A DNA stretch of 64,000 bases, taken from an uncultured Bryobacterales bacterium. Lineage in GTDB: Bacteria; Acidobacteriota; Terriglobia; Bryobacterales; UBA6623. The notes under the pieces were generated by a model, which worked only from the letters and a program-made list of their open reading frames with translations, was not told where the DNA came from and did not search any database. Shown here piece by piece: positions 1-64,000 of the stretch. A program made the translations under genes and the position numbers. The stretch is taken from positions 1,564,435-1,628,434 of the forward strand of contig OY282420.1 in the NCBI GenBank assembly GCA_958295955.1, in the 5' to 3' direction. Positions within the stretch are counted from its first letter, which is position 1; each line of letters starts with the position of its first letter.

Positions 1-1032
1 AACGAGAACCTGTTCGACCGGCGGCGGCCGCTGGCGATCCCGACCAGCTTGCTGCTGGACGAAGACGGCAGGGTCATCGCGGTTTACCGCGGCGAGACGC
101 GGGCAGCCGAAATATATCGGACGCGGGGCGAGAAGCCGGAGAGCCTGCCCTTCGGCGGCAGATGGATATTGGCGGCGCCTCGGCGGGACTTCGTCGAGCT
201 CGGCGCCGCCTTCGCGGAACGCAATCTGCCGGGGCCGGCGATCGCCATGTTCGAAGAGGCGGCGGCCCGCGGCGTCGAGACGCCGGGGTTGCTCAACAAC
301 TTCGCCGCGGCGCTATTGCAGAGCGGCGAGAGCGAGCGGGCCGAGCGATTGCTGCGGCGGTCGCTGGAAATACGCCCGAATCAGGCCGACGCCCGCGTGA
401 ACCTGGCGGGTCGACTGCTGGCTCGGGGGGCAACCGGCGAAGCGGCGGCAATGCTCGAAGCTTCGTTGGCCGTTTTCCCCGACGATGCGGCGGCGTTGGA
501 CTTGCTGGGGTCGGCGCGCTTCGCGGCCGGCGACCTCGACGCGGCGGAGGCCGCTTACCGCCGCGGACTGGAGCTTGCGCCCGAAAACGCCAATCTGCAC
601 GAGAACCTGGGAGCGCTGCTTGCCGCGGCCGGGCGCTCGCGCGAAGCGCTGGACGAGTTGGAGCAGGCGCGGAAACTGGGCGCGGACTCGGCGCAGCTGC
701 ACATGAATCTCGGCTCGCTCTACATGCAGGGCGGGATGTCCGCCAACGGCTTGTTGGCTTTTCGCCGCGCGGTGCGGGCCGACCCGGCGGACTACGGCGC
801 GAATTTGAATCTGGCGCTGTATTACGCGCAAGCGGGGGACATGCGTCAGGTCTTGCAGTGGGCGCGCGCGGCGAAGGAGGCCGACCCGGAGCGCGCGGAG
901 GCGCCGCTGCTCGAGACTCGGGCTTTAATCGGTCTGGGGCAACGGCCGCAAGCGGCAGAGGTTCTGCGCGGCGTTCTGGAGCGGCATCCGGGGTCGGCCG
1001 AGGCGCAAGCCTTGCTGCGGGAATTGGAATGA
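1..1032 (+). CDS. Redoxin-domain/TPR protein, C-terminal part (5' end outside window)
   Basis: The frame is open from base 1, so the gene starts upstream of the window. A TTG at 49 could serve as a start, but the preceding residues (LAIPTSLLLDEDGRVIAVYRGE read across it) look like the last strands of a TlpA/redoxin thioredoxin fold. About 343 residues are visible. From roughly residue 60 onward there are seven or so degenerate 34-residue TPR units, with repeated A-x-LG/NLG and 'DADARVNLA'-like helices. In Solibacter-like acidobacteria such redoxin-TPR tails occur at the end of long FG-GAP/ASPIC proteins, so the full gene may be much longer. The TPR part probably mediates protein-protein contacts. 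No redox CxxC is visible in the part present. Confidence 0.7.
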   Translation, partial: NENLFDRRRPLAIPTSLLLDEDGRVIAVYRGETRAAEIYRTRGEKPESLPFGGRWILAAPRRDFVELGAAFAERNLPGPAIAMFEEAAARGVETPGLLNNFAAALLQSGESERAERLLRRSLEIRPNQADARVNLAGRLLARGATGEAAAMLEASLAVFPDDAAALDLLGSARFAAGDLDAAEAAYRRGLELAPENANLHENLGALLAAAGRSREALDELEQARKLGADSAQLHMNLGSLYMQGGMSANGLLAFRRAVRADPADYGANLNLALYYAQAGDMRQVLQWARAAKEADPERAEAPLLETRALIGLGQRPQAAEVLRGVLERHPGSAEAQALLRELE

Positions 1033-1126
1033 AGCCGCGAGAACCGGGACCATGACTTTGACGCGAGACTTCAGGGAGACGGTCCGGGCTGCGCATCGAG
1101 GCGCCGGCGGCCAGGGAACCCGTCGC

Positions 1127-1155
1127 TTGAGGCCGCGCCCGGCCGGGTCTAAAAT
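1127..1155 (+). promoter_or_regulatory. Candidate sigma70-type promoter, leaderless spacing
   Basis: TTGAGG at 1127-1132 and TAAAAT at 1150-1155 are separated by 17 bases. The first T of the -10 is 12 bases before the ATG at 1162, so transcription would start at or within a base or two of the start codon. This suggests a leaderless or nearly leaderless mRNA for the BtuF-like gene. Confidence 0.45.
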
Positions 1156-1161
1156 CGAGGC

Positions 1162-2112
1162 ATGTCCGCGGCGGACGAGTTGCGCATTCTTCCTCTGCTT
1201 GCCAGCGCCACGGAGATCGTTTGCGCGCTGGGATTCCGCGACCGCATGGTCGGGCGGTCTCACGAGTGCGATTTCCCGCCCGACGTGACGGCGCTGCCGG
1301 TCGCTACCGCGCCGCGATTCGATGTCAACGGCGCGAGCCGCGAGATCGATGCGCGCGTCAAGTCTCTTCTGGCGGAATCGGTCGTTGCCGATGCGCTGGG
1401 GGTCTATAGGGTCTTCCCCGAAAAATTGCGCGAGCTGCGTCCGACGCACATCGTGACCCAGACGCAGTGCGCCGTCTGCGCGGTGAGCTTGCGCGACGTC
1501 GAGGCCGCCGCGGCGGAAGCCGCCGGCTGCGCGGCGGAGATCGTTTCTCTGCAACCGAACTCGCTTGCCGACGTTTGGGCCGATTTCATGCGCGTCGCGT
1601 CGGCGTTGGGGGATACCGAGGCCGGCGTGAAACTCGTCGCGGAGTCGCAGAATCGGATGGCGGCGGTCGAAGCGAAGACCCGCGCGATCGCGCGGCCCCC
1701 CGGCGTTGCGGGGATCGAATGGGCGGATCCGTTGATGGCCTGGGGAAACTGGATGCCCGAGTTGACGCTCATGGCCGGCGGCCGCAGCCTGTTCGGCAAG
1801 GCCGGCGCGCATTCGCCTCGGCTCGCATACGAGGAACTGGCCGCTGCCGATCCGGACGCAATCGTTCTCAGCCTCTGCGGATTCGACATCGAGCGCGCGC
1901 GGCAAGACCTCGCTCTGCTCGAAGCCCGGCCGGGCTGGCGCAGCTTGCGGGCCGTCCGCGGCGGACAGGTCTTTCTCACCGACGGCAATCGTTTTTTCAA
2001 CCGCCCCGGTCCGCGTCTGGTGGAATCGCTTGAAATTCTGGCGGAGATACTGCATCCGGAGATGTTTTCGTTCGGGCGCGAAGGCAGCGGTTGGGCGCGG
2101 GCGGTTCTTTGA
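1162..2112 (+). CDS. BtuF-like cobalamin/Fe-siderophore-type periplasmic-binding-fold protein
   Basis: 316 residues with the class III periplasmic-binding fold used for cobalamin and ferric siderophores. The start (ILPLLASATEIVCALG) is the usual first beta-alpha unit, and family-typical segments SHECDFP near residue 34, TQTQCAVC near residue 99 and DGNRFFNRPGPRL near the end are present. There is no signal peptide or lipobox, unlike true BtuF, so it belongs to the common leaderless cobalamin-binding-protein group whose location and partner are uncertain. No BtuCD permease or ATPase genes lie nearby. The ATG is preceded by a candidate promoter at 1127-1155. Transport or B12 sensing is inferred. 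The window also encodes a B12-dependent ribonucleotide reductase (53651-56452), which would need cobalamin. Confidence 0.75.
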   Translation: MSAADELRILPLLASATEIVCALGFRDRMVGRSHECDFPPDVTALPVATAPRFDVNGASREIDARVKSLLAESVVADALGVYRVFPEKLRELRPTHIVTQTQCAVCAVSLRDVEAAAAEAAGCAAEIVSLQPNSLADVWADFMRVASALGDTEAGVKLVAESQNRMAAVEAKTRAIARPPGVAGIEWADPLMAWGNWMPELTLMAGGRSLFGKAGAHSPRLAYEELAAADPDAIVLSLCGFDIERARQDLALLEARPGWRSLRAVRGGQVFLTDGNRFFNRPGPRLVESLEILAEILHPEMFSFGREGSGWARAVL

Positions 2113-2132
2113 CAGGACAGGCGGCCGTCATT

Positions 2133-2170
2133 GGCGCGTACACGATACGGAGGCGCGTACACGATACGGA
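2133..2170. repeat. Two perfect tandem 19-bp repeats upstream of TonB receptor gene
   Basis: The 19-base unit GGCGCGTACACGATACGGA occurs twice head to tail (2133-2151 and 2152-2170), directly before an AT-rich stretch and the start codon at 2262. Position and exact repetition suit an activator or repressor binding site, but a recent slippage duplication would look the same. A TATACT at 2246-2251 could be a -10, only 16 bases before the ATG. Confidence 0.5.
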
Positions 2171-2261
2171 GTGGAAATTTTCAATAATTTTCGTAAATTT
2201 CGAGCAAAATTTTCGAGAGGGCAACGAAAAAGCGTGGCGCCTGTATATACTGGTTCATACT

Positions 2262-5200
2262 ATGCGCAAACAAAAACAGAAACTTTTGTTACCCGCCTAC
2301 CTACCATGGCAAGGTTGCGTCGCGTTTCTTGCGGCGTGCCTGATCGCGCTGTCGGCGCCGGCGCTTCGGGCCCAATCCGGAGCAAGCAACCTGAGCGGTT
2401 CGACGACCGACTCCAGCGGAGGAGCCATGGCCGGCGCCATGATTATCGTCTCGAACATCGAGAACGGAGCGGAAAGGTCCGCCGAGACGGACGCCTCCGG
2501 CAATTACAGCTTCCCCCAGTTGCCGCCCGGCGCCTACTTTCTGTTGGCGCAGAGCGCGGGCTTCGCCGACGTCATGATCGAAGGGCTCGAGGTGCGCGTC
2601 AATACGAACACGACCATCCCCATCGTCTTCGAAACTCTGGAAACCGTCACGGAGACGGTTACCGTCAGCGCCGACACCGTGCAATTGAACACGACCGACG
2701 CTTCGGTCGGCAAATCGTTCGGCACGCGGCCGATCCGCCAGTTGCCGCTCAACGCGCGCAACCCGGCCGGCCTGCTCTCGCTGCAGGCGGGGGTCACCTT
2801 TCTGAGCTCCGATCCCCAGGATGCCCGGCGCGGAAACGATATCCGCAACGGCTCGGTGAACGGAGCCCAGAGCAACCAGTCGAACGTTACGCTCGACGGC
2901 GTCGATGTCAATGACCAGAACGCGCTCCGGCCGTTCACGAGCGTTCTGCGCAACACCTTGGATTCGATCCAGGAGTTCCGCGTGGTGACCACGACGGCGA
3001 ACGCAGATCTGGGCCGCACGTCCGGCGGGCAGGTCTCTCTGGTGACCAAAAGCGGCTCGAACGAGATCCACGGGTCGCTGTACGAGTTCCACCGCAACAC
3101 GGTCACGGCGGCGAACGATTTCTTCAACAACAGCGCCGGCGTGGAGCGCGCGAAGCTCATCCGCAACGTCTTCGGCGGCTCCGTCGGCGGCCCCGTCAAG
3201 CGCGACCGCGCCTTCTTCTTCTTCAACTACGAAGGCCGCCGGGACGCGAGCGATGGCGGCACCGTGCGCACCGTGCCGGGGGACTCGATGCGCAACGGCT
3301 CACTCCGCTACCTGACTGCAAACGGCAATGTGCAGGAGCTCGACCCTGCGTTCATTCGAGACATCGATCCGCTAAACATCGGCTCCAATGCCGCCACGCT
3401 CGATTATTTTCGTTCCTTCCCGGCTCCGAACGACTCCACCGTGGGAGACGGCTTGAACACGGCCGGCTACCGCTTCACGGCCTCGACTCCGCTGATTTGG
3501 AACACTTATATTTCCAAAGTGGATTGGAACGCTGACCGCAACGGCGCGCACCGCATGTTCGTCCGCCTCAATTATCAGAAAGACAGTATCCTGGGGTTGC
3601 CGCAATTCCCGGGCCTCCCCGCGAACAGGGAAACGAAAGACACCAGCCGCGGGGTGGCATTCGGCTACACCGCCCTGTTGGGCAGCAGCGTCGTCAGCAA
3701 CTTCCGCTATGGCTTTACCGGGCAAAAGGTCGATCAAACGGGGGTTCAGACCGGCTCGAGGGTAAGCCTCGGCGACAGCCTTTTCGACAATCCCCTGGGC
3801 ACGACAACGTCCTTGAACACCTATCTGCCGGTGCAGACCGTGGCGGAAGACGTTTCCGTGATGCGCGGTCCGCACACGATACAGTTCGGCGGAGTCTTCC
3901 GTTCGATTCGAAACCGCCGCCAAGCATTCGGAACCGGCTACCATTTCGCCAAGCAGGCGGCCTGGGCCATTGCGGACTGGGAAGCGATTGAGTCGCGTCT
4001 CCCCGCGGCGCCCGCCAATAGAGGAACCTTTCGGGAGTATATGGCGACTACCCTCGGACTCATCAATTTCGTTACAGCGAATTACAACTTCGATCTCGAC
4101 GGAAACCCCTTGCCGTCGGAAGACCCGACGCAGCGCACGTACGGGAAGGAGGAACTGGAACTCTACTTCCAAGACACTTGGCGCGTCAAGCCGGGTCTGA
4201 CCGTCACGGGCGGTCTGCGCTGGTCGCTGATTCCGCCGGTCCGCGAAGTGAATGGATTACAGGTCAGCATCACCCCTCGAATTGGGGACTATATCGCGCT
4301 CCGGGAGGAGTTGGCCGAGGCCGGTCGGCCCACCCGCGAAGCGGGCCCGATCAGCTACGTGGCGGCCGGCGGCGCGCAAGGGGAGCCGCTCTGGAACACG
4401 AGTTTTACGAATTTCTCGCCGCGCATCGCCGTGGCCTTCTCGCCGCAAGCACGGGACGGCTTTTTAGCCAAACTGTCCGGCGGTCCCGGCAAGACCTCGA
4501 TCCGAGCCGGCGCGGGACTCTTCTACAACATTTTCGGGATGGGCATGGTCCAGATGCTCGACCGCAACGCGTTCGGCCTCTCCAGCAGTTTGACGCAGAA
4601 CACCTTCCAGCTCACTAACGCGCCGCGCTTCTCGGGGCTCTCGGATATACCCGCTGCGGGACTGCTGCCGCCGCCGAGCGGAGGTCCCAGCACGCCGCCG
4701 AATAGCGGCGCTTGGAGTCAGGGAATCGACTCGAGCGTGCAGGCGCCGTACAGCATCAATCCGACGGTCTTCGTTTCCCGGGAACTGGGCGGCGGATTCA
4801 TAGCCGAAGTCGGCTATGTCGGCAGGCTCGGACGCAGGCTGCTCACCAACGACACTGCCGCGGCTCAGTACGTCAACTTCAGGGATCCCACGTCCGGCGA
4901 GTACCTGCTGGATGCGCTCAGGGGGCTGGAAATGCAAATCCGCGACGGCCGTCCGGTCTCCGCTATCGGTCCGGTCGCGTTTTGGGAGAACTTGTATTCG
5001 AATGCCGCCACGCCGGAAATGACAGCGACGCAGCGCGTTTATCAGGTTATCAGCAACACGTCCCCCGACACAGGCACCGCGTTAACGGGGCTCGACGGTG
5101 TCTGGGGCTGCAGCCCGTTCTGCAGCGACTTAGGGGCGGGAACGTTCATGAGCCCTCAATTCTGGGCTTTCGATGCATTGCGCTCGTTCGGGACATCGAC

Positions 5201-6014
5201 TTACCACTCTATGCAAGCGTCGTTGCGCAAGTCCTTCTCCAGCGGTTTCCAGTTCGACCTTAACTACACGCTTTCCAAATCCAATGACTTGGTGTCCGTT
5301 GGCGAACGGCCCGGCGTAGGCGTAAGATTCGGCCAGCAACCTTCCGATACCTACTGGTCAACGCACACCGTGATCAACTCTTGGGATCGCGAGGGGCAGC
5401 GGGCGGCCTCCGATTTCGACATGCGCCATCAAGCGAACGCCAATTGGGTCGTGGAGTTGCCGTTCGGGAAGGGCAAGCCGTTCTTGAACGGCGCCGGTCC
5501 GGCGGGGCAGGCACTGCTGGGCGGCTGGCAGTTAAGCGGCCTCTTCCGCCTTACATCCGGTCTTCCGCTCAGTGTAACCAACGGTCTTGCCTGGCCGACA
5601 TGCTATTGCTACAGACATTTTGCCGAAGTTGACGGAACGATTCCGGAACAGACGAATACCAAGAACGCGAGGCTGATCGGCGGCGGAACGGGACCGAACA
5701 TATTCAGCAATCCGGAAACCGCTCTTGCCTCGTTCAGGCAGGTGTTTCCCGGTGAGGTCGGGCAACGCAACAACCTGCGGGGCCACGGTGTCTTCTCCAT
5801 CGACATGGCCATCGGCAAGCGCTTTCAGATGCCTTTCGAGGGGCACAGCCTGCAATTTCGAGCAGAGGCATTCAACCTGACGAATAGCGTCCGTTTCAAC
5901 ACTGCCGTTCTCGATACTCTGGACCTGTCAACCGGGTCCGCATCGTTCGGCAACTACAGCCTGCTGATGGTCCCGCCGCGGGTCGTGCAATTCGGCATGC
6001 GCTACGAGTTCTAG
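2262..6014 (+). CDS. TonB-dependent receptor with carboxypeptidase-regulatory-like domain
   Basis: About 1,250 residues from the ATG at 2262. The open frame extends back to 2091, but the signal peptide begins here (MRKQKQK, a hydrophobic core, cleavage near APALRAQ at residue 38). Residues ~45-125 form a CarboxypepD_reg-like beta-sandwich (GAMAGAMIIVSN...DASGNYSFPQLPPG...). Residues ~130-270 are a TonB plug, with the GQVSLVTKSGSNEIHGSLYE segment typical of acidobacterial Oar-like receptors. The rest is an outer-membrane beta-barrel ending in ...RYEF, with the terminal Phe recognised by the Bam machinery. Such receptors usually import carbohydrates or other oligomers. The next gene, rhamnulokinase, starts three bases after this stop, which hints at rhamnose-containing glycans, but substrate cannot be read from the barrel. 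Confidence 0.9.
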   Translation: MRKQKQKLLLPAYLPWQGCVAFLAACLIALSAPALRAQSGASNLSGSTTDSSGGAMAGAMIIVSNIENGAERSAETDASGNYSFPQLPPGAYFLLAQSAGFADVMIEGLEVRVNTNTTIPIVFETLETVTETVTVSADTVQLNTTDASVGKSFGTRPIRQLPLNARNPAGLLSLQAGVTFLSSDPQDARRGNDIRNGSVNGAQSNQSNVTLDGVDVNDQNALRPFTSVLRNTLDSIQEFRVVTTTANADLGRTSGGQVSLVTKSGSNEIHGSLYEFHRNTVTAANDFFNNSAGVERAKLIRNVFGGSVGGPVKRDRAFFFFNYEGRRDASDGGTVRTVPGDSMRNGSLRYLTANGNVQELDPAFIRDIDPLNIGSNAATLDYFRSFPAPNDSTVGDGLNTAGYRFTASTPLIWNTYISKVDWNADRNGAHRMFVRLNYQKDSILGLPQFPGLPANRETKDTSRGVAFGYTALLGSSVVSNFRYGFTGQKVDQTGVQTGSRVSLGDSLFDNPLGTTTSLNTYLPVQTVAEDVSVMRGPHTIQFGGVFRSIRNRRQAFGTGYHFAKQAAWAIADWEAIESRLPAAPANRGTFREYMATTLGLINFVTANYNFDLDGNPLPSEDPTQRTYGKEELELYFQDTWRVKPGLTVTGGLRWSLIPPVREVNGLQVSITPRIGDYIALREELAEAGRPTREAGPISYVAAGGAQGEPLWNTSFTNFSPRIAVAFSPQARDGFLAKLSGGPGKTSIRAGAGLFYNIFGMGMVQMLDRNAFGLSSSLTQNTFQLTNAPRFSGLSDIPAAGLLPPPSGGPSTPPNSGAWSQGIDSSVQAPYSINPTVFVSRELGGGFIAEVGYVGRLGRRLLTNDTAAAQYVNFRDPTSGEYLLDALRGLEMQIRDGRPVSAIGPVAFWENLYSNAATPEMTATQRVYQVISNTSPDTGTALTGLDGVWGCSPFCSDLGAGTFMSPQFWAFDALRSFGTSTYHSMQASLRKSFSSGFQFDLNYTLSKSNDLVSVGERPGVGVRFGQQPSDTYWSTHTVINSWDREGQRAASDFDMRHQANANWVVELPFGKGKPFLNGAGPAGQALLGGWQLSGLFRLTSGLPLSVTNGLAWPTCYCYRHFAEVDGTIPEQTNTKNARLIGGGTGPNIFSNPETALASFRQVFPGEVGQRNNLRGHGVFSIDMAIGKRFQMPFEGHSLQFRAEAFNLTNSVRFNTAVLDTLDLSTGSASFGNYSLLMVPPRVVQFGMRYEF

Positions 6015-6017
6015 CCG

Positions 6018-7469
6018 TTGGCCCGGACCGAAAATTACGTTGCCGTCGATCTGGGCGCAGGCAGCGGCCGTGTCGTCCTCGGTAGCTTCGACGGCGAGCG
6101 GATTTCGCTGAAGGAATTGCACCGTTTTGCGAACCCCGCAATCGAGGTGCTGGGGCATTTGCACTGGGATGCGCTGCGCCTTTTCAGCGAAATGAAAGAG
6201 GGGCTGCGCAAGGCCGCGGCGTTCAAACCCGTCTCGCTCGGCGTGGATACCTGGGGCGTCGATTTTGCGCTGCTCGACCGCAACGGAGCGCTGATCGGCA
6301 ATCCCTTTCACTATCGCGACAGCCGCACCAACGGCATGCAGGCGCGGGCGTTCGAGGTCGTTTCGCGCGAAGAGATCTTCGAGCATACCGGGCTGCAGTT
6401 CATGGAGTGCAACAGCCTCTATCAACTGCTGGCGATGAAGGGCTCGGCGGCGCTGGATGCGGCGCAGACGCTGCTGATGATGCCCGATCTTTTTCACTAC
6501 TGGTTCACCGGCGTCCGGACGTGCGAGTATTCCGACGCGACGACAACGCAGTTCTTCGACCCGCGGAAACGGACGTGGGCAACGCCGTTGCTGGAGAAGT
6601 TGGGATTGCCGACGAAAATCTGCGCCGAGATCGTCGAGCCGGGAACGCTGATCGGAGCGCTGCGCGGCGCAGTGGCGGCGGAGTGCGGCGCCGGTCCGAT
6701 GGCAGTCGTCGCGCCGGCTGCCCACGACACGGGCTCGGCGGTCGCCGCCGTGCCGGCGGAACCGGGCGATTGGGCCTACATCAGTTCCGGGACGTGGTCG
6801 CTGCTCGGGGTCGAGACTCCCAAGCCTCACGTGACTCCGGCGGTTCTCGAGAAGAATTTCACCAATGAAGGCGGCGTTTTCGGCGCCACCCGCCTGTTGA
6901 AGAACATTTGCGGCATGTGGCTGCTCGAAGAATGCCGCCGCGAGTGGTCGCGGCAGGGCATCGCCACCGACTACGCGCAGCTTTGCCGCGACGCCGAGGC
7001 TTGTGCGGCGTTCCGCTCGCTGATCGACGTGGACGATCCGCTCTTCATCGCGCCGGGGAACATGCCGGGCCGCATCCGCGAGTGGTGCATGAAGAGCGGT
7101 CAACCGGCTCCCGAGACTCCGGGGCAGTTCGCGCGGGCGATTTTCGAGAGCCTGGCGTTGAAATACCGGTCGGTGCTGAACGACTTGGCCGCGATCACCG
7201 GAAGGGCGCCGCGGACGTTGCACATCGTCGGCGGCGGCTCGCAAAACGCGCTGCTGTGTCAATATGCCGCCGATGCCGCGGGCATACCGGCGGTCGCCGG
7301 TCCGGTGGAAGCGACGGCGGCGGGGAACGTATTGCTGCAGGCGATCGCCGCGGGGCGGATTGCCGACCACGCCGAGGCGCGCGAGGCGGCGCGGCGCTCG
7401 TTCGCGCCGCGCCGCTACGAGCCCTCGCCAAGCGCCCCCGACTGGGCCGCAGCCGCCGCCCGGCTTTGA
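6018..7469 (+). CDS. rhaB: L-rhamnulokinase (FGGY kinase family)
   Basis: 483 residues. It phosphorylates L-rhamnulose with ATP to L-rhamnulose 1-phosphate in the cytoplasm. The FGGY/actin-like ATPase signatures are present: DLGAGSGRVVLG at the N-terminus, DTWGVDFAL near residue 80, a central SSGTWSLLG, and a late GGGSQN that contacts ATP. These match rhamnulokinases better than xylulo- or glycerol kinases. The start used is TTG at 6018, three bases after the TonB receptor stop, so the two genes are probably co-transcribed. The matching isomerase rhaA lies about 28 kb away at 35725-36978, so the pathway is split. It converges on the dnd operon, with 72 bases between stops and no clear terminator. 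Confidence 0.87.
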   Translation: MARTENYVAVDLGAGSGRVVLGSFDGERISLKELHRFANPAIEVLGHLHWDALRLFSEMKEGLRKAAAFKPVSLGVDTWGVDFALLDRNGALIGNPFHYRDSRTNGMQARAFEVVSREEIFEHTGLQFMECNSLYQLLAMKGSAALDAAQTLLMMPDLFHYWFTGVRTCEYSDATTTQFFDPRKRTWATPLLEKLGLPTKICAEIVEPGTLIGALRGAVAAECGAGPMAVVAPAAHDTGSAVAAVPAEPGDWAYISSGTWSLLGVETPKPHVTPAVLEKNFTNEGGVFGATRLLKNICGMWLLEECRREWSRQGIATDYAQLCRDAEACAAFRSLIDVDDPLFIAPGNMPGRIREWCMKSGQPAPETPGQFARAIFESLALKYRSVLNDLAAITGRAPRTLHIVGGGSQNALLCQYAADAAGIPAVAGPVEATAAGNVLLQAIAAGRIADHAEAREAARRSFAPRRYEPSPSAPDWAAAAARL

Positions 7470-7541
7470 CCCGCCCGCAGCCGGGTTGGGACGGTTTGGT
7501 TTTTCCGATTTCAGAGTATTGGGGTTGTCTTCTTCGCCGCA

Positions 7542-7931
7542 TCAATCAGGCGGGGCAACTGCCAACGAGACCAGGTCGTCGATTTTGCGCAGTTTCCTGT
7601 TGCCGGCGAGATACGAGATTCCGCGGTGCAGGTGCAGGCGAAACTGTTGGCCGAGTGTCTCGGAGTCCAGGGGGAGGCCGTCGCGCAACAACCGCTCCTT
7701 CAGAAGCGCCATGTACAGGTCGGCATGATGGCCACCGAAAACCTTCCAACTCATTTCAATGTTACTGTTGGCCGGGATTCTGGCCAGAGGCGGAATGCCT
7801 TGTTCGGAAAGCGACAGGCAGAAGCCCCAACGGCACAGCACGTTCCAGTTTTTGATTCCCGTCACCCGCTTCAGCTTGGTGAGTCGATCCTTTGCCTGTT
7901 GGGAGACCTTGATGTTCTCGATTGCCGTCAC
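7542..7931 (-). CDS. dndE: DNA phosphorothioation protein DndE
   Basis: 129 residues. DndE is the small last component of the DndCDE complex that replaces a non-bridging phosphate oxygen of DNA with sulfur; it binds nicked dsDNA in characterised systems. The N-terminal helical segment with KLKRVTGIKNWNVLCRWG and the family hallmark NIEMSWKVFGGHH near residue 60 are both present. The start overlaps the dndD stop by 4 bases (ATGA), which indicates translational coupling. It is the last gene of dndBCDE; no dndFGH follows, and the next gene downstream is the convergent rhamnulokinase gene. Confidence 0.9.
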   Translation of the reverse strand: MTAIENIKVSQQAKDRLTKLKRVTGIKNWNVLCRWGFCLSLSEQGIPPLARIPANSNIEMSWKVFGGHHADLYMALLKERLLRDGLPLDSETLGQQFRLHLHRGISYLAGNRKLRKIDDLVSLAVAPPD

Positions 7932-9919
7932 GCTGCCTCCGATTCCTTGAAATACCCTTCCACGATTTTTGTAGATCCGGCCGCGTCATCGTAGGCCAGG
8001 CGGTAACTGCGCCCGATAAAGGGTTGCAGCTTGTCCAGATAGGTTCCGGTGATTTCCTCATCCGTCGAAAACAGCAGTACCTGGTGGCTGACGAAGGGGA
8101 AATAGCACTCCACAAGATGCAGGCGATGTCCGGCATCCAGGCGCCCCAACGGCGTATCGATAGCGGTCGGCAAGGGCCTTCCGGATGCTTTTGCAAGCCC
8201 CCATAAAAGAGCGATCGCCAGGAGTTGACGCTCGCCGGCGGAAAGGCGCTCATCGCCCAGCGCCAAGCCGTCGCGTCCGTACAGAGTAAGCGCAAAACTC
8301 TCCGGGTCGATTGCAAGGCGGGTTACAAGGGATGCCTTGTGCAGCAATTGTCGGTAGCTCTCCAGGACAAGCTGCTCGATCCCGCGCACCTGCCTTTCTA
8401 TCACCGTCTTGCGAAAAGTATCGAGCGTCGCCCTGACGCGCCCTGCGTGCCGCAGAACACGCGCGCGGTCCCGGCGCCCCCCTTCCGCTTTGGCGTCCGT
8501 CTCGAGAATGCGCAAGAGAGATTGTTCGTCGCGCTCGACTTGGCGGGTCAAGTGGTCGATCTCACTGCCCATCGCTGCATATCTCGCTTCGCAAGCCGCG
8601 ATTTCACTTCTCAGCGCATCGCGTCGATCAGCAAGCTCGGAAACGGCGTCGCTGTGGGGAATACCGGCGTATTTCAAACGAATATGCTCTGCCCTGCTTT
8701 CCGCCTCCACTCGTTTCCCCAACTCCGAGCGGACATTGCCCGCCAATGTGTCCAGACCGTCGCGTAACAGCGCATGAAGGTCGCCGCAAACTTCGGGCGG
8801 CAAATCCAAAACGGTTTCCATGTCGGCAATCCTGCGGCGCCGCTTGCGGTCTTCGCGCAAATATGCCGCGAGCGCCTCGACCGTGCCGGCGTTCACCGCG
8901 CGCGAGCGCATTTCCCTGAGTAATTTCCTGTCGCGGTCATCGAGGATAGCCGCGACCTCCCGCGAGCGGCGGCTTTTCCCCTCCTTCCGATTCCGCGCAT
9001 GGACTGCGTTCAACAGATCGCGGACCAGCAATAAAGGCAGATCGCCGGCGGCAAACTCCCGCAACCGGCCGGCTCCTTCCTCAAGAACACTCTCCGCCTC
9101 GGCCTTGTCCCGTTCAATCGCAACCCGTTGCTCGTAGAGTTCGCCGCCCAGCTTCCGGTACTCGTCCTCGACCGCGAGAAGACTTTTGCGCGCCGGGTCG
9201 ATACCGGTTGTCTTCAGCGCAGCCCATTCCTGCTTCAGATCGGCAATCCGTGTCCGTAGGTCCTTTAATACGGCCTCGGCTTTCTCGATCTCTCCGCGCA
9301 GCGGGTCGTCCTTGTCTTCCATCCGCTTGCGGCGCAAATAAGTCCGTAGGTCCTTTTCCAATCGATCAACGATATCGAGGCCGAGCAGATTTTGAATGGC
9401 GCCGCCGATCAACTGCGTGGAATTGTCCTGCGCCGCATAACTTTCGACCTGCTCGCCGTCGAAAAAAAACAGCTTGGCTATGTTCGGCGGAATGAAGTCC
9501 TCGACCTGGTCGATCCAGTTCTCGGCCAGAGCCTTGTCCCGCCGCTTGTTCTTGAGAACCTCGAAATGTTCCTTGCAGCCATGCTTCCCCATCCGCCACG
9601 AACGATGAAGCCGGTAGCGGTCTTCCTTGCCGTCGATAGTGTGTCGGAATGCAACCTCGACCGCCGCTTCCTTGATGTTCGAATTGCGATGGAGGCAGCG
9701 GGACAAGTATTCCCGGTAAGGCAGTCCGTTTCGATTCGAAATCCTTGCGACCGGCCCATACAGGCAAAGTTGCAGGGCATCAAGCAAGGTTGTCTTGCCG
9801 TGGCCGTTCAGCCCCCCGAAAAGGATTACTGGCTTGTCGGGGTCCGGCGGGGTCAGAGTAACCTTCTGGCGATCGGCGTAAAGCCCGAAATTATGAAGGA
9901 CGATTTCATCCAGAACCAT
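7928..9919 (-). CDS. dndD: DNA phosphorothioation ATPase DndD (SMC/Rad50-like)
   Basis: 663 residues. The N-terminal ABC ATPase half carries Walker A GGLNGHGKT (residues 35-43) and is followed by FFFDGEQVESYA near residue 155. A long charged central region (~190-520) reads as coiled coil with many Arg/Glu/Lys/Ala. The C-terminal half has the ABC signature LSAGERQ and a Walker B-like PTAIDTPLGRLD. This head-coil-head layout is that of DndD, thought to use ATP to handle or nick DNA during sulfur insertion. It overlaps the dndC stop by 14 bases and dndE by 4 bases, so the operon is compact. All catalytic motifs look intact. Confidence 0.93.
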   Translation of the reverse strand: MVLDEIVLHNFGLYADRQKVTLTPPDPDKPVILFGGLNGHGKTTLLDALQLCLYGPVARISNRNGLPYREYLSRCLHRNSNIKEAAVEVAFRHTIDGKEDRYRLHRSWRMGKHGCKEHFEVLKNKRRDKALAENWIDQVEDFIPPNIAKLFFFDGEQVESYAAQDNSTQLIGGAIQNLLGLDIVDRLEKDLRTYLRRKRMEDKDDPLRGEIEKAEAVLKDLRTRIADLKQEWAALKTTGIDPARKSLLAVEDEYRKLGGELYEQRVAIERDKAEAESVLEEGAGRLREFAAGDLPLLLVRDLLNAVHARNRKEGKSRRSREVAAILDDRDRKLLREMRSRAVNAGTVEALAAYLREDRKRRRRIADMETVLDLPPEVCGDLHALLRDGLDTLAGNVRSELGKRVEAESRAEHIRLKYAGIPHSDAVSELADRRDALRSEIAACEARYAAMGSEIDHLTRQVERDEQSLLRILETDAKAEGGRRDRARVLRHAGRVRATLDTFRKTVIERQVRGIEQLVLESYRQLLHKASLVTRLAIDPESFALTLYGRDGLALGDERLSAGERQLLAIALLWGLAKASGRPLPTAIDTPLGRLDAGHRLHLVECYFPFVSHQVLLFSTDEEITGTYLDKLQPFIGRSYRLAYDDAAGSTKIVEGYFKESEAA

Positions 9920-11468
9920 GACCGGCCGCTCCGCGTATCGAAGGAATATCCGGTTCCTCCAGAATCATGGGCTCGCAGCCGATCCCTTGAGAAGCGCGCG
10001 CGCGCGCCTCGTCGATCGCCTCCTGGCGCGCGCGCGCATGCGCCACGGCATCTTCTTCGTTGTCGTAGGAGTGGCGCCGAAAGGCTTGTTCGATAGCGTC
10101 GAAAAGACCGGACCGACGCAACATGGATTTGTATCGTTTCTCGACCGAGAGAAGCTCGCGGATCAATTGGTAGTGAAGCTCGTCGTCTCCGCAGACCTCG
10201 GCAAGTGTGGCCATTTCCGAATCGCCGAAAACACGGTTGTCGTCCAGGGCGCCCCCCGGATAAGACTCGCCCGTCGCTTCCCGATAGATGCGCGGCAGAT
10301 CGTCTTCGATTTCGTGTTTCTCGACGACCCATATGCGGCGGATTTCTTCGAGCTCCGCATGGCTGATCAGTTCGATGCCGCAAACTTCGGCAGGACCGTT
10401 TTCTCTGATATGCCGCTGGGCCTCAAGAACCTTGCGCAGCCAGTCCGCCCGGACCTCCTGCTTGTACGGGCCGGGTATGGGGCGGTCGAAAAAGAGTTGG
10501 ACCGTGCCGCTCATCCGCCGAAAGTCCCGCAGGTGGCGATCCGTGTCGATCGTCTTGGGCGGGTCGAGTTCGTTGCGCAACTCCAGCAGCGGGAGCATCC
10601 ATTCCTTTTCTTCGTCGTTCTGAATCATGGCATGCATCGACTTGTCCTTTTCGACAAGCGTGCATACCCAGCACCCAAAGCGGCTGTCCCCGCAGCTCGG
10701 CGTCGTCGTATCGACGACCAAGGGGCACTCGCCGTCAGCGGAGGCCCCCTGATACATGGTCAAAAGGTCTTTGTTCCTGTAGCCCCACGGATTGGCAATC
10801 TGCATGAGGAAAAGCCAGACGTCATCGTTGCTCCACTCCTCAAGCGGCGTATAGACAAAAGAATTGGGCAGGTTGCCGTTGGGGCTGAGCTTCTCGCGAA
10901 CGCGTCTCGCTTCGTATTTCTCCATGACGCGCCCGCGCGCCCGACTTTCCGCTTTCCGCGTACCCAATAGCAGGATTGCTTCGCCGTGCCGTTGGACCAC
11001 CGAGCGGATGAAATGCGTTGAAGGCATAATCTTGAGGCGCTCGGTACACCAGCGGAATTTCGGGCGAGGGGCGGGGTAACCGCGGCCGATCAGGTTGACC
11101 CAAAAAGTATTTCCGATCTCGGGCGTCAGCCGATGTGCGGTAAGCGGCAGCCCCCGTTCCCGGGCGGCGGCGTCCATCTTTTCGAGCGACTTCGACACCC
11201 AAAGCGCCACGATGGGATTTTCGACAAGAGTATCGGTGCTGATGACGTAAACCGGCTTCGTCAACCTGTCTTTGGGCAGCCGCGAAAGCGCCAGCCAGAC
11301 AAGCTGCAGGACGGCCGTCGAATCCTTCCCGCCACTGTAACCGATCACCCAGGGAATCCGATCGCTCTCATAGAGCGCGGCCACTTCGTCCAGCAGCAGA
11401 GCGGTGGTTCTCTTGAACCCTTCCTCTTGAAAAATCGAGGCAGCTTTTCCGTTTTCACTCCGCGACAT
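9906..11468 (-). CDS. dndC: DNA phosphorothioation sulfurtransferase DndC (PAPS-reductase-like)
   Basis: 520 residues from the ATG at 11468; the frame is open to 11528, but that extension lies inside dndB. The PP-loop SGGKDST sits at residues 45-51, typical of ATP pyrophosphatases and PAPS reductases. A cysteine cluster (ECPLVVD, then SCGDSRFGCWVC) around residue 270 fits the [4Fe-4S] site of DndC that carries sulfur from the cysteine desulfurase DndA. It overlaps the dndB stop by 14 bases and dndD by 14 bases. The C-terminal ~100 residues are charged and Ala/Arg-rich, coded by a run of alternating GC near 10000. No inactivating change was seen. Confidence 0.94.
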   Translation of the reverse strand: MSRSENGKAASIFQEEGFKRTTALLLDEVAALYESDRIPWVIGYSGGKDSTAVLQLVWLALSRLPKDRLTKPVYVISTDTLVENPIVALWVSKSLEKMDAAARERGLPLTAHRLTPEIGNTFWVNLIGRGYPAPRPKFRWCTERLKIMPSTHFIRSVVQRHGEAILLLGTRKAESRARGRVMEKYEARRVREKLSPNGNLPNSFVYTPLEEWSNDDVWLFLMQIANPWGYRNKDLLTMYQGASADGECPLVVDTTTPSCGDSRFGCWVCTLVEKDKSMHAMIQNDEEKEWMLPLLELRNELDPPKTIDTDRHLRDFRRMSGTVQLFFDRPIPGPYKQEVRADWLRKVLEAQRHIRENGPAEVCGIELISHAELEEIRRIWVVEKHEIEDDLPRIYREATGESYPGGALDDNRVFGDSEMATLAEVCGDDELHYQLIRELLSVEKRYKSMLRRSGLFDAIEQAFRRHSYDNEEDAVAHARARQEAIDEARARASQGIGCEPMILEEPDIPSIRGAAGHGSG

Positions 11469-12555
11469 TGTTTTCTCTGCTGAAAGCGTCCTCGACCCTT
11501 TGTTCCTCGGGCGACAACGGCAGGCCAAGATGTTTTTTTATGGCGTTCGTCGTCAGTGAGACGTTTTGCTGAGATTTGGAAACCCGGCCGGCCAATAGTG
11601 CGCGGCCCTCCCACAGCGAAACGTTCGCGCGCCGCCAATCCATGCTGCCGATCTTCTCGATCTCATTGGACCACTGTTCGGGATGCCTCTGAATCAGGGC
11701 GTTGCCCGCGCGCGCCAGCGCTTGCAAGACGACGCCGTGCGTGTGGATATAATCGGCCCTGACTTCGCCGGCCGTAACCCGCCCTGCCCGTACACGCTCC
11801 CATTCCGCCATATGCTTGGCGACTCCTTCCCAAAAGCTGAGCGCCAGTTCGGCCGCCTCCTGGGGATCCTCAAGGTCGATACCGTTCAAGAGTTCGCCGG
11901 TGGCGTGATAGATCGCGCTCAGCGTGAAGAGCCGCCGCGAGCGCGCCGAGAGGGTTGTTTTTTCAAGCTCCACTACGCCGCAGAAAACCGGCGACCTTGC
12001 GATGAGGGCTTTGGCGATCTCCGCGGTTTCATCGCGGTAGTCGTAAAGGACGCCGAGCGATTTGGAGGGACGGATGGCGTAGCGGTTGAGATCGGCGAAC
12101 ATCTGCTGACACCGCTCCAATCCCACATCGAGAAAGAAAACGACGGCGATGGTCTCCTCGCCGAGTTCGGGCCGTTCCCGCAAGGCCATCTCGATGGCCG
12201 CCCGCCGGTGCTGCCCATCGTTGATAATGAACCGCGCCGTCATCGGGATGTGGAGAAGCCCGATTCGGCTGGCTTCGCTTTCACGGGCAAGTTGCTCGAA
12301 GGCTACCTCGCCGTCGATGGAGGCCGTTATGGCGGAAAAAACGTAGTCGTCCGGGTTTTCCGAGACATAGCGCGACATCTCCGGCACTCGGGATTTGTTC
12401 AGATGGCGCTGAGCTCGTAATTCCGGAACGACTTCCTCCTCGTCGAAAAGGAACAGCTTGGGGATCAGCCGCAGCGGGCACATGGAGGCGTAGTATTCTC
12501 TCCGAGCCTGGATGCCCCTTATGGCGGGGAAAACGTATTTGAAATCTCCGGTCAT
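11455..12555 (-). CDS. dndB: DNA sulfur modification regulator DndB (DGQHR domain)
   Basis: 366 residues with the DGQHR motif at residues 113-117 (IINDGQHRRAAIEMAL), which defines the DndB/DGQHR family. In known dnd systems DndB is not required for modification but represses dnd transcription and tunes modification level. It is the first gene of the minus-strand operon. A GAGG ribosome-binding site lies about eight bases before the ATG, and a candidate promoter lies at 12589-12615. A second, longer DGQHR protein is encoded at 14938-16578 in the neighbouring cassette, so the locus has two different family members. Confidence 0.92.
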   Translation of the reverse strand: MTGDFKYVFPAIRGIQARREYYASMCPLRLIPKLFLFDEEEVVPELRAQRHLNKSRVPEMSRYVSENPDDYVFSAITASIDGEVAFEQLARESEASRIGLLHIPMTARFIINDGQHRRAAIEMALRERPELGEETIAVVFFLDVGLERCQQMFADLNRYAIRPSKSLGVLYDYRDETAEIAKALIARSPVFCGVVELEKTTLSARSRRLFTLSAIYHATGELLNGIDLEDPQEAAELALSFWEGVAKHMAEWERVRAGRVTAGEVRADYIHTHGVVLQALARAGNALIQRHPEQWSNEIEKIGSMDWRRANVSLWEGRALLAGRVSKSQQNVSLTTNAIKKHLGLPLSPEEQRVEDAFSRENNVAE

Positions 12556-12588
12556 CGGGTACGCCTCACGTCGAATCTTGCAAACAGC

Positions 12589-12615
12589 CTAATACATACA
12601 ATACAAACACGTCAA
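12589..12615 (-). promoter_or_regulatory. Candidate dndBCDE promoter in the dndA-dndB divergent region
   Basis: On the minus strand TTGACG (12615-12610) and TATTAG (12594-12589) are 15 bases apart, a little short, within the only AT-rich part of the divergent region. The spacer contains repeated GTATTGT/TGTATG words. On the plus strand TAGAAT at 12692-12697 could be the -10 for dndA. DndB is the obvious candidate regulator. Confidence 0.4.
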
Positions 12616-12744
12616 CCCCCTTTCCTGAAATTGGAGTCCCGACACTCACCCTGTGGCGGCATGCCGACCGTGCCGGCCGGCAACCAAGCGGTAGAATGTT
12701 ACCGGACAGGCGGCCAGCGCCGGCTTCCTGACTTTTGCCCCCAA

Positions 12745-13926
12745 GTGGAATCGACCGTAAATCGCGCCGTCGCGTCCGGGCATGCGCACCCTGCAGGCCC
12801 GGTCTATCTCGACTGCAACGCCACAACGCCGATAGAACCGGCAGTATTGGCCGAGATGTTGCGAGTTTGGGCCGAAGAACCGGGCAACGCCGGAAGCCGG
12901 ACCCACGAGTACGGACTGCGAGCCAAGAAGGCCGTCCAGAAGGCGCGCGAGCAGGTCGCTTCCGTCGTCTGCGCCAAGCCCGATGAGGCGCTCTTCACGA
13001 GCGGCGCAACGGAAAGCAACAATATAGCGATTCTCGGGCTCGAGCGCCGCGGAACCCAAACGGGACGCCGTCATGTCGTCTCGACGGCCATTGAACACAA
13101 GGCGGTTCTGGAACCCCTGGAACAACTCGAGAAGCGCGGCTTCGAAGTCACGCTCGTCTATCCCGGCGAATCGGGAGCGGTAACGGCGGATGCGGTAAGC
13201 AAAGCCCTTCGCCCGGATACCCTGCTGGTCTCGGTCATGCAGGCGAACAACGAGACCGGCATACGCCAGCCGGTCGCCGAGATCGCGCGGCTCCTCGAAG
13301 ATCACGACGCGTATTTCCATGTCGATGCCGCCCAAGGCTTCGGCAAGGATTTGGAGCCTCTGCGAAAAGACCGCATCGACCTGATCAGCGTCAGCTCCCA
13401 CAAGATTTTCGGCCCTGTGGGAGTGGGTTGCCTGATTGCCCGGCGGCGCGGTTTCCACAAAGCGCCGCTCGAACCCATCGCTTTCGGTGGAGGCCAGGAA
13501 CGCGGCCTGCGGCATGGTACGCTTCCCGTTCCGCTCATCGTTGGGTTAGGGCTGGCCGCGGAATTAGCCGAACGCAACCATGCAGCCCGGCGTGAGCGCT
13601 GCATGGAAATCCGCTCTGCCGCACTGAACGCATTGACTCCCCTCGGTATCAAGCTGCACGGCGATCAAACTCATGTTTTGCCGCACGTTCTGAATTTTTC
13701 GGTTGATGGCGTCGATGCGGAAGCACTGATGGTGACGCTAAAAGATTTGATAGCGGTTTCCAACGGTTCCGCATGCACGTCGCAGAACTACAAGCCCAGC
13801 CATGTGCTGCAAGCGATGGGGTTGACTGAAACGACTGCCGCCGGCGCCATCAGAGCTTCCTGGTGCCATATGACGCCCGATATCGACTGGACAGCGGTGT
13901 CCAACCGTATCGCAACGCTGACGTAA
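12745..13926 (+). CDS. dndA: Cysteine desulfurase DndA
   Basis: About 393 residues from the GTG at 12745. The frame is open to an upstream ATG at 12631, but a likely -10 (TAGAAT, 12692-12697) lies downstream of that codon, and homology begins at PVYLDCNATTP. It is a PLP-dependent NifS/IscS-class enzyme: SSHKIFGPVGVG carries the PLP lysine and NGSACTSQ the catalytic cysteine that forms the persulfide. In dnd systems this sulfur goes to the DndC iron-sulfur protein. It is divergent from dndBCDE, the same arrangement as in Streptomyces lividans, so assignment as DndA rather than general IscS rests on motifs plus context. Confidence 0.88.
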   Translation: MESTVNRAVASGHAHPAGPVYLDCNATTPIEPAVLAEMLRVWAEEPGNAGSRTHEYGLRAKKAVQKAREQVASVVCAKPDEALFTSGATESNNIAILGLERRGTQTGRRHVVSTAIEHKAVLEPLEQLEKRGFEVTLVYPGESGAVTADAVSKALRPDTLLVSVMQANNETGIRQPVAEIARLLEDHDAYFHVDAAQGFGKDLEPLRKDRIDLISVSSHKIFGPVGVGCLIARRRGFHKAPLEPIAFGGGQERGLRHGTLPVPLIVGLGLAAELAERNHAARRERCMEIRSAALNALTPLGIKLHGDQTHVLPHVLNFSVDGVDAEALMVTLKDLIAVSNGSACTSQNYKPSHVLQAMGLTETTAAGAIRASWCHMTPDIDWTAVSNRIATLT

Positions 13927-13965
13927 AGCCCGCCTTCCTGAAAATCAAAGAAACTACAGGTTCAC

Positions 13966-14295
13966 TCAACTTTTCTCGGGCATCCAGTATTGCGGATCCC
14001 GGATTTGACCACCTATGAAATTCGGGTGCGTTTGCCTCAACAATTTTCTGAGATTCGGGGTTTCCGAAACTCCTACAAGCAACAGAGGTTCAACATCTCC
14101 TTGAGATTCAAGGTAGTTGAGGTATCTTACGGCACCGGAAATATTGTTGCCAAATGAATCGAAACCATATTCTCGACACAAATTAAACCAAGCAACTGCC
14201 AGATTATGCGGACCGGAAAAACGAGGCAAACTTTCTTGTACATGTTCGCGATGCGACTCTTCCCAGTCGCGTATCTCTCGCGATCGACTACTCAA
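13966..14295 (-). pseudogene. C-terminal part of the RelA/SpoT-domain protein, displaced by a one-base frameshift
   Basis: An open frame of 109 residues begins at a TTG inside the last codons of the RelA/SpoT gene (8-base overlap) and ends at 13966. It has no ATG or own ribosome-binding site. It reads as a natural continuation: helix IRDWEESHREHVQESLP, then FSGPHNLAVAWFN, VRYLNYLESQG, LLLVGVSE, LRKLLRQTHPNF and a terminal WMPEKS. The span 13966-14947 is 982 bases, so removing one base gives a single frame of about 326 residues. The shift point is near the TTT at 14294-14296. It may be a real mutation, an assembly error, a programmed frameshift, or a separate coupled subunit. Confidence 0.55.
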
Positions 14296-14947
14296 ACTGT
14301 AGTATTAGCTTCCGAATGTCGTCACTATAATTGCTGCCGCGGAATCCTTCCTTGGCTTGTTCCCCATGTTTTTCGCACCAACAAGCCCATAAATGTTGAT
14401 ACCAAGTTCGAATTTGAACCTCAAAACGTACTTTGACATGTGTGCCCTGCAACGGTTGTCTAAATCTCACTATTCCGTGTATCGCTCGATATCCAAGGCC
14501 GGCTCGATGTTCCGTTTCGAGATAATTTTTCATCCGAGCTTTTAAAACTTCTTGGACTCTCTTTCCCAAGCCAACAGCATCCATCAAGGATTCACAGACA
14601 ATCCGAAATCCGACGACATCGTCCATTTCATTGATCACAACAGTTGTTTGCTTCGGGTTACGCATCATCTTCCGGTAGATGCTTTTAAGCCGTTTGAGGC
14701 GAGCACTGACCACTACCCGGTTAGGAAGTTCGGATTCTTTGAGAAGAGATAGGCTTGTCTGGATACAGTTAAGTCTAAATTTCCTATACGAGTTCAGTTT
14801 GTTTCTCGCTTCGAAATTCTGCGGGTTCTCACAGAATTCCTTGCTGGCTCGGCGAACGTCGCCCATGGATTTAAATGCAAGTTCTTTGTAGGATGAAGAT
14901 GTGCAAGCGGAAACCCGACTAGGGTTAACATACCCGGTCATTGCCAA
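14288..14947 (-). CDS. RelA/SpoT-type nucleotide pyrophosphokinase (small alarmone synthetase-like)
   Basis: 219 residues to the in-frame stop, with a RelA/SpoT synthetase fold and no HD hydrolase domain. Visible motifs are the G-loop-like ARLKRLKSIYRK (~82-93), MDDVVGFRIVC (~108-118) with the metal-binding Asp, GYRAIHGIVR (~152-161) with the stacking Tyr, and FEVQIRTWYQHLW (~175-187) with the metal-binding Glu. The catalytic residues therefore look intact. Products could be (p)ppGpp, (p)ppApp or pyrophosphorylated tRNA, as in toxic small alarmone synthetases; sequence alone does not decide. It overlaps the upstream DGQHR gene by 10 bases. The apparent C-terminal portion continues in another frame (13966-14295). 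Base composition is AT-rich compared with the surrounding chromosome. Confidence 0.8.
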   Translation of the reverse strand: MAMTGYVNPSRVSACTSSSYKELAFKSMGDVRRASKEFCENPQNFEARNKLNSYRKFRLNCIQTSLSLLKESELPNRVVVSARLKRLKSIYRKMMRNPKQTTVVINEMDDVVGFRIVCESLMDAVGLGKRVQEVLKARMKNYLETEHRAGLGYRAIHGIVRFRQPLQGTHVKVRFEVQIRTWYQHLWACWCEKHGEQAKEGFRGSNYSDDIRKLILQFE

Positions 14948-16578
14948 GGGTTTGGGAGAAAAAATTGGTCGTATTTTACCAAGGATCCCTCCATATTATA
15001 TGCTTGGGGGTCTATAGACTCTGTACTGCCCATTCTAGCACTAAAAAAATCAGCGCGCAATTTTTCTCGCTCGGACGCATCTTCAGTACCGCCAACGAGA
15101 AGATAAAAGAACATTCGCGCGCAAAGAATTTCATAAAATTTCTGGCGTCTGATTCTTCCTGTTATGGGATCGCAAAGAACGCCGAACCACGGTGTTTCTT
15201 TGCTTTTAAGTTTAAGTCCCCCTCGTTGCTCACGTTCAGCGAGTTTTCGCATTAGTCCTTCCAAGTCAAGAGTAGAATCTCCTTCTTGAAGAAGATGTGA
15301 TACTGCACGAGCCAGTGCAATTTGAGCAATTGGTCGGAATAAAATATTGCCGTCATTGTCTTTTCTAAGCTTGCTTGCAGGTGTACCCTGCAGCATTTCA
15401 CGGTGAGAAGGAAGAGCTTCAAGTGCCGTGAAATAATTGCCTAATTCATCGAAACCGGCACTAATCTCATCCACTTCAGGACGCGCCAAACCCACATCTT
15501 TGATACCTTTGATTTTGGCTGAATCCAGGATAGGGATTTTCCATTTTGCAAATCGAGGCATCTGGCCAAGGTATTCTTTTGCAATATTAACGATAGTATT
15601 AAGAGTAGTATAATAGTCTGATTTTTCTGAAATCTGATTGCTTTTTGTATCGACTCTTAATTGATCTCCTCTGATAAATAATTGGTGTTTGGTCATTAGT
15701 GTTCGTGCAACAATTCGAAAACCATCATTTTCATCAAGCATGGAGAGTTCGCCACTCTCCAGTTTTTTAGCGTTCTCATTAACATCGACAAAAACATTTC
15801 GGAGTCGGGAGACAGCTTCTTCAAACGTTTCTTTAATCTGCACTGCTGGAATGACTTCAATTCCGATAATTTCGTCATCCATGATTCGTTGAAGTTTATC
15901 GATATCGAACCCAGATTCTTCATAATACCTTTCAATTTCCTCAGAAGTGATACTTTTACCGGTAGTTGAACCATCCTTTTTTTTATCGTAGATACGGCCA
16001 TCTAACAAGTCCTTTAGCCCCTTGATCGCCATCAAACGATGTTGGCCGTCAAGTGCAAAATAAAGTGTGTTCTCGACATCCAGATCTACCAAAGAGAACT
16101 TGCTGTCGAGCGGTTCTATTTTCAGAGAAGGCTCCAATGCCTTCTCATCCGGACCCCATTTGTCGGATGTTTTGTCATAGACCCAGCCTTGAAAAGCAAC
16201 TAGCAATAAGGGGGGGAACTTATGATGTTTTCTGGCGGCCAGATAGATTGCCATAGGCAATTGGCGGGTGTAGTCGGGTTCTCTCTGCTGGAGATAAGCA
16301 ATGGTTATGTCATTAATTGTGATTTTGTCACTACCCTTTTGTCGATATTGCTTGAATACGGGTAGCTCACGAGCAAAACGAACCCGCGCCGCAACCCATC
16401 CGAGAGACACCGCCATCAGATAGGATTCACTTGTTCCCATCTTTGCAGGCAAAGCAATCTGGTGGTTTTCCCTATCGCGCTGCCAGTCGAGCAATCCTCG
16501 CAGCGCCCTCTTGTACTTTTGCTCGCTCTCTAAAAACTGAGCGGCAACTTTGTCCAAATCTTGCAAATCTTCATTCAT
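14938..16578 (-). CDS. DGQHR-domain (DndB-like) protein
   Basis: 546 residues with DGQHR at residues 177-181 (LYFALDGQHRLMAIKGL). The surrounding pattern matches the DGQHR family: an upstream PPLLLVAFQGWVYD strand and downstream VIPAVQI and FVDVNENAKKL segments, the last equivalent to DndB's FADLNRYA. It is much longer than DndB and has a C-terminal helical domain with RPIAQIALARAVSHLL. Related (D)GQxR folds occur in DUF262 proteins such as SspE, where they sense phosphorothioate DNA and hydrolyse nucleotides; that role here is inference. It follows the GIY-YIG gene by 13 bases, overlaps the RelA/SpoT gene by 10 bases, and is strongly AT-rich, which suggests acquisition from a different genome. 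Confidence 0.82.
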   Translation of the reverse strand: MNEDLQDLDKVAAQFLESEQKYKRALRGLLDWQRDRENHQIALPAKMGTSESYLMAVSLGWVAARVRFARELPVFKQYRQKGSDKITINDITIAYLQQREPDYTRQLPMAIYLAARKHHKFPPLLLVAFQGWVYDKTSDKWGPDEKALEPSLKIEPLDSKFSLVDLDVENTLYFALDGQHRLMAIKGLKDLLDGRIYDKKKDGSTTGKSITSEEIERYYEESGFDIDKLQRIMDDEIIGIEVIPAVQIKETFEEAVSRLRNVFVDVNENAKKLESGELSMLDENDGFRIVARTLMTKHQLFIRGDQLRVDTKSNQISEKSDYYTTLNTIVNIAKEYLGQMPRFAKWKIPILDSAKIKGIKDVGLARPEVDEISAGFDELGNYFTALEALPSHREMLQGTPASKLRKDNDGNILFRPIAQIALARAVSHLLQEGDSTLDLEGLMRKLAEREQRGGLKLKSKETPWFGVLCDPITGRIRRQKFYEILCARMFFYLLVGGTEDASEREKLRADFFSARMGSTESIDPQAYNMEGSLVKYDQFFLPNPWQ

Positions 16579-16591
16579 TGTGTTTCTTCCC

Positions 16592-16930
16592 TTACTTGCT
16601 TCGAGTGTTGAATTTCGGGGCGAAAAACTGAATAAGCTCAGCTTCTATTTTTCTGCGTGAAGATGCCGAGACGCCATCCATGGCGCAGTACCAACACTTG
16701 ACCCTGGACAGGTTTTCGCAAAGGTACTTCCGTAATCCGTCATTCTGTTCGTTGGCCGGTAGATGTTGCTCCAGTCTGCGCCTGAGATTGTCGGATTCGC
16801 CGATGTACACATACACCCGTTCGGCTTCAAGGCCATGGAGCTCCTTTGCGTCGTGTCCATAGGCATAAACCCCCGGCGTGGGCGGAACCCTGCTCAATGA
16901 AGTCGTCGCCGCTTTGCATCTCCAACGCAT
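16592..16930 (-). CDS. GIY-YIG family endonuclease
   Basis: 112 residues, close to a minimal GIY-YIG domain. The fold's conserved positions are present in order: GVYAYG (GIY tyrosine), VYVYIGESDNLRRRLEQH (YIG tyrosine and catalytic arginine), IEAELIQFF (metal-binding glutamate) and KFN near the end. So it should be a competent, metal-dependent nuclease. It is the first gene of the AT-rich cassette, followed after 13 bases by the DGQHR gene. There is no extra DNA-binding domain, so specificity would have to come from a partner. It could be a stand-alone repair-type GIY-YIG protein, but the operon context suggests an effector nuclease. Confidence 0.82.
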   Translation of the reverse strand: MRWRCKAATTSLSRVPPTPGVYAYGHDAKELHGLEAERVYVYIGESDNLRRRLEQHLPANEQNDGLRKYLCENLSRVKCWYCAMDGVSASSRRKIEAELIQFFAPKFNTRSK

Positions 16931-17117
16931 CAGAAATCACAGCTTGTTTGTTTCAGGATACAAATGTTTGTTTTGTTTGCCCTAAACATGAAAAGCTGAG
17001 CAAACATACTCAATCGACCATACAAAACAATACCACTTGAACAGACGGGCTTGCAACCGTGAAAACGTTTCTGAGGGGAAATTTTGTCCAGCCCGCCCAA
17101 GTGCTAACCTGCATTTC
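16931..17117. promoter_or_regulatory. AT-rich divergent region between GIY-YIG cassette and Gfo/Idh gene
   Basis: 187 bases, very AT-rich on the left side. On the minus strand it contains TGTTTG and CAAACA words in both orientations (16944-17008) and GTATTGTTTTGTATGG at 17035-17020. The latter resembles the repeated GTATTGT/TGTATG words in the dndBCDE promoter region (12592-12610). It must hold the promoter for the cassette. On the plus strand TAACCT at 17105-17110 lies 13 bases before the ATG of the oxidoreductase gene. Confidence 0.4.
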
Positions 17118-18239
17118 ATGGCGGCATTGAACGTTGCCCTGATCGGGCAGGGCTTTATGGGCAAGGCGCATAGCAACGCTTACGCTCAGGTCGGCCACTT
17201 CTTTCCCGAATTGCGCAAGGTGCGCAGAAAAGTCGTCTGCGGACGCAACCGCGAGAGGCTCGCGGCATTCGCCAAGACCTGGGAATGGGAGCAGGTCGAG
17301 ACCGATTGGCGGCGTATCGTCGAGCGGGACGACATCGATATCGTCGATATCTGTACGCCGAACGCTCTCCACGCCGAAATGGCCGTCGCCGCGGCGGAGG
17401 CGGGCAAGATGGCGCTCTGCGAGAAGCCGGCGGCGAACAGTGCCGTCGAGGCGGCGGCGATGGCGGAGGCGGCGAAGGGCGTCCCCAACATGGTCTGGTT
17501 CAATTACCGCCGCGTGCCCGCCGTCGAACTGGCGCGGCAACTCGTTCACGAGGGCAAGCTGGGCCGCATCTTCCAATACCGCGCGGCGTACTTGCAGGAA
17601 TGGGGAAACGATTTCACGCGGCCCGCGGCCTGGAGGCTGTCGAAAGCCGCGGCCGGATCGGGGGCCAACGGCGACCTCAACTCGCACTTGATCGATACGG
17701 CGATGATGATGCTGGGGCCGATCCGCGAAGTCTCGGCGACGATGGAGACCTTCTTCGACGAAAAACCCGACCCGAGCAGGCCGGGGGAAACGTATCCGGT
17801 TGACGTGGACGACACCGTGCTGACGCAGGCGCGTTTCGCCAACGGGACGCTGGCGACTTTCGAGGCGACGCGCTTCGCGGTGGGCGTCCGCAACGCGAAC
17901 CGCTTCGAGATACACGGCGAAAAAGGCATGCTGCGCTTCGACCTCGAAGAACTCAACCGCCTGCACTATGTCGATGCGTCCGCCGAAAAGCGCCTGCAAG
18001 GCACGAACACGATCATGGTCACCGGTCCGGACCATCCTTACGCAGCGAAGATCTGGCGCCCCGGGCACTTGCTCGGATACGAGCACACGTTTATCGCCGC
18101 GCTGGCCGACTTCTTGGCCGGACTCGAAAGCGGCGAGCCGGCGCAGCCGACCTTGGACGATGCGCTGCAGGTACAACGCGTACTCGATGCGATTGAAATT
18201 TCAGCGCACGAGCGCCGCTGGGTCGAGACGGGGCTTTAG
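17118..18239 (+). CDS. Gfo/Idh/MocA family NAD(P)-dependent oxidoreductase
   Basis: About 373 residues from the ATG at 17118; upstream in-frame codons run into the AT-rich region and lack homology. The N-terminal Rossmann fold has ALIGQGFMGKAHSNAY (dinucleotide-binding Gly-rich loop), IVDICTPNALH, and the family's CEKPAA motif near residue 110 with the conserved lysine. The C-terminal domain carries SHLIDTAMMMLG with the histidine normally used in catalysis. These enzymes oxidise or reduce cyclic sugars or inositols. The exact substrate cannot be named. It stands alone, convergent with the large di-haem protein gene. Confidence 0.87.
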   Translation: MAALNVALIGQGFMGKAHSNAYAQVGHFFPELRKVRRKVVCGRNRERLAAFAKTWEWEQVETDWRRIVERDDIDIVDICTPNALHAEMAVAAAEAGKMALCEKPAANSAVEAAAMAEAAKGVPNMVWFNYRRVPAVELARQLVHEGKLGRIFQYRAAYLQEWGNDFTRPAAWRLSKAAAGSGANGDLNSHLIDTAMMMLGPIREVSATMETFFDEKPDPSRPGETYPVDVDDTVLTQARFANGTLATFEATRFAVGVRNANRFEIHGEKGMLRFDLEELNRLHYVDASAEKRLQGTNTIMVTGPDHPYAAKIWRPGHLLGYEHTFIAALADFLAGLESGEPAQPTLDDALQVQRVLDAIEISAHERRWVETGL

Positions 18240-18283
18240 CGCAAGTTTGCATAAGGCGGTTTTCGGCTCAGGGGACGGTTGCC

Positions 18284-18302
18284 GCCGCCCGTCAAGGGCG
18301 GC
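18284..18302. terminator. Weak hairpin between convergent genes
   Basis: GCCGCCC (18284-18290), loop GTCAA and GGGCGGC (18296-18302) form a perfect 7-bp stem just after the oxidoreductase stop and before the convergent gene's stop. There is no T-tract, so intrinsic termination is doubtful. Confidence 0.3.
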
Positions 18303-18340
18303 AAGCTCTTCTCGGCGCTCTTGCAGGCGGCGCACGGCGG

Positions 18341-21300
18341 CTACTTGCCGGGCCGCTGCAACTCCGCCTGACGCGAAACCCAGGCGCGGATCACCTGAAA
18401 ACCGGGATCGTCCTCGCGATAGCGCAGGCCGCCCTGATGGCCTTCTTCCTGCCCGGTCTGGATGTTGAGCGGCTTGCGCAAGAAAAGGCTCCGCTCGGGA
18501 GCGTCGAGATCGACGCGCTCCTGCATCCGGCGGTAGTTCGCCAGCAATTCCTGCGGGGCGATATATCCGGCCGCATCGGGCGGATGGAGATACAACGTGG
18601 GCACCCGCCCCGGCACGCCGTGGCACGAGATGCAGGCGCGGTTGTCCTGCTTGTCGATCTTGTTCATTTCGACGAAAACGTAATCCCGGAAGTAGAACAT
18701 ATCGTCGAGAAACTCGTCCGCCGCGGTCAGCGGCCGCGCCGCGGACGCCGAATCGGTTCCGCCTTGCTCGCGGATCAGCCTGGACAGCGCCTTGCGGTAC
18801 GTTTCGTCGTCGTTCTCCACGATGTTCTCCAGACGGGTGCGGTAGGCCGCGACCGGCTCCTGCTCGACAAACGCGGCGATCGCGCGCAGAACTTCCGGGT
18901 TTCTTCGCAGGGTCCGCGATCCCGCCAGCCTCGAGGCGACGTTGCGCGCCTCGCGCGGCGCGGCGCGGTCGAACCAGCGAACGAACATGGCGATCACTTT
19001 TTCTTTGGCCTGAACGATCGGGTCAATCACGTCCACGCCGCTTTCATCCTTGACGAATCGATCGTCCCGGTCCTCGCGAGGCGTCAGCTTTACGTAGTCG
19101 ATGCCGAATTTGAATTCGGGTTCGGTTTCCGGATTCGAGCCCAGAATGCGCACCGACAGCCGGTTTTCGCCGGCGGCGAGGGAAAACACGCCCAACGACT
19201 GCGGCCCGGTCGAAGCGAAGTTTTTGCGGTAGCCGTCGAACTCGTTCAGAATCGGCTCGTCATTGAGCACAATTTCGACGATTCCATGAGCCGGACCGTA
19301 CAAAAACGCGGCCGTCAACTCGTAGTTGCCGGCCTCCGCAACATCGAGCGCGAAGGCGAGCCGCGCGTCGAGCTTGCTATCTTCCCAAAACAGCGCGCTG
19401 TTTTTGCCGGCGATGCCGCCGGGGATCGCCTGCTCGGTGGTGCGCCCGTAGGTCAGTTGAGCTATTTCCAGATCCTCAGCCTCGGTCGCCCCTTCGAGCG
19501 CTTCCTCCAAGGTCGGCCCGTCTTGGCGATAGGCCGTCATCCATGCGGTGGAATCGAGCCAGAGCCGCGGGTTGGTCGAGAGATGCTCGAACGCTTCGCG
19601 GCGGTGCAGCGCTTGATTTTGACCTAGAATACGGGCAATCAAGACCGCCTGCCGCGCGGAGACATCGATCCCTGCCGTGGGCGCGGGCGTGGGCGCGGGC
19701 CTGCCCAGCAGCGCGGGCGGCGGATTCGGCGGCGCCGCGGCCCTTGGCCCCCCGACCGTCGGCGCCTCGACGGCGCCCAGCAGCAACTCGAAAAACGCGG
19801 CTTCTTCCTCGCGGCTGAGACCTTTGAAGTCCCACCTTACGCCGGCCAGAAAGTTGGCCACGGCATCGGCATCCTCGTCTCTGCCGGAGGCCAGATACGC
19901 GCGCATCGCCTCAAGCATCGGGTTCAGCCTCTCGGGGACGGCCGGGAGCAGCAGCTCTCCGGCATTCGAGAGACCGCGGGCGGCGGCCGCAACGACGTCT
20001 CTCTCGCCGTTGAACAGCAGATCGAGCAGAATCGCCTGCAAGGGCTCGTGGGCGATATTCCGGGCGCCCTCGATGGCAATGGACCGCCAGGGAACCCCGG
20101 CGCCCCTATCGTCTGCGTACACCGCGAGCACCGCTTTCCCGAACAACTCCGATGCGCCGGGAGTGCTGTAGGCGAACTGTCCGGGGCTTTGCTGGTTTGC
20201 CCGTTCCATGTAGTGCGAGGCGGCCATCGCCGTGAGGCGCCGGTCCACGAGCCGGCGCTTTTCGCGCGGAGCGTCTTCCCTCCACGCGGCGAGCGCAGCG
20301 TAGAAATCGGCCAACTCCCCGTACTGCTGCTTGAGAAACTCGGCGCTGGTAATGTTGTTGACCTGCCCGTTGACGACGAAGAGCGAGATCGTCGAATAGC
20401 GGAAGGCCATCTCGACCTGCGCCTCGGGCTCCGCTCGGGTCAGAGCGTCGAGCCAGGCGCGGTTGAGCGGCTCGCGTATTTCCGGGTTCCATACCCACCA
20501 GTGCCAAGCCGTCTTGAAAGCATACGCGCGTACGCCCGGATGCGGATCGACCATGCCCGCGGTCAGCGTCGCGACGAGATCGGCGAGATCGGCCGTACTG
20601 CCCGCGCCCCTGAGATAGGCGCGGGTGATCAGCGCATGCATCGCCGATTGGCGGGTACGGTCGTCGCCTTCCGCAAACGCGCGGTGAACCTCTTCCCAGC
20701 CGATATCGTCGAGCAGCAGTTGCCGCAGCGACCAGAACGCCGCCTCGCGGCAACTCTTGACGGGGTCGTTGAGGTGCGCGGCCAGCACGGGCGCCGCTTC
20801 GGGAACGAGCGCCGCCCCGAGGCCGACCAGACCGTGGTAGCGAATTTGCGGCGAGCGGCTCTGCACGGCTGCGAACAGGCTGCGCGCATGCCTGCGATCG
20901 CTCCTGGTCTGGATTTGACGGATCGCCGAGACCGCGCGGGGCAGGCCGGCGCTTTCGTCGAAAGCCGGCGGCTCAACCTCGGGAACGTCATTCGCATGCA
21001 ACATGCTCAGCGCCCGGATAGCGTATGCCGAGGTGACGAACCCTGTCGCCGCAGCGGCGTTCCAAAGCCCGTACGGGTACTGATTGCGCAAGAGCCAGCG
21101 CACGCCGCGTTGGACAACCGGGTCGTCCGCCGCGCGCCCGGCGGACTGCAAGGCGATCAGCGACACCGCGGTCGGAGCGGGATAACTGTAGTCCTGGGAG
21201 CGGCGCCAAGCGTCCGACTCGTTTTCGCGGCCGCCGGGATCGAACCCCCAGCCGCCGTCCTCGCGCTGCAGCGCGAGCAGGCGCTCCATGTCAACCGCGA

Positions 21301-23146
21301 CTTGCGCCTCGAAGTCTTGTTGGAGCTTCCGCGCCGCGTCGATGCGTTCCGGGGAATGCGTCAGCTTGCGCACCGTCTCGATATAGTCGTCCGGCCAAAG
21401 CCGGTAAAAAAATTCGATGCGGTGGCCGAGGTCGTCCGTGACCTTGATATCGTCGTTGCCGGTAGCGACGACCTTGCGCGCTTTTTCTTCCAGCCCGAAA
21501 AAGTAGCGCGGGTCGCCGGTGTCGCGCCAAGCGCGTTCCAGGATTTCGGCGCCGAACTTGAACACGACGTTGGGGCCGAAGTTCGAGCCGCGGCCGGCGG
21601 CGTTGATGCCCTTGGGATCGGCGGTCTGCAAGACATAGTTCGCCGTACGCTGCTGCCAATGGCGGTGGAGTTTCTTTGACCGGTGGGTGCGCTCATGGAG
21701 AACGATGTTACGCCCCGCGACGCGCGTGCCCGCCGGGCCGTCGCCCAAATCGTTGGGCGCGACGCTGGTGTTGACCGCCGCATCTTCGAGCTCGTTCGTC
21801 AGCCGCAGCGATTCGTACATCGTGTTGGTCAGGCGGCGGAAGCTTTGCTCGACGCCGGCGGGCGCCCCGTAGCCGTTGCGAAAGGCGTCCGCCAAGCCCC
21901 AGACGCCGCTCTGCGTGTGGCAACTCATGCAGTTTTCGCCGAACAGCGCGGTGGCGTCGCGAACGCGCCGGTGCAGCGCGACGTTGCGCGGCCGGTGGAT
22001 CAGCCAAGCGTCGATCTCGGATGCGTGATAGCGGATTCCCTGGCGCACCGCCGCGGCCGGGTCGTCGTACGGCGCCGGATCGAACAGCCGCACTTCGATT
22101 TCGTAAGCCGGTTGGTTCGCCTCGACACGCAGATAGTAGGTCTCGCCGGGCATCACCTTGCGCGTAATGAACGTGCGGAACGAGCGGTCCTGTTGATGCG
22201 CCCGTTCGTTGATGGCCCGGCCTTCTTCGTAGGTGTAAACCGGCAGCGGTCCCGGGATTACCACGGCGGGCGGGTGAATATAAGGAACGGGGTTGCGGTT
22301 CGCAAAGTCGTACGGATTGGGCACGTCGCGGTCGCGCAACTCTTCCGCGCTGGGGCGCCCCTGCCTGTAGAAACGGATGCGGGCGCTGACGACGGGCTCC
22401 ACGATCTGCAGGTTCGCGCTGACGAACTTCGGCTGCGAACCCTTGTAGGCAATGCGGTACCAATCGTCGGGCGTTTGCCCGCTGCTCGTGTTGTTGTAGT
22501 ACTCGATGTCGTCCGCGCCGCCCGTGACATAAACGATCTGGTCTTCGTCGCCGGAGCGGAACGGCAGGTCGATTGCCTGTTCCGGCGCATTGTTCGGTTC
22601 CGCTTCGATTACCGTATCGCCGGCGCTCAACCGCTCCAACGGCCGCATCTCGACCGTCAAGGCAACGTCTTGCACGGGCGGCGTGCGCGTGGGCAGCGGC
22701 GTGGCTAGAGGCGCCAGGCCGGTGTCGTGCGGGATCTCGCCAAGCGGCTGCGGCCGATCGGTAACGGTTTCGAGCCGCAGCGAATACTCGCCGGCAAGCG
22801 GGGTGCGGTAAACCAGATAAACATCGGGGTCGAGGGCGTGCAGCGTCTTTTGCCAATCGGCGGTGGCCGCTACGCCCGGGTCGTTGCGCTCGCCTTCGAA
22901 TTCCGGCTGCGGAATGGCCGGCCCCGTCCAGGCGACGCCGATCCGCGCGTTCGGCGGCAGCGCCGAAGGCTCGTCGATGCGGATGCTCAATTCGAAGGCC
23001 GACCCCGCGGCCAACGTCCATTCACGCTGAAACGAGCCGTCGAAGCGGAGCGTCTGCGACCATTCGGGCGCGTCCTTGGCGAAGACGGTGAACGGCGCCG
23101 CCACCGCAAGAAAACCAACCGGGAGCAACTTGCCCATAGCACACAT
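18341..23146 (-). CDS. Very large exported di-haem protein with terpene-cyclase-like, HEAT and carbohydrate-binding-like domains
   Basis: 1,601 residues with an N-terminal signal peptide (GKLLPVGFLAVAAPFTVFA). Regions in order: beta-rich pre-peptidase-like domain (~30-400); a haem c motif CMSCH at about residue 405; an alpha-alpha toroid like prenyltransferase/squalene-cyclase repeats around 620-700 (EDGGWGFDPGG, GLWNAAAATGF); HEAT-like repeats ~740-1130; a Pro/Ala linker; a beta-sandwich resembling carbohydrate-binding modules at ~1270-1360 (YELTAAFLYGPAHG...GIDYVKLTP); and a second haem c motif CISCHG near residue 1503. It is probably periplasmic and redox-active. Such cytochrome/HEAT composites occur in acidobacteria and planctomycetes, but the reaction is unknown. 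A small exported protein gene lies 39 bases upstream on the same strand. Confidence 0.75.
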   Translation of the reverse strand: MCAMGKLLPVGFLAVAAPFTVFAKDAPEWSQTLRFDGSFQREWTLAAGSAFELSIRIDEPSALPPNARIGVAWTGPAIPQPEFEGERNDPGVAATADWQKTLHALDPDVYLVYRTPLAGEYSLRLETVTDRPQPLGEIPHDTGLAPLATPLPTRTPPVQDVALTVEMRPLERLSAGDTVIEAEPNNAPEQAIDLPFRSGDEDQIVYVTGGADDIEYYNNTSSGQTPDDWYRIAYKGSQPKFVSANLQIVEPVVSARIRFYRQGRPSAEELRDRDVPNPYDFANRNPVPYIHPPAVVIPGPLPVYTYEEGRAINERAHQQDRSFRTFITRKVMPGETYYLRVEANQPAYEIEVRLFDPAPYDDPAAAVRQGIRYHASEIDAWLIHRPRNVALHRRVRDATALFGENCMSCHTQSGVWGLADAFRNGYGAPAGVEQSFRRLTNTMYESLRLTNELEDAAVNTSVAPNDLGDGPAGTRVAGRNIVLHERTHRSKKLHRHWQQRTANYVLQTADPKGINAAGRGSNFGPNVVFKFGAEILERAWRDTGDPRYFFGLEEKARKVVATGNDDIKVTDDLGHRIEFFYRLWPDDYIETVRKLTHSPERIDAARKLQQDFEAQVAVDMERLLALQREDGGWGFDPGGRENESDAWRRSQDYSYPAPTAVSLIALQSAGRAADDPVVQRGVRWLLRNQYPYGLWNAAAATGFVTSAYAIRALSMLHANDVPEVEPPAFDESAGLPRAVSAIRQIQTRSDRRHARSLFAAVQSRSPQIRYHGLVGLGAALVPEAAPVLAAHLNDPVKSCREAAFWSLRQLLLDDIGWEEVHRAFAEGDDRTRQSAMHALITRAYLRGAGSTADLADLVATLTAGMVDPHPGVRAYAFKTAWHWWVWNPEIREPLNRAWLDALTRAEPEAQVEMAFRYSTISLFVVNGQVNNITSAEFLKQQYGELADFYAALAAWREDAPREKRRLVDRRLTAMAASHYMERANQQSPGQFAYSTPGASELFGKAVLAVYADDRGAGVPWRSIAIEGARNIAHEPLQAILLDLLFNGERDVVAAAARGLSNAGELLLPAVPERLNPMLEAMRAYLASGRDEDADAVANFLAGVRWDFKGLSREEEAAFFELLLGAVEAPTVGGPRAAAPPNPPPALLGRPAPTPAPTAGIDVSARQAVLIARILGQNQALHRREAFEHLSTNPRLWLDSTAWMTAYRQDGPTLEEALEGATEAEDLEIAQLTYGRTTEQAIPGGIAGKNSALFWEDSKLDARLAFALDVAEAGNYELTAAFLYGPAHGIVEIVLNDEPILNEFDGYRKNFASTGPQSLGVFSLAAGENRLSVRILGSNPETEPEFKFGIDYVKLTPREDRDDRFVKDESGVDVIDPIVQAKEKVIAMFVRWFDRAAPREARNVASRLAGSRTLRRNPEVLRAIAAFVEQEPVAAYRTRLENIVENDDETYRKALSRLIREQGGTDSASAARPLTAADEFLDDMFYFRDYVFVEMNKIDKQDNRACISCHGVPGRVPTLYLHPPDAAGYIAPQELLANYRRMQERVDLDAPERSLFLRKPLNIQTGQEEGHQGGLRYREDDPGFQVIRAWVSRQAELQRPGK

Positions 23147-23185
23147 TCCATCAAGAGAATAGCAGGTTTTTCGCGGCCGGCGGCG

Positions 23186-23476
23186 TCATTGCACACGCTT
23201 CATGCGCCCGCGGATGCGTTTTGCGAGCTTCTCGATTCCCTCGGTTTTCCTGATGGCGTCCAAATCCACCAAGTAGTACTCGTTGCGCTCGATGTCTGCG
23301 CGCAGCTCATGGGCCAACGCAATCAGTTTCTCGATGTCTTCCTTCGATTTTTTCGCGTCGCTCTTGAGGATCGTCAGCCTGCGGGAACTTCCGTCGGGCA
23401 TTCTCGGCTCGGGTTCCTTCTGCTGCGCGGCGAGCGGCGTCAGGAGCAGAAAAAAGATTCCCATGCGGAGCTTCAT
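23186..23476 (-). CDS. Small exported protein of unknown function
   Basis: 96 residues. MKLRMGIFFLLLTPLAAQQ is a clear signal peptide. The mature part is short and charged, with a predicted amphipathic helical stretch (KKSKEDIEKLIALAHELRADIE) and no cysteines. It lies directly upstream of the large di-haem protein gene on the same strand and may be co-transcribed. I do not recognise a named family; similar short exported helical proteins are common in acidobacteria. Confidence 0.6.
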   Translation of the reverse strand: MKLRMGIFFLLLTPLAAQQKEPEPRMPDGSSRRLTILKSDAKKSKEDIEKLIALAHELRADIERNEYYLVDLDAIRKTEGIEKLAKRIRGRMKRVQ

Positions 23477-23627
23477 AGTACGGGCCTCCGCTTCATGATA
23501 AGCTCAAAAAAATAGCGGCGGAGCGGTCTGCGCCGGCTCTTGACCGGATATGCTAGAATCCGGTTTTTGAATCGGGGATCGACGGTTTACCGCCGGTTCG
23601 ATAACGACAAACGAGGGAAGAGAAACT

Positions 23628-23888
23628 ATGACCTACATCATCGCGGAACCGTGCGTGGGAACCAAGGACACCGCCTGCGTGGACGCTTGCCCGGTGGACT
23701 GCATCCACCCCAAGGCCGACGAGGAAGATTTCGAGACCGAAGAGCTGCTCTACATCGATCCCGATGAGTGCATCGACTGTGGCGCCTGCGTACCCGTTTG
23801 CCCGGTTTCGGCGATCTTCGCCGAAGAAGATCTGCCGGATGAGTGGGCTGCATACACCGAGCGCAACGCCGCGTACTACAGCGGGTAG
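23628..23888 (+). CDS. Ferredoxin with two iron-sulfur clusters (7Fe type likely)
   Basis: 86 residues. It carries cysteines in the FdxA/7Fe-ferredoxin pattern: C9 and a CVDACPVDCIH segment, then CIDCGACVPVCPVSAI. The N-terminal spacing (C-x7-C-x3-C-x3-CP-like) suits a [3Fe-4S] or [4Fe-4S] cluster, and the second motif is a canonical [4Fe-4S] CxxCxxCxxxCP. It is a soluble electron carrier. TAGAAT at 23554-23559 could be the -10 of its promoter, and an excellent intrinsic terminator follows at 23909-23936, so it is transcribed as a single gene. Confidence 0.9.
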   Translation: MTYIIAEPCVGTKDTACVDACPVDCIHPKADEEDFETEELLYIDPDECIDCGACVPVCPVSAIFAEEDLPDEWAAYTERNAAYYSG

Positions 23889-23908
23889 CGGGTAGAACCA
23901 AGCTTACA

Positions 23909-23936
23909 AAAAGGGACCCTGTCCGGGGTCCCTTTT
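23909..23936 (+). terminator. Intrinsic terminator after ferredoxin gene (may work in both directions)
   Basis: AAAAGGGACCC (23909-23919) and GGGTCCCTTTT (23926-23936) form a perfect 11-bp stem around a six-base loop. T-rich ends occur on both strands, so it can also end the convergent cytochrome gene transcript. Confidence 0.85.
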
Positions 23937-23964
23937 GCCCTTGTCTCGCGGGCGGCCCGAGGGG

Positions 23965-24396
23965 CTAACTTTTGTCCTTGTCCTTCTTGTGGACCTTGTG
24001 GCAGGTCTTGCAGCCGGCGCTCATGGCTTCGAGGCCGGCGCTGTAGCTCTCCATGTCCATGCGGTAGGCGCCCATCATGGTCTTGCCGGCAGCCGCGATC
24101 ACTTCGTTTGCGCCGTTGCGCCAAGCGTCGTCTTTGACGCGCCCGCCCAGCAGCATGAGTTGACTCGCCTCGCCGATGATCGAGGCGGCGGCGTTGGCCG
24201 TCTTCCATTCCTTCTTGTTCGCGGGGCCGCCGGCTTTCTTCATCGCGTTGATCTTGCCCATCGACGGCTTGACGACCATTTCCATGATGTCGTGAGGCGT
24301 GGCGACCTTCTTGTATTCGAATCCTTCGTGATTGTCGGCCGACCCGACCCCCGTCAATGCAAGCGCGAGAACGGCCGGCAAAATCCATGCCTTCAT
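23965..24396 (-). CDS. Exported cytochrome c with C-terminal haem (cytochrome c'/c556-like)
   Basis: 143 residues. A signal peptide (MKAWILPAVLALALTGVGSA) is followed by a mostly helical protein with a single haem motif CKTCHK near the C-terminus (residue ~131). A four-helix protein with a C-terminal CxxCH is the layout of cytochrome c' and c556. The conserved methionines near the N-terminus of the mature protein (IMEMVVKPSM) could supply the sixth ligand, favouring c556-type. It would act as a periplasmic electron carrier or small-ligand binder. It is convergent with the ferredoxin gene and shares the terminator. Confidence 0.8.
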   Translation of the reverse strand: MKAWILPAVLALALTGVGSADNHEGFEYKKVATPHDIMEMVVKPSMGKINAMKKAGGPANKKEWKTANAAASIIGEASQLMLLGGRVKDDAWRNGANEVIAAAGKTMMGAYRMDMESYSAGLEAMSAGCKTCHKVHKKDKDKS

Positions 24397-24435
24397 TTGG
24401 TTCCTCCAATTCGACGCCCTAGGGAGGGCTTCAAG

Positions 24436-25425
24436 CTACTTTACCAGATACGGCGCGCCGGGATCCGCCTTCGAGATCACCTCGCGAACATCGTAGGCCG
24501 CGCGGTTCCGGCTCTCGAAATACGTGCGCATCAACATCTCGCCGATCAACCCGGTGCAGACCATCTGCATCCCCGTGAGCACGAGCACTGCGCCGGCAAT
24601 GAGCAGGGGGCCGTGCTCGACCATAATGTGCATGCCGCGCATCTTTTGCGCCAACAGGTAAGCGAGAACCGCCGCCCCGGCCCCGCCGCAAGCGAAGCCG
24701 ACAGCGCCGAAAAAATGCATCGGCCGCGTCAGATAGCGTACCAGGAAGCCCACCGTCAGCAAGTCGAACAGCACGCGGACGGTGCGGCCGAGACCGTAGT
24801 GCGAGCGCCCGCCGCCGCGCTTGCAATTGCGGATCGGGACTTCGGCGATCCGCGCGCCGTGCATCGCCGCGAGCACCGGAATGAAACGGTGCAGCTCGCC
24901 GTAGAGCCTCAAGTTTTTGACGACCTCGCTGCGGTACGCCTTGAAAGTTCCGCCGAAGTCACGCAACTCGACGCCTGAAATCCAACGGATGCAGGCGTTG
25001 GCGATGCGCGAGGGAATGCGGCGCGTGAGCAAATTGTCGATGCGCCGCTCGCGCCGGCCGTTGGCGATGTCGTAGCCTTCGTCGAGCTTGGCGAGCAGGG
25101 CGGGGATATCCTCGGGCGCATGCTGCAAGTCGCCGTCCATGGCCACGATGACGGCGCCTTGCGCATGTTCGAACCCTGCGGCAAGGGCTGCCGTCTGTCC
25201 GAAATTGCGGCGCAGGAGGACGACCTTCAAGCGGCCGTCGTTGTGCGCCAGGTTCTTCAGCAGCCCGACGCTGCCGTCGCTGGAGGCGTCGTCAACCGCG
25301 ACGATCTCGAATGCGCCGCCTTGTTGCTCCAATGTCGAGACAAGCCGGTCGTACAACCGCAGCAGGTTGCGTTCCTCGTTGTGAACCGGAATGACGACCG
25401 ATATTTCGGGATTGGCCGGCGGCAT
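24436..25425 (-). CDS. GT2 family glycosyltransferase with two C-terminal membrane helices (DPM/ArnC/GtrB-like)
   Basis: 329 residues from the ATG at 25425. The open frame runs further upstream, but there it overlaps maf in another frame and shows no homology. GT-A fold: EISVVIPVHNEE at the N-terminus, IVAVDDASSDGS, and AMDGDLQHAPEDIP with the metal-binding DxD-type aspartates, then the RRIPSRIAN and GTFKAYR segments of polyprenyl-phosphate glycosyltransferases. Two hydrophobic segments near the C-terminus (around 240-300) anchor it. It probably transfers a sugar from a nucleotide donor to polyprenyl phosphate at the inner membrane. The start is one base after the maf stop (TGAGATG), so the two genes are coupled. 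Confidence 0.85.
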   Translation of the reverse strand: MPPANPEISVVIPVHNEERNLLRLYDRLVSTLEQQGGAFEIVAVDDASSDGSVGLLKNLAHNDGRLKVVLLRRNFGQTAALAAGFEHAQGAVIVAMDGDLQHAPEDIPALLAKLDEGYDIANGRRERRIDNLLTRRIPSRIANACIRWISGVELRDFGGTFKAYRSEVVKNLRLYGELHRFIPVLAAMHGARIAEVPIRNCKRGGGRSHYGLGRTVRVLFDLLTVGFLVRYLTRPMHFFGAVGFACGGAGAAVLAYLLAQKMRGMHIMVEHGPLLIAGAVLVLTGMQMVCTGLIGEMLMRTYFESRNRAAYDVREVISKADPGAPYLVK

Positions 25426-25426
25426 C

Positions 25427-25966
25427 TCAGCGCAGCATTCCATAAACTTTCGAGACCGGCAAGCCCACCACGTTAAAGTAGCAGCCCTCGATGCGCTCGA
25501 CGAACTTCGACGCGCCTCCCTGGATGCCGTAGGCGCCGGCCTTGTCGGCGGACTCGCCGCTCGCCGCGTACTCCTCGATCTCGGCGGACGAGAGCGGGCG
25601 GAAGAACACGCGGGTTTCCTCGACCGCCCGCTTTGCGCCGCCGCCGTCGAAAAGGGCGACGCCGGTAAGCACAAGATGCGCGCGGCCGGAAAGCAGCCGC
25701 AGCATGCGCTTGGCGTCGTCCGCGTCCGCGGGCTTGCCCAGGATGCCGCCGTCAACCGCGACTGTCGTGTCGGCGCCGAGCGCGAGCTCGCCCTGCCGCC
25801 AAGCCGCCCGCGCTTTGGCCTCGGCCAGGCGCAGCACATAGTCCCGCGCGGCCTCTGCGGGAAGCAGACTCTCGTTGACGCGCGCGGGCCTTTGCTCGAA
25901 CGCGATGCCGGCCGCGCGCAGCAACGCGCTCCTGCGGGGAGACGCCGAGGCGAGAATCAAGCGCAC
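25427..25966 (-). CDS. maf: Maf family nucleoside triphosphate pyrophosphatase
   Basis: 179 residues from the GTG at 25966; upstream in-frame residues are low-complexity and absent from the family. Maf/YhdE proteins hydrolyse dTTP, UTP or modified nucleotides to the monophosphate and PPi. Signatures: LILASASPRRSALL, ALGADTTVAVDG, and the C-terminal GIQGGASKFVERIEGCYFNVVGLPV, all intact. It is immediately followed by a polyprenol-type glycosyltransferase gene. In the literature the family is linked to septum inhibition; housecleaning of non-canonical nucleotides is the better supported role. Confidence 0.92.
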   Translation of the reverse strand: MRLILASASPRRSALLRAAGIAFEQRPARVNESLLPAEAARDYVLRLAEAKARAAWRQGELALGADTTVAVDGGILGKPADADDAKRMLRLLSGRAHLVLTGVALFDGGGAKRAVEETRVFFRPLSSAEIEEYAASGESADKAGAYGIQGGASKFVERIEGCYFNVVGLPVSKVYGMLR

Positions 25967-26071
25967 GACTCGGAGCCTGCAGCGACCGCGTTCCCGGCAG
26001 AAATCCGCACATCCATACCCCCTATCTTCACACGCGCTGCCCAACCGGCCGGACCGGACGTTATGTCTGCC

Positions 26072-26470
26072 GGCGGGCAGAGAACCCTGAAGCCCGTTGC
26101 TGCGTAGTCAAGATTCAAGGCGCCCATGAATCTCCGACTCGGTTCTCTTGCGTGCAAGTCGCTTAAGCTTTCCGTCTGCGCCGCGCTCTTGGTTGCGGCC
26201 GGCGGGGCGCAGCCCGCGTCCGACTGGACGATTGACACGGCCGCGGGAACCGGATTGAGCGAGGAAAGCGGGGGCGGGCTCGGCGGAGACGGCGGCCCGG
26301 CGGTCGAGGCGCGGCTAAGATACCCCTTTGACGTGGCGGTGGACGAAACGGGCAGCCTCTACATTGTCGATACCTGGAATCACCGTATTCGCAAGGTCGA
26401 CTCTGCGGGGATCGTGACCACGGTCGCGGGAAGCGGGACAACCGGGGAAAGCGGCGGCGGGTTCAGCGGG
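26072..26470 (+). repeat. Direct repeat, copy 1 (NHL gene start and upstream region)
   Basis: These 399 bases recur at 30889-31287 with about six mismatches (roughly 98% identity by eye), offset 4,817 bases. The repeat covers 54 bases before the ATG and the first ~115 codons of the NHL-repeat protein. Identity stops abruptly on both sides, which suggests a recent duplication or gene conversion. Confidence 0.9.
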
Positions 26471-26596
26471 AATGGCGTCCCAGCAGCCCAAGCGCAGCGA
26501 AGACTCCCCACTGGCACCGGACGGAGCCAGCAACCTCTATATTGCCGATCGCAATTTCCTAGTTTTAAGGTCTTGACGAGTAGCCAGAATCCGTGA
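26126..26596 (+). pseudogene. Truncated duplicate of NHL-repeat protein gene
   Basis: The first ~115 codons are nearly identical to the intact NHL gene at 30943. They include the signal peptide (CAALLVAAGGAQPA) and the first repeat (GGPAVEARLRYPFDVAVD, IVDTWNHRIRKVD). After base 26470 the sequence diverges, loses frame and ends at 26596. A short NHL-like remnant (ASNLYIADRNF) can be read in another frame around 26525-26560, so an older, larger gene has decayed. The 156-residue product would contain at most one and a half repeats and is unlikely to fold as a propeller. Confidence 0.7.
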
Positions 26597-26635
26597 GACA
26601 AGGCTTGCCGGGGGGAATTACATGCTTGACTTGAC

Positions 26636-26843
26636 TTGACTTCCCTCGCTCCCAAGACAGATACTTATCTCCGCGAGCATTTCTCGGGAATCCGTGAGTC
26701 GGGTTACCCGTTAAATACAAGAGCCTCATAACCGGCAAAGGGTAGCTCCCGGAGCCGAGGCGAATAGGCGGGGACCTCCTCTTTCCGAGAGATGTTCGTA
26801 ATGGCCCGACGCTCTTGTCGGGCCTTGGAAAGAGGAGGAAACC
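26636..26843 (+). promoter_or_regulatory. Promoter plus ~170-nt structured leader that sequesters the ribosome-binding site
   Basis: A TTGAC unit repeats three times at 26626-26641; the last forms TTGACT (26636-26641), 18 bases from GATACT (26660-26665). The predicted transcript would carry a leader of about 170 bases. It contains CGGGTTACCCG (26700-26710), a possible GCCTC/GAGGC stem (26723-26727 with 26757-26761) enclosing GGG-TAGCT-CCC, and then a strong hairpin. In that hairpin CCTCCTCTTTCC (26775-26786) pairs perfectly with GGAAAGAGGAGG (26827-26838), with an inner 8-bp stem (26803-26810 with 26817-26824). The right arm is the Shine-Dalgarno sequence of the gene at 26844, five bases from its ATG. 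This looks like a translational switch. I could not match the upstream part to a known riboswitch class. Confidence 0.65.
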
Positions 26844-27146
26844 ATGACATTTCAATTCAAAACCGCTACGGCGGTAGCCGGAATCAGCGCCGCCCTGCTG
26901 GCCGGTTGGTTGATCGGAGGAGGCTGGAACAGCGTCATTGCGCAAACAAGACCGCCATCCCCCAGATCGAGAACGCCGGTTGCCGTAACTAGAGCGCCGG
27001 CGACGGCCAACTGTTTCGAGATTCCCTTCGATGTTCGATTGAACGGCGGGCCGGCGTTGCTGAACAAATGCACCGGCGACACTTGGAGATTCGACAGTGG
27101 CGGGAGCGGCAGCGCCGGAGAATGGGTCCCCGCCGCGCGGGACTAG
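26844..27146 (+). CDS. Small exported or membrane-anchored protein of unknown function
   Basis: 100 residues. An N-terminal hydrophobic segment (TAVAGISAALLAGWLIGGGW) is followed by a short linker rich in Pro/Arg/Thr and a ~50-residue domain with two cysteines (NCFEIPFDVRLN and NKCTGDTW). The domain looks like a small beta structure that could form one disulfide. A perfect AGGAGG lies five bases before the ATG but is paired in a 12-bp stem of the leader. I do not recognise the family. A possible inverted-repeat element starts just after the stop. Confidence 0.65.
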   Translation: MTFQFKTATAVAGISAALLAGWLIGGGWNSVIAQTRPPSPRSRTPVAVTRAPATANCFEIPFDVRLNGGPALLNKCTGDTWRFDSGGSGSAGEWVPAARD

Positions 27147-27149
27147 AAC

Positions 27150-27271
27150 CTGTCTCAAAATTAAAAACCCTGAACTGGAAGCCAATCGACTATAAGAGCA
27201 ACCCTTTTATTTTCAACACGTTCGATTTTCGCTTCGTAGCTCGAATGTCGCTGAATATGATTTTGAGATAG
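27150..27271. repeat. MITE-like element with imperfect 12-bp terminal inverted repeats
   Basis: CTGTCTCAAAAT at 27150-27161 and ATTTTGAGATAG at 27260-27271 are inverted repeats with one mismatch, bounding a ~122-base AT-rich segment with no gene. CTGTCTCAAAAT-like ends recall IS5-type insertion sequences, so this may be a miniature or remnant element. No clear target duplication was found. Confidence 0.35.
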
Positions 27272-27375
27272 ATTGCAAATAACCTTGCGGTAAGTCATCG
27301 AGAGCAAGACCGGCCTGAGCGTCGAGCGGACCGCGGAATGACTCAACCGGCATCGTCAAATCGCCCTTTACTCGC

Positions 27376-30300
27376 ATGAATGAAATTCGCAAGCGGCGCC
27401 AGCCACTCAAAGTTCCGCAACTGCTGCGCCGCGCAGTCGTTTTCTTGCTTTTGTCGTGTGCTCTGCCGGCACAGTCGGTTTGGGGCCAAGCGGTCGGGCC
27501 GGCGTTCTTCGAAGGCCGACAGCAGCCGAAAGCGGCGCCGGCTCCGCCGCCCAGCTTGGGATTGAGTCTGCCGGCGCCCGCTGCGGCAGTTCTGCCGCCG
27601 TTGGGTCCTAAAGATCTGGAGCGCTTGAAGCCGCAAGCGGGACTGACGCCCGTCGGCGTCCACCGCTCGCTGCCGGAAGGGGCGGTTGCGCTGAGCGTCT
27701 CAGGCGGCGCCGCCAAAACGACGGTCGAGGGAGCGTGGCAAGCGACCGTGGCCGGGCGCCTCTGGCGCCTGCGGGTAACCTCTCCCGGCGCCCGCGTGCT
27801 GCGCATTCACTTTCAGGACTTCGACGTCGGAACGGGCAGCGTCTGGCTTCACGGGGCGGACGGGCAAATCGATGGACCCTACGGCGGCAGGGGGGGCATG
27901 TACGGCGACGGAGACTTCTGGAGCGATATCGTTTTCGGCGACAGCGCAACGATCGAGTATCTGCCCGATCCCGCGGCGGTGTTGACCGCAGAGGCCGCGC
28001 CGTTCCGCATCGCCGCCGTCAGTCATATCTGGAGCGTCCCCGGGTTCACGGGCGACGGTAGTCCGCCTTCCCCGTCCAGCCACCCGAGTCCAGCGCCTTG
28101 CCACCTTGACGCAACCTGCTATTCCGATTGGTCGGATTCATCCAAAGGCGTTGCGCTGATTTTGTTCGAGAGGGACGGCAACACTTTCGGCTGCTCGGGC
28201 GCACTGCTGATCGACAGACCGAGCACCTTTATCCCTTATTTCCTCACCGCCGCCCATTGCATCAATACCGACGCGCAGGCGCGGAGCGCAATTATGCATT
28301 GGCGTTATCAGACGCAAACCTGCAACGGCATTCCGCCCAGTCTATACAGCGTGCCGACAACCCGGGGCGCGCGCCTGCTCACAACCATGGACGGCGGCGT
28401 CTGCACCAACGAAGAGGGTGAAGAAGGAATTTGCACCGACAGAGGCGGCGATGCGGCGCTGCTGCGGCTTGCAGAAGATCCGCCGGGCGGCACTTGGTAT
28501 TTAGGGTGGGATCCGACATCTCAACCTGTCGGCGCGTCAGTCACCGGCATTCATCATCCTGCCTCCTCCTTCAAGCGGATTTCTTTCGGCTCGACCGCAT
28601 GGCAGGAGTATTCTTACCACATAGTCTCCTGGTCGCAAGGCCGCACAGAGCCCGGCTCTTCCGGCTCTCCACTCTTTGAAGGCTTCGACGGGAGCGGAAT
28701 AGTGACTGGAGTGGCCAGTTTCGGAAGGCGGGAAGACGAGCACGAAGATATCTGCCTGACAAACCCGGTCACCGGGTATATGAAATTCAGCGATTTCTAT
28801 CCCCGCATCCAGCAGTTTCTCGAGGGCGAAGACGAAAATCCGCCGCCGACGGTGATCCTGAGGGCGTCGCCCGCTTCGATTGCGCGAGGCGGGAGCGCGA
28901 TCTTGCAGTGGTCGTCGACGAATGCGGCGAGCGCCAGGATCGATCAGGGCATCGGCGCGGTGGCCACGTCGGGTTCGCGGCGCGTGTCCCCGACCGCCAC
29001 GACGACCTACACTATCACCGTAACCAGCGCAGACGGACAGACCGCCACGGATTCGGTAAGAGTTGCCGTCACCGCGCCGCCAACGATAGCCGGCGGGCGG
29101 CTCACGCCCGGGCAGCCCGCCAGATTCCGCCTGGGGCCGGTTGACCGCGCGAGGCTCTTCAATGGGCAGCATTCGTACCGGCTGGAGGTTCCAGCCGACG
29201 CCTCTCGCGTCACCTTCACGCTCGACTCCGTCAACCCCAATGTGAACGTGGACATCTGGGGTCGTTATGGGCAGGACATCACCGCTCCTGACGGCTATGA
29301 CTACGCTTCCACGAGCTCCTCCAGCAATGAGGAGATCGTCATTACCCGTTCTTCCAATCCGCCGCTGCAAGCTGGAACTTACTACGTCTCGTTGGGACTC
29401 TGGGACACGGATGTCGTCGCCCAGGGCACACTCACGGCGACCGTGGAAACCGCTGCTGAGGAGCCGAGGGCCGGCGGGCCGCTTACGCCAGGGCAACCCG
29501 CCAGCTTCCGTCTAGGGCCGGTTGACAACCCGACGATCTTCACCGGAGGCTATTCGTACCGGCTGGAGGTTCCCGACAACGCCTCCCGCGCAACCCTCAT
29601 ACTCAACTCCAACGACCCCGGCGTGGACGTGGATATCTATGTTCGTTTTGGGCAGGACAACGATGTTCAAAATGGGCAGGTTGCCACGGACTACTCCTCC
29701 ACCGGATTGTTCGGCAACGAGCAGATCGTCATTAACCGCTTCTCCGGTCCGCCGCTGCGAGCCGGAATTTACTTCGTCTCGCTGGCGCTCATTGACACGG
29801 GCATCATCGCCGAAGGCGCGCTTACGGCAACACTGCAAATAGATGAATTGCCGCCTGGTCCCCGTATCTCTTCGGGCGGCATCGTGCTCGCCACTGGAAC
29901 CCCCGTCGTGAACCGCATCTCTCCGAACTCTCTCATCTCCGTCTTCGGACAGGATTTCGCGCCGGAAGGCACACAGGCGCTGAGTCCCGTGCTGGACGCC
30001 GCGGGCAGAGTTGCCGCCAATCTCGCCGATACTTGCCTGGAGATCGACGGCCGGCGCGCGCCGCTGTTCGCGGTCTTTCCGCATCAGATCAACGCCCAGA
30101 CCCCGCATGACCTGACGCCGAGGCAGTCCCAAGTCGCGGCGATTCGCGGCTGCGGCACGGAGGACGAACGGCGCGGCGCGGCGGCAACGGTTGCGGTTGC
30201 CGCCGTCTCGCCGGCGTTTTTCAACTTCCCGGTCGACCCCGACGGTCGCAACCCGATCGTGGCGCTGCACGGCGGCGGCCCAACCCTGGTCGGACCGCCC

Positions 30301-30639
30301 GGACTGATTCCCGGCGTCACGTTTACCCCGGCCGAGCCGGGCGAGGTCATCACACTGTTCGGAACCGGTTTCGGGGAGACCGAACTGCAGTTGGAAGTAG
30401 GCCAAATTCCGAGTGGCGCAGCCGCTCTCGCGAGCGATGTCTCGTTTACCTTCGGCGGCATTGCCGTTCCGTCCTGGGATGTGCTCTACGCGGGAGTAGC
30501 GCCCTGCTGCGCGGGCCTCTACCAGTTCACGGCGCGCCTGCCGCCCATCGTCCCGGACGGCAACGCGCCCGTCACCGCAACCGTGCAGGGCGTTACGACC
30601 CCCGAGGGGCCTTTCCTCACCGTCCGCCGCCGGCAGTGA
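27376..30639 (+). CDS. Secreted trypsin-like serine protease with Ig-like, two pre-peptidase and TIGR03437-like C-terminal domains
   Basis: 1,087 residues with an N-terminal signal segment (LLRRAVVFLLLSCALPAQS). The protease domain spans about 220-480, with the triad LTAAHC (His ~294), GGDAALLRL (Asp ~357) and GSSGSPLFEG (Ser ~428). Many cysteines and the order of motifs resemble the lysyl-endopeptidase (Achromobacter protease I) group. Next come an Ig/PKD-like domain (~490-570), two copies of a ~125-residue pre-peptidase C-terminal domain each starting PGQPA-FRLGPVD, and a C-terminal domain (~832-1085) with NRISPNSLISVFGQDF and PLFAVFPHQINAQTP. The last is characteristic of Solibacter-like secreted proteins. 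It lies between the two copies of the NHL duplication. Confidence 0.85.
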   Translation: MNEIRKRRQPLKVPQLLRRAVVFLLLSCALPAQSVWGQAVGPAFFEGRQQPKAAPAPPPSLGLSLPAPAAAVLPPLGPKDLERLKPQAGLTPVGVHRSLPEGAVALSVSGGAAKTTVEGAWQATVAGRLWRLRVTSPGARVLRIHFQDFDVGTGSVWLHGADGQIDGPYGGRGGMYGDGDFWSDIVFGDSATIEYLPDPAAVLTAEAAPFRIAAVSHIWSVPGFTGDGSPPSPSSHPSPAPCHLDATCYSDWSDSSKGVALILFERDGNTFGCSGALLIDRPSTFIPYFLTAAHCINTDAQARSAIMHWRYQTQTCNGIPPSLYSVPTTRGARLLTTMDGGVCTNEEGEEGICTDRGGDAALLRLAEDPPGGTWYLGWDPTSQPVGASVTGIHHPASSFKRISFGSTAWQEYSYHIVSWSQGRTEPGSSGSPLFEGFDGSGIVTGVASFGRREDEHEDICLTNPVTGYMKFSDFYPRIQQFLEGEDENPPPTVILRASPASIARGGSAILQWSSTNAASARIDQGIGAVATSGSRRVSPTATTTYTITVTSADGQTATDSVRVAVTAPPTIAGGRLTPGQPARFRLGPVDRARLFNGQHSYRLEVPADASRVTFTLDSVNPNVNVDIWGRYGQDITAPDGYDYASTSSSSNEEIVITRSSNPPLQAGTYYVSLGLWDTDVVAQGTLTATVETAAEEPRAGGPLTPGQPASFRLGPVDNPTIFTGGYSYRLEVPDNASRATLILNSNDPGVDVDIYVRFGQDNDVQNGQVATDYSSTGLFGNEQIVINRFSGPPLRAGIYFVSLALIDTGIIAEGALTATLQIDELPPGPRISSGGIVLATGTPVVNRISPNSLISVFGQDFAPEGTQALSPVLDAAGRVAANLADTCLEIDGRRAPLFAVFPHQINAQTPHDLTPRQSQVAAIRGCGTEDERRGAAATVAVAAVSPAFFNFPVDPDGRNPIVALHGGGPTLVGPPGLIPGVTFTPAEPGEVITLFGTGFGETELQLEVGQIPSGAAALASDVSFTFGGIAVPSWDVLYAGVAPCCAGLYQFTARLPPIVPDGNAPVTATVQGVTTPEGPFLTVRRRQ

Positions 30640-30942
30640 GGCCGCGGCACCGAGCGCAAGCTCGCCCGGCCGCCTGGAGTTGCGCGCCGGCGCGAAGCTG
30701 CGCTTCGACGGTTTCCGCGAAGGATTGGGCGGCGCATGAGTCGTCGCCGGCGCCCTGCAGCGGCTCGCGCCGGAGGGCTACGCCACGCTGGTCGAGGCCG
30801 CCGCAGGCGCCTGAAAAATCGCAAATATTCCGGGGGCGGACGGCGTTTCGTTTTATGTGAAATTTCGTTGCATTTTATTTTTTGGGGAGGCGGGCAGAGA
30901 ACCCTGAAGCCCGTTGCTGCGTAGTCAAGATTCAAGGCGCCC
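30640..30942. other. Intergenic region with a decayed coding remnant and repeat copy 2 start
   Basis: About 303 bases with no intact gene. From about 30659 one frame reads GRLELRAGAKLRFDGFREG, a stop, then VVAGALQRLAPEGYATLVEAAAGA and another stop, with the amino-acid and GC pattern of real coding sequence. It looks like a relic of an unidentified gene. From 30830 the sequence turns AT-rich (poly-T patches), then the NHL direct repeat begins at 30889. Confidence 0.4.
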
Positions 30943-31287
30943 ATGAATCTCCGACTCGGTTCTCTTGCATGCAAGCTGCTTAAGCTTTCCTTCTGCGCCG
31001 CGCTCTTGGTTGCGGCCGGCGGGGCGCAGCCCGCGTCCGACTGGACAATTGACACGGCCGCGGGAACCGGATTGAGCGAGGAAAGCGGGGGCGGGCTCGG
31101 CGGAGACGGCGGCCCGGCGGTCGAGGCGCGGCTAAGATACCCCTTTGACGTGGCGGTGGACGAAACGGGCAGCCTCTACATTGTCGATACCTGGAATCAC
31201 CGTATTCGCAAGGTCGACTCTGCGGGGATCGTGACCACGGTTGCGGGAAGCGGGACAACCGGGGAAAGCGGCGGCGGGTTCAGCGGG
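30889..31287 (+). repeat. Direct repeat, copy 2 (intact NHL gene)
   Basis: Near-identical partner of 26072-26470. In this copy the reading frame continues into the full NHL protein, so copy 1 appears to be the truncated duplicate. Confidence 0.9.
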
Positions 31288-32142
31288 GACGGCGGCCCGG
31301 CGGTCGAGGCGCAGCTACGCTTCCCCGGCGGCGCGGCGTTGGACGGGTCAGGCAGCCTCTACATTGTCGATACCTGGAATCACCGTATTCGCAAGGTCGA
31401 TTCTGCGGGGATCGTGACCACAATTGCGGGAAGCGGGACGACCGGGGAAGGCGGAGGCGGGTTCGGCGGGGATGGCGGACCCGCGGTCGAGGCGCGGCTA
31501 AGATACCCCTATGGCGTGACGGTGGACGAAACGGGCAACCTCTACATTGCCGATACCTGGAATCACCGCATTCGCAAGGTCGACTCTGCGGGGATCGTGA
31601 CCACAATTGCGGGAAGCGGGACGGAAGGGTACGGCGGGGACGGCGGACCGGCAGTTCGGGCGCAGCTAAGCCATCCTCAAGGCGTGGCGTTGGACGGGTC
31701 CGGCAACCTCTACATTGCCGATGCCTGGAATCACCGCATTCGCAAGGTTGACTCTGCGGGGATCGTAACCACGATTGCAGGGGGCGGGACGCCCGGGGGC
31801 GGCAGAGGAAGATTCGGCAGGGACAGCGGCTTGGCGGTGCGGGCGCGGCTAAAATATCCCCAAGGCATGGCTCTGGACGCAGCGGGCAACCTCTACTTCG
31901 CCGATATCGGCAACCATCGCATTCGCAAGGTCGATGCATCGGGAATCATGCGCACAATCGCAGGAACCGGAGGAGCGTACGGGGGATTCGGCGGGGACGG
32001 CGGACCGGCGCTCCAAGCGATGCTGTTCAGCCCCCGAGGCATGGCGGCGGACAAAGCGGGCAACCTCTACATTGCCGATATCGGCAACCACCGCATCCGC
32101 CGCTTGACGCCGCCTCCCGGGAACGTTCCCCTGATTTTTTGA
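30943..32142 (+). CDS. Exported NHL-repeat beta-propeller protein
   Basis: 399 residues. A signal peptide ending near AAGGAQPA is followed by six NHL repeats of about 56 residues. Each has a glycine-rich loop (GxGGDGGPAV-ARL), a beta strand (YPxGVAVDxxGNLYIADxWNHRIRKVDSAGIVTTIAGSG broken over positions) and high DNA-level similarity, so the array expanded by tandem duplication. It would form a six-bladed extracytoplasmic propeller for binding proteins, glycans or small molecules. The last repeat ends in RIRRLTPPPGNVPLIF. Solibacter-like genomes carry many such proteins of unknown target. The first 115 codons are duplicated at 26126. Confidence 0.85.
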   Translation: MNLRLGSLACKLLKLSFCAALLVAAGGAQPASDWTIDTAAGTGLSEESGGGLGGDGGPAVEARLRYPFDVAVDETGSLYIVDTWNHRIRKVDSAGIVTTVAGSGTTGESGGGFSGDGGPAVEAQLRFPGGAALDGSGSLYIVDTWNHRIRKVDSAGIVTTIAGSGTTGEGGGGFGGDGGPAVEARLRYPYGVTVDETGNLYIADTWNHRIRKVDSAGIVTTIAGSGTEGYGGDGGPAVRAQLSHPQGVALDGSGNLYIADAWNHRIRKVDSAGIVTTIAGGGTPGGGRGRFGRDSGLAVRARLKYPQGMALDAAGNLYFADIGNHRIRKVDASGIMRTIAGTGGAYGGFGGDGGPALQAMLFSPRGMAADKAGNLYIADIGNHRIRRLTPPPGNVPLIF

Positions 32143-32230
32143 GCGGGGCCGCGCCCGCCGCCTTGCCCGCAACATCGAACCGTCGGCGCCTCAAGCGCAG
32201 CCGCGGCGATTGAATTAGTACCCTGAGTAA

Positions 32231-34675
<2,445 letters not shown>

Positions 34676-34768
34676 GATTGCCGGCGCCGCGGGCGCGAGC
34701 CGCCCCGATCGGTTTAGACTGATAGGGACAACTCCGGCAGCCCGGGGCTGCTTCGTTTCGATCCCGCG

Positions 34769-35215
34769 ATGAAAACTTGGCGGCGTTATTGGTTGTTTCA
34801 GATTCCGGGCATCGCGGTCGCCGCCGCGCTGCTCGCAATCGCGGCGTCCTGGTTCGGTCTGCCGGCCTGGACTTGCGGCGCAATTCTCGCCGCGTGGATC
34901 GCCAAAGACGCGCTGCTCTATCCGTTCTTGAAGCGCGCGTACGAAACCGGAGCCGCCATCGGCGCCGAGCGGCTGGTCGGCTCGACCGGAGTAGCGGCGC
35001 AAGCCCTCGACCCGCAGGGCTACGTCAAGGTCGGCGCCGAGCTTTGGCGGGCGCGCAGCGCGTCGCGCATCCGCGCGGGCGAGTCTGTCAGCGTTGCCGG
35101 AGTCTCCGGATCGGAAGCGCTGGTGCTCATCGTCGAATCGGCCGCGCCGCCGCGCGGGGCCGCGAGCCGCGAGTCGAAAAGCCCCGTGACCGGTGCGCCT
35201 AAAATAGAAGCATGA
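34769..35215 (+). CDS. NfeD-like membrane protein
   Basis: 148 residues. Two hydrophobic helices occupy residues ~9-55 (IPGIAVAAALLAIAASWF, AAWIAKDALLYPFL). They are followed by a small OB-fold-like domain (LVGSTGVAAQALDPQGYVKVG, LWRARS, IRAGESVSVAGVSG) that matches the NfeD C-terminal domain. NfeD proteins usually pair with stomatin-like proteins or membrane proteases in membrane quality control, but no stomatin gene is nearby. It overlaps the bacterioferritin gene by 4 bases (ATGA). The tail encodes SRESKS within a GAGTCG-type repeat also found at 38409. Confidence 0.7.
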   Translation: MKTWRRYWLFQIPGIAVAAALLAIAASWFGLPAWTCGAILAAWIAKDALLYPFLKRAYETGAAIGAERLVGSTGVAAQALDPQGYVKVGAELWRARSASRIRAGESVSVAGVSGSEALVLIVESAAPPRGAASRESKSPVTGAPKIEA

Positions 35216-35682
35216 AAGGCGACCCGAAGGTCCTCGAAGCGCTCAAAGACGTTCTCAAGTCAGAGTTGACGGCCATCAACCAATCGTTTCTGCACGCCCG
35301 CATGTGTACGGACTGGGGCTACGCGGGACTGGGGCGCAAGATACGCAAGGAATCCATCGTCAAGATGGAGCATGCGGAAAAGCTCATCGACCGCATCCTG
35401 TTTCTGGAATCGATGCCGAACCTGAGCGACATATTTCCGCTGCGCATCGGCAGGAACGTCGGCCGGATGCACGAAAACGACCTGGCGATCGGCAGCGAGA
35501 TCGCCGCGCGCGCGAACAAGGGCGTGGAGACGGCCGCGGCGCGCTCCGACGACACCTCGCGCGAGTTGCTCGAGAGCATCCTCACCACCGAGGAAGAATA
35601 CATCGACTGGGTCGAGGCGCAGCTTCAGATCATCGAAGACGCCGGCCTGGGATTGTACCTGGCGCAGCAGATGCGGCGTTAG
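35212..35682 (+). CDS. bfr: Bacterioferritin-family subunit lacking most ferroxidase ligands
   Basis: 156 residues, aligned without gaps to E. coli Bfr (MKGDPKVLEAL..., AINQSFLHARM, RILFLESMPNL, EEEYIDWVE). Bfr stores iron as a 24-mer with haem bound between subunits by Met52, and Met52 is kept here (KMEHAE). Of the di-iron ligands, E18, H54 and E127 remain, but E51 is K, E94 is G and H130 is Y; the inner-surface H46 and D50 are also replaced. So this subunit probably binds haem but cannot oxidise iron on its own, like the haem-only partner of heteropolymeric bacterioferritins. It is coupled to the NfeD-like gene. TAAAAT at 35200-35205 could give an internal leaderless transcript. Confidence 0.85.
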   Translation: MKGDPKVLEALKDVLKSELTAINQSFLHARMCTDWGYAGLGRKIRKESIVKMEHAEKLIDRILFLESMPNLSDIFPLRIGRNVGRMHENDLAIGSEIAARANKGVETAAARSDDTSRELLESILTTEEEYIDWVEAQLQIIEDAGLGLYLAQQMRR

Positions 35683-35724
35683 CGTCGCGCCCGAGGCGCG
35701 GTTTCCGTTATCCTGTTACCCACT

Positions 35725-36978
35725 TTGGCGTCCGCATCTCATTACGCCTTCGCGAGCGAACGCTACGCGCGGCTCGGCGTCGATACCGGCGCGGCGCTGG
35801 AGAAGCTGGCGCAAATTCCCATTTCCCTGCACTGCTGGCAAGGCGACGACATCGCCGGGTTCGAAGGCCGCGGCGGAGACGTGGGCGGCGGCCTCGCCGT
35901 TACCGGGAGCTACCCGGGGCGCGCCCGGACGCCGGACGAGTTGCGCGCCGACATGGACAAGGCGTTGTCGCTGATTCCGGGCCGGCACAGGGTCAACCTG
36001 CACGCCTGCTACGCCGAGACCGGCGGGCGCAAGGTCGAACGCAACGAGCTGGAGCCGGAGCACTTCGCGAACTGGCTCGACTGGGCGCAGCGCGGCGGCT
36101 TGGCCGTGGATTTCAACCCGACTTATTTCGCGCACCCGATGGCCGACGACGGCTTCACGCTGGCGCACCCCGACGCCGGCATCCGCCGGTTCTGGATCGA
36201 GCACGGCCGGGCGTGCCGCCGTATCGGCGCTTTTTTCGGGCGGGGGACGGGGTCGCCGTGTATCACCAACGTATGGATACCCGACGGCTACAAAGACCTT
36301 CCCGCGGACCGCAAGACTCCGCGAGAGCGTCTGACCGCCGCGCTCGACGAGCTTTTCTCGGAACCGCTCGCCCCGCAGCATAATCTCGACGCCGTGGAAT
36401 GCAAGCTGTTCGGCCTGGGGTCGGAAAGCTACGTCGTCGGCTCGCACGAGTTCTATCTGGGCTACGCCATCTCGCGGAAGAAAGTGCTTTGCCTCGACTC
36501 CGGGCATTTCCATCCCACCGAAACGATCTCCGATAAAATTTCCGCCGTGCTGCCCTGGGTCGAGCGCCTCCTGCTCCACGTCAGCCGCGGCGTGCGCTGG
36601 GACAGCGATCACGTGGTCATCTTCTCCGACGAGTTGCGGGCCATTGCAACGGAGCTTGCGCGCGGCGATTACTTCCCGCGGGTTCACATCGGACTCGATT
36701 TTTTCGATGCATCCATCAATCGAGTCGCGGCCTGGGTCATCGGCGCGCGGGCGACGCTCAAGGCATTGCTGCAAGCCTTGCTGGAACCCGCCGCCAAGCT
36801 GCGGGAAATGGAATTGTCGGGCGACTTCAGCGGACGCCTGGCGCTGCAGGAAGAGCTCAAGTCGCTGCCTTTCGGGGCGGTCTGGGATACCTGCTGCGAG
36901 CGAAACGGCGTTCCCCAAGGCATCGCCTGGCTGGACGAGATCCGGCGTTACGAAACCGAGGTCTTGAGCCGGCGCTAG
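35725..36978 (+). CDS. rhaA: L-rhamnose isomerase
   Basis: 417 residues from the TTG at 35725. It interconverts L-rhamnose and L-rhamnulose, upstream of rhamnulokinase. Family segments are present: [15 protein letters not shown], the NLHACYAET stretch, [10 protein letters not shown], and the metal-binding region [23 protein letters not shown] and [11 protein letters not shown] with SSRG-like [14 protein letters not shown]. Acid and histidine metal ligands look intact. It is followed 22 bases later by an NCS1-like permease gene, which may share its transcript. The kinase rhaB is at 6018-7469. No rhaD aldolase or rhaS/R regulator is seen in the window. Confidence 0.93.
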
Positions 36979-37000
36979 CCTCGGCTCGCAAGAGAGCATC

Positions 37001-38680
37001 ATGAACGCAAGCGCACAGGCGCCCGCCAATGCAGCAGCCGAAACCGGCCTTTACGAATTCGACCGCGAGCGCGTTCCCGAATCGAAAGTCCTGGGGCCGG
37101 GCTACTTCGCCGGCGCGTTCGCGGGCGAGCACGTCGCCGCCACCGAATTCGTCATCGGGGTCACCTTCGTCAACTGGGGCGCCGCCGTCGAGGACATTTT
37201 CCTGGGGCTGGTAGTGGGCAATCTTCTTGCCGTGCTGACCTGGACGCTCGTCTGCGCTCCGATCGCGGTCAGCACACGCCTGACTCTCTACTGGTACCTG
37301 ACGAAAATCGGCGGCCCGCGTTTCGCGTCGCTCTACAACATTCTCAACGCCGCGGCGTTCACCGTGTTGAGCGGCTGCATGATTACCGTGTCGGCCTCGG
37401 CGGTGCGCATTCCCTTCGGCATCCCTGCGCAAGTCGATTGGTATCCGACCGATTTGCGCTTCGTGCTGGTCGTGCTGGGGGTCGGCGCCGTGGTCGTCAC
37501 CCTGGCCGTTCTGGGTTTCAAGAAGCTGGCGACGTTCGCAACCGTCTGCGCGCCCTGGATGTTTCTGATGTTCATCGCCGGCGCGCTTGTTTCCCTGCCG
37601 AAGCTCTATGCCGCAGCCGGCGCCGACGGCTTTTTCGAAATGGCGCGGCAGGTCGTCTGGACCGGCAAAACTCCCGACGGCAGCGAACCCATGGGTTTCT
37701 GGAAGGTGGCTGCGTTCGCCTGGATCTGCAATCTCGCGATGCACGGAGCGCTGTCGGACATGGCGCTGTTCCGCTACGCCCGCAAGGCTTCGTATGGCTT
37801 GTTCTCGATTTTCGGGATGTTTCTGGGGCACTACCTGGCGTGGATCTGCGCCGGACTCATGGGCGTGGGCGCGGGGCTGCTGATGAACCGCCCGCTGGCC
37901 GATCTCGACTCGGGCGAGGTCGGCTATCAGGCTCTCGGCTGGGCGGGCGCCCTGGCCGTGGTCATCGCCGGTTGGACCACGTCGAACCCGACGCTCTACC
38001 GCGTCGGCCTGGCGCTGCAATCGGCCACGCCCAATTGGTCCCGGGTCAAGGTGACTCTGGCCGCGGGCGTCGTTACGACGATTATTGCCTGCTTCCCGTT
38101 CGTCTTCGCCGGACTGCTCGATTTCGTTGGGATTTACGGGCTGCTGCTCACCCCCGTCGGCGCAATCGTTCTTACCGAGCACTGGATTTTCCCGCGCTTG
38201 GGACTGAGACGCTACTGGGCCGCCGCAAAGGGCATGCGCCTGAACCGTGCGGCGCTGCTTTCCTGGGTCCTCTCGATCGCCTTGGCGCTGGCGCTCGAAA
38301 GAACGGGCGCGCTGCACCTCTTCTACCTTTTCCTGCCCGTATATGCCTTCGCGGCCGGCAGCTACATCCTGCTGGCGCGCGCGATGGGGGCCGCGCTGCC
38401 GCGCGGTAGTCACGAGTCGCGAGTCGAAAGTCACGAGTCGCAAAGACCCGCGGCGCATGACCCCAGACCCGCAACCGCCTCGCCGACGACATGGTTTTCC
38501 GGAGCCGCCGCGGCCGCTGCGCTCGGAGTCTGCCTGTGGCTGGCCGTAGGAGTCGCGGCGTCGAGCGCGAGCGAATACGACGCTGCGCTGGAGAGCTTCA
38601 AGTCGTCGCTGGCCGTTCCGACCCTGGCCTACTTCATCGCGGGAACCGTCTTCTTCATGCGCCGCGCCGCCGCGCGGTAG
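37001..38680 (+). CDS. NCS1-like (cytosine/purine-permease-type) membrane transporter
   Basis: 559 residues with about 12 hydrophobic helices. The N-terminal EFDRERVPESKVLGPGYFAG and later WTTSNPTLYRVGLAL resemble the nucleobase:cation symporter-1 / purine-cytosine permease superfamily. The gene is 22 bases downstream of rhaA, so rhamnose or a related sugar is a possible substrate, but family members more often carry nucleobases or vitamins. A hydrophilic insert around residues 470-495 (SHESRVESHESQ...) is encoded by a short direct repeat at 38409-38443 and separates the last two helices. Its 3' end overlaps the convergent Nudix gene by 26 bases. Confidence 0.7.
   Translation: MNASAQAPANAAAETGLYEFDRERVPESKVLGPGYFAGAFAGEHVAATEFVIGVTFVNWGAAVEDIFLGLVVGNLLAVLTWTLVCAPIAVSTRLTLYWYLTKIGGPRFASLYNILNAAAFTVLSGCMITVSASAVRIPFGIPAQVDWYPTDLRFVLVVLGVGAVVVTLAVLGFKKLATFATVCAPWMFLMFIAGALVSLPKLYAAAGADGFFEMARQVVWTGKTPDGSEPMGFWKVAAFAWICNLAMHGALSDMALFRYARKASYGLFSIFGMFLGHYLAWICAGLMGVGAGLLMNRPLADLDSGEVGYQALGWAGALAVVIAGWTTSNPTLYRVGLALQSATPNWSRVKVTLAAGVVTTIIACFPFVFAGLLDFVGIYGLLLTPVGAIVLTEHWIFPRLGLRRYWAAAKGMRLNRAALLSWVLSIALALALERTGALHLFYLFLPVYAFAAGSYILLARAMGAALPRGSHESRVESHESQRPAAHDPRPATASPTTWFSGAAAAAALGVCLWLAVGVAASSASEYDAALESFKSSLAVPTLAYFIAGTVFFMRRAAAR
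38409..38443. repeat. Short GAGTCGC-type repeat inside the permease gene
   Basis: Units of CACGAGTCGC/GAGTCGAAAG alternate here and encode the SHES-type linker of the permease. A related stretch (CGAGCCGCGAGTCGAAAA) occurs at 35163-35180 at the end of the NfeD-like gene, so it belongs to a dispersed repeat family. Confidence 0.5.
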
Positions 38681-39056
38681 CGGCAAGCTCGCGCACGAAC
38701 GCAACGTCGCCTTCGAGAAAATCGAACTGCGGAAAATCGCGCGCGCGCTCCCAACGAATCTCGGCGAACCCCGAGCCGTCCGGCTCTCCGGCGAATTCCT
38801 TCACTTGGAAAAACACCAGCAGGATCGGCTGCTTGCCCGGATACGCATATTCGTAGCGGGCGATCCGCGGGCCGATCTCGGCCTCGATGTCCAACTCCTC
38901 GCGCAATTCCCGCCGCACCGCTTCCGCCGGCGACTCCCCGTTTTCGACCTTGCCGCCGGGAAACTCCCATTTGCCCCCGTGAGACTGGTCCGGGCGTCTG
39001 CGGCAGATCAATGTCCTCCCGTTGCGCTCGATCAGCGCGGCGGCCACGGCGGTCAT
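38655..39056 (-). CDS. Nudix hydrolase, MutT-like
   Basis: 133 residues from the ATG at 39056. The Nudix box is present near residues 37-58: GGKVENGESPAEAVRRELREE, in which the usual Gly after the final Glu pair is Asp. RRRPDQSHGGKWEFPGG is typical of MutT/8-oxo-dGTP diphosphatases that clean oxidised nucleotides. It overlaps the AlkA-type glycosylase gene by 4 bases, which makes a small DNA-maintenance pair. It is the last gene of a four-gene minus-strand operon starting at 41154, and it overlaps the end of the convergent permease gene. Confidence 0.87.
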   Translation of the reverse strand: MTAVAAALIERNGRTLICRRRPDQSHGGKWEFPGGKVENGESPAEAVRRELREELDIEAEIGPRIARYEYAYPGKQPILLVFFQVKEFAGEPDGSGFAEIRWERARDFPQFDFLEGDVAFVRELAATARRRGA

Positions 39057-39688
39057 TGCGCCTCCGCTCCGACAGGCAGGTCCAGGCTGCGCCAGCAGTA
39101 CCAACTGGCAACCGTCGCATACGGCCGCCACGGCTCGGCGAGCCGCAAGCATTGCTGCTTCTTCGGCAACTCGTCGAGCCCGTGAAAGTTGCGAAGCGCC
39201 TGGCGCACGCCCAGATCGTCGTATGGAAAGACGTCCGGCCGGCCCAGCGAGAACATCAAGAACATTTGCGCCGTCCAGACCCCGATCCCCTTGATTTGCG
39301 TCAACGCCGCGATGATCTCTTCGTCGTCCTTGCGGCTTATCGAACGCAGATTGACTGCGCCGCTCTCCACGCGCTCCGCAAGGCTGAGCATGTAACGAAC
39401 CTTCTGCCCGGAACAACCGGCCGCCCGTAGCCGTTCTTCGCCCAAGCGCAGAATCGCCGCGGCGTCGAGCTTGCCCGGGGCGGCCGCCTCGATCAGCCGG
39501 CGCTGAATCGCTCGGGCGGCATGACCGGAGATTTGCTGGGACGTGATCGAGCGCACCAGCATCGTGAAGCGATCGCGCTCGAGTTTGAGTCCGCACGGCC
39601 CCACGCGCTCGATGACCCGCCGCATGTGCGGACACTCGCGGCGCAGGTGGCGCTCCGCTCGGGCGAGCATGCCGGCATCGGGCTTCAT
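39053..39688 (-). CDS. DNA-3-methyladenine glycosylase II-type (AlkA-like, HhH-GPD)
   Basis: 211 residues from the ATG at 39688. It removes alkylated purines in base-excision repair. The helix-hairpin-helix ALTQIKGIGVWTAQMFL is followed by DVFPYDDLGVRQAL with the catalytic aspartate; the RSITSQQISGHAA segment near residue 45 is also typical. It lacks the N-terminal AlkA beta domain, as in the short yeast Mag1-like group. It starts within the stop of the upstream BadF-type kinase gene (ATGA) and ends overlapping the Nudix gene, so all are translationally coupled. Confidence 0.88.
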   Translation of the reverse strand: MKPDAGMLARAERHLRRECPHMRRVIERVGPCGLKLERDRFTMLVRSITSQQISGHAARAIQRRLIEAAAPGKLDAAAILRLGEERLRAAGCSGQKVRYMLSLAERVESGAVNLRSISRKDDEEIIAALTQIKGIGVWTAQMFLMFSLGRPDVFPYDDLGVRQALRNFHGLDELPKKQQCLRLAEPWRPYATVASWYCWRSLDLPVGAEAQ

Positions 39689-40617
39689 AATCCTCCTTGC
39701 ACCGCAGGACGCAGACCCGCGCTGCGGTAGGCCAGAATCAACGCGCCTACAACGGGAACATGCCGGGGGCGGCCGGCGTACTGTGCGCAACCCGTCAACG
39801 AGTCTTTGAACGAAGCGCGCACCGCTTCGCCGGCGAATACGCCGCCGGCCGGATAGACCGGCAAGCTCTCTGCCGCATCCGGCGACAGATTCCGGCAAGC
39901 CGCGTTCGCCAGCCCGGCCAACAGCCGCCCCGCTTCGCGCAATACGCAGGCGGCAACCCGGTCGCCGGCGTCCGCGGCGTCATTCACCAGCGGGGCAAGC
40001 GCGGCGATGCGGTCGCGGGGCCATGCGTCCGCATAAAACCGATGCATCGTTTCATTCATGGTTTTCGAGGACGAGGCGGTTTTGAGCGCGTCCGCCAATT
40101 TCGTCTGCGGACCCCAGCCTTCCTCCGCGGCCAGCGCGGCCCGCAGCGCCCGCCTGACGATATCGAATGCGCCGCCTTCGTCGCCGAAGACGTAACCCCA
40201 ACCGCCGGCCCTGGCCGAGCGTCCGTCTTTGTTCCTGCCGTAGGCAATCGATCCGGTGCCGGCGATCACGACGACTCCCGGCCCGCCGTCCGCCGCCCCG
40301 GCAAGCGCGATTTCGGCATCGGTCACGACCGCGAGCGACTCGGCGTTCACCGCTTCGCGCAAGATCGAGCGCTTATCGTCGGGGCCGCCGCTCATTCCCA
40401 GGCAGGCGGCCTTGAACCGCGTGTCCGTTGCGATCCCCGCATCCGCGCATGCCTCGCGCACAACCTCGGCGACAACGCGGCGCAACTTGGCTGCGCCCTC
40501 TCCGGCGCCGGCGTGGTTGCAGGCTCCGGACGCGCCGCGGCCGAGCAGCCCGCCCTTTTCGTCTCCGATCAGCGCACGGGTCGAGGACTGCCCGCCGTCG
40601 ACGCCTAGAAAATACAT
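39685..40617 (-). CDS. BadF/BadG/BcrA/BcrD-family ATPase (N-acetylglucosamine-kinase-like)
   Basis: 310 residues of the actin-like ATPase superfamily: MYFLGVDGGQSSTRALI (phosphate 1), VVTDAEIALAGA, VVVIAGTGSIAYG (phosphate 2), GGWGYVFGDEGGAFDI and YPAGGVFAG (adenosine). This combination is that of the BadF-type N-acetylglucosamine or glucosamine kinases. Phosphorylation of an amino sugar, perhaps from cell-wall recycling, is the likely role. It lies three bases after the unknown gene at 40621 and overlaps the AlkA-type gene by 4 bases. Confidence 0.82.
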   Translation of the reverse strand: MYFLGVDGGQSSTRALIGDEKGGLLGRGASGACNHAGAGEGAAKLRRVVAEVVREACADAGIATDTRFKAACLGMSGGPDDKRSILREAVNAESLAVVTDAEIALAGAADGGPGVVVIAGTGSIAYGRNKDGRSARAGGWGYVFGDEGGAFDIVRRALRAALAAEEGWGPQTKLADALKTASSSKTMNETMHRFYADAWPRDRIAALAPLVNDAADAGDRVAACVLREAGRLLAGLANAACRNLSPDAAESLPVYPAGGVFAGEAVRASFKDSLTGCAQYAGRPRHVPVVGALILAYRSAGLRPAVQGGL

Positions 40618-40620
40618 GCG

Positions 40621-41154
40621 CTACCCGCCGACCGCGCGACGGTAACAGTGTGCGAACAACGCCTGCCATTCGAGCCGTTGGAGAGCGATGAGCGTCTCGC
40701 GTTCGCCGCTGCTGCCGCGCTCGGCCGCTGCGCAGCGGTCGACGAACGCAAACGGGTCCCAGACGGCGCCCGTGCGGCGCTCGAGTTCGCTCAAGACCGG
40801 ATGATCGCCGGCGCGTCGGAACCAGTACTTCGCATTCGCATAGTCCGGCTCCCGGCGATGCATGACGCCGTGCCAGAAGCTGCCTGACGCCGTGGGAACC
40901 GTTTGCGAAATCGAGTGGGACTCGTCGAGGGCGGAGAGATACAAATAGAGGCCCGCGTGGACGCAGCGGGCGTCATGGCGCGAGACGATCGTTTCACCGC
41001 GAAAAAGATCGTCGGTCGTCATTGTCCGCAGCTTGGCCAGCGCCTCGCCCTCGAAAGGGCCGCGGGGCGCAAGCGGCATCGAGCGCCCGCCGCCCCCGGC
41101 CGCGTCCAGAACCGACCGCACCGCCGCGGAAAACCGCTCCTCGTCAAATTGCAT
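40621..41154 (-). CDS. Conserved protein of unknown function, first gene of the kinase operon
   Basis: 177 residues with no signal peptide or membrane segment. The most striking part is [24 protein letters not shown] around residues 92-117, with HP shortly after. It is rich in His, Trp, Asp and Arg and looks like an active site or metal site. C-terminal segment [10 protein letters not shown] and [15 protein letters not shown] is also well-formed. I recall similar uncharacterised proteins in acidobacteria and some eukaryotes, but no function. The gene is three bases upstream of the BadF-type kinase, which suggests a link to sugar phosphate metabolism. Confidence 0.65.
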   Translation of the reverse strand: [177 protein letters not shown]

Positions 41155-41221
41155 ACAGGCTTCTCAAGGTAGCCGAATCCGGCCCCGAAGTTCAATGCCG
41201 GCGGCGTGGCGGTCGCCGCCG

Positions 41222-42454
41222 TCAGATCGAAAGCGCGGCCAGCGCCAGGGCCAGGGCGATCATCACCGCAACCGAGGCATAGGCCACCGCATTGAACAAC
41301 GGTCCGTTCGTCCGCTCGTGCATCAGATCGCGGCGGTTGACCAGCTTGACGATGAACAGCAGCACGACAGGCAGCAGAATGCCGTTGAGGACTTGCGAGA
41401 ACAGGATCATGCGCACAATGGGGAATCCGGGGATCAACACGACCCCGGCGCCGCACACGATCAACAGCGTGTACAACCAATAGAACGTCGGCGCCTCATC
41501 GAAATCGCGGTCGACTCCCGATTCGAAACCCAGTCCCTCGCAGACCGAGTAGGCCGTCGAAAGCGGCAGGATGCTGGAGGCGAACAACGACGCGAACAGC
41601 AGCCCTCCGGCGAACAAGACGTAGGCATGGTCGCCGAGGGGTTTCAGCGCCAGCGCGGCCTCGGAGGCGGCGCCGAGCGTCCGCGGGCCGTTCTCCCAAA
41701 TCGCGCCGGCGCTGGCGACGATGATGAAAAACGCAATCACGGCCATGACTACGCAGCCCAGGACGACTTCCATGCGCAGGGCGCCGTACTGCTTGCTGTC
41801 CAAGCCTTTTTCGACGACGGCCGCCTGCAGGTAGAACTGCATCCACGGGGCGACGGATGTCCCCACCAGGCCGATCAGCATGGCGATGTAGGCGCCGTCG
41901 GGCAGCACTACCGGCTTGCCCGCGGCCTGTAGCGCCGCGCCCCAATCCGGCTCGACGAGAATCGCCGAAACGATATACGCCGCGTAGAAGGTGCTGGCGA
42001 CCAGAAAAACTTTCTCGACGCTCTGATACGTGCCCTTGACGACCAGCACCCAGACCAGCAGCGCGCCGGCCGGCACCGAGACGTAGCGGCTGACCGGCAA
42101 CAATTCCAGCGAACCGGCGATGCCCGCGAAATTGGCGACGATGTTGGCGAAGTTCACCGCCAGCAACAGCGCCATGACCAGGGCCGTCGTGCGCAGCCCG
42201 AATTCCTCGCGGATCAAATCGGAAAGGCCCTTGCCGGTTACCGCGCCCATCCTCGCGCACATTTCCTGACTGACGATCAGCATCAGCGTGATGGGCGCGA
42301 GCGTCCAGAGCGACAGATAGCCCCAACGCGCGCCGGCCTCGGAATAGGTGAAGATGCCGCCCGCGTCGTTGTCGACCATGGCGGTGATGAAGCCCGGTCC
42401 CAACACGGCCAGAAAAACCAGTACCCGGCCGCGAAGATTGCGGAGCAACGCCAT
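41222..42454 (-). CDS. Nramp-like divalent cation transporter with non-canonical metal-site motifs
   Basis: 410 residues with about 11 transmembrane helices. GPGFITAMVDNDAGGI at the N-terminus aligns with the Nramp TM1 region, but the canonical DPGN is replaced by DNDAGG. The TM6 region reads VAPWMQFYLQ instead of a MPH-type motif. So it belongs to a divergent Nramp branch in which substrate is probably not Mn/Fe. Its ATG directly abuts the stop of the upstream MgtE-N/CBS gene (no spacing), a strong sign that the two act together. Mg2+ is the natural guess because the partner is built from magnesium-sensing domains. Confidence 0.8.
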   Translation of the reverse strand: MALLRNLRGRVLVFLAVLGPGFITAMVDNDAGGIFTYSEAGARWGYLSLWTLAPITLMLIVSQEMCARMGAVTGKGLSDLIREEFGLRTTALVMALLLAVNFANIVANFAGIAGSLELLPVSRYVSVPAGALLVWVLVVKGTYQSVEKVFLVASTFYAAYIVSAILVEPDWGAALQAAGKPVVLPDGAYIAMLIGLVGTSVAPWMQFYLQAAVVEKGLDSKQYGALRMEVVLGCVVMAVIAFFIIVASAGAIWENGPRTLGAASEAALALKPLGDHAYVLFAGGLLFASLFASSILPLSTAYSVCEGLGFESGVDRDFDEAPTFYWLYTLLIVCGAGVVLIPGFPIVRMILFSQVLNGILLPVVLLFIVKLVNRRDLMHERTNGPLFNAVAYASVAVMIALALALAALSI

Positions 42455-43726
42455 TCAGAGACCCCGTTCGACTTCCGGGCTGAGCTCGGCGATTACGTCG
42501 TCGGCCGTAATCACGCCCTCGAGCCGGCCGTCTTCGTCGACAACGGGAAGGGAGTAGAGATTGTACTTGTCGAACAATTCGACGACATCGCCGCGGTCGG
42601 CGTCGAGAGCAACCTTGACCGTCTCGCGGAAGGCCAGCGTGCGCAGCGGACAGTCCGCCTCGGCGACCAGGATGCGGCCCAACGGCGCCGACGCCGACAA
42701 GCGGCCGGCGCCGTCCACCAGGAACACGTTCGTGATGCGTTTCAGCAGCGCCTCGTCGGCGCGCAAGCCGCGAACCGCTTCGCCGACAACGGCGTCTTCG
42801 CGTATGGCAAAGAACCGCGCGCTCATCATGCCTCCGGCGCTGTCGTCGGGATAACCCAGCAACTCGGAAACTTCCGCGGCGGGCTCGCGCTCCATGTCCT
42901 GCACGATTTCCCTGCGGGACTCCTCCTCGAGGTCGGCCAGGGCGTCGGCGGCCTCCGCCGGGTCCATTTCTTCGAGAATGTCGGCGGCGCGCTCGGCGTC
43001 GAGAGAGTGCAGAATCGACGTTTTCACCGCCGGCCGGATTTCTTCGAGCGTGTCGGCGGCGACTTCTTCATCGAGCGTCTCGAAGAGCGCCTCGCGCTCC
43101 TCGGCGCCGAGTTCTTCGACGATGTCGGCGAGGTCGGCGGGATGCATCCGTTCGAGGCGGTCGTGCGAGATGAGCAGCCGCAGGCGCCGCCGGGGGTCGG
43201 GTTCGACGATGTTGCAGGCTTCCCAGGGAATCGAATTGGGGGGCAGCTTCTCCTGGATGCGGCGAATCAGCTTGTTCGGCAGAACGCCTTCGGTCAGCCG
43301 CCGGAACGCGCTTTGCAGGCCGATGCCGACCTCGTGTACCCACAGTTGCTCGCCGCCGTTGACCGCGGCGCGCAGGCCGACATCGTTGACGCGCACGACC
43401 TTGCGTCCGTTGACGTCGACGATCTGCTGATCGAGCAGGTCTTTGGTGAGCAGCAGGTGATAGTCGTCGCCGTAGTAGGGGGTGAAATTGTCGTCGGAAA
43501 GCTCGATGCCGTTAGCGGAAATCGAGCGAACCTGGTCCCAGCGAACGGCGAAGTTCGTTTTCCCGTGTCCGAAGAGGAAGCGGGAGATGCGCCGCGGGTG
43601 TTCGCGGGGAGCAACGGCGGCTTCGCGGACCCGGCCGATGCGCGTGCCTTGCGGGCCCAGCAAGCGCATTCCCGTCAATTCCGTGAGATAGACCAAGCGC
43701 ACCGGTTTTGCTCCTGCGGCCGCCAT
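42455..43726 (-). CDS. MgtE N-domain/CBS-domain regulatory protein without a membrane part
   Basis: 423 residues from the ATG at 43726; the frame is open to a TTG at 43807. The N-terminus (~10-130) looks like two PRC-barrel-like strands sets (LTELTGMRLLGPQGTRIG, VDVNGRKVVRVNDVGL). Next is an MgtE intracellular N domain of acidic helical repeats (LADIVEELGAEEREALFETL, AADILEEMDPAEAADAL), and then two CBS domains (DSAGGMMSARFFAIRE, LYSLPVVDEDGRLEGVITADDV). The transmembrane pore of MgtE is absent. In MgtE these cytoplasmic domains sense Mg2+ and gate the channel. Here they probably gate the Nramp-like transporter whose gene starts at the next base. Confidence 0.85.
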   Translation of the reverse strand: MAAAGAKPVRLVYLTELTGMRLLGPQGTRIGRVREAAVAPREHPRRISRFLFGHGKTNFAVRWDQVRSISANGIELSDDNFTPYYGDDYHLLLTKDLLDQQIVDVNGRKVVRVNDVGLRAAVNGGEQLWVHEVGIGLQSAFRRLTEGVLPNKLIRRIQEKLPPNSIPWEACNIVEPDPRRRLRLLISHDRLERMHPADLADIVEELGAEEREALFETLDEEVAADTLEEIRPAVKTSILHSLDAERAADILEEMDPAEAADALADLEEESRREIVQDMEREPAAEVSELLGYPDDSAGGMMSARFFAIREDAVVGEAVRGLRADEALLKRITNVFLVDGAGRLSASAPLGRILVAEADCPLRTLAFRETVKVALDADRGDVVELFDKYNLYSLPVVDEDGRLEGVITADDVIAELSPEVERGL

Positions 43727-43899
43727 GGGCTGCAAGCCGAGCCGCGGCCGCCGAGGCGGCGTCAGGGCGCGGCGTCGCAATGTTGCGGCAACTTCCGGGG
43801 TCGTCAAGCATGTTTGACGAAGAAACTCCCTCTTTATTCATCATGCGCGCAGCGGACCGCTCGATGCAAGCCGGCGGTCCGGGCAATCGTCTGCGGCGG

Positions 43900-44913
43900 T
43901 CAGCCGTTTTTATAGAAATAGCTGTACGCGTCGATCGCCGGAACGCCCCCAAGATGCGCGTACAAGACCTTCGACCCGGCGGGAAAGAACCCTTTACGGA
44001 CAAGATCGATCAGGCCCTGCATGGATTTCCCTTCGTACACCGGATCCGTCATCATGCCCTCGGTACGAGCGCACAAGCGGATGGCCTCGTTCGTCTCGTT
44101 TGACGGGACGCCATAGGCCGGATAGGCGTAAGTCTCCTTGAGGATAACGTCGTCCGCGGCGATATCCCGGCCGAGCGCAATGAGAGCGGCGGTGTTTCGG
44201 GCGATCGCCAACACCTGAGCCCGAGTCCGCCGGGGAGTGGCGGAAGCGTCGATTCCGATGACCTTGCGGGCGCGGCCGTCCTTGGCGAACCCCACCAGCA
44301 TTCCCGCATGGGTGGAGCCGGTCACGGTGCAGACGATGACGTAATCGAAGCGGATTCCCATCGCGGCTTCCTGGCTGCGCACTTCCTCGGCGAACCCGAC
44401 ATAGCCGAGACCGCCGTATTTATGCACGGACGCGCCCGCGGGAATAGCGTAAGGCTTCCCTCCTTTCGCCTTCACGTCTGCGATCGCCCGCCGCCAACTC
44501 TCGCGGATGCCGATGTCGAAGCCTGCATCGGCGAATTCGATGTCGGCGCCCATGACGCGGCTCATCAGGATGTTCCCGACCCGGTCGTAAACGGCGTCCT
44601 GGAACGGCGCCCAGCTTTCCTGCACGAGACGGCACTTCATGCCGAGCTTGGCGGCAACCGCCGCTACCTGGCGAGTGTGATTCGACTGAACGCCGCCGAC
44701 GGTGACCAGCGTGTCCGCATTCGAGGCGACGGCGTCGGGGACGATGTACTCGAGCTTGCGAATCTTGTTGCCGCCGCAGGCGAGCCCGGAATTGCAGTCC
44801 TCGCGCTTGGCGTAGATCGCGACGCTGCCGCCGAGTTGCTCCGACAGGCGGCTCAGCTTCTCGATCGGCGTCGGGCCGAACGTCAACGGATAGCGTTCGA
44901 ACTTTTCAAGCAT
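43900..44913 (-). CDS. acdS: 1-aminocyclopropane-1-carboxylate (ACC) deaminase
   Basis: 337 residues from the ATG at 44913; an in-frame extension to 45018 lacks homology and would overlap the divergent antitoxin gene. It is PLP-dependent and converts ACC, the plant ethylene precursor, to 2-oxobutyrate and ammonia. Close match to Pseudomonas Acd[35 protein letters not shown] (PLP lysine), [48 protein letters not shown] and YAHLGGVPA. The tyrosine and glutamate (VYEG) and the leucine (HLGG) that distinguish ACC deaminase from D-cysteine desulfhydrase are kept. It stands alone, next to a degraded accessory patch. Confidence 0.9.
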
Positions 44914-45016
44914 TGCGGTTCCCAGTTTTTCATACTCCCCCTCGGATGGATTGCCTGTCCGGCTTGACGCAGCCTTGAGATTAGTCATATAGTTAGTCAG
45001 CAAGCTTGAGGTCGCC

Positions 45017-45247
45017 ATGTCCGTAGTGAATGTCCATCATGCAAAAACCCATTTATCGCGCCTGCTGACCCAAGCCGAAGCAGGCGAAGAGGTTGTGATT
45101 GCCCGCAACGGCCGGCCGGTCGCGCGGCTCGTCGGTTACGCGCCCCGCGGCAAACGGCAGTTCGGCGCTTTCAAGGGACGGATTGCCGTCGACGACAGTT
45201 TCTTCGACCCGCTCCCGGAGGCTGAGTTGTCCTCCTGGGAGACATAA
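45017..45247 (+). CDS. Phd/YefM-family antitoxin
   Basis: 76 residues. The N-terminal [38 protein letters not shown] (positions 1-38) is the DNA-binding Phd/YefM fold. The C-terminal tail (~45-76, ending ELSSWET) would wrap the toxin. In an intact module it neutralises a PIN-domain VapC toxin and represses its own promoter. The toxin gene begins five bases later but is disrupted (45253-45595), so this antitoxin is an orphan. It starts close to the divergent ACC deaminase gene, with which it may share a regulatory region. Confidence 0.88.
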
Positions 45248-45252
45248 GCCGC

Positions 45253-45595
45253 GTGCGTCTCCTGCTCGACACCCACGCTTTTCTATGACGGCTCGCCGGA
45301 AGCGAACGACATACTGATCAGCGCCGCCTCGGCCTGGGAGATCGCCGTCAAACATCGTCTGGGGAAACTGCCGGGAGCCGGGGCGGTCGCGCTCGATGCC
45401 TCCGGCAGCATTGCCGATCAGGGCTTCGAGGAATTGGAGATCACCGTTGACGACGGCAGCCGCGCCGGAGGACTGCCGGGCGCCCACCGCGACCCCTTCG
45501 ACAGAATGCTGATGGCGCAGGCTTTGGCGCGCGGCCTCGTTCTCATTTCGAATGAAACGATCTTCGACCGGTACGGCGTTCGCCGCCTCTGGTGA
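45253..45595 (+). pseudogene. Disrupted PIN-domain (VapC-type) toxin gene
   Basis: A GTG at 45253 begins VRLLLDTHAFL, the exact start of PIN toxins with the first catalytic Asp. The next codon is TGA where family members have Trp. After a few more codons the frame shifts by one, and the rest reads EANDILISAASAWEIAVKHRLGKL...HRDPFDRMLMAQALARGLVLISNETIFDRYGVRRLW to the TGA at 45593. About 20 residues expected between the first Asp and the NDIL strand are missing. So the gene has a nonsense change plus an internal out-of-frame deletion. The later acidic residues are retained, but no complete toxin can be made. Confidence 0.82.
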
Positions 45596-45618
45596 ACGTT
45601 GCGCCAATAGCGTTCGAG

Positions 45619-45668
45619 TTGTTCCTCTCGTAACGCCCCTCGTTCTGAAACGGATTTCAGAGGAACAA
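45619..45668. repeat. Hairpin: 10-bp perfect inverted repeat with inner stem
   Basis: TTGTTCCTCT (45619-45628) pairs with AGAGGAACAA (45659-45668). Inside, CTGAAA-CGGA-TTTCAG forms a second stem that abuts the right arm. It lies after the toxin relic and could be a processed terminator or a small mobile-element end. No T-tract follows. Confidence 0.35.
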
Positions 45669-45857
45669 GAGCAGAGTCCGCGCACTGCTCCGGATGCGGA
45701 CTGCCGCTCGCGAATCGCCGCCGACATCCCCTTCGCCAACCGGTCGTACGCCCGCGCACCCGTGATACGATTATCTGGTGTTCGACACCCAGGCGATCGC
45801 CGACCGGCGGCGACCCTGCCACGCCTTTCCACACGACACCAACCGCACGCCACGCTG

Positions 45858-47227
45858 ATGCACGAGCGAGGGCGAAACCGACCTGACGCGAGTACGGCCG
45901 TGACAACCGCGAGCGCCATACGAACCAGTACCGGCAGTACTCGGGAAAAGAACCGGCTCAGGCCCGAAGATCGTGCCGTTCACGACTGGTATCGCTTCGT
46001 TCTCTCGTTCCCGTCGCACCTCGTGCGCGACTACCTCGACGCCTTCGGGGTTGATTCGACGCAAAGGGTGCTGGACCCGTTCTGCGGCACTGGAACGACG
46101 CTGGTTGAGTGTAAGAAACTCGGCATCCCGAGCGTCGGGATCGAGCGCAATCCGATGGCCGGGTTCGCAAGCCGCACCAAGCTGGACTGGAGCGTCGATC
46201 CCGACGCGCTCGTCAGCCACGCCGGGGAGATTGCCGTTCGGGCGCTCGACCGGCTCCAAGGGCAAGGAATCGACGACCTTGGGATAGCGCCCCTTTTTCA
46301 GGCGAATAACCCGCCAATCGCCGCCCTCCGGACGTTGCCTTCCGACCGCCTGAGCCTTCTGCTGAAGAACTCGATCAGCCCGCTGCCGCTTCACAAAACG
46401 CTGCTGCTGCTCGATATCCTGGAGCAGCGCCGTGATGACGCCGCCTACCCGCATGAACGACTCGCGCTCGCGGCTGCGCTCGTTTCAAAAATCGGCAACC
46501 TGCATTTCGGTCCGGAAGTCGGCGTCGGGCGAATCCAGGAGGACGCGCGGTCGTCGGTCCGTGGCTGAATCGCGTCAGAACGATGGGCGATGACCTCGCA
46601 ACGTTGCGGAAACAGGCCGGAGCCGAAGCCACTGTCCACCTTGCGGACGCGCGCCGCTTGGAGGAGTTTCTGGAGCCGTCGTCCATCGACGCAGTTATCA
46701 CCTCCCCGCCGTATCCCAACGAGAAAGACTACACACGGACGACCCGACTCGAAAGCGTGCTGCTCGGCTTCATCCGGGACAAACAGGATCTGCGAGCCCT
46801 GAAACAGGGATTCGTCCGGTCGAATACGCGAAGCGTGTACAAGGCGGATGCCGACGATGCCCTGGTCGCCGACCACGAAGGCATTCAGCGCATCGCCCGC
46901 CTCATCGAAGAGCGTCGTATCGAGCAGGGCAAGACGTCCGGTTTCGAACGCCAATATGCGCGAGTCACGAAGCTGTACTTCGGCGGCATGGTCCGGCACC
47001 TGGCCGGCCTCAGGAACAGTCTGCGTCCCGGCGCGAGGCTTGCTTACGTCGTCGGAGACCAGGCATCGTACTTGCGGGTCATGATCCGGACCGGGCGTAT
47101 CCTGGGCGAACTGGCGCAATCCCTTGGCTACGAGTTGACAGCTATCGACTTGTTCAGGACACGGATCGCAACGGCCGGCCGACAGTACTTGCGGGAAGAG
47201 GTCGTCCGGCTCCGCTGGCTGGGCTGA
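45858..47227 (+). pseudogene. DNA N4/N6-type methyltransferase gene split by a frameshift
   Basis: The first part (from ATG 45858) contains VLDPFCGTGTTLVECKKLG-PSVGIERNP, the SAM-binding motif I and following strand, and ends at a TGA at 46566-46568. The second part (ATG 46583 or upstream in frame) has IDAVITSPPYPNEKDYTR, catalytic motif IV of the alpha/beta-type amino-methyltransferases, and ends ...RLRWLG at 47227. Around 46545-46582 the second frame reads VVGPWLNRVRTMGDDLATLR, the natural link, so a single indel separates the halves. The order (SAM motif first, SPPY later) and size (~455 residues) fit restriction-linked methylases. It may be an assembly error, but neighbouring genes are also broken. 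Confidence 0.8.
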
Positions 47228-47254
47228 TACGAGTACCCGACAAGGCAGTTCACC

Positions 47255-47431
47255 ATGTCCAAGTCGAACGCGTACGCCACGATCATTGAAGAGATCTTCG
47301 CATCGAAGTTCGAGACGGGAATGACTCGAGTCGACTTCGAGAGAGCCGACATCACGGCAGCCGCCAAGCGGCGGGAGGCCGGTGAACAATCCGGCGCTCC
47401 GGCGCGAAGCGTTCTCCGATCGGGCTGTTAA
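47255..47431 (+). pseudogene. Possible N-terminal fragment of a restriction endonuclease
   Basis: 58 residues beginning MSKSNAYATIIEEIFASKF and continuing GMTRVDFERADITAAAKRR. This resembles the first helices of endonucleases that often follow such methylase genes (I recall the pattern YxxIIExIFxxxYxxG-x-VxFxRxDI), but the rest of the protein is missing. The last 15 codons look random. It ends one base past the stop of the convergent hisS gene, so a deletion likely fused the fragment to the hisS 3' end. The assignment is tentative. Confidence 0.4.
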
Positions 47432-48849
47432 GCGGCCGGCCGCTCCAGCAGGCGCTGCAGCGTTTCGACCAGCGCGGCGCGGGGAATTTCCTGCTGGCCG
47501 AAGCGGGCCGCCTTCCATTGCTCATGGCCGGCAATGCCGCTTGACCGCGCGCGGCCGACTTCCATTTCCTTGACGGTGACCATTCCGCGCGCCGCCTCGT
47601 CGGCGCCCATGATGAGCACGTACGGTATCTCCAGCCGGTCGGCGCGCTGTAGTTGCTTGCCGAGCTTTTTGGGCCGCCCGACGTTGATTTCCGTGCGAAT
47701 GCCGGCGCGGCGCAACTCGAAGGCGATTTGCAGGTACTCGGACATGAGCGCGCGGTCCATCGTGCTGACAAAAACCTGCGCCGTCGTCTTGCGCTGCGAG
47801 ACTTTGCCGAGATGCTCCAGGGCGGCGAGCAGGCGGTCGACGCCCAGCGACGCTCCCGTCGCGGGAACCGGCGGGCCGCCGAAACGGCTCACCAGATCAT
47901 CGTAGCGCCCGCCGCCGAAAACGGAGCCGAACTGCGGAGCGTCCAAGAGCACGGCCTCGAAAACGGGTCCGGTGTAGTAGGCCAAGCCGCGGGCAATGCC
48001 GAGATCGAGCATCACCCGGTCGCTGCGGTAGCCGAGCGTATCGAGATGCGACGAGATGCTCTCGACCGCCGCGAGTTGCTCGCCGCTGCCCGCGACATCG
48101 CGGAACTCGCCGCCCAACGTCTTGAGCACTTCGCCGCGGGTGTCGCCGGTAATCGAGAGAAAATCCTCGATTTTCGAGACTTGAGCGGAGGCCAGGCCGA
48201 GTCCGCGGACCGGCGCGCCGGATTCGTCCTCATAGCCTGCCGTAAGTTCCTTTTTGACCTTCTCCAGACCCAGCTTGTCGAGCTTGTCGAGGACGCGGAA
48301 GACGTCCGCCGCAAGGTCTTCGCCGATTCCGGCGTATCGGAGCAGCAGGTCGAGAATCTTCCGGCTGGAAAATTTCACCTTGTAGGGGCCGGCCTCGACC
48401 GCGTCGAGCGCATCGCAGATCACGGCGAGAATCTCGGTGTCCGCTATCTCCGACGGGGCGCCTACGGAATCGATATCGAACTGCGTGAACTGCCGGAAGC
48501 GGCCGGGCTGAGGCTTGTCCGCACGCCAGACTTGCGCGAGCTGGTAGCGCCGAAACGGCAATTCGATTTGCGCATACCGGCTGACGACGCGCGACAGCGG
48601 CACGGTCAGGTCGAAGCGCAGCCCGAGGGCTTCTTCCTCGGGGTTGACGACGCGGAAAATGGACTGCTGCGCCTCTTCGCCGGCGGAGCCGGAAAGGATA
48701 TCGAGGTACTCCACCGCCGGGGTTTCCAGCGGCGAGAACCCATAATTCTCATAGACGGCGCGGACCTTGCCGATCAATTGCCGGCGCGCCATTGCCGCTT
48801 GCGGCAGCAGATCCCGGAGTCCGCGAGAGAGACGGGGCTCGATCTTCAT
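47428..48849 (-). CDS. hisS: Histidyl-tRNA synthetase
   Basis: 473 residues, class II synthetase. Motif 2: RYQLAQVWRADKPQPGRFRQFTQFDID. HisRS-specific histidine-binding segment: LDLGIARGLAYYTGPVFE. Earlier, GLRFDLTVPLSRVVS (HisA-type motif) and PRLSRGLRDLLP at the start are diagnostic. The C-terminal anticodon-binding domain has AQVFVSTM and IRTEINVGRPKKLGKQLQRAD. All look intact. It is convergent with the broken methylase patch; their stops overlap. Confidence 0.95.
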   Translation of the reverse strand: MKIEPRLSRGLRDLLPQAAMARRQLIGKVRAVYENYGFSPLETPAVEYLDILSGSAGEEAQQSIFRVVNPEEEALGLRFDLTVPLSRVVSRYAQIELPFRRYQLAQVWRADKPQPGRFRQFTQFDIDSVGAPSEIADTEILAVICDALDAVEAGPYKVKFSSRKILDLLLRYAGIGEDLAADVFRVLDKLDKLGLEKVKKELTAGYEDESGAPVRGLGLASAQVSKIEDFLSITGDTRGEVLKTLGGEFRDVAGSGEQLAAVESISSHLDTLGYRSDRVMLDLGIARGLAYYTGPVFEAVLLDAPQFGSVFGGGRYDDLVSRFGGPPVPATGASLGVDRLLAALEHLGKVSQRKTTAQVFVSTMDRALMSEYLQIAFELRRAGIRTEINVGRPKKLGKQLQRADRLEIPYVLIMGADEAARGMVTVKEMEVGRARSSGIAGHEQWKAARFGQQEIPRAALVETLQRLLERPAA

Positions 48850-49041
48850 GACCGGAGAATTTTCTAAGGTATCATGCCGTCTCCCGGCCTGAAGGATAAA
48901 CGTGGAAACCGTAACCGGACGCCGCGATGGAACGCCTTAAGCCGCATGTTGAAGATCCGCCCGCGGGCTCCTATGCTAGGCTGATGGTGCAGCCCTTTGC
49001 GGAAGCAGAATCGACAAATAGGGTTTCGAGGTATCCGAATC

Positions 49042-49956
49042 ATGAAAACGACATGCAGAGTTTTATCGGCGGCCTGCGTTGCTTGCGCGGTCGTCTGGGG
49101 CGCCGGTTTCTGGGAGAAGACGGAATTCACCCATTGGAGCGGTAAGGAAGTGAATAAAATGCTGACGAACTCGCCTTGGGCGAAGCGAGTCACCATACCC
49201 TTGGGCGCGCCCATGGCCACCACCGGCGGCGGCGGAGGCAGACGCGGTGGCGGAGGCGGCGGAGGCGGCGGCGGCATTCCCGGCGGCGGAGGAGGAGGCG
49301 GCGGCGGCAGACGCGGCGGCGGCGGCAATGCCAATATGCCCGCCGCGCCGCCGCCGATGCACCTGACGGTTCGCTTCCGTTCGGCGCTGCCGATCAAGCA
49401 GAGCCTGGTCAAGGGCAACATGAGCGAGAGCACGGAACTGACGCCCGAGATGAACCAGTTCCTTGACCGCGAAGAGACACACTACGTTGTGACGGTTGAC
49501 CGCCTGCCGCAGCAACTGTCGCGCATGGGTCAAAACCCGGACGCTCTGATCGGAACTGCGGTGTTGCGCCGCAAAGGGAAAGCGGATTTGGCGGCGGAGA
49601 AGGTCGAAGTGCAGACCGGGGGCCAAGTGACTCGTTTCTACTACTTTTTCCCGCGCACGGAAGAAATCAGTCTCGCCGACAAGGAAGTCGAGTTCTTCAT
49701 GAAGCTCCAGCGGCCGGGGGGCGCGGGTCAACGCGGCGGCGGGCGAGCGGGCCGTGAAGGCGGCGCCGGCGGAGGCGGAGGCGGTGCCAGCGCCGGCGGC
49801 CGCGGAGGCGGCGCCGGGAGCGGCGCCGGGGGCGGACGGCCCGGAGCAGCCGGAGGGAGCCGCGGGGGCGGCGCAGCCTTCGCCCTGTTCGGCAAGGAAA
49901 TCAAGCGCAAGTTCAAGCTGAAGGATATGGTCTATAACGGAACGCTTGCGTTGTAA
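49042..49956 (+). CDS. Glycine-rich exported protein of unknown function
   Basis: About 304 residues from the ATG at 49042 (MKTTCRVLSAACVACAVVWG is a signal or lipoprotein-type leader); the frame is open to 48997. A conserved start to the mature part, FWEKTEFTHWSGKEVNKMLTNSPWAK, resembles exported proteins I know only as hypothetical in acidobacteria. Then comes a Gly/Arg tract (about 73-110), a ~130-residue beta-rich central domain (LTVRFRSALPIKQSL, HYVVTVDRLPQQL, TRFYYFFPRTEEISL), a second Gly/Ala/Arg tract, and a C-terminal FALFGKEIKRKFKLKDMVYNG. The tracts are low-complexity GGC/GGA repeats that probably vary in length. Confidence 0.65.
   Translation: MKTTCRVLSAACVACAVVWGAGFWEKTEFTHWSGKEVNKMLTNSPWAKRVTIPLGAPMATTGGGGGRRGGGGGGGGGGIPGGGGGGGGGRRGGGGNANMPAAPPPMHLTVRFRSALPIKQSLVKGNMSESTELTPEMNQFLDREETHYVVTVDRLPQQLSRMGQNPDALIGTAVLRRKGKADLAAEKVEVQTGGQVTRFYYFFPRTEEISLADKEVEFFMKLQRPGGAGQRGGGRAGREGGAGGGGGGASAGGRGGGAGSGAGGGRPGAAGGSRGGGAAFALFGKEIKRKFKLKDMVYNGTLAL
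49221..49326 (+). repeat. GGC/GGA simple-sequence tract (poly-glycine/arginine)
   Basis: Nearly uninterrupted GGN codons with occasional AGA/CGC give runs such as GGGGGRRGGGGGGGG. A second, more mixed tract spans about 49726-49875. These are likely slippage-prone. Confidence 0.75.
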
Positions 49957-50024
49957 GGCCACAAGCCGCGGACATCCGTTCCGCCGCCAAATCCGCTTGA
50001 AAATTGTGCGCGGCTGCTCTGCGC

Positions 50025-51992
50025 TTACACGCGGGCGAGCTCGATCAGACCGAGGGACGTGTTCAGCTTCGTAACGGTGAAGGTATGGACCGAGCCGGCC
50101 GTCAGGGGCTCCGCAGCGGGCTTCCGATCCCCGCCTCCACCCTTCCAGGCGGCTGCGAGCATCGACGTCATCGACGAAAGATCGGCGGCGGCTCCCGGTC
50201 GGCCCTGCGGCGGCGGTCCGGCTTTTGCCTGCAAGGGGCAACTCCCGGTAACGCCTTCGCCGAGCTCAACGATCGCCTCGTTCTTGCGGACTTCGACAAC
50301 GCGTCCGTTAATCTTGTCGCCGACCTGAACTTCGCTCATGAAGCTCTCTTTCTCTGTCGGCTCCAATTGCTTCATGCCGAGTTTCAGACGCCGCTTTTCG
50401 CGGTCGATCTCGAGTACTTTGACGCGGACTTCCCGGCCTTCCCGCAAAACCTCGCCGGGACTGTTCAGGCGCCGCTCCGCGGTGATGTCGGAAATGTGCA
50501 GCAGCCCGTCCATGCCCTCGAAGATCTCGACGAAGGCGCCGAAAGGGGCGATTTTGCTTACTTTTCCGGTGGTTGCCGTGCCGACCGGATAGTCCTTCTC
50601 GACGCGCTCCCAGGGATCGCCCAAAGCCTGCTTCAACCCCAGCGCGATGCGTTTCTCGGCGATTTTCATATCGAGAACGACAACTTCCACCACGTCGCCC
50701 ACCTTGACGACCTCGCTGGGGTGGCGGACTCGCCGATTCCAGGCCATTTCCGAAACGTGAACGAGGCCGTCGATGCCCGGCTCCACCTCGACAAACGCGC
50801 CGAAGTCTTTCAAGCGGGTCACGGCGCCGCGGATGCGGTCGCCGGGACGGAGCTTATCGGCGATCACGGTCCACGGGTCGGGCTGCAATTGCTTGAGGCC
50901 GACCGAGATGCGCTTGCCGTCCTCTTCGATCTCGAGCACCTTGACCTCGATTTGCTGCCCTTCGCGCAGAACATCCGCCGGATCGTGGACGCGATGCCAG
51001 GCGATGTCGCTGACGTGCAGCAAGCCGTCGACGCCGCCCAGATCTACAAACGCTCCGAATTTCCGCATGTTGCGCACGACGGCCGGCACGGCATCGCCGG
51101 GTTTCAGTCCGGCCAAGGTTTCGAGCCGCCGATTCGCGCGTTCCTCTTCCAGAACAATCCTGCGGTCGAGGACGACGTTGCGCTCCTCTTCGTCGAGTTG
51201 CACGATGCGGGCCTGTATCTCTTTGCCGACGAGCGCCTGGAGTCCTTCATCGGTGCGCTCTCCCGATCTCGATCCCGGCAGGAACGCCCGCACGCCGACA
51301 TCGACGACAAGGCCCCCCCGCACCGCTTCGCTGACTTTGCCGACAACGTTCCCACCCGAGGCGAACGCCGCTTCGAGTTGCGTCCATCCCTTGGGCCGCT
51401 GCGCCTTGAGGCTTTGCAGCAAGAGGTAGCCTTCGGCAGAAGTTCCGCTGATCGTGACCTCGATCTTGTCGCCGACTTGCAGCGGCTCCGCGTCCTCGTC
51501 TCCTTGCGCGAGCGGCAGGAACGCCTCGGATTTGCGGCCGATATCGACAAAAACGCCGTCGGCGCGAAGCCCCGCGACAATGCCGGCAAGCACGCCGGGC
51601 GCAGACGCTTCCTCCCGCGCGGGCGAAGGAGAAACCGCGCCGGAGCGGACGATATCGCCGTACTCCACCTCGTCGGGAATCTCGAAGTCTTCATCGTCAT
51701 CCTCGTCCCCGCCGGGCAGAGCGGCGCCCGGCAATGCGGGGCCGGCGTCTGCTGCGGAGGGCTCGGAGCTTTGCGCGGCGGCGGGCGGCGGCTCGGCAGC
51801 GGCCGCCGGAGAATCCGCCGTTAGTCTCTCTTCGCTCCCCGCTGCTTCCAGGACGGGCGGCGGGCCCGCCGCTTCCACCGGCTCCACGGCCGGTTCGGGT
51901 TCCGATTCGGGCTGCACGGGCGAGGGCGGAACATCTTCAACCGCGGGTCGATGCGGCAACTCCGGGGGGAGCGGGTTCACAGGATTCTCCAT
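50025..51992 (-). CDS. rpsA: S1 RNA-binding-domain protein (30S ribosomal protein S1-like)
   Basis: 655 residues from the ATG at 51992; the open frame upstream overlaps enolase and has no homology. An N-terminal ~115-residue extension is rich in Pro, Glu and Ala and ends in an acidic patch. Six S1 domains follow: ASAPGVLAGIVAGLRADGVF, GNVVGKVSEAVRGG, AVVRNMRKFGAFVDLGGVDG, RGAVTRLKDFGAFVEVEPGIDG, GKVSKIAPFGAFVEIFEGMDG and a last divergent one (NGRVVEVRKNEAIVELG). Domains 3-5 are most canonical (FGAFV...GL-H-S). This is the layout of ribosomal protein S1, which helps mRNA bind to the 30S subunit. A C-terminal tail of ~80 residues is atypical. Confidence 0.8.
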   Translation of the reverse strand: MENPVNPLPPELPHRPAVEDVPPSPVQPESEPEPAVEPVEAAGPPPVLEAAGSEERLTADSPAAAAEPPPAAAQSSEPSAADAGPALPGAALPGGDEDDDEDFEIPDEVEYGDIVRSGAVSPSPAREEASAPGVLAGIVAGLRADGVFVDIGRKSEAFLPLAQGDEDAEPLQVGDKIEVTISGTSAEGYLLLQSLKAQRPKGWTQLEAAFASGGNVVGKVSEAVRGGLVVDVGVRAFLPGSRSGERTDEGLQALVGKEIQARIVQLDEEERNVVLDRRIVLEEERANRRLETLAGLKPGDAVPAVVRNMRKFGAFVDLGGVDGLLHVSDIAWHRVHDPADVLREGQQIEVKVLEIEEDGKRISVGLKQLQPDPWTVIADKLRPGDRIRGAVTRLKDFGAFVEVEPGIDGLVHVSEMAWNRRVRHPSEVVKVGDVVEVVVLDMKIAEKRIALGLKQALGDPWERVEKDYPVGTATTGKVSKIAPFGAFVEIFEGMDGLLHISDITAERRLNSPGEVLREGREVRVKVLEIDREKRRLKLGMKQLEPTEKESFMSEVQVGDKINGRVVEVRKNEAIVELGEGVTGSCPLQAKAGPPPQGRPGAAADLSSMTSMLAAAWKGGGGDRKPAAEPLTAGSVHTFTVTKLNTSLGLIELARV

Positions 51993-52095
51993 GGAAACGA
52001 ATCTTTTTATTTTCCCACAGCAGCCGGGATCGGATATTTTGCCGGCGGCGGCCATGCCGCGGTCCCGGCAAAACGGATTCCGCCGAGGCCTGCGG

Positions 52096-53382
52096 TTAAA
52101 GCCAGCGGCGGAACGCTCCGCTTCCGGCGTAGCAGGCGTTGCCGCCAAGCTCGGCCTCGATTTCCAGCAGCCGGTTGTATTTCGCGACGCGGTCGCTGCG
52201 GCAGGTCGAACCGGTCTTGATCTGGCCGCCGCCGCAAGCCACCGCCAGGTCCGCGATCGTCGTGTCGGCAGTTTCGCCGGAACGATGCGAAATGATAAAC
52301 GTGTATCCGTTGTCACGAGCCATCTCGATGCAATCCAGAGTTTCGGTCACCGTGCCGATCTGGTTGAGCTTGATCAGGATGGAGTTGGCCAACCCGTCGT
52401 CGATGCCGGAGTGGAATATCTGCGGATTGGTGACGAACAGATCGTCGCCGACAAGCTGTATCTTGTCCCCAAGCTTCGCCGTGGCCGACTTCCAGCCGTC
52501 ATGATCGATCTCCGAAAAACCGTCTTCGAGCGAGATCAGCGGGTACTTGCCGGCCCAGTCGAGCCACATTGCAGCGATCTCTTGCGCGCTGCGGCTGCTG
52601 TTGTCGGACTGGTCGAAAACATAGCGTCCGTCCTTGAAAAACTCGCTCGCAGCGGCGTCCAGGCCGATGCATACCTCGCCGCCGGGCTTGTATCCGGCCT
52701 TTTCGACGGCTTCGACGAGCAGTTCCATCGGCTCCTCATTCGACTTGAGCTCGGGCGCAAAGCCGCCTTCGTCTCCGACTGCCGTGCCGTAGCCTTTCGA
52801 CTTCAAGATGCTTTTGAGCGTGTGGAAAATTTCCGCGGCGGCGCGCAGTCCTGCGGAAAACGTCGGCAGGCCGATCGGCAGGATCATGAACTCCTGAATA
52901 TCAACGTTGTTGTCGGCATGCTGCCCGCCGTTCATGATGTTGAACATCGGTACCGGCAGGATGTAGCTCTCGCGGTCGGCCAAGCGGCGGTACAGCGGGA
53001 TCCCCAACTCCGCCGCCCGCGCGCGGGCTACCGCGATGGAGACGCCCAGCAGCGCGTTCGCTCCGAGGCGTCCCTTGTTCGGCGTACCGTCGAGCGCGAT
53101 GAGATTTTCGTCGAGCCCGCGCTGGTCGCCGGCGTCGAAACCCTTGAGCGTGTCGAGAATTTCCCCGTTCACGTTGGCCACTGCTTGGGAAACGCCCTTG
53201 CCCAAGTAGCGGCTCTTGTCGCCGTCGCGCAACTCGACGGCTTCATGGATGCCGGTCGACGCTCCGGACGGAACCCGCGCCGCGCCGCGCGCGCCGGACG
53301 CCAGCAGCGCATCGACTTGAACGGTCGGATTGCCGCGCGAGTCCAGAATTTCCAAAGCGCGAAGGCGGTCGATTGCAGACAT
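52096..53382 (-). CDS. eno: Enolase
   Basis: 428 residues. It converts 2-phosphoglycerate to phosphoenolpyruvate in glycolysis. Signatures: [72 protein letters not shown] (metal Glu/Asp), [25 protein letters not shown] (catalytic Lys) and [18 protein letters not shown]. All metal and catalytic residues are present. A GGAGAGGA ribosome-binding site precedes the ATG. It is followed 103 bases later by the S1-domain gene on the same strand. Confidence 0.97.
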
Positions 53383-53650
53383 GGATTCCTCTCCAACGCC
53401 GCGTCCGCCCGTATCGAGCAGCCCGCGACAAGAAATTTTTCGGGAACAAGGGGGCGCGAGGACGCCGTCGGCCCGGCGCGGTCAACTTCTCAGGTTAACA
53501 TGTCGAACGCCGACGGATTCACACCGACGGGTTCACAGGGAGCAGCCCGGTCCGGCTATCCCCTGAGCGAAGGAAAACGACGGTCACCGTATCGCTGCGC
53601 GGATAGCGTGCGTCGTCGTGGCGCTTCCACATAAAAAACGGGCCGGCCTC

Positions 53651-56452
53651 TCAACTGCACCCGGAGGTCGAGCCGCAGTTCTCGCACTTGTAGCAACTGC
53701 CGTTCACGGTCATGATCGAACCGCATTCGGCGCACAGCGGGGCGTCCGCGAGAGTCGCCGCCTGAAAGGGCAACTCTTGCTGCGGCTCGGCCTCTGTGGG
53801 CTTCAGATTCGGCGTTTCGCCGGCCTCGCTCACCTGGTATTCGGTCGATATGTACTTCGCGCCCAGCCAGCGGAAAACATAGTCCGTAATCGATTTTGCG
53901 TAGGCAATGTCCTTGTTGCCGGTCCAGCCGCTCGGCTCGAAACGAACGTGCTGGAACTTCTCGACCAGCATCTTCAAGGGGACGCCGTATTGCAAGGCGA
54001 TGGAAACGGCGGTGGCGAAGTTATCCATCAGGCCGCTGATCGTGGAGCCCTCTTTGGCCATGCGCACGAACATCTCGCCCGGCGTGCCGTCGTCGTACAG
54101 GCCGACGGTAATGTAGCCTTTGTGGCCGCCGACGGAAAACTTGTGGGTCAGCGACTGGCGCTCTTCGGGGAGCCTGCGGCGCTGCGGCCGATAGACGATT
54201 TTTTCGACCACCTCTACGGAGGACTTCTTCCCGTCGTCCTGGCCGGTGTTGAGCGGCTGCGTCATCTTGGAGCCGTCGCGGTAAATCGCAACGGCTTTCA
54301 GACCGAGACGCCATGCCTCGGTATAGGCGTCCGCAATGTCTTCCACCGTGGATTCCCGAGGCATATTGATGGTCTTGGAGATCGCGCCGGAGATAAAGGG
54401 CTGCACTGCCCCCATCATGCGCAGGTGCCCCTTGTAGTGAATCGAGCGCTCGCCGTTCTGCGCCTTGAAGCTGCAATCGAAGACCGGCAGATCATCGTCC
54501 TTGAGATGAGGCGCGCCTTCGACGGTGCCGGTCGAATCGATGTGGTTGACGATCTCGTGGATACAGTTGTCTTTGTAGCCGAGCTTGGTTAAAGCATCGG
54601 GAACGGTATTGTTGACGATCTTGATAACGCCGCCGCCGACGAGCTTCTTGTACTTGACGAGCGCGAGCTCGGGTTCGACGCCGGTCGTGTCGCAGTCCAT
54701 CATGAACCCGATTGTGCCGGTCGGCGCGATTACCGTGACCTGGCCGTTGCGGTATCCGTAGCGGCTGCCGGCTTCATAGGCTTCGCGCCAGACCGCCTCG
54801 GCGCCGTCGCGCAGATCTTCCTGGACGCCCCCGCGGGCAAGCGCCCGCGCAGCCTCGCGGTGCATGCGCATCACCTCGAGGAACGGCTCCCGATTCTTGC
54901 CGTATCCGGGGAACGGCCCGGTCGTCTGCGCAATGCGGGCGCTGGTCAGGTAAGCCTGGCCGCACATCGTCGCCGTGATCGCTCCCGCGACCGCGCGGCC
55001 CCGGTCGGAATCGTAGGGCACGCCCATCGACATCAACAGCGCGCCGAGGTTCGCGTAGCCCAACCCCAAGGGGCGGTAGTTGTGGGAATTCTCGACGATC
55101 TTCTCGGTTGGGTAGGCTGCGTTGTCAACCAGAATTTCCTGCGCGACGATCAGCGTGTCCACCGCGCGGCGGAAGGCTTCGACCGCCAAAGAGCCGTCGC
55201 GCTCCTGGAACTTCTTCACGTTGATCGACGCCAGATTGCAGGCCGAATCGTCGAGGAACATGTATTCCGAACACGGATTCGAGGCGTTGATCCGCGCCGT
55301 GTTCTTGATCGGGTTCCAGCGGTTGATGGTGGTGTCGAACTGCATCCCCGGGTCGCCGCACTGATGGGTGGCCTCGGCGATTTCATGCAGCAACTGCTTC
55401 GCCTTGTGGCGCTTTTTGGGCTGACCGGTCAGCACCGAGCGCGTCCACCAATCCTCATCGTGGACCGCCGCTTCCATGAACTCGTCCGTGGCGCGCACCG
55501 AGTTGTTGGCGTTCTGGAAAGAAATCGTCGAATAGGCATTGCCGTCGATCGCGGCGTCGTAGCCGTAGCCGATCAAAACGTGGGCCTTTTTTTCCTCTTC
55601 GGCCTTGCACCAGATGAAATCGCGGATATCGGGATGGTCGGAGTTGAGGATGACCATCTTGGCGGCGCGGCGGGTCTTGCCGCCCGATTTGATGACGCCG
55701 GCAAAGGCGTCGAAGCCTTTCATGAACGAGACCGGCCCCGAAGCGCGGCCGCCGCCGGCCAGACCGGCATCGTCTTCGCGGATCGCCGACAGGTTCGAGC
55801 CCGTGCCCGAGCCCCACTTGAAGAGCATGCCCTCGGTCTTCGTCAGGTTGAGGATCGACTCCAGAGAATCCTCGACCGAATTGATGAAGCAGGCGGAGCA
55901 CTGCGGACGGTGCTCGTCCGGATTGAGCGTCGTCACGCGCCCGGCCGCCTTGTCCCAAGCCCAGCCGTAGCCGCGGGATTCCTTCTTCACGCCGACGTTG
56001 AACCATACGGGCGAATTGAAGCTGGCCTTCTGGTTGAGCATCAGATGGGCAAGATCGTCGCGGAAGTTCTCTACGTCCTGCGGCGAGGCGAAGTATTTTC
56101 CCGCGGCGCCCCAGTCGGCGATCGTATCGACCACGCGATGCACCAAATCGCCCAAGCTGCTCTCGCGGTCGTCCCGGCCGATGGCGCCGTGAAAGTACTT
56201 GCTGGCAACGATGTTGGTGGCTGTCTGCGACCATTCGACGGGCATCTCCACGTCGCGCTGCTCGAATACCGAGTTGCCCTCCGCGTCGGTAATCGAAGCG
56301 ATTCGCCGCTCCCATTTCAAGACCGAGTACGGCGTTTCGCCGGCGGCCAGGCTCTTGGTGAAGTACCGAGAGAACGTCAACCCCTTGGGCGCCGCGGCCT
56401 CTCGGGGCGTCTCGGTGGAACGGGCAGCCAAGCCCACGCGAACATCATCCAT
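53651..56452 (-). CDS. nrdJ: Adenosylcobalamin-dependent (class II) ribonucleotide reductase
   Basis: 933 residues. It makes deoxyribonucleotides using a B12-derived radical, so no NrdB-type subunit is needed. The region KASFNSPVWFNVGV, CSACFINSVEDS, the active-site stretch NPCSEYMFLDDSACNLASINV, and APTGTIGFMMDCDTTGVEPELALVKYK match NrdJ. The C-terminus ends in a zinc-ribbon/redox tail, CAECGSIMTVNGSCYKCENCGSTSGCS (four CxxC-type cysteines), as in the NrdJ-z group. It depends on cobalamin, and a BtuF-like protein is encoded at 1162. No NrdR box or B12 riboswitch was recognised upstream. Confidence 0.95.
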   Translation of the reverse strand: MDDVRVGLAARSTETPREAAAPKGLTFSRYFTKSLAAGETPYSVLKWERRIASITDAEGNSVFEQRDVEMPVEWSQTATNIVASKYFHGAIGRDDRESSLGDLVHRVVDTIADWGAAGKYFASPQDVENFRDDLAHLMLNQKASFNSPVWFNVGVKKESRGYGWAWDKAAGRVTTLNPDEHRPQCSACFINSVEDSLESILNLTKTEGMLFKWGSGTGSNLSAIREDDAGLAGGGRASGPVSFMKGFDAFAGVIKSGGKTRRAAKMVILNSDHPDIRDFIWCKAEEEKKAHVLIGYGYDAAIDGNAYSTISFQNANNSVRATDEFMEAAVHDEDWWTRSVLTGQPKKRHKAKQLLHEIAEATHQCGDPGMQFDTTINRWNPIKNTARINASNPCSEYMFLDDSACNLASINVKKFQERDGSLAVEAFRRAVDTLIVAQEILVDNAAYPTEKIVENSHNYRPLGLGYANLGALLMSMGVPYDSDRGRAVAGAITATMCGQAYLTSARIAQTTGPFPGYGKNREPFLEVMRMHREAARALARGGVQEDLRDGAEAVWREAYEAGSRYGYRNGQVTVIAPTGTIGFMMDCDTTGVEPELALVKYKKLVGGGVIKIVNNTVPDALTKLGYKDNCIHEIVNHIDSTGTVEGAPHLKDDDLPVFDCSFKAQNGERSIHYKGHLRMMGAVQPFISGAISKTINMPRESTVEDIADAYTEAWRLGLKAVAIYRDGSKMTQPLNTGQDDGKKSSVEVVEKIVYRPQRRRLPEERQSLTHKFSVGGHKGYITVGLYDDGTPGEMFVRMAKEGSTISGLMDNFATAVSIALQYGVPLKMLVEKFQHVRFEPSGWTGNKDIAYAKSITDYVFRWLGAKYISTEYQVSEAGETPNLKPTEAEPQQELPFQAATLADAPLCAECGSIMTVNGSCYKCENCGSTSGCS

Positions 56453-56783
56453 TATCTAAACCCTTCCGATTCAGCGGCCTTCAGACCTTCACCGTGCAAA
56501 CCGAGTGACGTCGGGAATCGCCTTGACGAACTGCCCTTCGATTGCGCGGTTCCCACAGTGTACATGATCTTGGGTTTCAATCAAGCTCAAATCCCAGATA
56601 TCGTGGTTATTTTGCAAAATTTCCTGAAAGGCGCTATTTTGCGGCGCCAGAATCGGCGGCTCCTGCGCAACCTGTTTCGACGCCTCGAATTTTATACAAT
56701 CGATACTCTTGAGCTTGAGGGCGGCGCGCCCGCGGGGCCGGAGGGCGCTGCGATCGGCCCTGCGTCCGAACAAGCACTCGTTC
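56453..56783. other. Divergent intergenic region, nrdJ - membrane protein gene
   Basis: 331 bases with no intact gene. The middle (56560-56710) is AT-rich and must contain promoters for both directions. TATACAATCGATACT at 56693-56707 and TTGCAAAATTTC at 56611-56622 are suggestive. No cobalamin riboswitch (B12 box) could be seen. Confidence 0.4.
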
Positions 56784-58790
56784 ATGAACGATCCGGACCG
56801 CCTGCTCTCGTGGCGCGCCTTGGCCGGGGCATGCGTCCTGCTCGCGCTCAATGCGTTGATCTGCCGGGAGCTTTTTTTTACCGAATACCTCAAGCATCTC
56901 GGCTCCATTGAGGCGGCTTATATCGGCATCAGCCGCTATGTGCTGGATCACCCGTTCGAATTCGGCTGGTTCCCTCTCTGGTACGGCGGCATTCCCTACC
57001 AGAACACCTACCCGCCGCTGCTGCACCTGACCGTTGCCGCCGCGGCATGGGTCTCGGGAGCATCGCCGGCCTGGGCGCATCATGCCGTAACGGCCTTCCT
57101 GTATTGCCTGGGGCCGGTTACCGTTTTCCTTCTCGCTCTGAAATTTTCGGGAAGGCTGTCGGTCGGCTTCCCGGCCGGGTTGGCCTACTCACTCGTTTCG
57201 CCGGCGATTCCATTCGTCGAGATCGTGCAGTCCTGGGAGCAGATCTCGCGGCATCCCCACCGCCTCGATGCTCTGGTTGTGTACGGCGACGGCCCGCACA
57301 TTGCGTCCCTGACCCTGTTGCCGCTCGCCGTTCTCGCCCTGCACTACGCGCTGGAGAGGCGGAAGCCCGGCGCGATCTACCTTGCGGCCGCCGCTCTCGC
57401 CGCCGTCGTGCTGACCAACTGGCTGGGGGCGTTCTCGCTGGCGCTGGCGGTTCTCGGCTATCTGCTCGCGCGTTCCAACGAGCCGGCTTGGGGCCGTACC
57501 GCGGCCCTGGCCTGTGCGGTCGGAGGGATTGCCTATGCCTTGGCGGCGCCTTGGATTCCTCCCTCGACGCTCGGCGACATCCGGCACAACGCCCAATACG
57601 TCGTCGGGCGGTACCCGCTGACGCTTCACCATTTGGGCTACGCCGCTCTGATCGCCGCGGCGGCCGTTGCTCTGAGACAACTCTTCCGACGGCTGCGAGC
57701 CCCCATGATCGTAAGCTTCAGCGCTTTTCTCCTGCTGTTTTTCGGGTCGCTCGTGCTGGCCGACGCTTGGCTCGGCGTTCAACTCATGCCGCAGCCGTCC
57801 CGCTACCGCCATGAATTCGAGATGGCGCTCTGCCTGCTGGGCGCTTTCGCCTGCGTCCGCCTTGTCGACCGCCGCCCCGTATGGAAAGCGTGTCTGGCGT
57901 CCGCTGCCGCCTTCCTGGCGCTGTTGCAGTTCGGCAGCTACCGCAGCCGGGCGCGCGAGTTGATCGAACCGATCGACATGACGCAAACCGTCGAGCGCAG
58001 CGCAGCGTCATGGCTGCGCGAAAATCTGCCGGGCGCGCGCGTCTTTATCACCGGGTCCACTCAATTCTGGCTCAACGCTTTTACGGACAACCCGCAGATC
58101 GGAGGCGGCTTCGATCAAGGCATCGTCAACAGGCAAATCCCGATCGTCCGTTACGGCATCCCCTGGACGGAGAACAACGGCGAAAACACCGCGATGTGGC
58201 TGCGGCTCTATGGCGCGCAAGCCGTGGTCGTCAGCGGGCCCGAGAGCCGGGACGCTTACCCGCATGACTGGCGCGACCCCGACAAGTTCGCGGGCATCCT
58301 GCCCGAGCTCCGGCGCGACCGCGGCGACGTCATTTATGCCGTCCCCCAACGCTCCGCGTCGTTGGCCCACGCCATCCTGCCACAACACGTAGTCAAACAG
58401 CCGATCGACAACTTCGACCCGGCCCCCGTGCGGCCCCTGGCGGCGGCGCTGGAAGACGCTTCCCTGCCGCTTGCGTCCTTTGCTTGGCAAAGCCCCGACC
58501 GCGCGCGGATTGCAGCCGACCTTCGCCGGGAACACCTGCTTTTCGTGCAGATCGCCTACCATCCGGGCTGGCGCGCCGTCGTGCATGGCGAGCCGCGCGC
58601 GATCCGCAAGGACGGACTCGGCTTCATGGTGATCGAACCGCGCTGCCAGCGTCCCTGCGAAGTCACGTTAACCTACGATGGCGGCCTCGAAATGCAACTC
58701 GCCAAGCTGCTCTCGGGCTTGACGGCTTTGGGCGGCCTTGTCTGGGGCTTCCGCGCCTACCGCTCTCGCGCCCCGGCGCCGCCCGACTAA
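56784..58790 (+). CDS. Large polytopic membrane protein, GT-C-like/YfhO-type
   Basis: About 668 residues from the ATG at 56784; upstream in-frame codons are Arg-rich and implausible. An N-terminal membrane part has about ten helices (~10-400). Its first periplasmic loop (FEFGWFPLWYGGIPYQNTYPPLLH) recalls GT-C glycosyltransferases and 6-pyruvoyl-tetrahydropterin-synthase-related membrane proteins, with charged residues near the loop. A soluble periplasmic domain follows (~420-640; ARVFITGSTQFWLNAFTDNPQIGGGFDQ), then a final C-terminal helix. A role in transferring sugars from polyprenyl carriers is possible but not shown. It is preceded by an AT-rich region. Confidence 0.6.
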   Translation: MNDPDRLLSWRALAGACVLLALNALICRELFFTEYLKHLGSIEAAYIGISRYVLDHPFEFGWFPLWYGGIPYQNTYPPLLHLTVAAAAWVSGASPAWAHHAVTAFLYCLGPVTVFLLALKFSGRLSVGFPAGLAYSLVSPAIPFVEIVQSWEQISRHPHRLDALVVYGDGPHIASLTLLPLAVLALHYALERRKPGAIYLAAAALAAVVLTNWLGAFSLALAVLGYLLARSNEPAWGRTAALACAVGGIAYALAAPWIPPSTLGDIRHNAQYVVGRYPLTLHHLGYAALIAAAAVALRQLFRRLRAPMIVSFSAFLLLFFGSLVLADAWLGVQLMPQPSRYRHEFEMALCLLGAFACVRLVDRRPVWKACLASAAAFLALLQFGSYRSRARELIEPIDMTQTVERSAASWLRENLPGARVFITGSTQFWLNAFTDNPQIGGGFDQGIVNRQIPIVRYGIPWTENNGENTAMWLRLYGAQAVVVSGPESRDAYPHDWRDPDKFAGILPELRRDRGDVIYAVPQRSASLAHAILPQHVVKQPIDNFDPAPVRPLAAALEDASLPLASFAWQSPDRARIAADLRREHLLFVQIAYHPGWRAVVHGEPRAIRKDGLGFMVIEPRCQRPCEVTLTYDGGLEMQLAKLLSGLTALGGLVWGFRAYRSRAPAPPD

Positions 58791-58851
58791 ACAAGCAAGC
58801 GCGCAAAAGCCGGAGCGGCGGCCACCGGCGAACCGCGGCATCGAAATATCG

Positions 58852-58875
58852 AAACATTTATAGGAAAAGATGTTT
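58852..58875. promoter_or_regulatory. Candidate operator upstream of BlaI-type repressor gene
   Basis: AAACAT (58852-58857) and ATGTTT (58870-58875) form an inverted repeat with a 12-base spacer, 40 bases before the repressor ATG, in the only AT-rich stretch of the region. TATTCT at 58883-58888 is a possible -10. BlaI/MecI repressors bind ACA/TGT-type palindromes at their own promoters. Confidence 0.4.
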
Positions 58876-58914
58876 TAATATGGTATTCTCGTTCCAAATT
58901 CGAGTTTTGACGCC

Positions 58915-59316
58915 ATGGACACGCATGAAACCCGTACCGGCGCGCCGCGTTCGCGCAAGCTCCCGCCCGCTTTGGAAATGGAGGTCCTGAAGGCATTGTG
59001 GCGGATCGAGGGCGGCACGGTCAGCCAAGTGCAAGAACAGATGCGCAATCGGAAGCCGCTTGCTTATACCACGGTGATGACCATGTTGGACCGCCTCACG
59101 CGAAAAGGGGTCGTCGCCAGGGTGAAACGAGGCCGCAGTTACCGCTATGCGCCGGTCATGCACAAGGACGAAGCCCTGCAACTCGCGCTCGACCGGATCG
59201 TTCACGACTTCTTCGGCGATTCCAGCGAGCGGCTTCTCGAGCACCTCATCGACGTGCGGCGCGAGACCCGTACAGCCGCTCCGCCGGAGCGCGTTCTGGA
59301 CTCCGCGCTGCTCTAA
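58915..59316 (+). CDS. BlaI/MecI/CopY-family transcriptional repressor
   Basis: 133 residues. The winged helix (LPPALEMEVLKALWRIEGGTVSQVQEQM, LAYTTVMTMLDRLTRKGVVARVKRGRSYRYAP) is characteristic of the Penicillinase_R/BlaI family, and the C-terminal helices (DRIVHDFFGDSSERLLEHLI) mediate dimerisation. Such repressors usually pair with a BlaR1/M56 sensor peptidase and are cleaved by it. No BlaR1 gene is present here; the next gene is the convergent Kef-type antiporter, whose stop overlaps by 4 bases. It probably represses its own promoter through the inverted repeat at 58852-58875. Confidence 0.88.
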   Translation: MDTHETRTGAPRSRKLPPALEMEVLKALWRIEGGTVSQVQEQMRNRKPLAYTTVMTMLDRLTRKGVVARVKRGRSYRYAPVMHKDEALQLALDRIVHDFFGDSSERLLEHLIDVRRETRTAAPPERVLDSALL

Positions 59317-60521
59317 ATCCAGATGGATTGCGCCGCGCCGCCGCCCATCCTGGCCTCTCCGCTCTGGACGATGGCGAATTTCGTGGCGATCGGCCCGAAC
59401 ATTTCATAAAGGGCCACCGACGACAGGATGACCGTCGAGACCAGCGGATAGTATTCCGGAAACTGCCTGCCGACGGTAATGGTGAGTCCGACGGCCAAAC
59501 CGGCTTGCGCCATCAGGCCGAAGCCCAGGAAGCGCTGCACCTGCGGCTCCATCTTGAGCCACTTCGCTCCGATGCCCGCTCCGATGAACTTGCCGCAAGC
59601 CCGCGCGGCGAGATAGGCGAAACCGAGCACTCCCATCGAGGAGACGAGCTGCAAGTTCAGGTCGGCGCCGGCGATGACGAAAAAGATGGCGTAAAAGGGC
59701 GGATCGGTGCCCTCCAGGGTCTTGAACAACCTGCTGCTCCTGCGCGAGAGGTTGGCCATGGTGGCGCCGACCGACAGACTCGCCACCAATGCCGAGATGT
59801 CGAAAATCCGCGCCGCGCCGACGCAAAGCAGGATCGAGCCGGCGAGCAGAATGAGCATCTCGCCCGTTTCGCTTACCTGAGTCGACCACGCCGCAAGCAT
59901 CAAGCCGACCAGAAATCCGAGGGCGGCCGAGCCGACCAACTGCCAGACGAGCGGAAAGCCTGCGCGGTACAGCGAGACGCCGATCGCCGTGTCTCCCCAG
60001 TGGCTCACGAGGTTGATTACGGCCGCGCACGAAAGGTAGGCAATGATGCAAATGATGTTGTTCACGGCGATGATGCCCAGCAGCGCTTCGCTCAACGGCC
60101 CGCGGCCGTTGCACTCGCGGACCACCATCAACGTCGAAGCCGGAGCGGTGGCGATGGCGATGGCGCCGAGCAGCAAGGCGATTTGCCAACTCTGCCCCAG
60201 AACGAGGATGCCGACGACCACCAGCGCGGCCGCCAGCGCCGATTCGATCAGCGTCAAGCGCACGATCCGGTCGCCGATTCGTCGAAAGCGCTTGAACTCG
60301 AAGATCGAGCCGATAGAGAACAGAATCAGGCCGAGCGCGACCTCGCTGAGCACTTCCAGCGCCTGCAGATTGTCGTGACTGACCCAGCCGAGCACCGACG
60401 GCCCCAGCGCGATGCCGGCAAGGATGTAGCCGGTCACTTCGGGAATGCGCACGACCTTGACGAGATTGCCGGCCAGAAGCGCCAGCAACAGGATGAGTCC
60501 GAGCGAGGAGAGTTCGTTCAT
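59313..60521 (-). CDS. CPA2/Kef-type cation:proton antiporter
   Basis: 402 residues from the ATG at 60521, with 11-12 hydrophobic helices. Family features are IPEVTGYILAGIALGPSVLG near the N-terminus, LFSIGSIFEFKRFRR and PPFYAIFFVIAGADLNLQL. No C-terminal RCK/TrkA-N regulatory domain is present, so it is a short CPA2 antiporter (Na+/H+ or K+/H+). Its ATG overlaps the stop of the upstream HtrA-like gene by 4 bases (ATGA), so expression is coupled and the two products may work together. It is convergent with the BlaI-type gene. Confidence 0.87.
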   Translation of the reverse strand: MNELSSLGLILLLALLAGNLVKVVRIPEVTGYILAGIALGPSVLGWVSHDNLQALEVLSEVALGLILFSIGSIFEFKRFRRIGDRIVRLTLIESALAAALVVVGILVLGQSWQIALLLGAIAIATAPASTLMVVRECNGRGPLSEALLGIIAVNNIICIIAYLSCAAVINLVSHWGDTAIGVSLYRAGFPLVWQLVGSAALGFLVGLMLAAWSTQVSETGEMLILLAGSILLCVGAARIFDISALVASLSVGATMANLSRRSSRLFKTLEGTDPPFYAIFFVIAGADLNLQLVSSMGVLGFAYLAARACGKFIGAGIGAKWLKMEPQVQRFLGFGLMAQAGLAVGLTITVGRQFPEYYPLVSTVILSSVALYEMFGPIATKFAIVQSGEARMGGGAAQSIWI

Positions 60522-61780
60522 GGCCGCTCCGCCAGCGTCCCCCACAGGCGCCCATACCGTTCGAAGACGAGATGGACCAAGCCGCCCGGCGCGCCGGCGA
60601 ACGCCCGGTCAACCTCGGCAAACGACTGCGGCCGGGTCTGATTCACGGCGATGAGACGGTCGCCGGCCCGCGCGCCGGCCCGTTCGGCGAGGCTGCCGTT
60701 GTCGGTGCGCACAATCGGCAGGCCGTCTTCCCGTCCGACGAATCCATGGGGAGACGACGCGGCGGCCGGCGTAAACCTTGCCGGCAGCAAAAATTCCCGG
60801 CGGCGCCCGGCACGCCAAACGTCCAACTCGATCATCTCGCCGGACACCGGAAGGGTCAGCCTTTCCAGATCGGCAACGGTTTCGACATCCTGTCCGTCGA
60901 TCGACAAAATAAAATCGCCGGGCAGCAGGCCGGCGTGATACGCCCCGTAATCGCTCCACAACTCGCGAACGATCACGCCGTCCCGGCGTTGAAAATAGGT
61001 CAACTCGCGCCTCGTTGCGGTATCGACGCGCATGCCGTGGCGCTTGACCAGCCGCGCCGCCGGCGAGTCGCCCGGACGAATGGCGGCAGCCAGGGCGTCG
61101 GCATCGACGGCGATCGTCTCGGTCTCGCAGGCCAGCGCCACCGCGACCAAATTCCCATCGAGGTCGAAAAGGCCGCTTCCGGGAATGAGTGTCCGCACAT
61201 TGAAATTCGTCAGCGCTTCGGTGACGTCGATACCGCTGCAAGAGCGCTCGGCGATTCCCAGCAAGTGGCCCGTGGCGTAACGCATGCTGCCCTCCGGCGT
61301 GCGCCACACGGCCACAAGCCAGGAGCCGGGCGAGTAGAAGCGCACGGGTACGCGCTGACTGGGGATCACATCGACCGGCGTGCGCAGCAACACGTACGGC
61401 AGATGCGGTCCGGCAATCTCCGCGGCAAGCTCGAGCTGGTCTCCGCCCAAAACGGTTCTGTCCACTGCCGGAAACGTACCCCGCCGCGCCGCGGTGAGCA
61501 CGGAGTCCGATTCCCAAATCAGTCCCGTATGGCCGCTCGCATCCAGCAGCAGAACGGACTCTTCGACCAATCCGGCGACATAGGCGAAATACTCCGCAAA
61601 ATCTTCGACGGACCGCCTTTGCGTGAGCCGCTCGAGCCTTGCGATTTCACTCGGCGTACGGATCGAGCCGGGGTCGGCGTTTTCCGGCTGCGGGCGTATG
61701 AGCACACCTACCACCAGGATCAGTGCCGACGAAATCGCCATGACCGCGATGTATTTCGGATCTGTTGACCGGATCGCCAT
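60518..61780 (-). CDS. HtrA/DegP-like PDZ protein with a mutated catalytic histidine (pseudo-protease)
   Basis: 420 residues. A single N-terminal membrane anchor (YIAVMAISSALILVVGVLI) places the rest outside the cytoplasm. A trypsin-like domain (~60-220) follows: SDSVLTAARRG aligns with the usual LTxxHV, so the catalytic His is Arg (R99). IPGSGLFDLDGNLVAVAL aligns with the catalytic Ser loop and keeps the Ser (S202). The following PDZ domain (~290-400; GLLPGDFILSIDGQDVETV and a second, GARAGDRLIAVNQT) is well preserved. It is probably an inactive HtrA-like scaffold or sensor. It overlaps the antiporter gene by 4 bases and follows the MFS-like gene by 36 bases. Confidence 0.72.
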   Translation of the reverse strand: MAIRSTDPKYIAVMAISSALILVVGVLIRPQPENADPGSIRTPSEIARLERLTQRRSVEDFAEYFAYVAGLVEESVLLLDASGHTGLIWESDSVLTAARRGTFPAVDRTVLGGDQLELAAEIAGPHLPYVLLRTPVDVIPSQRVPVRFYSPGSWLVAVWRTPEGSMRYATGHLLGIAERSCSGIDVTEALTNFNVRTLIPGSGLFDLDGNLVAVALACETETIAVDADALAAAIRPGDSPAARLVKRHGMRVDTATRRELTYFQRRDGVIVRELWSDYGAYHAGLLPGDFILSIDGQDVETVADLERLTLPVSGEMIELDVWRAGRRREFLLPARFTPAAASSPHGFVGREDGLPIVRTDNGSLAERAGARAGDRLIAVNQTRPQSFAEVDRAFAGAPGGLVHLVFERYGRLWGTLAERP

Positions 61781-61816
61781 GCAGTGAATTGAAGCCGGCC
61801 TGACCGCCGGAATTTT

Positions 61817-63019
61817 TTACGCCAACGCAGATTCCCCGCTCACGCGCTGCTCGATGACAAAAACCAGAAGAGCCGCCGCGGCCGCCAGCGAGCAGCCGAG
61901 CGGGGCCCAGACGGCGAGCTCGATGCCGAGCGCGCTCTCGAAACGCCCCACGGGCCAACAGGCGAGCAGGGCGGCCGCGAGCGACAAAAACAGCAGCTCG
62001 CGCAACCGACTCTCGTGGCCGGCCGTACAGCGGCGCTCCATCGCACGCAGAGTCAACAGGTGCAGAGAACCCAGGCCCAGACCCAACAGCGCCGCCCCGA
62101 CCGCGGCCCCCGAGGCGCGCGCGGTTTGCAACAAAAACACGCAGCCGAGACAGGATGCCGCCGTTGGGCCGGCCAGGGACGCCACGCTGTCCCTCAAGGC
62201 AGGCAGACGGGCGGCCGCCGCTCGCCCCGCCGCCAAAGCCGTCCAAAAGACAACCAGGACCGTCATGCCGCCTCGGGTCGTCAGGCCGAGCGCGCGCGAG
62301 AGGTACACCGTCAGCCAACAAGCGGCAATCCCATAGGCAGCGGACTGCAGCAACAGACTGCAGCTCACCAGAAAAAAATTCAGCGAGAACGTTCGCGGCC
62401 GGCCGGCCGGCTCCCGAACGACGCTCGGCAGCGGGAGCCGCAACCGCCAAGCCCGCGAAGCGGCAACCGCGGCCAGAAGCGGCAACATTGCCAGCGCGCG
62501 TAAAATCCCGGCCGGCGATACGAAACCGGCCGCCGCGCGGATCGACAGACAGCCCGCCAACCCGCCGAGACAAAAACTGACTGCGGCCAGATCGAGCACC
62601 CCGCGCGCGCGCCGCGGAGTCAGGATTCGCTCCAGCAGCGCGGCGGCCGCGCCGGCGAAACAGCCGAGAGCCGCCCCCAATACAAACATGGGGCCGGGCA
62701 GCCAAGCGGCAGCGTACACGAACGACATCGCCGCCAGAGCCGTTGCCGCCAGAACTCCGGACGCAACGAACAGGACGCGGGTCCCGGGGCCGACGGACTT
62801 CGCCGGTTCCCGGCTCAGGAAAAACGCGGCCAAAAGACCGGCAGCCAATGCCGGGAAGATATTGCCCGCGGTCCGCGCATCCAACGAAAGCTGCAGCGAC
62901 CAGAGTTGAAGGCCGGCGCCGAGCAAGGCCATGACCATGCCCATAGCGAACAGACCGAGCATCGCGAAGCGCACGTACGCCGGTTGCGGAGTATGCCTGC
63001 GCCCGGCATCGACGAACAT
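61817..63019 (-). CDS. MFS-like polytopic membrane protein
   Basis: 400 residues with about 12 hydrophobic helices in two halves of six, separated by a short charged loop (AWRLRLPLPSVVREPAGRPR around residue 195). That pattern is the major facilitator superfamily. Loop motifs are weak: LARALGLTTRGGMTV and RLPALRDSVASLAG are loosely like the A-motif. The substrate cannot be named. It is the first gene of a three-gene minus-strand set (MFS-like, HtrA-like, antiporter). Confidence 0.6.
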   Translation of the reverse strand: MFVDAGRRHTPQPAYVRFAMLGLFAMGMVMALLGAGLQLWSLQLSLDARTAGNIFPALAAGLLAAFFLSREPAKSVGPGTRVLFVASGVLAATALAAMSFVYAAAWLPGPMFVLGAALGCFAGAAAALLERILTPRRARGVLDLAAVSFCLGGLAGCLSIRAAAGFVSPAGILRALAMLPLLAAVAASRAWRLRLPLPSVVREPAGRPRTFSLNFFLVSCSLLLQSAAYGIAACWLTVYLSRALGLTTRGGMTVLVVFWTALAAGRAAAARLPALRDSVASLAGPTAASCLGCVFLLQTARASGAAVGAALLGLGLGSLHLLTLRAMERRCTAGHESRLRELLFLSLAAALLACWPVGRFESALGIELAVWAPLGCSLAAAAALLVFVIEQRVSGESALA

Positions 63020-63103
63020 CTCTGCATTCTATCAACGCCTCTTGCAGTCTCGGCCGCATATCTCGGTAGAATAAGCTCCCCCGCCGGGGCGGATTCCCAA
63101 CCC

Positions 63104-64000
63104 ATGCGAGTTGCCTCCAAGAAGGCTGCGAACACCGATCTCGACAGCGTCAAGAGCATGATCGAATCGTGCATCGCGCGGTTTCGAGAGCCGGTGCTGG
63201 TTGAAGAGGGCGAAGCCCCTATTCCTATCGAGCCGAGCCGTTATTCGGTCGACGTCGGCCCCCGGGGATGTCTGCTGCACGTCTGGTCGGAGACCGGGAA
63301 TCTGGTGCGGCGCATCACCGCGGTCGTTGCCGAGAACAACAGCCGCGTCGAGTTGCGCGCTGCCCGCTTCGGCGGCGGGAACGCCGTGGTGACCCTGATC
63401 GATCGGGCGGCGAAAGGCCCGGCCGCTCTGCGCGGCGCCCGCCGGACGGTCTTCCGGGAGTTCTTTCGCCGCATGCTCGCACGGCATTACAAGGGTTGGA
63501 CTCTCGATCGTCTCTCCAGCAGCGCGGACCTCGAGCGGTCGTTGTCGCCGATCTTTACCCGCGCGGTCTTGAAACGCGGAACGACGCAGTGGGCGATCGT
63601 CGGCGTCCCCGACAGCCGGGCCGCGGACGCGGACCAAGTGCTTACAACGGGGCTGATCTGGCTCGACGTTCTCCGGCGAAACCGCGCGGGAACCGCGGCG
63701 GGGCTCAAGTTGTTTCTTCCCGAAGGCCAAGCGGCGACAACCGCCCGGCGCTTGAATTTCTTGACGAGGGACTTTCGATTCGAGGTCCACGAGTTCGACC
63801 GGCACGGCAACCTCGCGGAGATCGACGCCGCCGATCACGGCAACCTCCAGACCCGGCTGGAACCCTGCATGACGCCGCAAGCGCCGCCCGGCGCCGTGCG
63901 GCATTGGCTGCGCGAGATTCTCGAAGACGACCGCATCGACTGCATCTACGGAGCCAACGGCACAATTTCGCTGCAGGCGCGCGGGATCGAGTTCGCGCGG
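63104..64000 (+). CDS. Unknown protein, 3' end outside window
   Basis: The ATG at 63104 opens a frame that stays open to the window edge (299 residues visible). The sequence starts MRVASKKAANTDLDSVKSMIE and contains segments such as RGCLLHVWSETGNLVRRI, TVFREFFRRMLARHYKGW, TTQWAIVGVPDS, LKLFLPEGQAATTARRLNFL and DDRIDCIYGANG. There are no membrane helices or signal peptide. The alternating beta strands and basic helices suggest a nucleic-acid-related or enzymatic soluble protein, but I do not recognise a family. TAGAAT at 63066-63071 may be a -10. GC content matches the surroundings. Confidence 0.65.
   Translation, partial: MRVASKKAANTDLDSVKSMIESCIARFREPVLVEEGEAPIPIEPSRYSVDVGPRGCLLHVWSETGNLVRRITAVVAENNSRVELRAARFGGGNAVVTLIDRAAKGPAALRGARRTVFREFFRRMLARHYKGWTLDRLSSSADLERSLSPIFTRAVLKRGTTQWAIVGVPDSRAADADQVLTTGLIWLDVLRRNRAGTAAGLKLFLPEGQAATTARRLNFLTRDFRFEVHEFDRHGNLAEIDAADHGNLQTRLEPCMTPQAPPGAVRHWLREILEDDRIDCIYGANGTISLQARGIEFAR

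Follow-up and report, generated by a model that had tools for sequence, protein, structure and literature searches.

The 5' leader of a small exported-protein gene in an uncultured Bryobacterales bacterium belongs to a multi-copy family of structured RNAs that is absent from Rfam 15. Judging from its sequence and that of its relatives, this leader is probably a cis-acting bistable translational switch from a new family of RNAs with sRNA-Xcc1 as a relative. A search of the window, that is, the whole 64,000-nucleotide stretch of DNA analysed, returned no Rfam family at gathering score, in keeping with the first-pass annotation, which had recognized no known riboswitch class here; matches to a Flavivirus frameshift element and to snoU89 were rejected as chance. 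This structured leader family was not found in the databases or literature searched.

In the window, the leader starts at about position 26672 and runs to an ATG at 26844, the first codon of a gene for a 100-aa exported protein without Pfam family (26844-27146; all features lie on the forward strand). The anti-Shine-Dalgarno (anti-SD) sequence CCTCCTCTTTCC (26775-26786) is the 5' arm of a hairpin whose 3' arm, GGAAAGAGGAGG (26827-26838), includes the Shine-Dalgarno (SD) sequence; the stem has 12 perfect base pairs, or 14 counting inner G-U and A-U pairs. Nested within it, GGCCCGAC (26803-26810) pairs over 8 bp with the anti-pseudoknot sequence GTCGGGCC (26817-26824). Both stems and the ATG had been reported in the first-pass annotation and lie where it placed them. 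The leader, described there as folded-looking, indeed folds better than all 200 dinucleotide-preserving shuffles, whether taken over 26636-26870 (z -3.6) or over 26725-26850 (z -4.1). The annotation had the putative repressed (OFF) hairpin right and overlooked a second folded state made of P1, a pseudoknot and a core; its two stems are the window's version of a family-wide alternative hairpin.

This second (putative ON) fold combines, throughout the family, a variable P1 stem of 15-20 bp, a 9-bp pseudoknot and a conserved core with the words AAUACAA, GGGUAGCUCCC and GAAUA. P1 of the window pairs GCGAGCATTTCTCGGGAA (26673-26690) with TTTCCGAGAGATGTTCGT (26782-26799), and since positions 26782-26786 are common to P1 and the anti-SD helix, the two cannot both form fully. 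In the family pseudoknot, GUCGGGNNN inside P1 pairs with NNNCCCGRC just outside P1, followed by NCCA; the window has GTCGGGTTA (26698-26706) and TGGCCCGAC (26802-26810), paired at nine of nine positions and followed by GCTC. The core then comprises P2 (CCCGTT, 26707-26712, with GGCGGG, 26767-26772), assigned by family covariation analysis with two-sided changes at 6/6 pairs; a conserved internal loop common to sRNA-Xcc1, AAATACAAGA (26713-26722); P3 (GCCTC, 26723-26727, with GAGGC, 26757-26761, the latter arm from the family covariation analysis), whose first two pairs rest on covariation and the others on sequence; P4 (GGC/GCC), a 3x3 internal loop and the P5 hairpin GGG-TAGCT-CCC (26740-26750), together spanning 26734-26756; and the conserved loop GAATA (26762-26766), placed from the aligned core.

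Transcription appears to start at P1. A promoter with -35 box TTGACT (26636-26641), an 18-nt spacer and -10 box GATACT (26660-26665) ends 7 nt upstream of P1, in a region where 0.3 promoter-like sites are expected. All three tandem TTGAC boxes noted at first reading are present (starting at 26626, 26631 and 26636), the third being the only one with a matching -10 box and the first two redundant. Across the family, a -10 box is found at most 28 nt upstream of P1 in 58/86 loci, against 25% expected from shuffles, and where a TANNNT box exists it mostly ends 5-7 nt before P1, so that the predicted transcript would begin with this stem.

A DNA search of 100 relatives recovered the leader in ten genomes, its own among them; all ten are from the same taxonomic family, although the downstream protein is barely conserved. 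From the aligned core we built a covariance model, R1, and a strict pattern; the latter, run against the genomes of about 85,000 species, gave 86 matching stretches, and the core pattern had no match in the viral contigs scanned. Nearly every fetched locus matches R1 over the full length of the core, scoring about 50-90 bits. R1 detects 2-9 copies each in 14 of the 18 genomes of the taxonomic family (own genome counted, with three copies), a single weak match among 43 genomes from elsewhere in the order, and 1-8 copies each in 35 genomes reached through the pattern. The latter belong to many phyla and groups, among them Gemmatimonadota, Alpha- and Gammaproteobacteria, Latescibacterota, Binatia, Nitrospirota, Nitrospinae and Chloroflexi. 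Outside the window's taxonomic family, carriers are metagenome-assembled genomes with mostly sponge-metagenome-style names, whose codes (RHO, COS, IRC, CAR, APA, CO) are consistent with the sponge species in PMC8163846; going by these record names, most carriers would have sponges as hosts.

Covariation supports each part of the ON fold. P1 differs in sequence in nearly every locus and its pairing is always kept, with a mean helix score of 40.7 versus 22.1 when partners are swapped. The pseudoknot forms nine of nine pairs in 69/87 loci, and at its three outermost positions 245 of 261 cells are paired, versus 204 (maximum 218) with shuffled partners. In the core helices, 96.6% of cells are paired, two-sided changes occur at 11 of 14 pairs, and 125 cells are compensatory versus 29 after shuffling, figures that, like the preceding ones, are not probabilities of independent events since the shuffles leave relatedness in. 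P2, P3 and P4 covary, and P5 with its UAGCU loop barely varies. Since the pattern prescribed AAUACAA, GGGUAGCUCCC and GAAUA, loci found through it give a biased picture of how well these words are conserved; the bias does not extend to the covariation of P1, of the pseudoknot and of P2-P4, nor to the SD complementarity described below. Homologous leaders devoid of covariation had been named at the outset as grounds for abandoning a regulatory reading; P1, the pseudoknot and the core helices all display it.

The alternative OFF pairing also recurs across loci. Locus by locus, the segment between the pseudoknot 3' arm and the start codon (assigned by rule, not by a gene finder) is complementary to the P1 3' arm and the pseudoknot 3' arm. 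Upstream and downstream halves hybridize at -14.7 kcal/mol versus -6.9 once the downstream half is shuffled (p 1e-12), the expected pairs between the P1 3' arm and the downstream segment number 12.2 versus 9.2 in swapped combinations (p 6e-6), and the pseudoknot 3' arm is paired downstream at 0.80 versus 0.50. Complementarity to the SD region exceeds that of swapped pairs, with the window ranking highest. The OFF fold lowers SD accessibility by more than 0.2 in 24 loci, with the opposite effect in 4; about a third of loci show clear occlusion and others show it weakly or not at all, so that some members may work differently. This locus-to-locus difference is the weakest point of the switch reading. 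The two folds and their covariation, like the promoter and the gene class, are read from the sequence, and they agree with the translational ON/OFF layout proposed in the first-pass annotation.

We infer the direction of control, the action in cis and any trigger as follows. In the ON state, P1, the 9-bp pseudoknot and the core would be formed, the P1 3' arm being held by its 5' arm and the SD left free. In the OFF state, the P1 3' arm would pair with a segment containing or abutting the SD, and the pseudoknot 3' arm with a downstream copy of its partner, which in the window would give the 12-bp stem with the 8-bp stem inside. Rough energies for the window are -75.1 kcal/mol for OFF and -56.5 for ON, plus 13 kcal/mol for the pseudoknot duplex before any penalty; as the OFF fold is more stable without help, the ON fold would need kinetic or external support. 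It could form first, during transcription, and might then be kept or released by a small molecule, by a protein, or through processing of the RNase P type at the tRNA-acceptor-like helix and its NCCA. As in translational riboswitches, a conserved, aptamer-like pseudoknotted core is combined with a strand-exchange expression platform that carries an anti-SD and whose states are mutually exclusive; unlike them, the family precedes genes for unrelated exported proteins that form no metabolic pathway.

Among 62 downstream proteins, 51 have an export-type or lipoprotein N-terminus, versus 137/626 (22%) control ORFs from the same loci (p 3e-21). Most have no Pfam family; the others include LRR with Ig-like domains and M66 peptidase, Big_2, collagen with trypsin, CsgG (twice), an OMP beta-barrel, an inverse autotransporter, BACON and CARDB. 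A conserved downstream protein was rejected as the cause of leader conservation, because the protein has few homologues and the RNA occurs upstream of unrelated genes.

The nearest known RNA is sRNA-Xcc1 (RF02221), which scores 23.1 bits in the window and 28.2 bits in locus L152 for a gathering cut-off of 53; at cut-off it was found in 0 of 61 relatives' genomes, and a search of 12 homologous loci (35 kb, E 5) gave no match. In shorter searches, two family members match sRNA-Xcc1 in the same register, and conversely the four best matches of R1 in 12 kb of plasmid DNA are four true sRNA-Xcc1 elements. Both RNAs have a GUCGGG-type 9-bp helix that ends in NCCA-like letters and encloses an AAUACAA/GAAUA internal loop with P2 on one side and P3 on the other; in both, an anti-SD lies after P2 and before the 3' arm of the 9-bp helix, at a short distance upstream of a gene. 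The present family differs in its outer P1 and its P4/P5: as sRNA-Xcc1 has no outer P1, its helix is not a pseudoknot, and a 3-bp hairpin stands where our family has P3-P4-P5 with UAGCU. The scores below cut-off, taken with the shared register, loop and anti-SD, make the family a larger, pseudoknotted relative of sRNA-Xcc1 and not a member under the Rfam criterion. Two compact core variants without P4/P5, L135 (G000:C1:3739760-3739960, upstream of an exported-protein gene) and L044:707-757, have a form intermediate between the two.

Downstream genes also differ, being phage antirepressors (Bro-N, KilA-N, Rha) for sRNA-Xcc1 and exported proteins here. True sRNA-Xcc1 elements lie 31-58 nt upstream of antirepressor, Bro-N, KilA-N or Rha genes, and their loop pairs with the SD region in 9/9 cases with a sound start, over 6-11 bp. 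Such elements, with a loop complementary to the SD and before antirepressor-type genes (L155, L156, L157, L189 and L191-L194), are likely C4-like control leaders. In Xanthomonas, sRNA-Xcc1 has also been described in integron cassettes, upstream of symE (PMC12444791). Although classified as a trans-acting sRNA, it may instead be a translational control leader encoded in cis, as suggested by the anti-SD that it carries ahead of antirepressor genes.

This kinship, and C4 by analogy, point to the main rival of the cis-acting bistable switch, a processed antisense leader. RNase P, guided by the acceptor-like 9-bp helix and NCCA, would cut at the G of GUCGGG, and the excised RNA would pair with the SD region of its own mRNA, silencing it in cis or trans. 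C4 of phages P1 and P7 (RF01695) is the described precedent, an antisense leader of antirepressor genes that is processed by RNase P and whose a' and b' loops bind the target (PMC5320573); like C4, our leader is complementary at two places to the region where translation of the following gene starts. sRNA-Xcc1 has anti-SD complementarity and a position before antirepressor genes, where C4 acts; Northern blotting and end mapping showed it to be a discrete RNA of 88 nt (PMC2996969). In our family, about 90% of loci have NCC after the 9-bp helix, NCCA itself being suggestive only, and the window has GCTC. The anti-SD of the family is, however, the 3' arm of a 15-20-bp stem and a poor antisense surface, a cut before GUCGGG would leave the P1 5' arm annealed, the fold is not that of C4, and neither the window nor L152 has a C4 match in Rfam up to E 10. 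We regard processing as a serious alternative, albeit a less probable one.

A protein could also set the switch, if the core bound a conserved factor that fixes one fold and thereby coordinates a surface-protein regulon. The nearly invariant unpaired core letters and the presence of several copies in a genome, upstream of exported genes that are unrelated, are what such a system would produce, but the invariant loops fit a small ligand equally well, the family spans many phyla and no candidate protein was identified, which makes this explanation improbable. The thermosensor of the first-pass annotation, in which the anti-SD hairpin would melt with temperature, draws on the hidden SD only; in the folding model the window SD stays paired up to 60 C, and the conserved core, pseudoknot and alternative P1 would be superfluous, so we hold it very unlikely. 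Variable copy positions and duplicated segments near the window leader might evoke a chance or mobile-element palindrome without regulatory role, a notion that is hardly credible given the covariation in P1, the pseudoknot and P2-P4, the promoter spacing, the exported-gene association and the lack of a near-identical copy in the leader's own genome, which also rules out a genomic repeat or MITE.

If the cis-acting switch is correct, a single regulatory RNA ties together many mostly uncharacterized exported proteins of apparently sponge-dwelling bacteria, and the element offers a testable handle on surface control in these putative symbionts. More speculatively, it is possible that a riboswitch-like class shared by sponge symbionts across phyla senses a host or community compound to control secreted and surface proteins (LRR, Ig, collagen-like, autotransporter) as one regulon, having evolved from or with phage sRNA-Xcc1 leaders.

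Segments 26072-26498 and 30889-31315 of the window are duplicates, 97% identical, and the leader is preceded by an ORF (26126-26596) that repeats the NHL-repeat gene at 30943-32142 in truncated form. Directly after the regulated gene, a 15-nt inverted repeat (87%; 27147-27161 and 27260-27274, about 100 nt apart) may be the remnant of a small mobile element.
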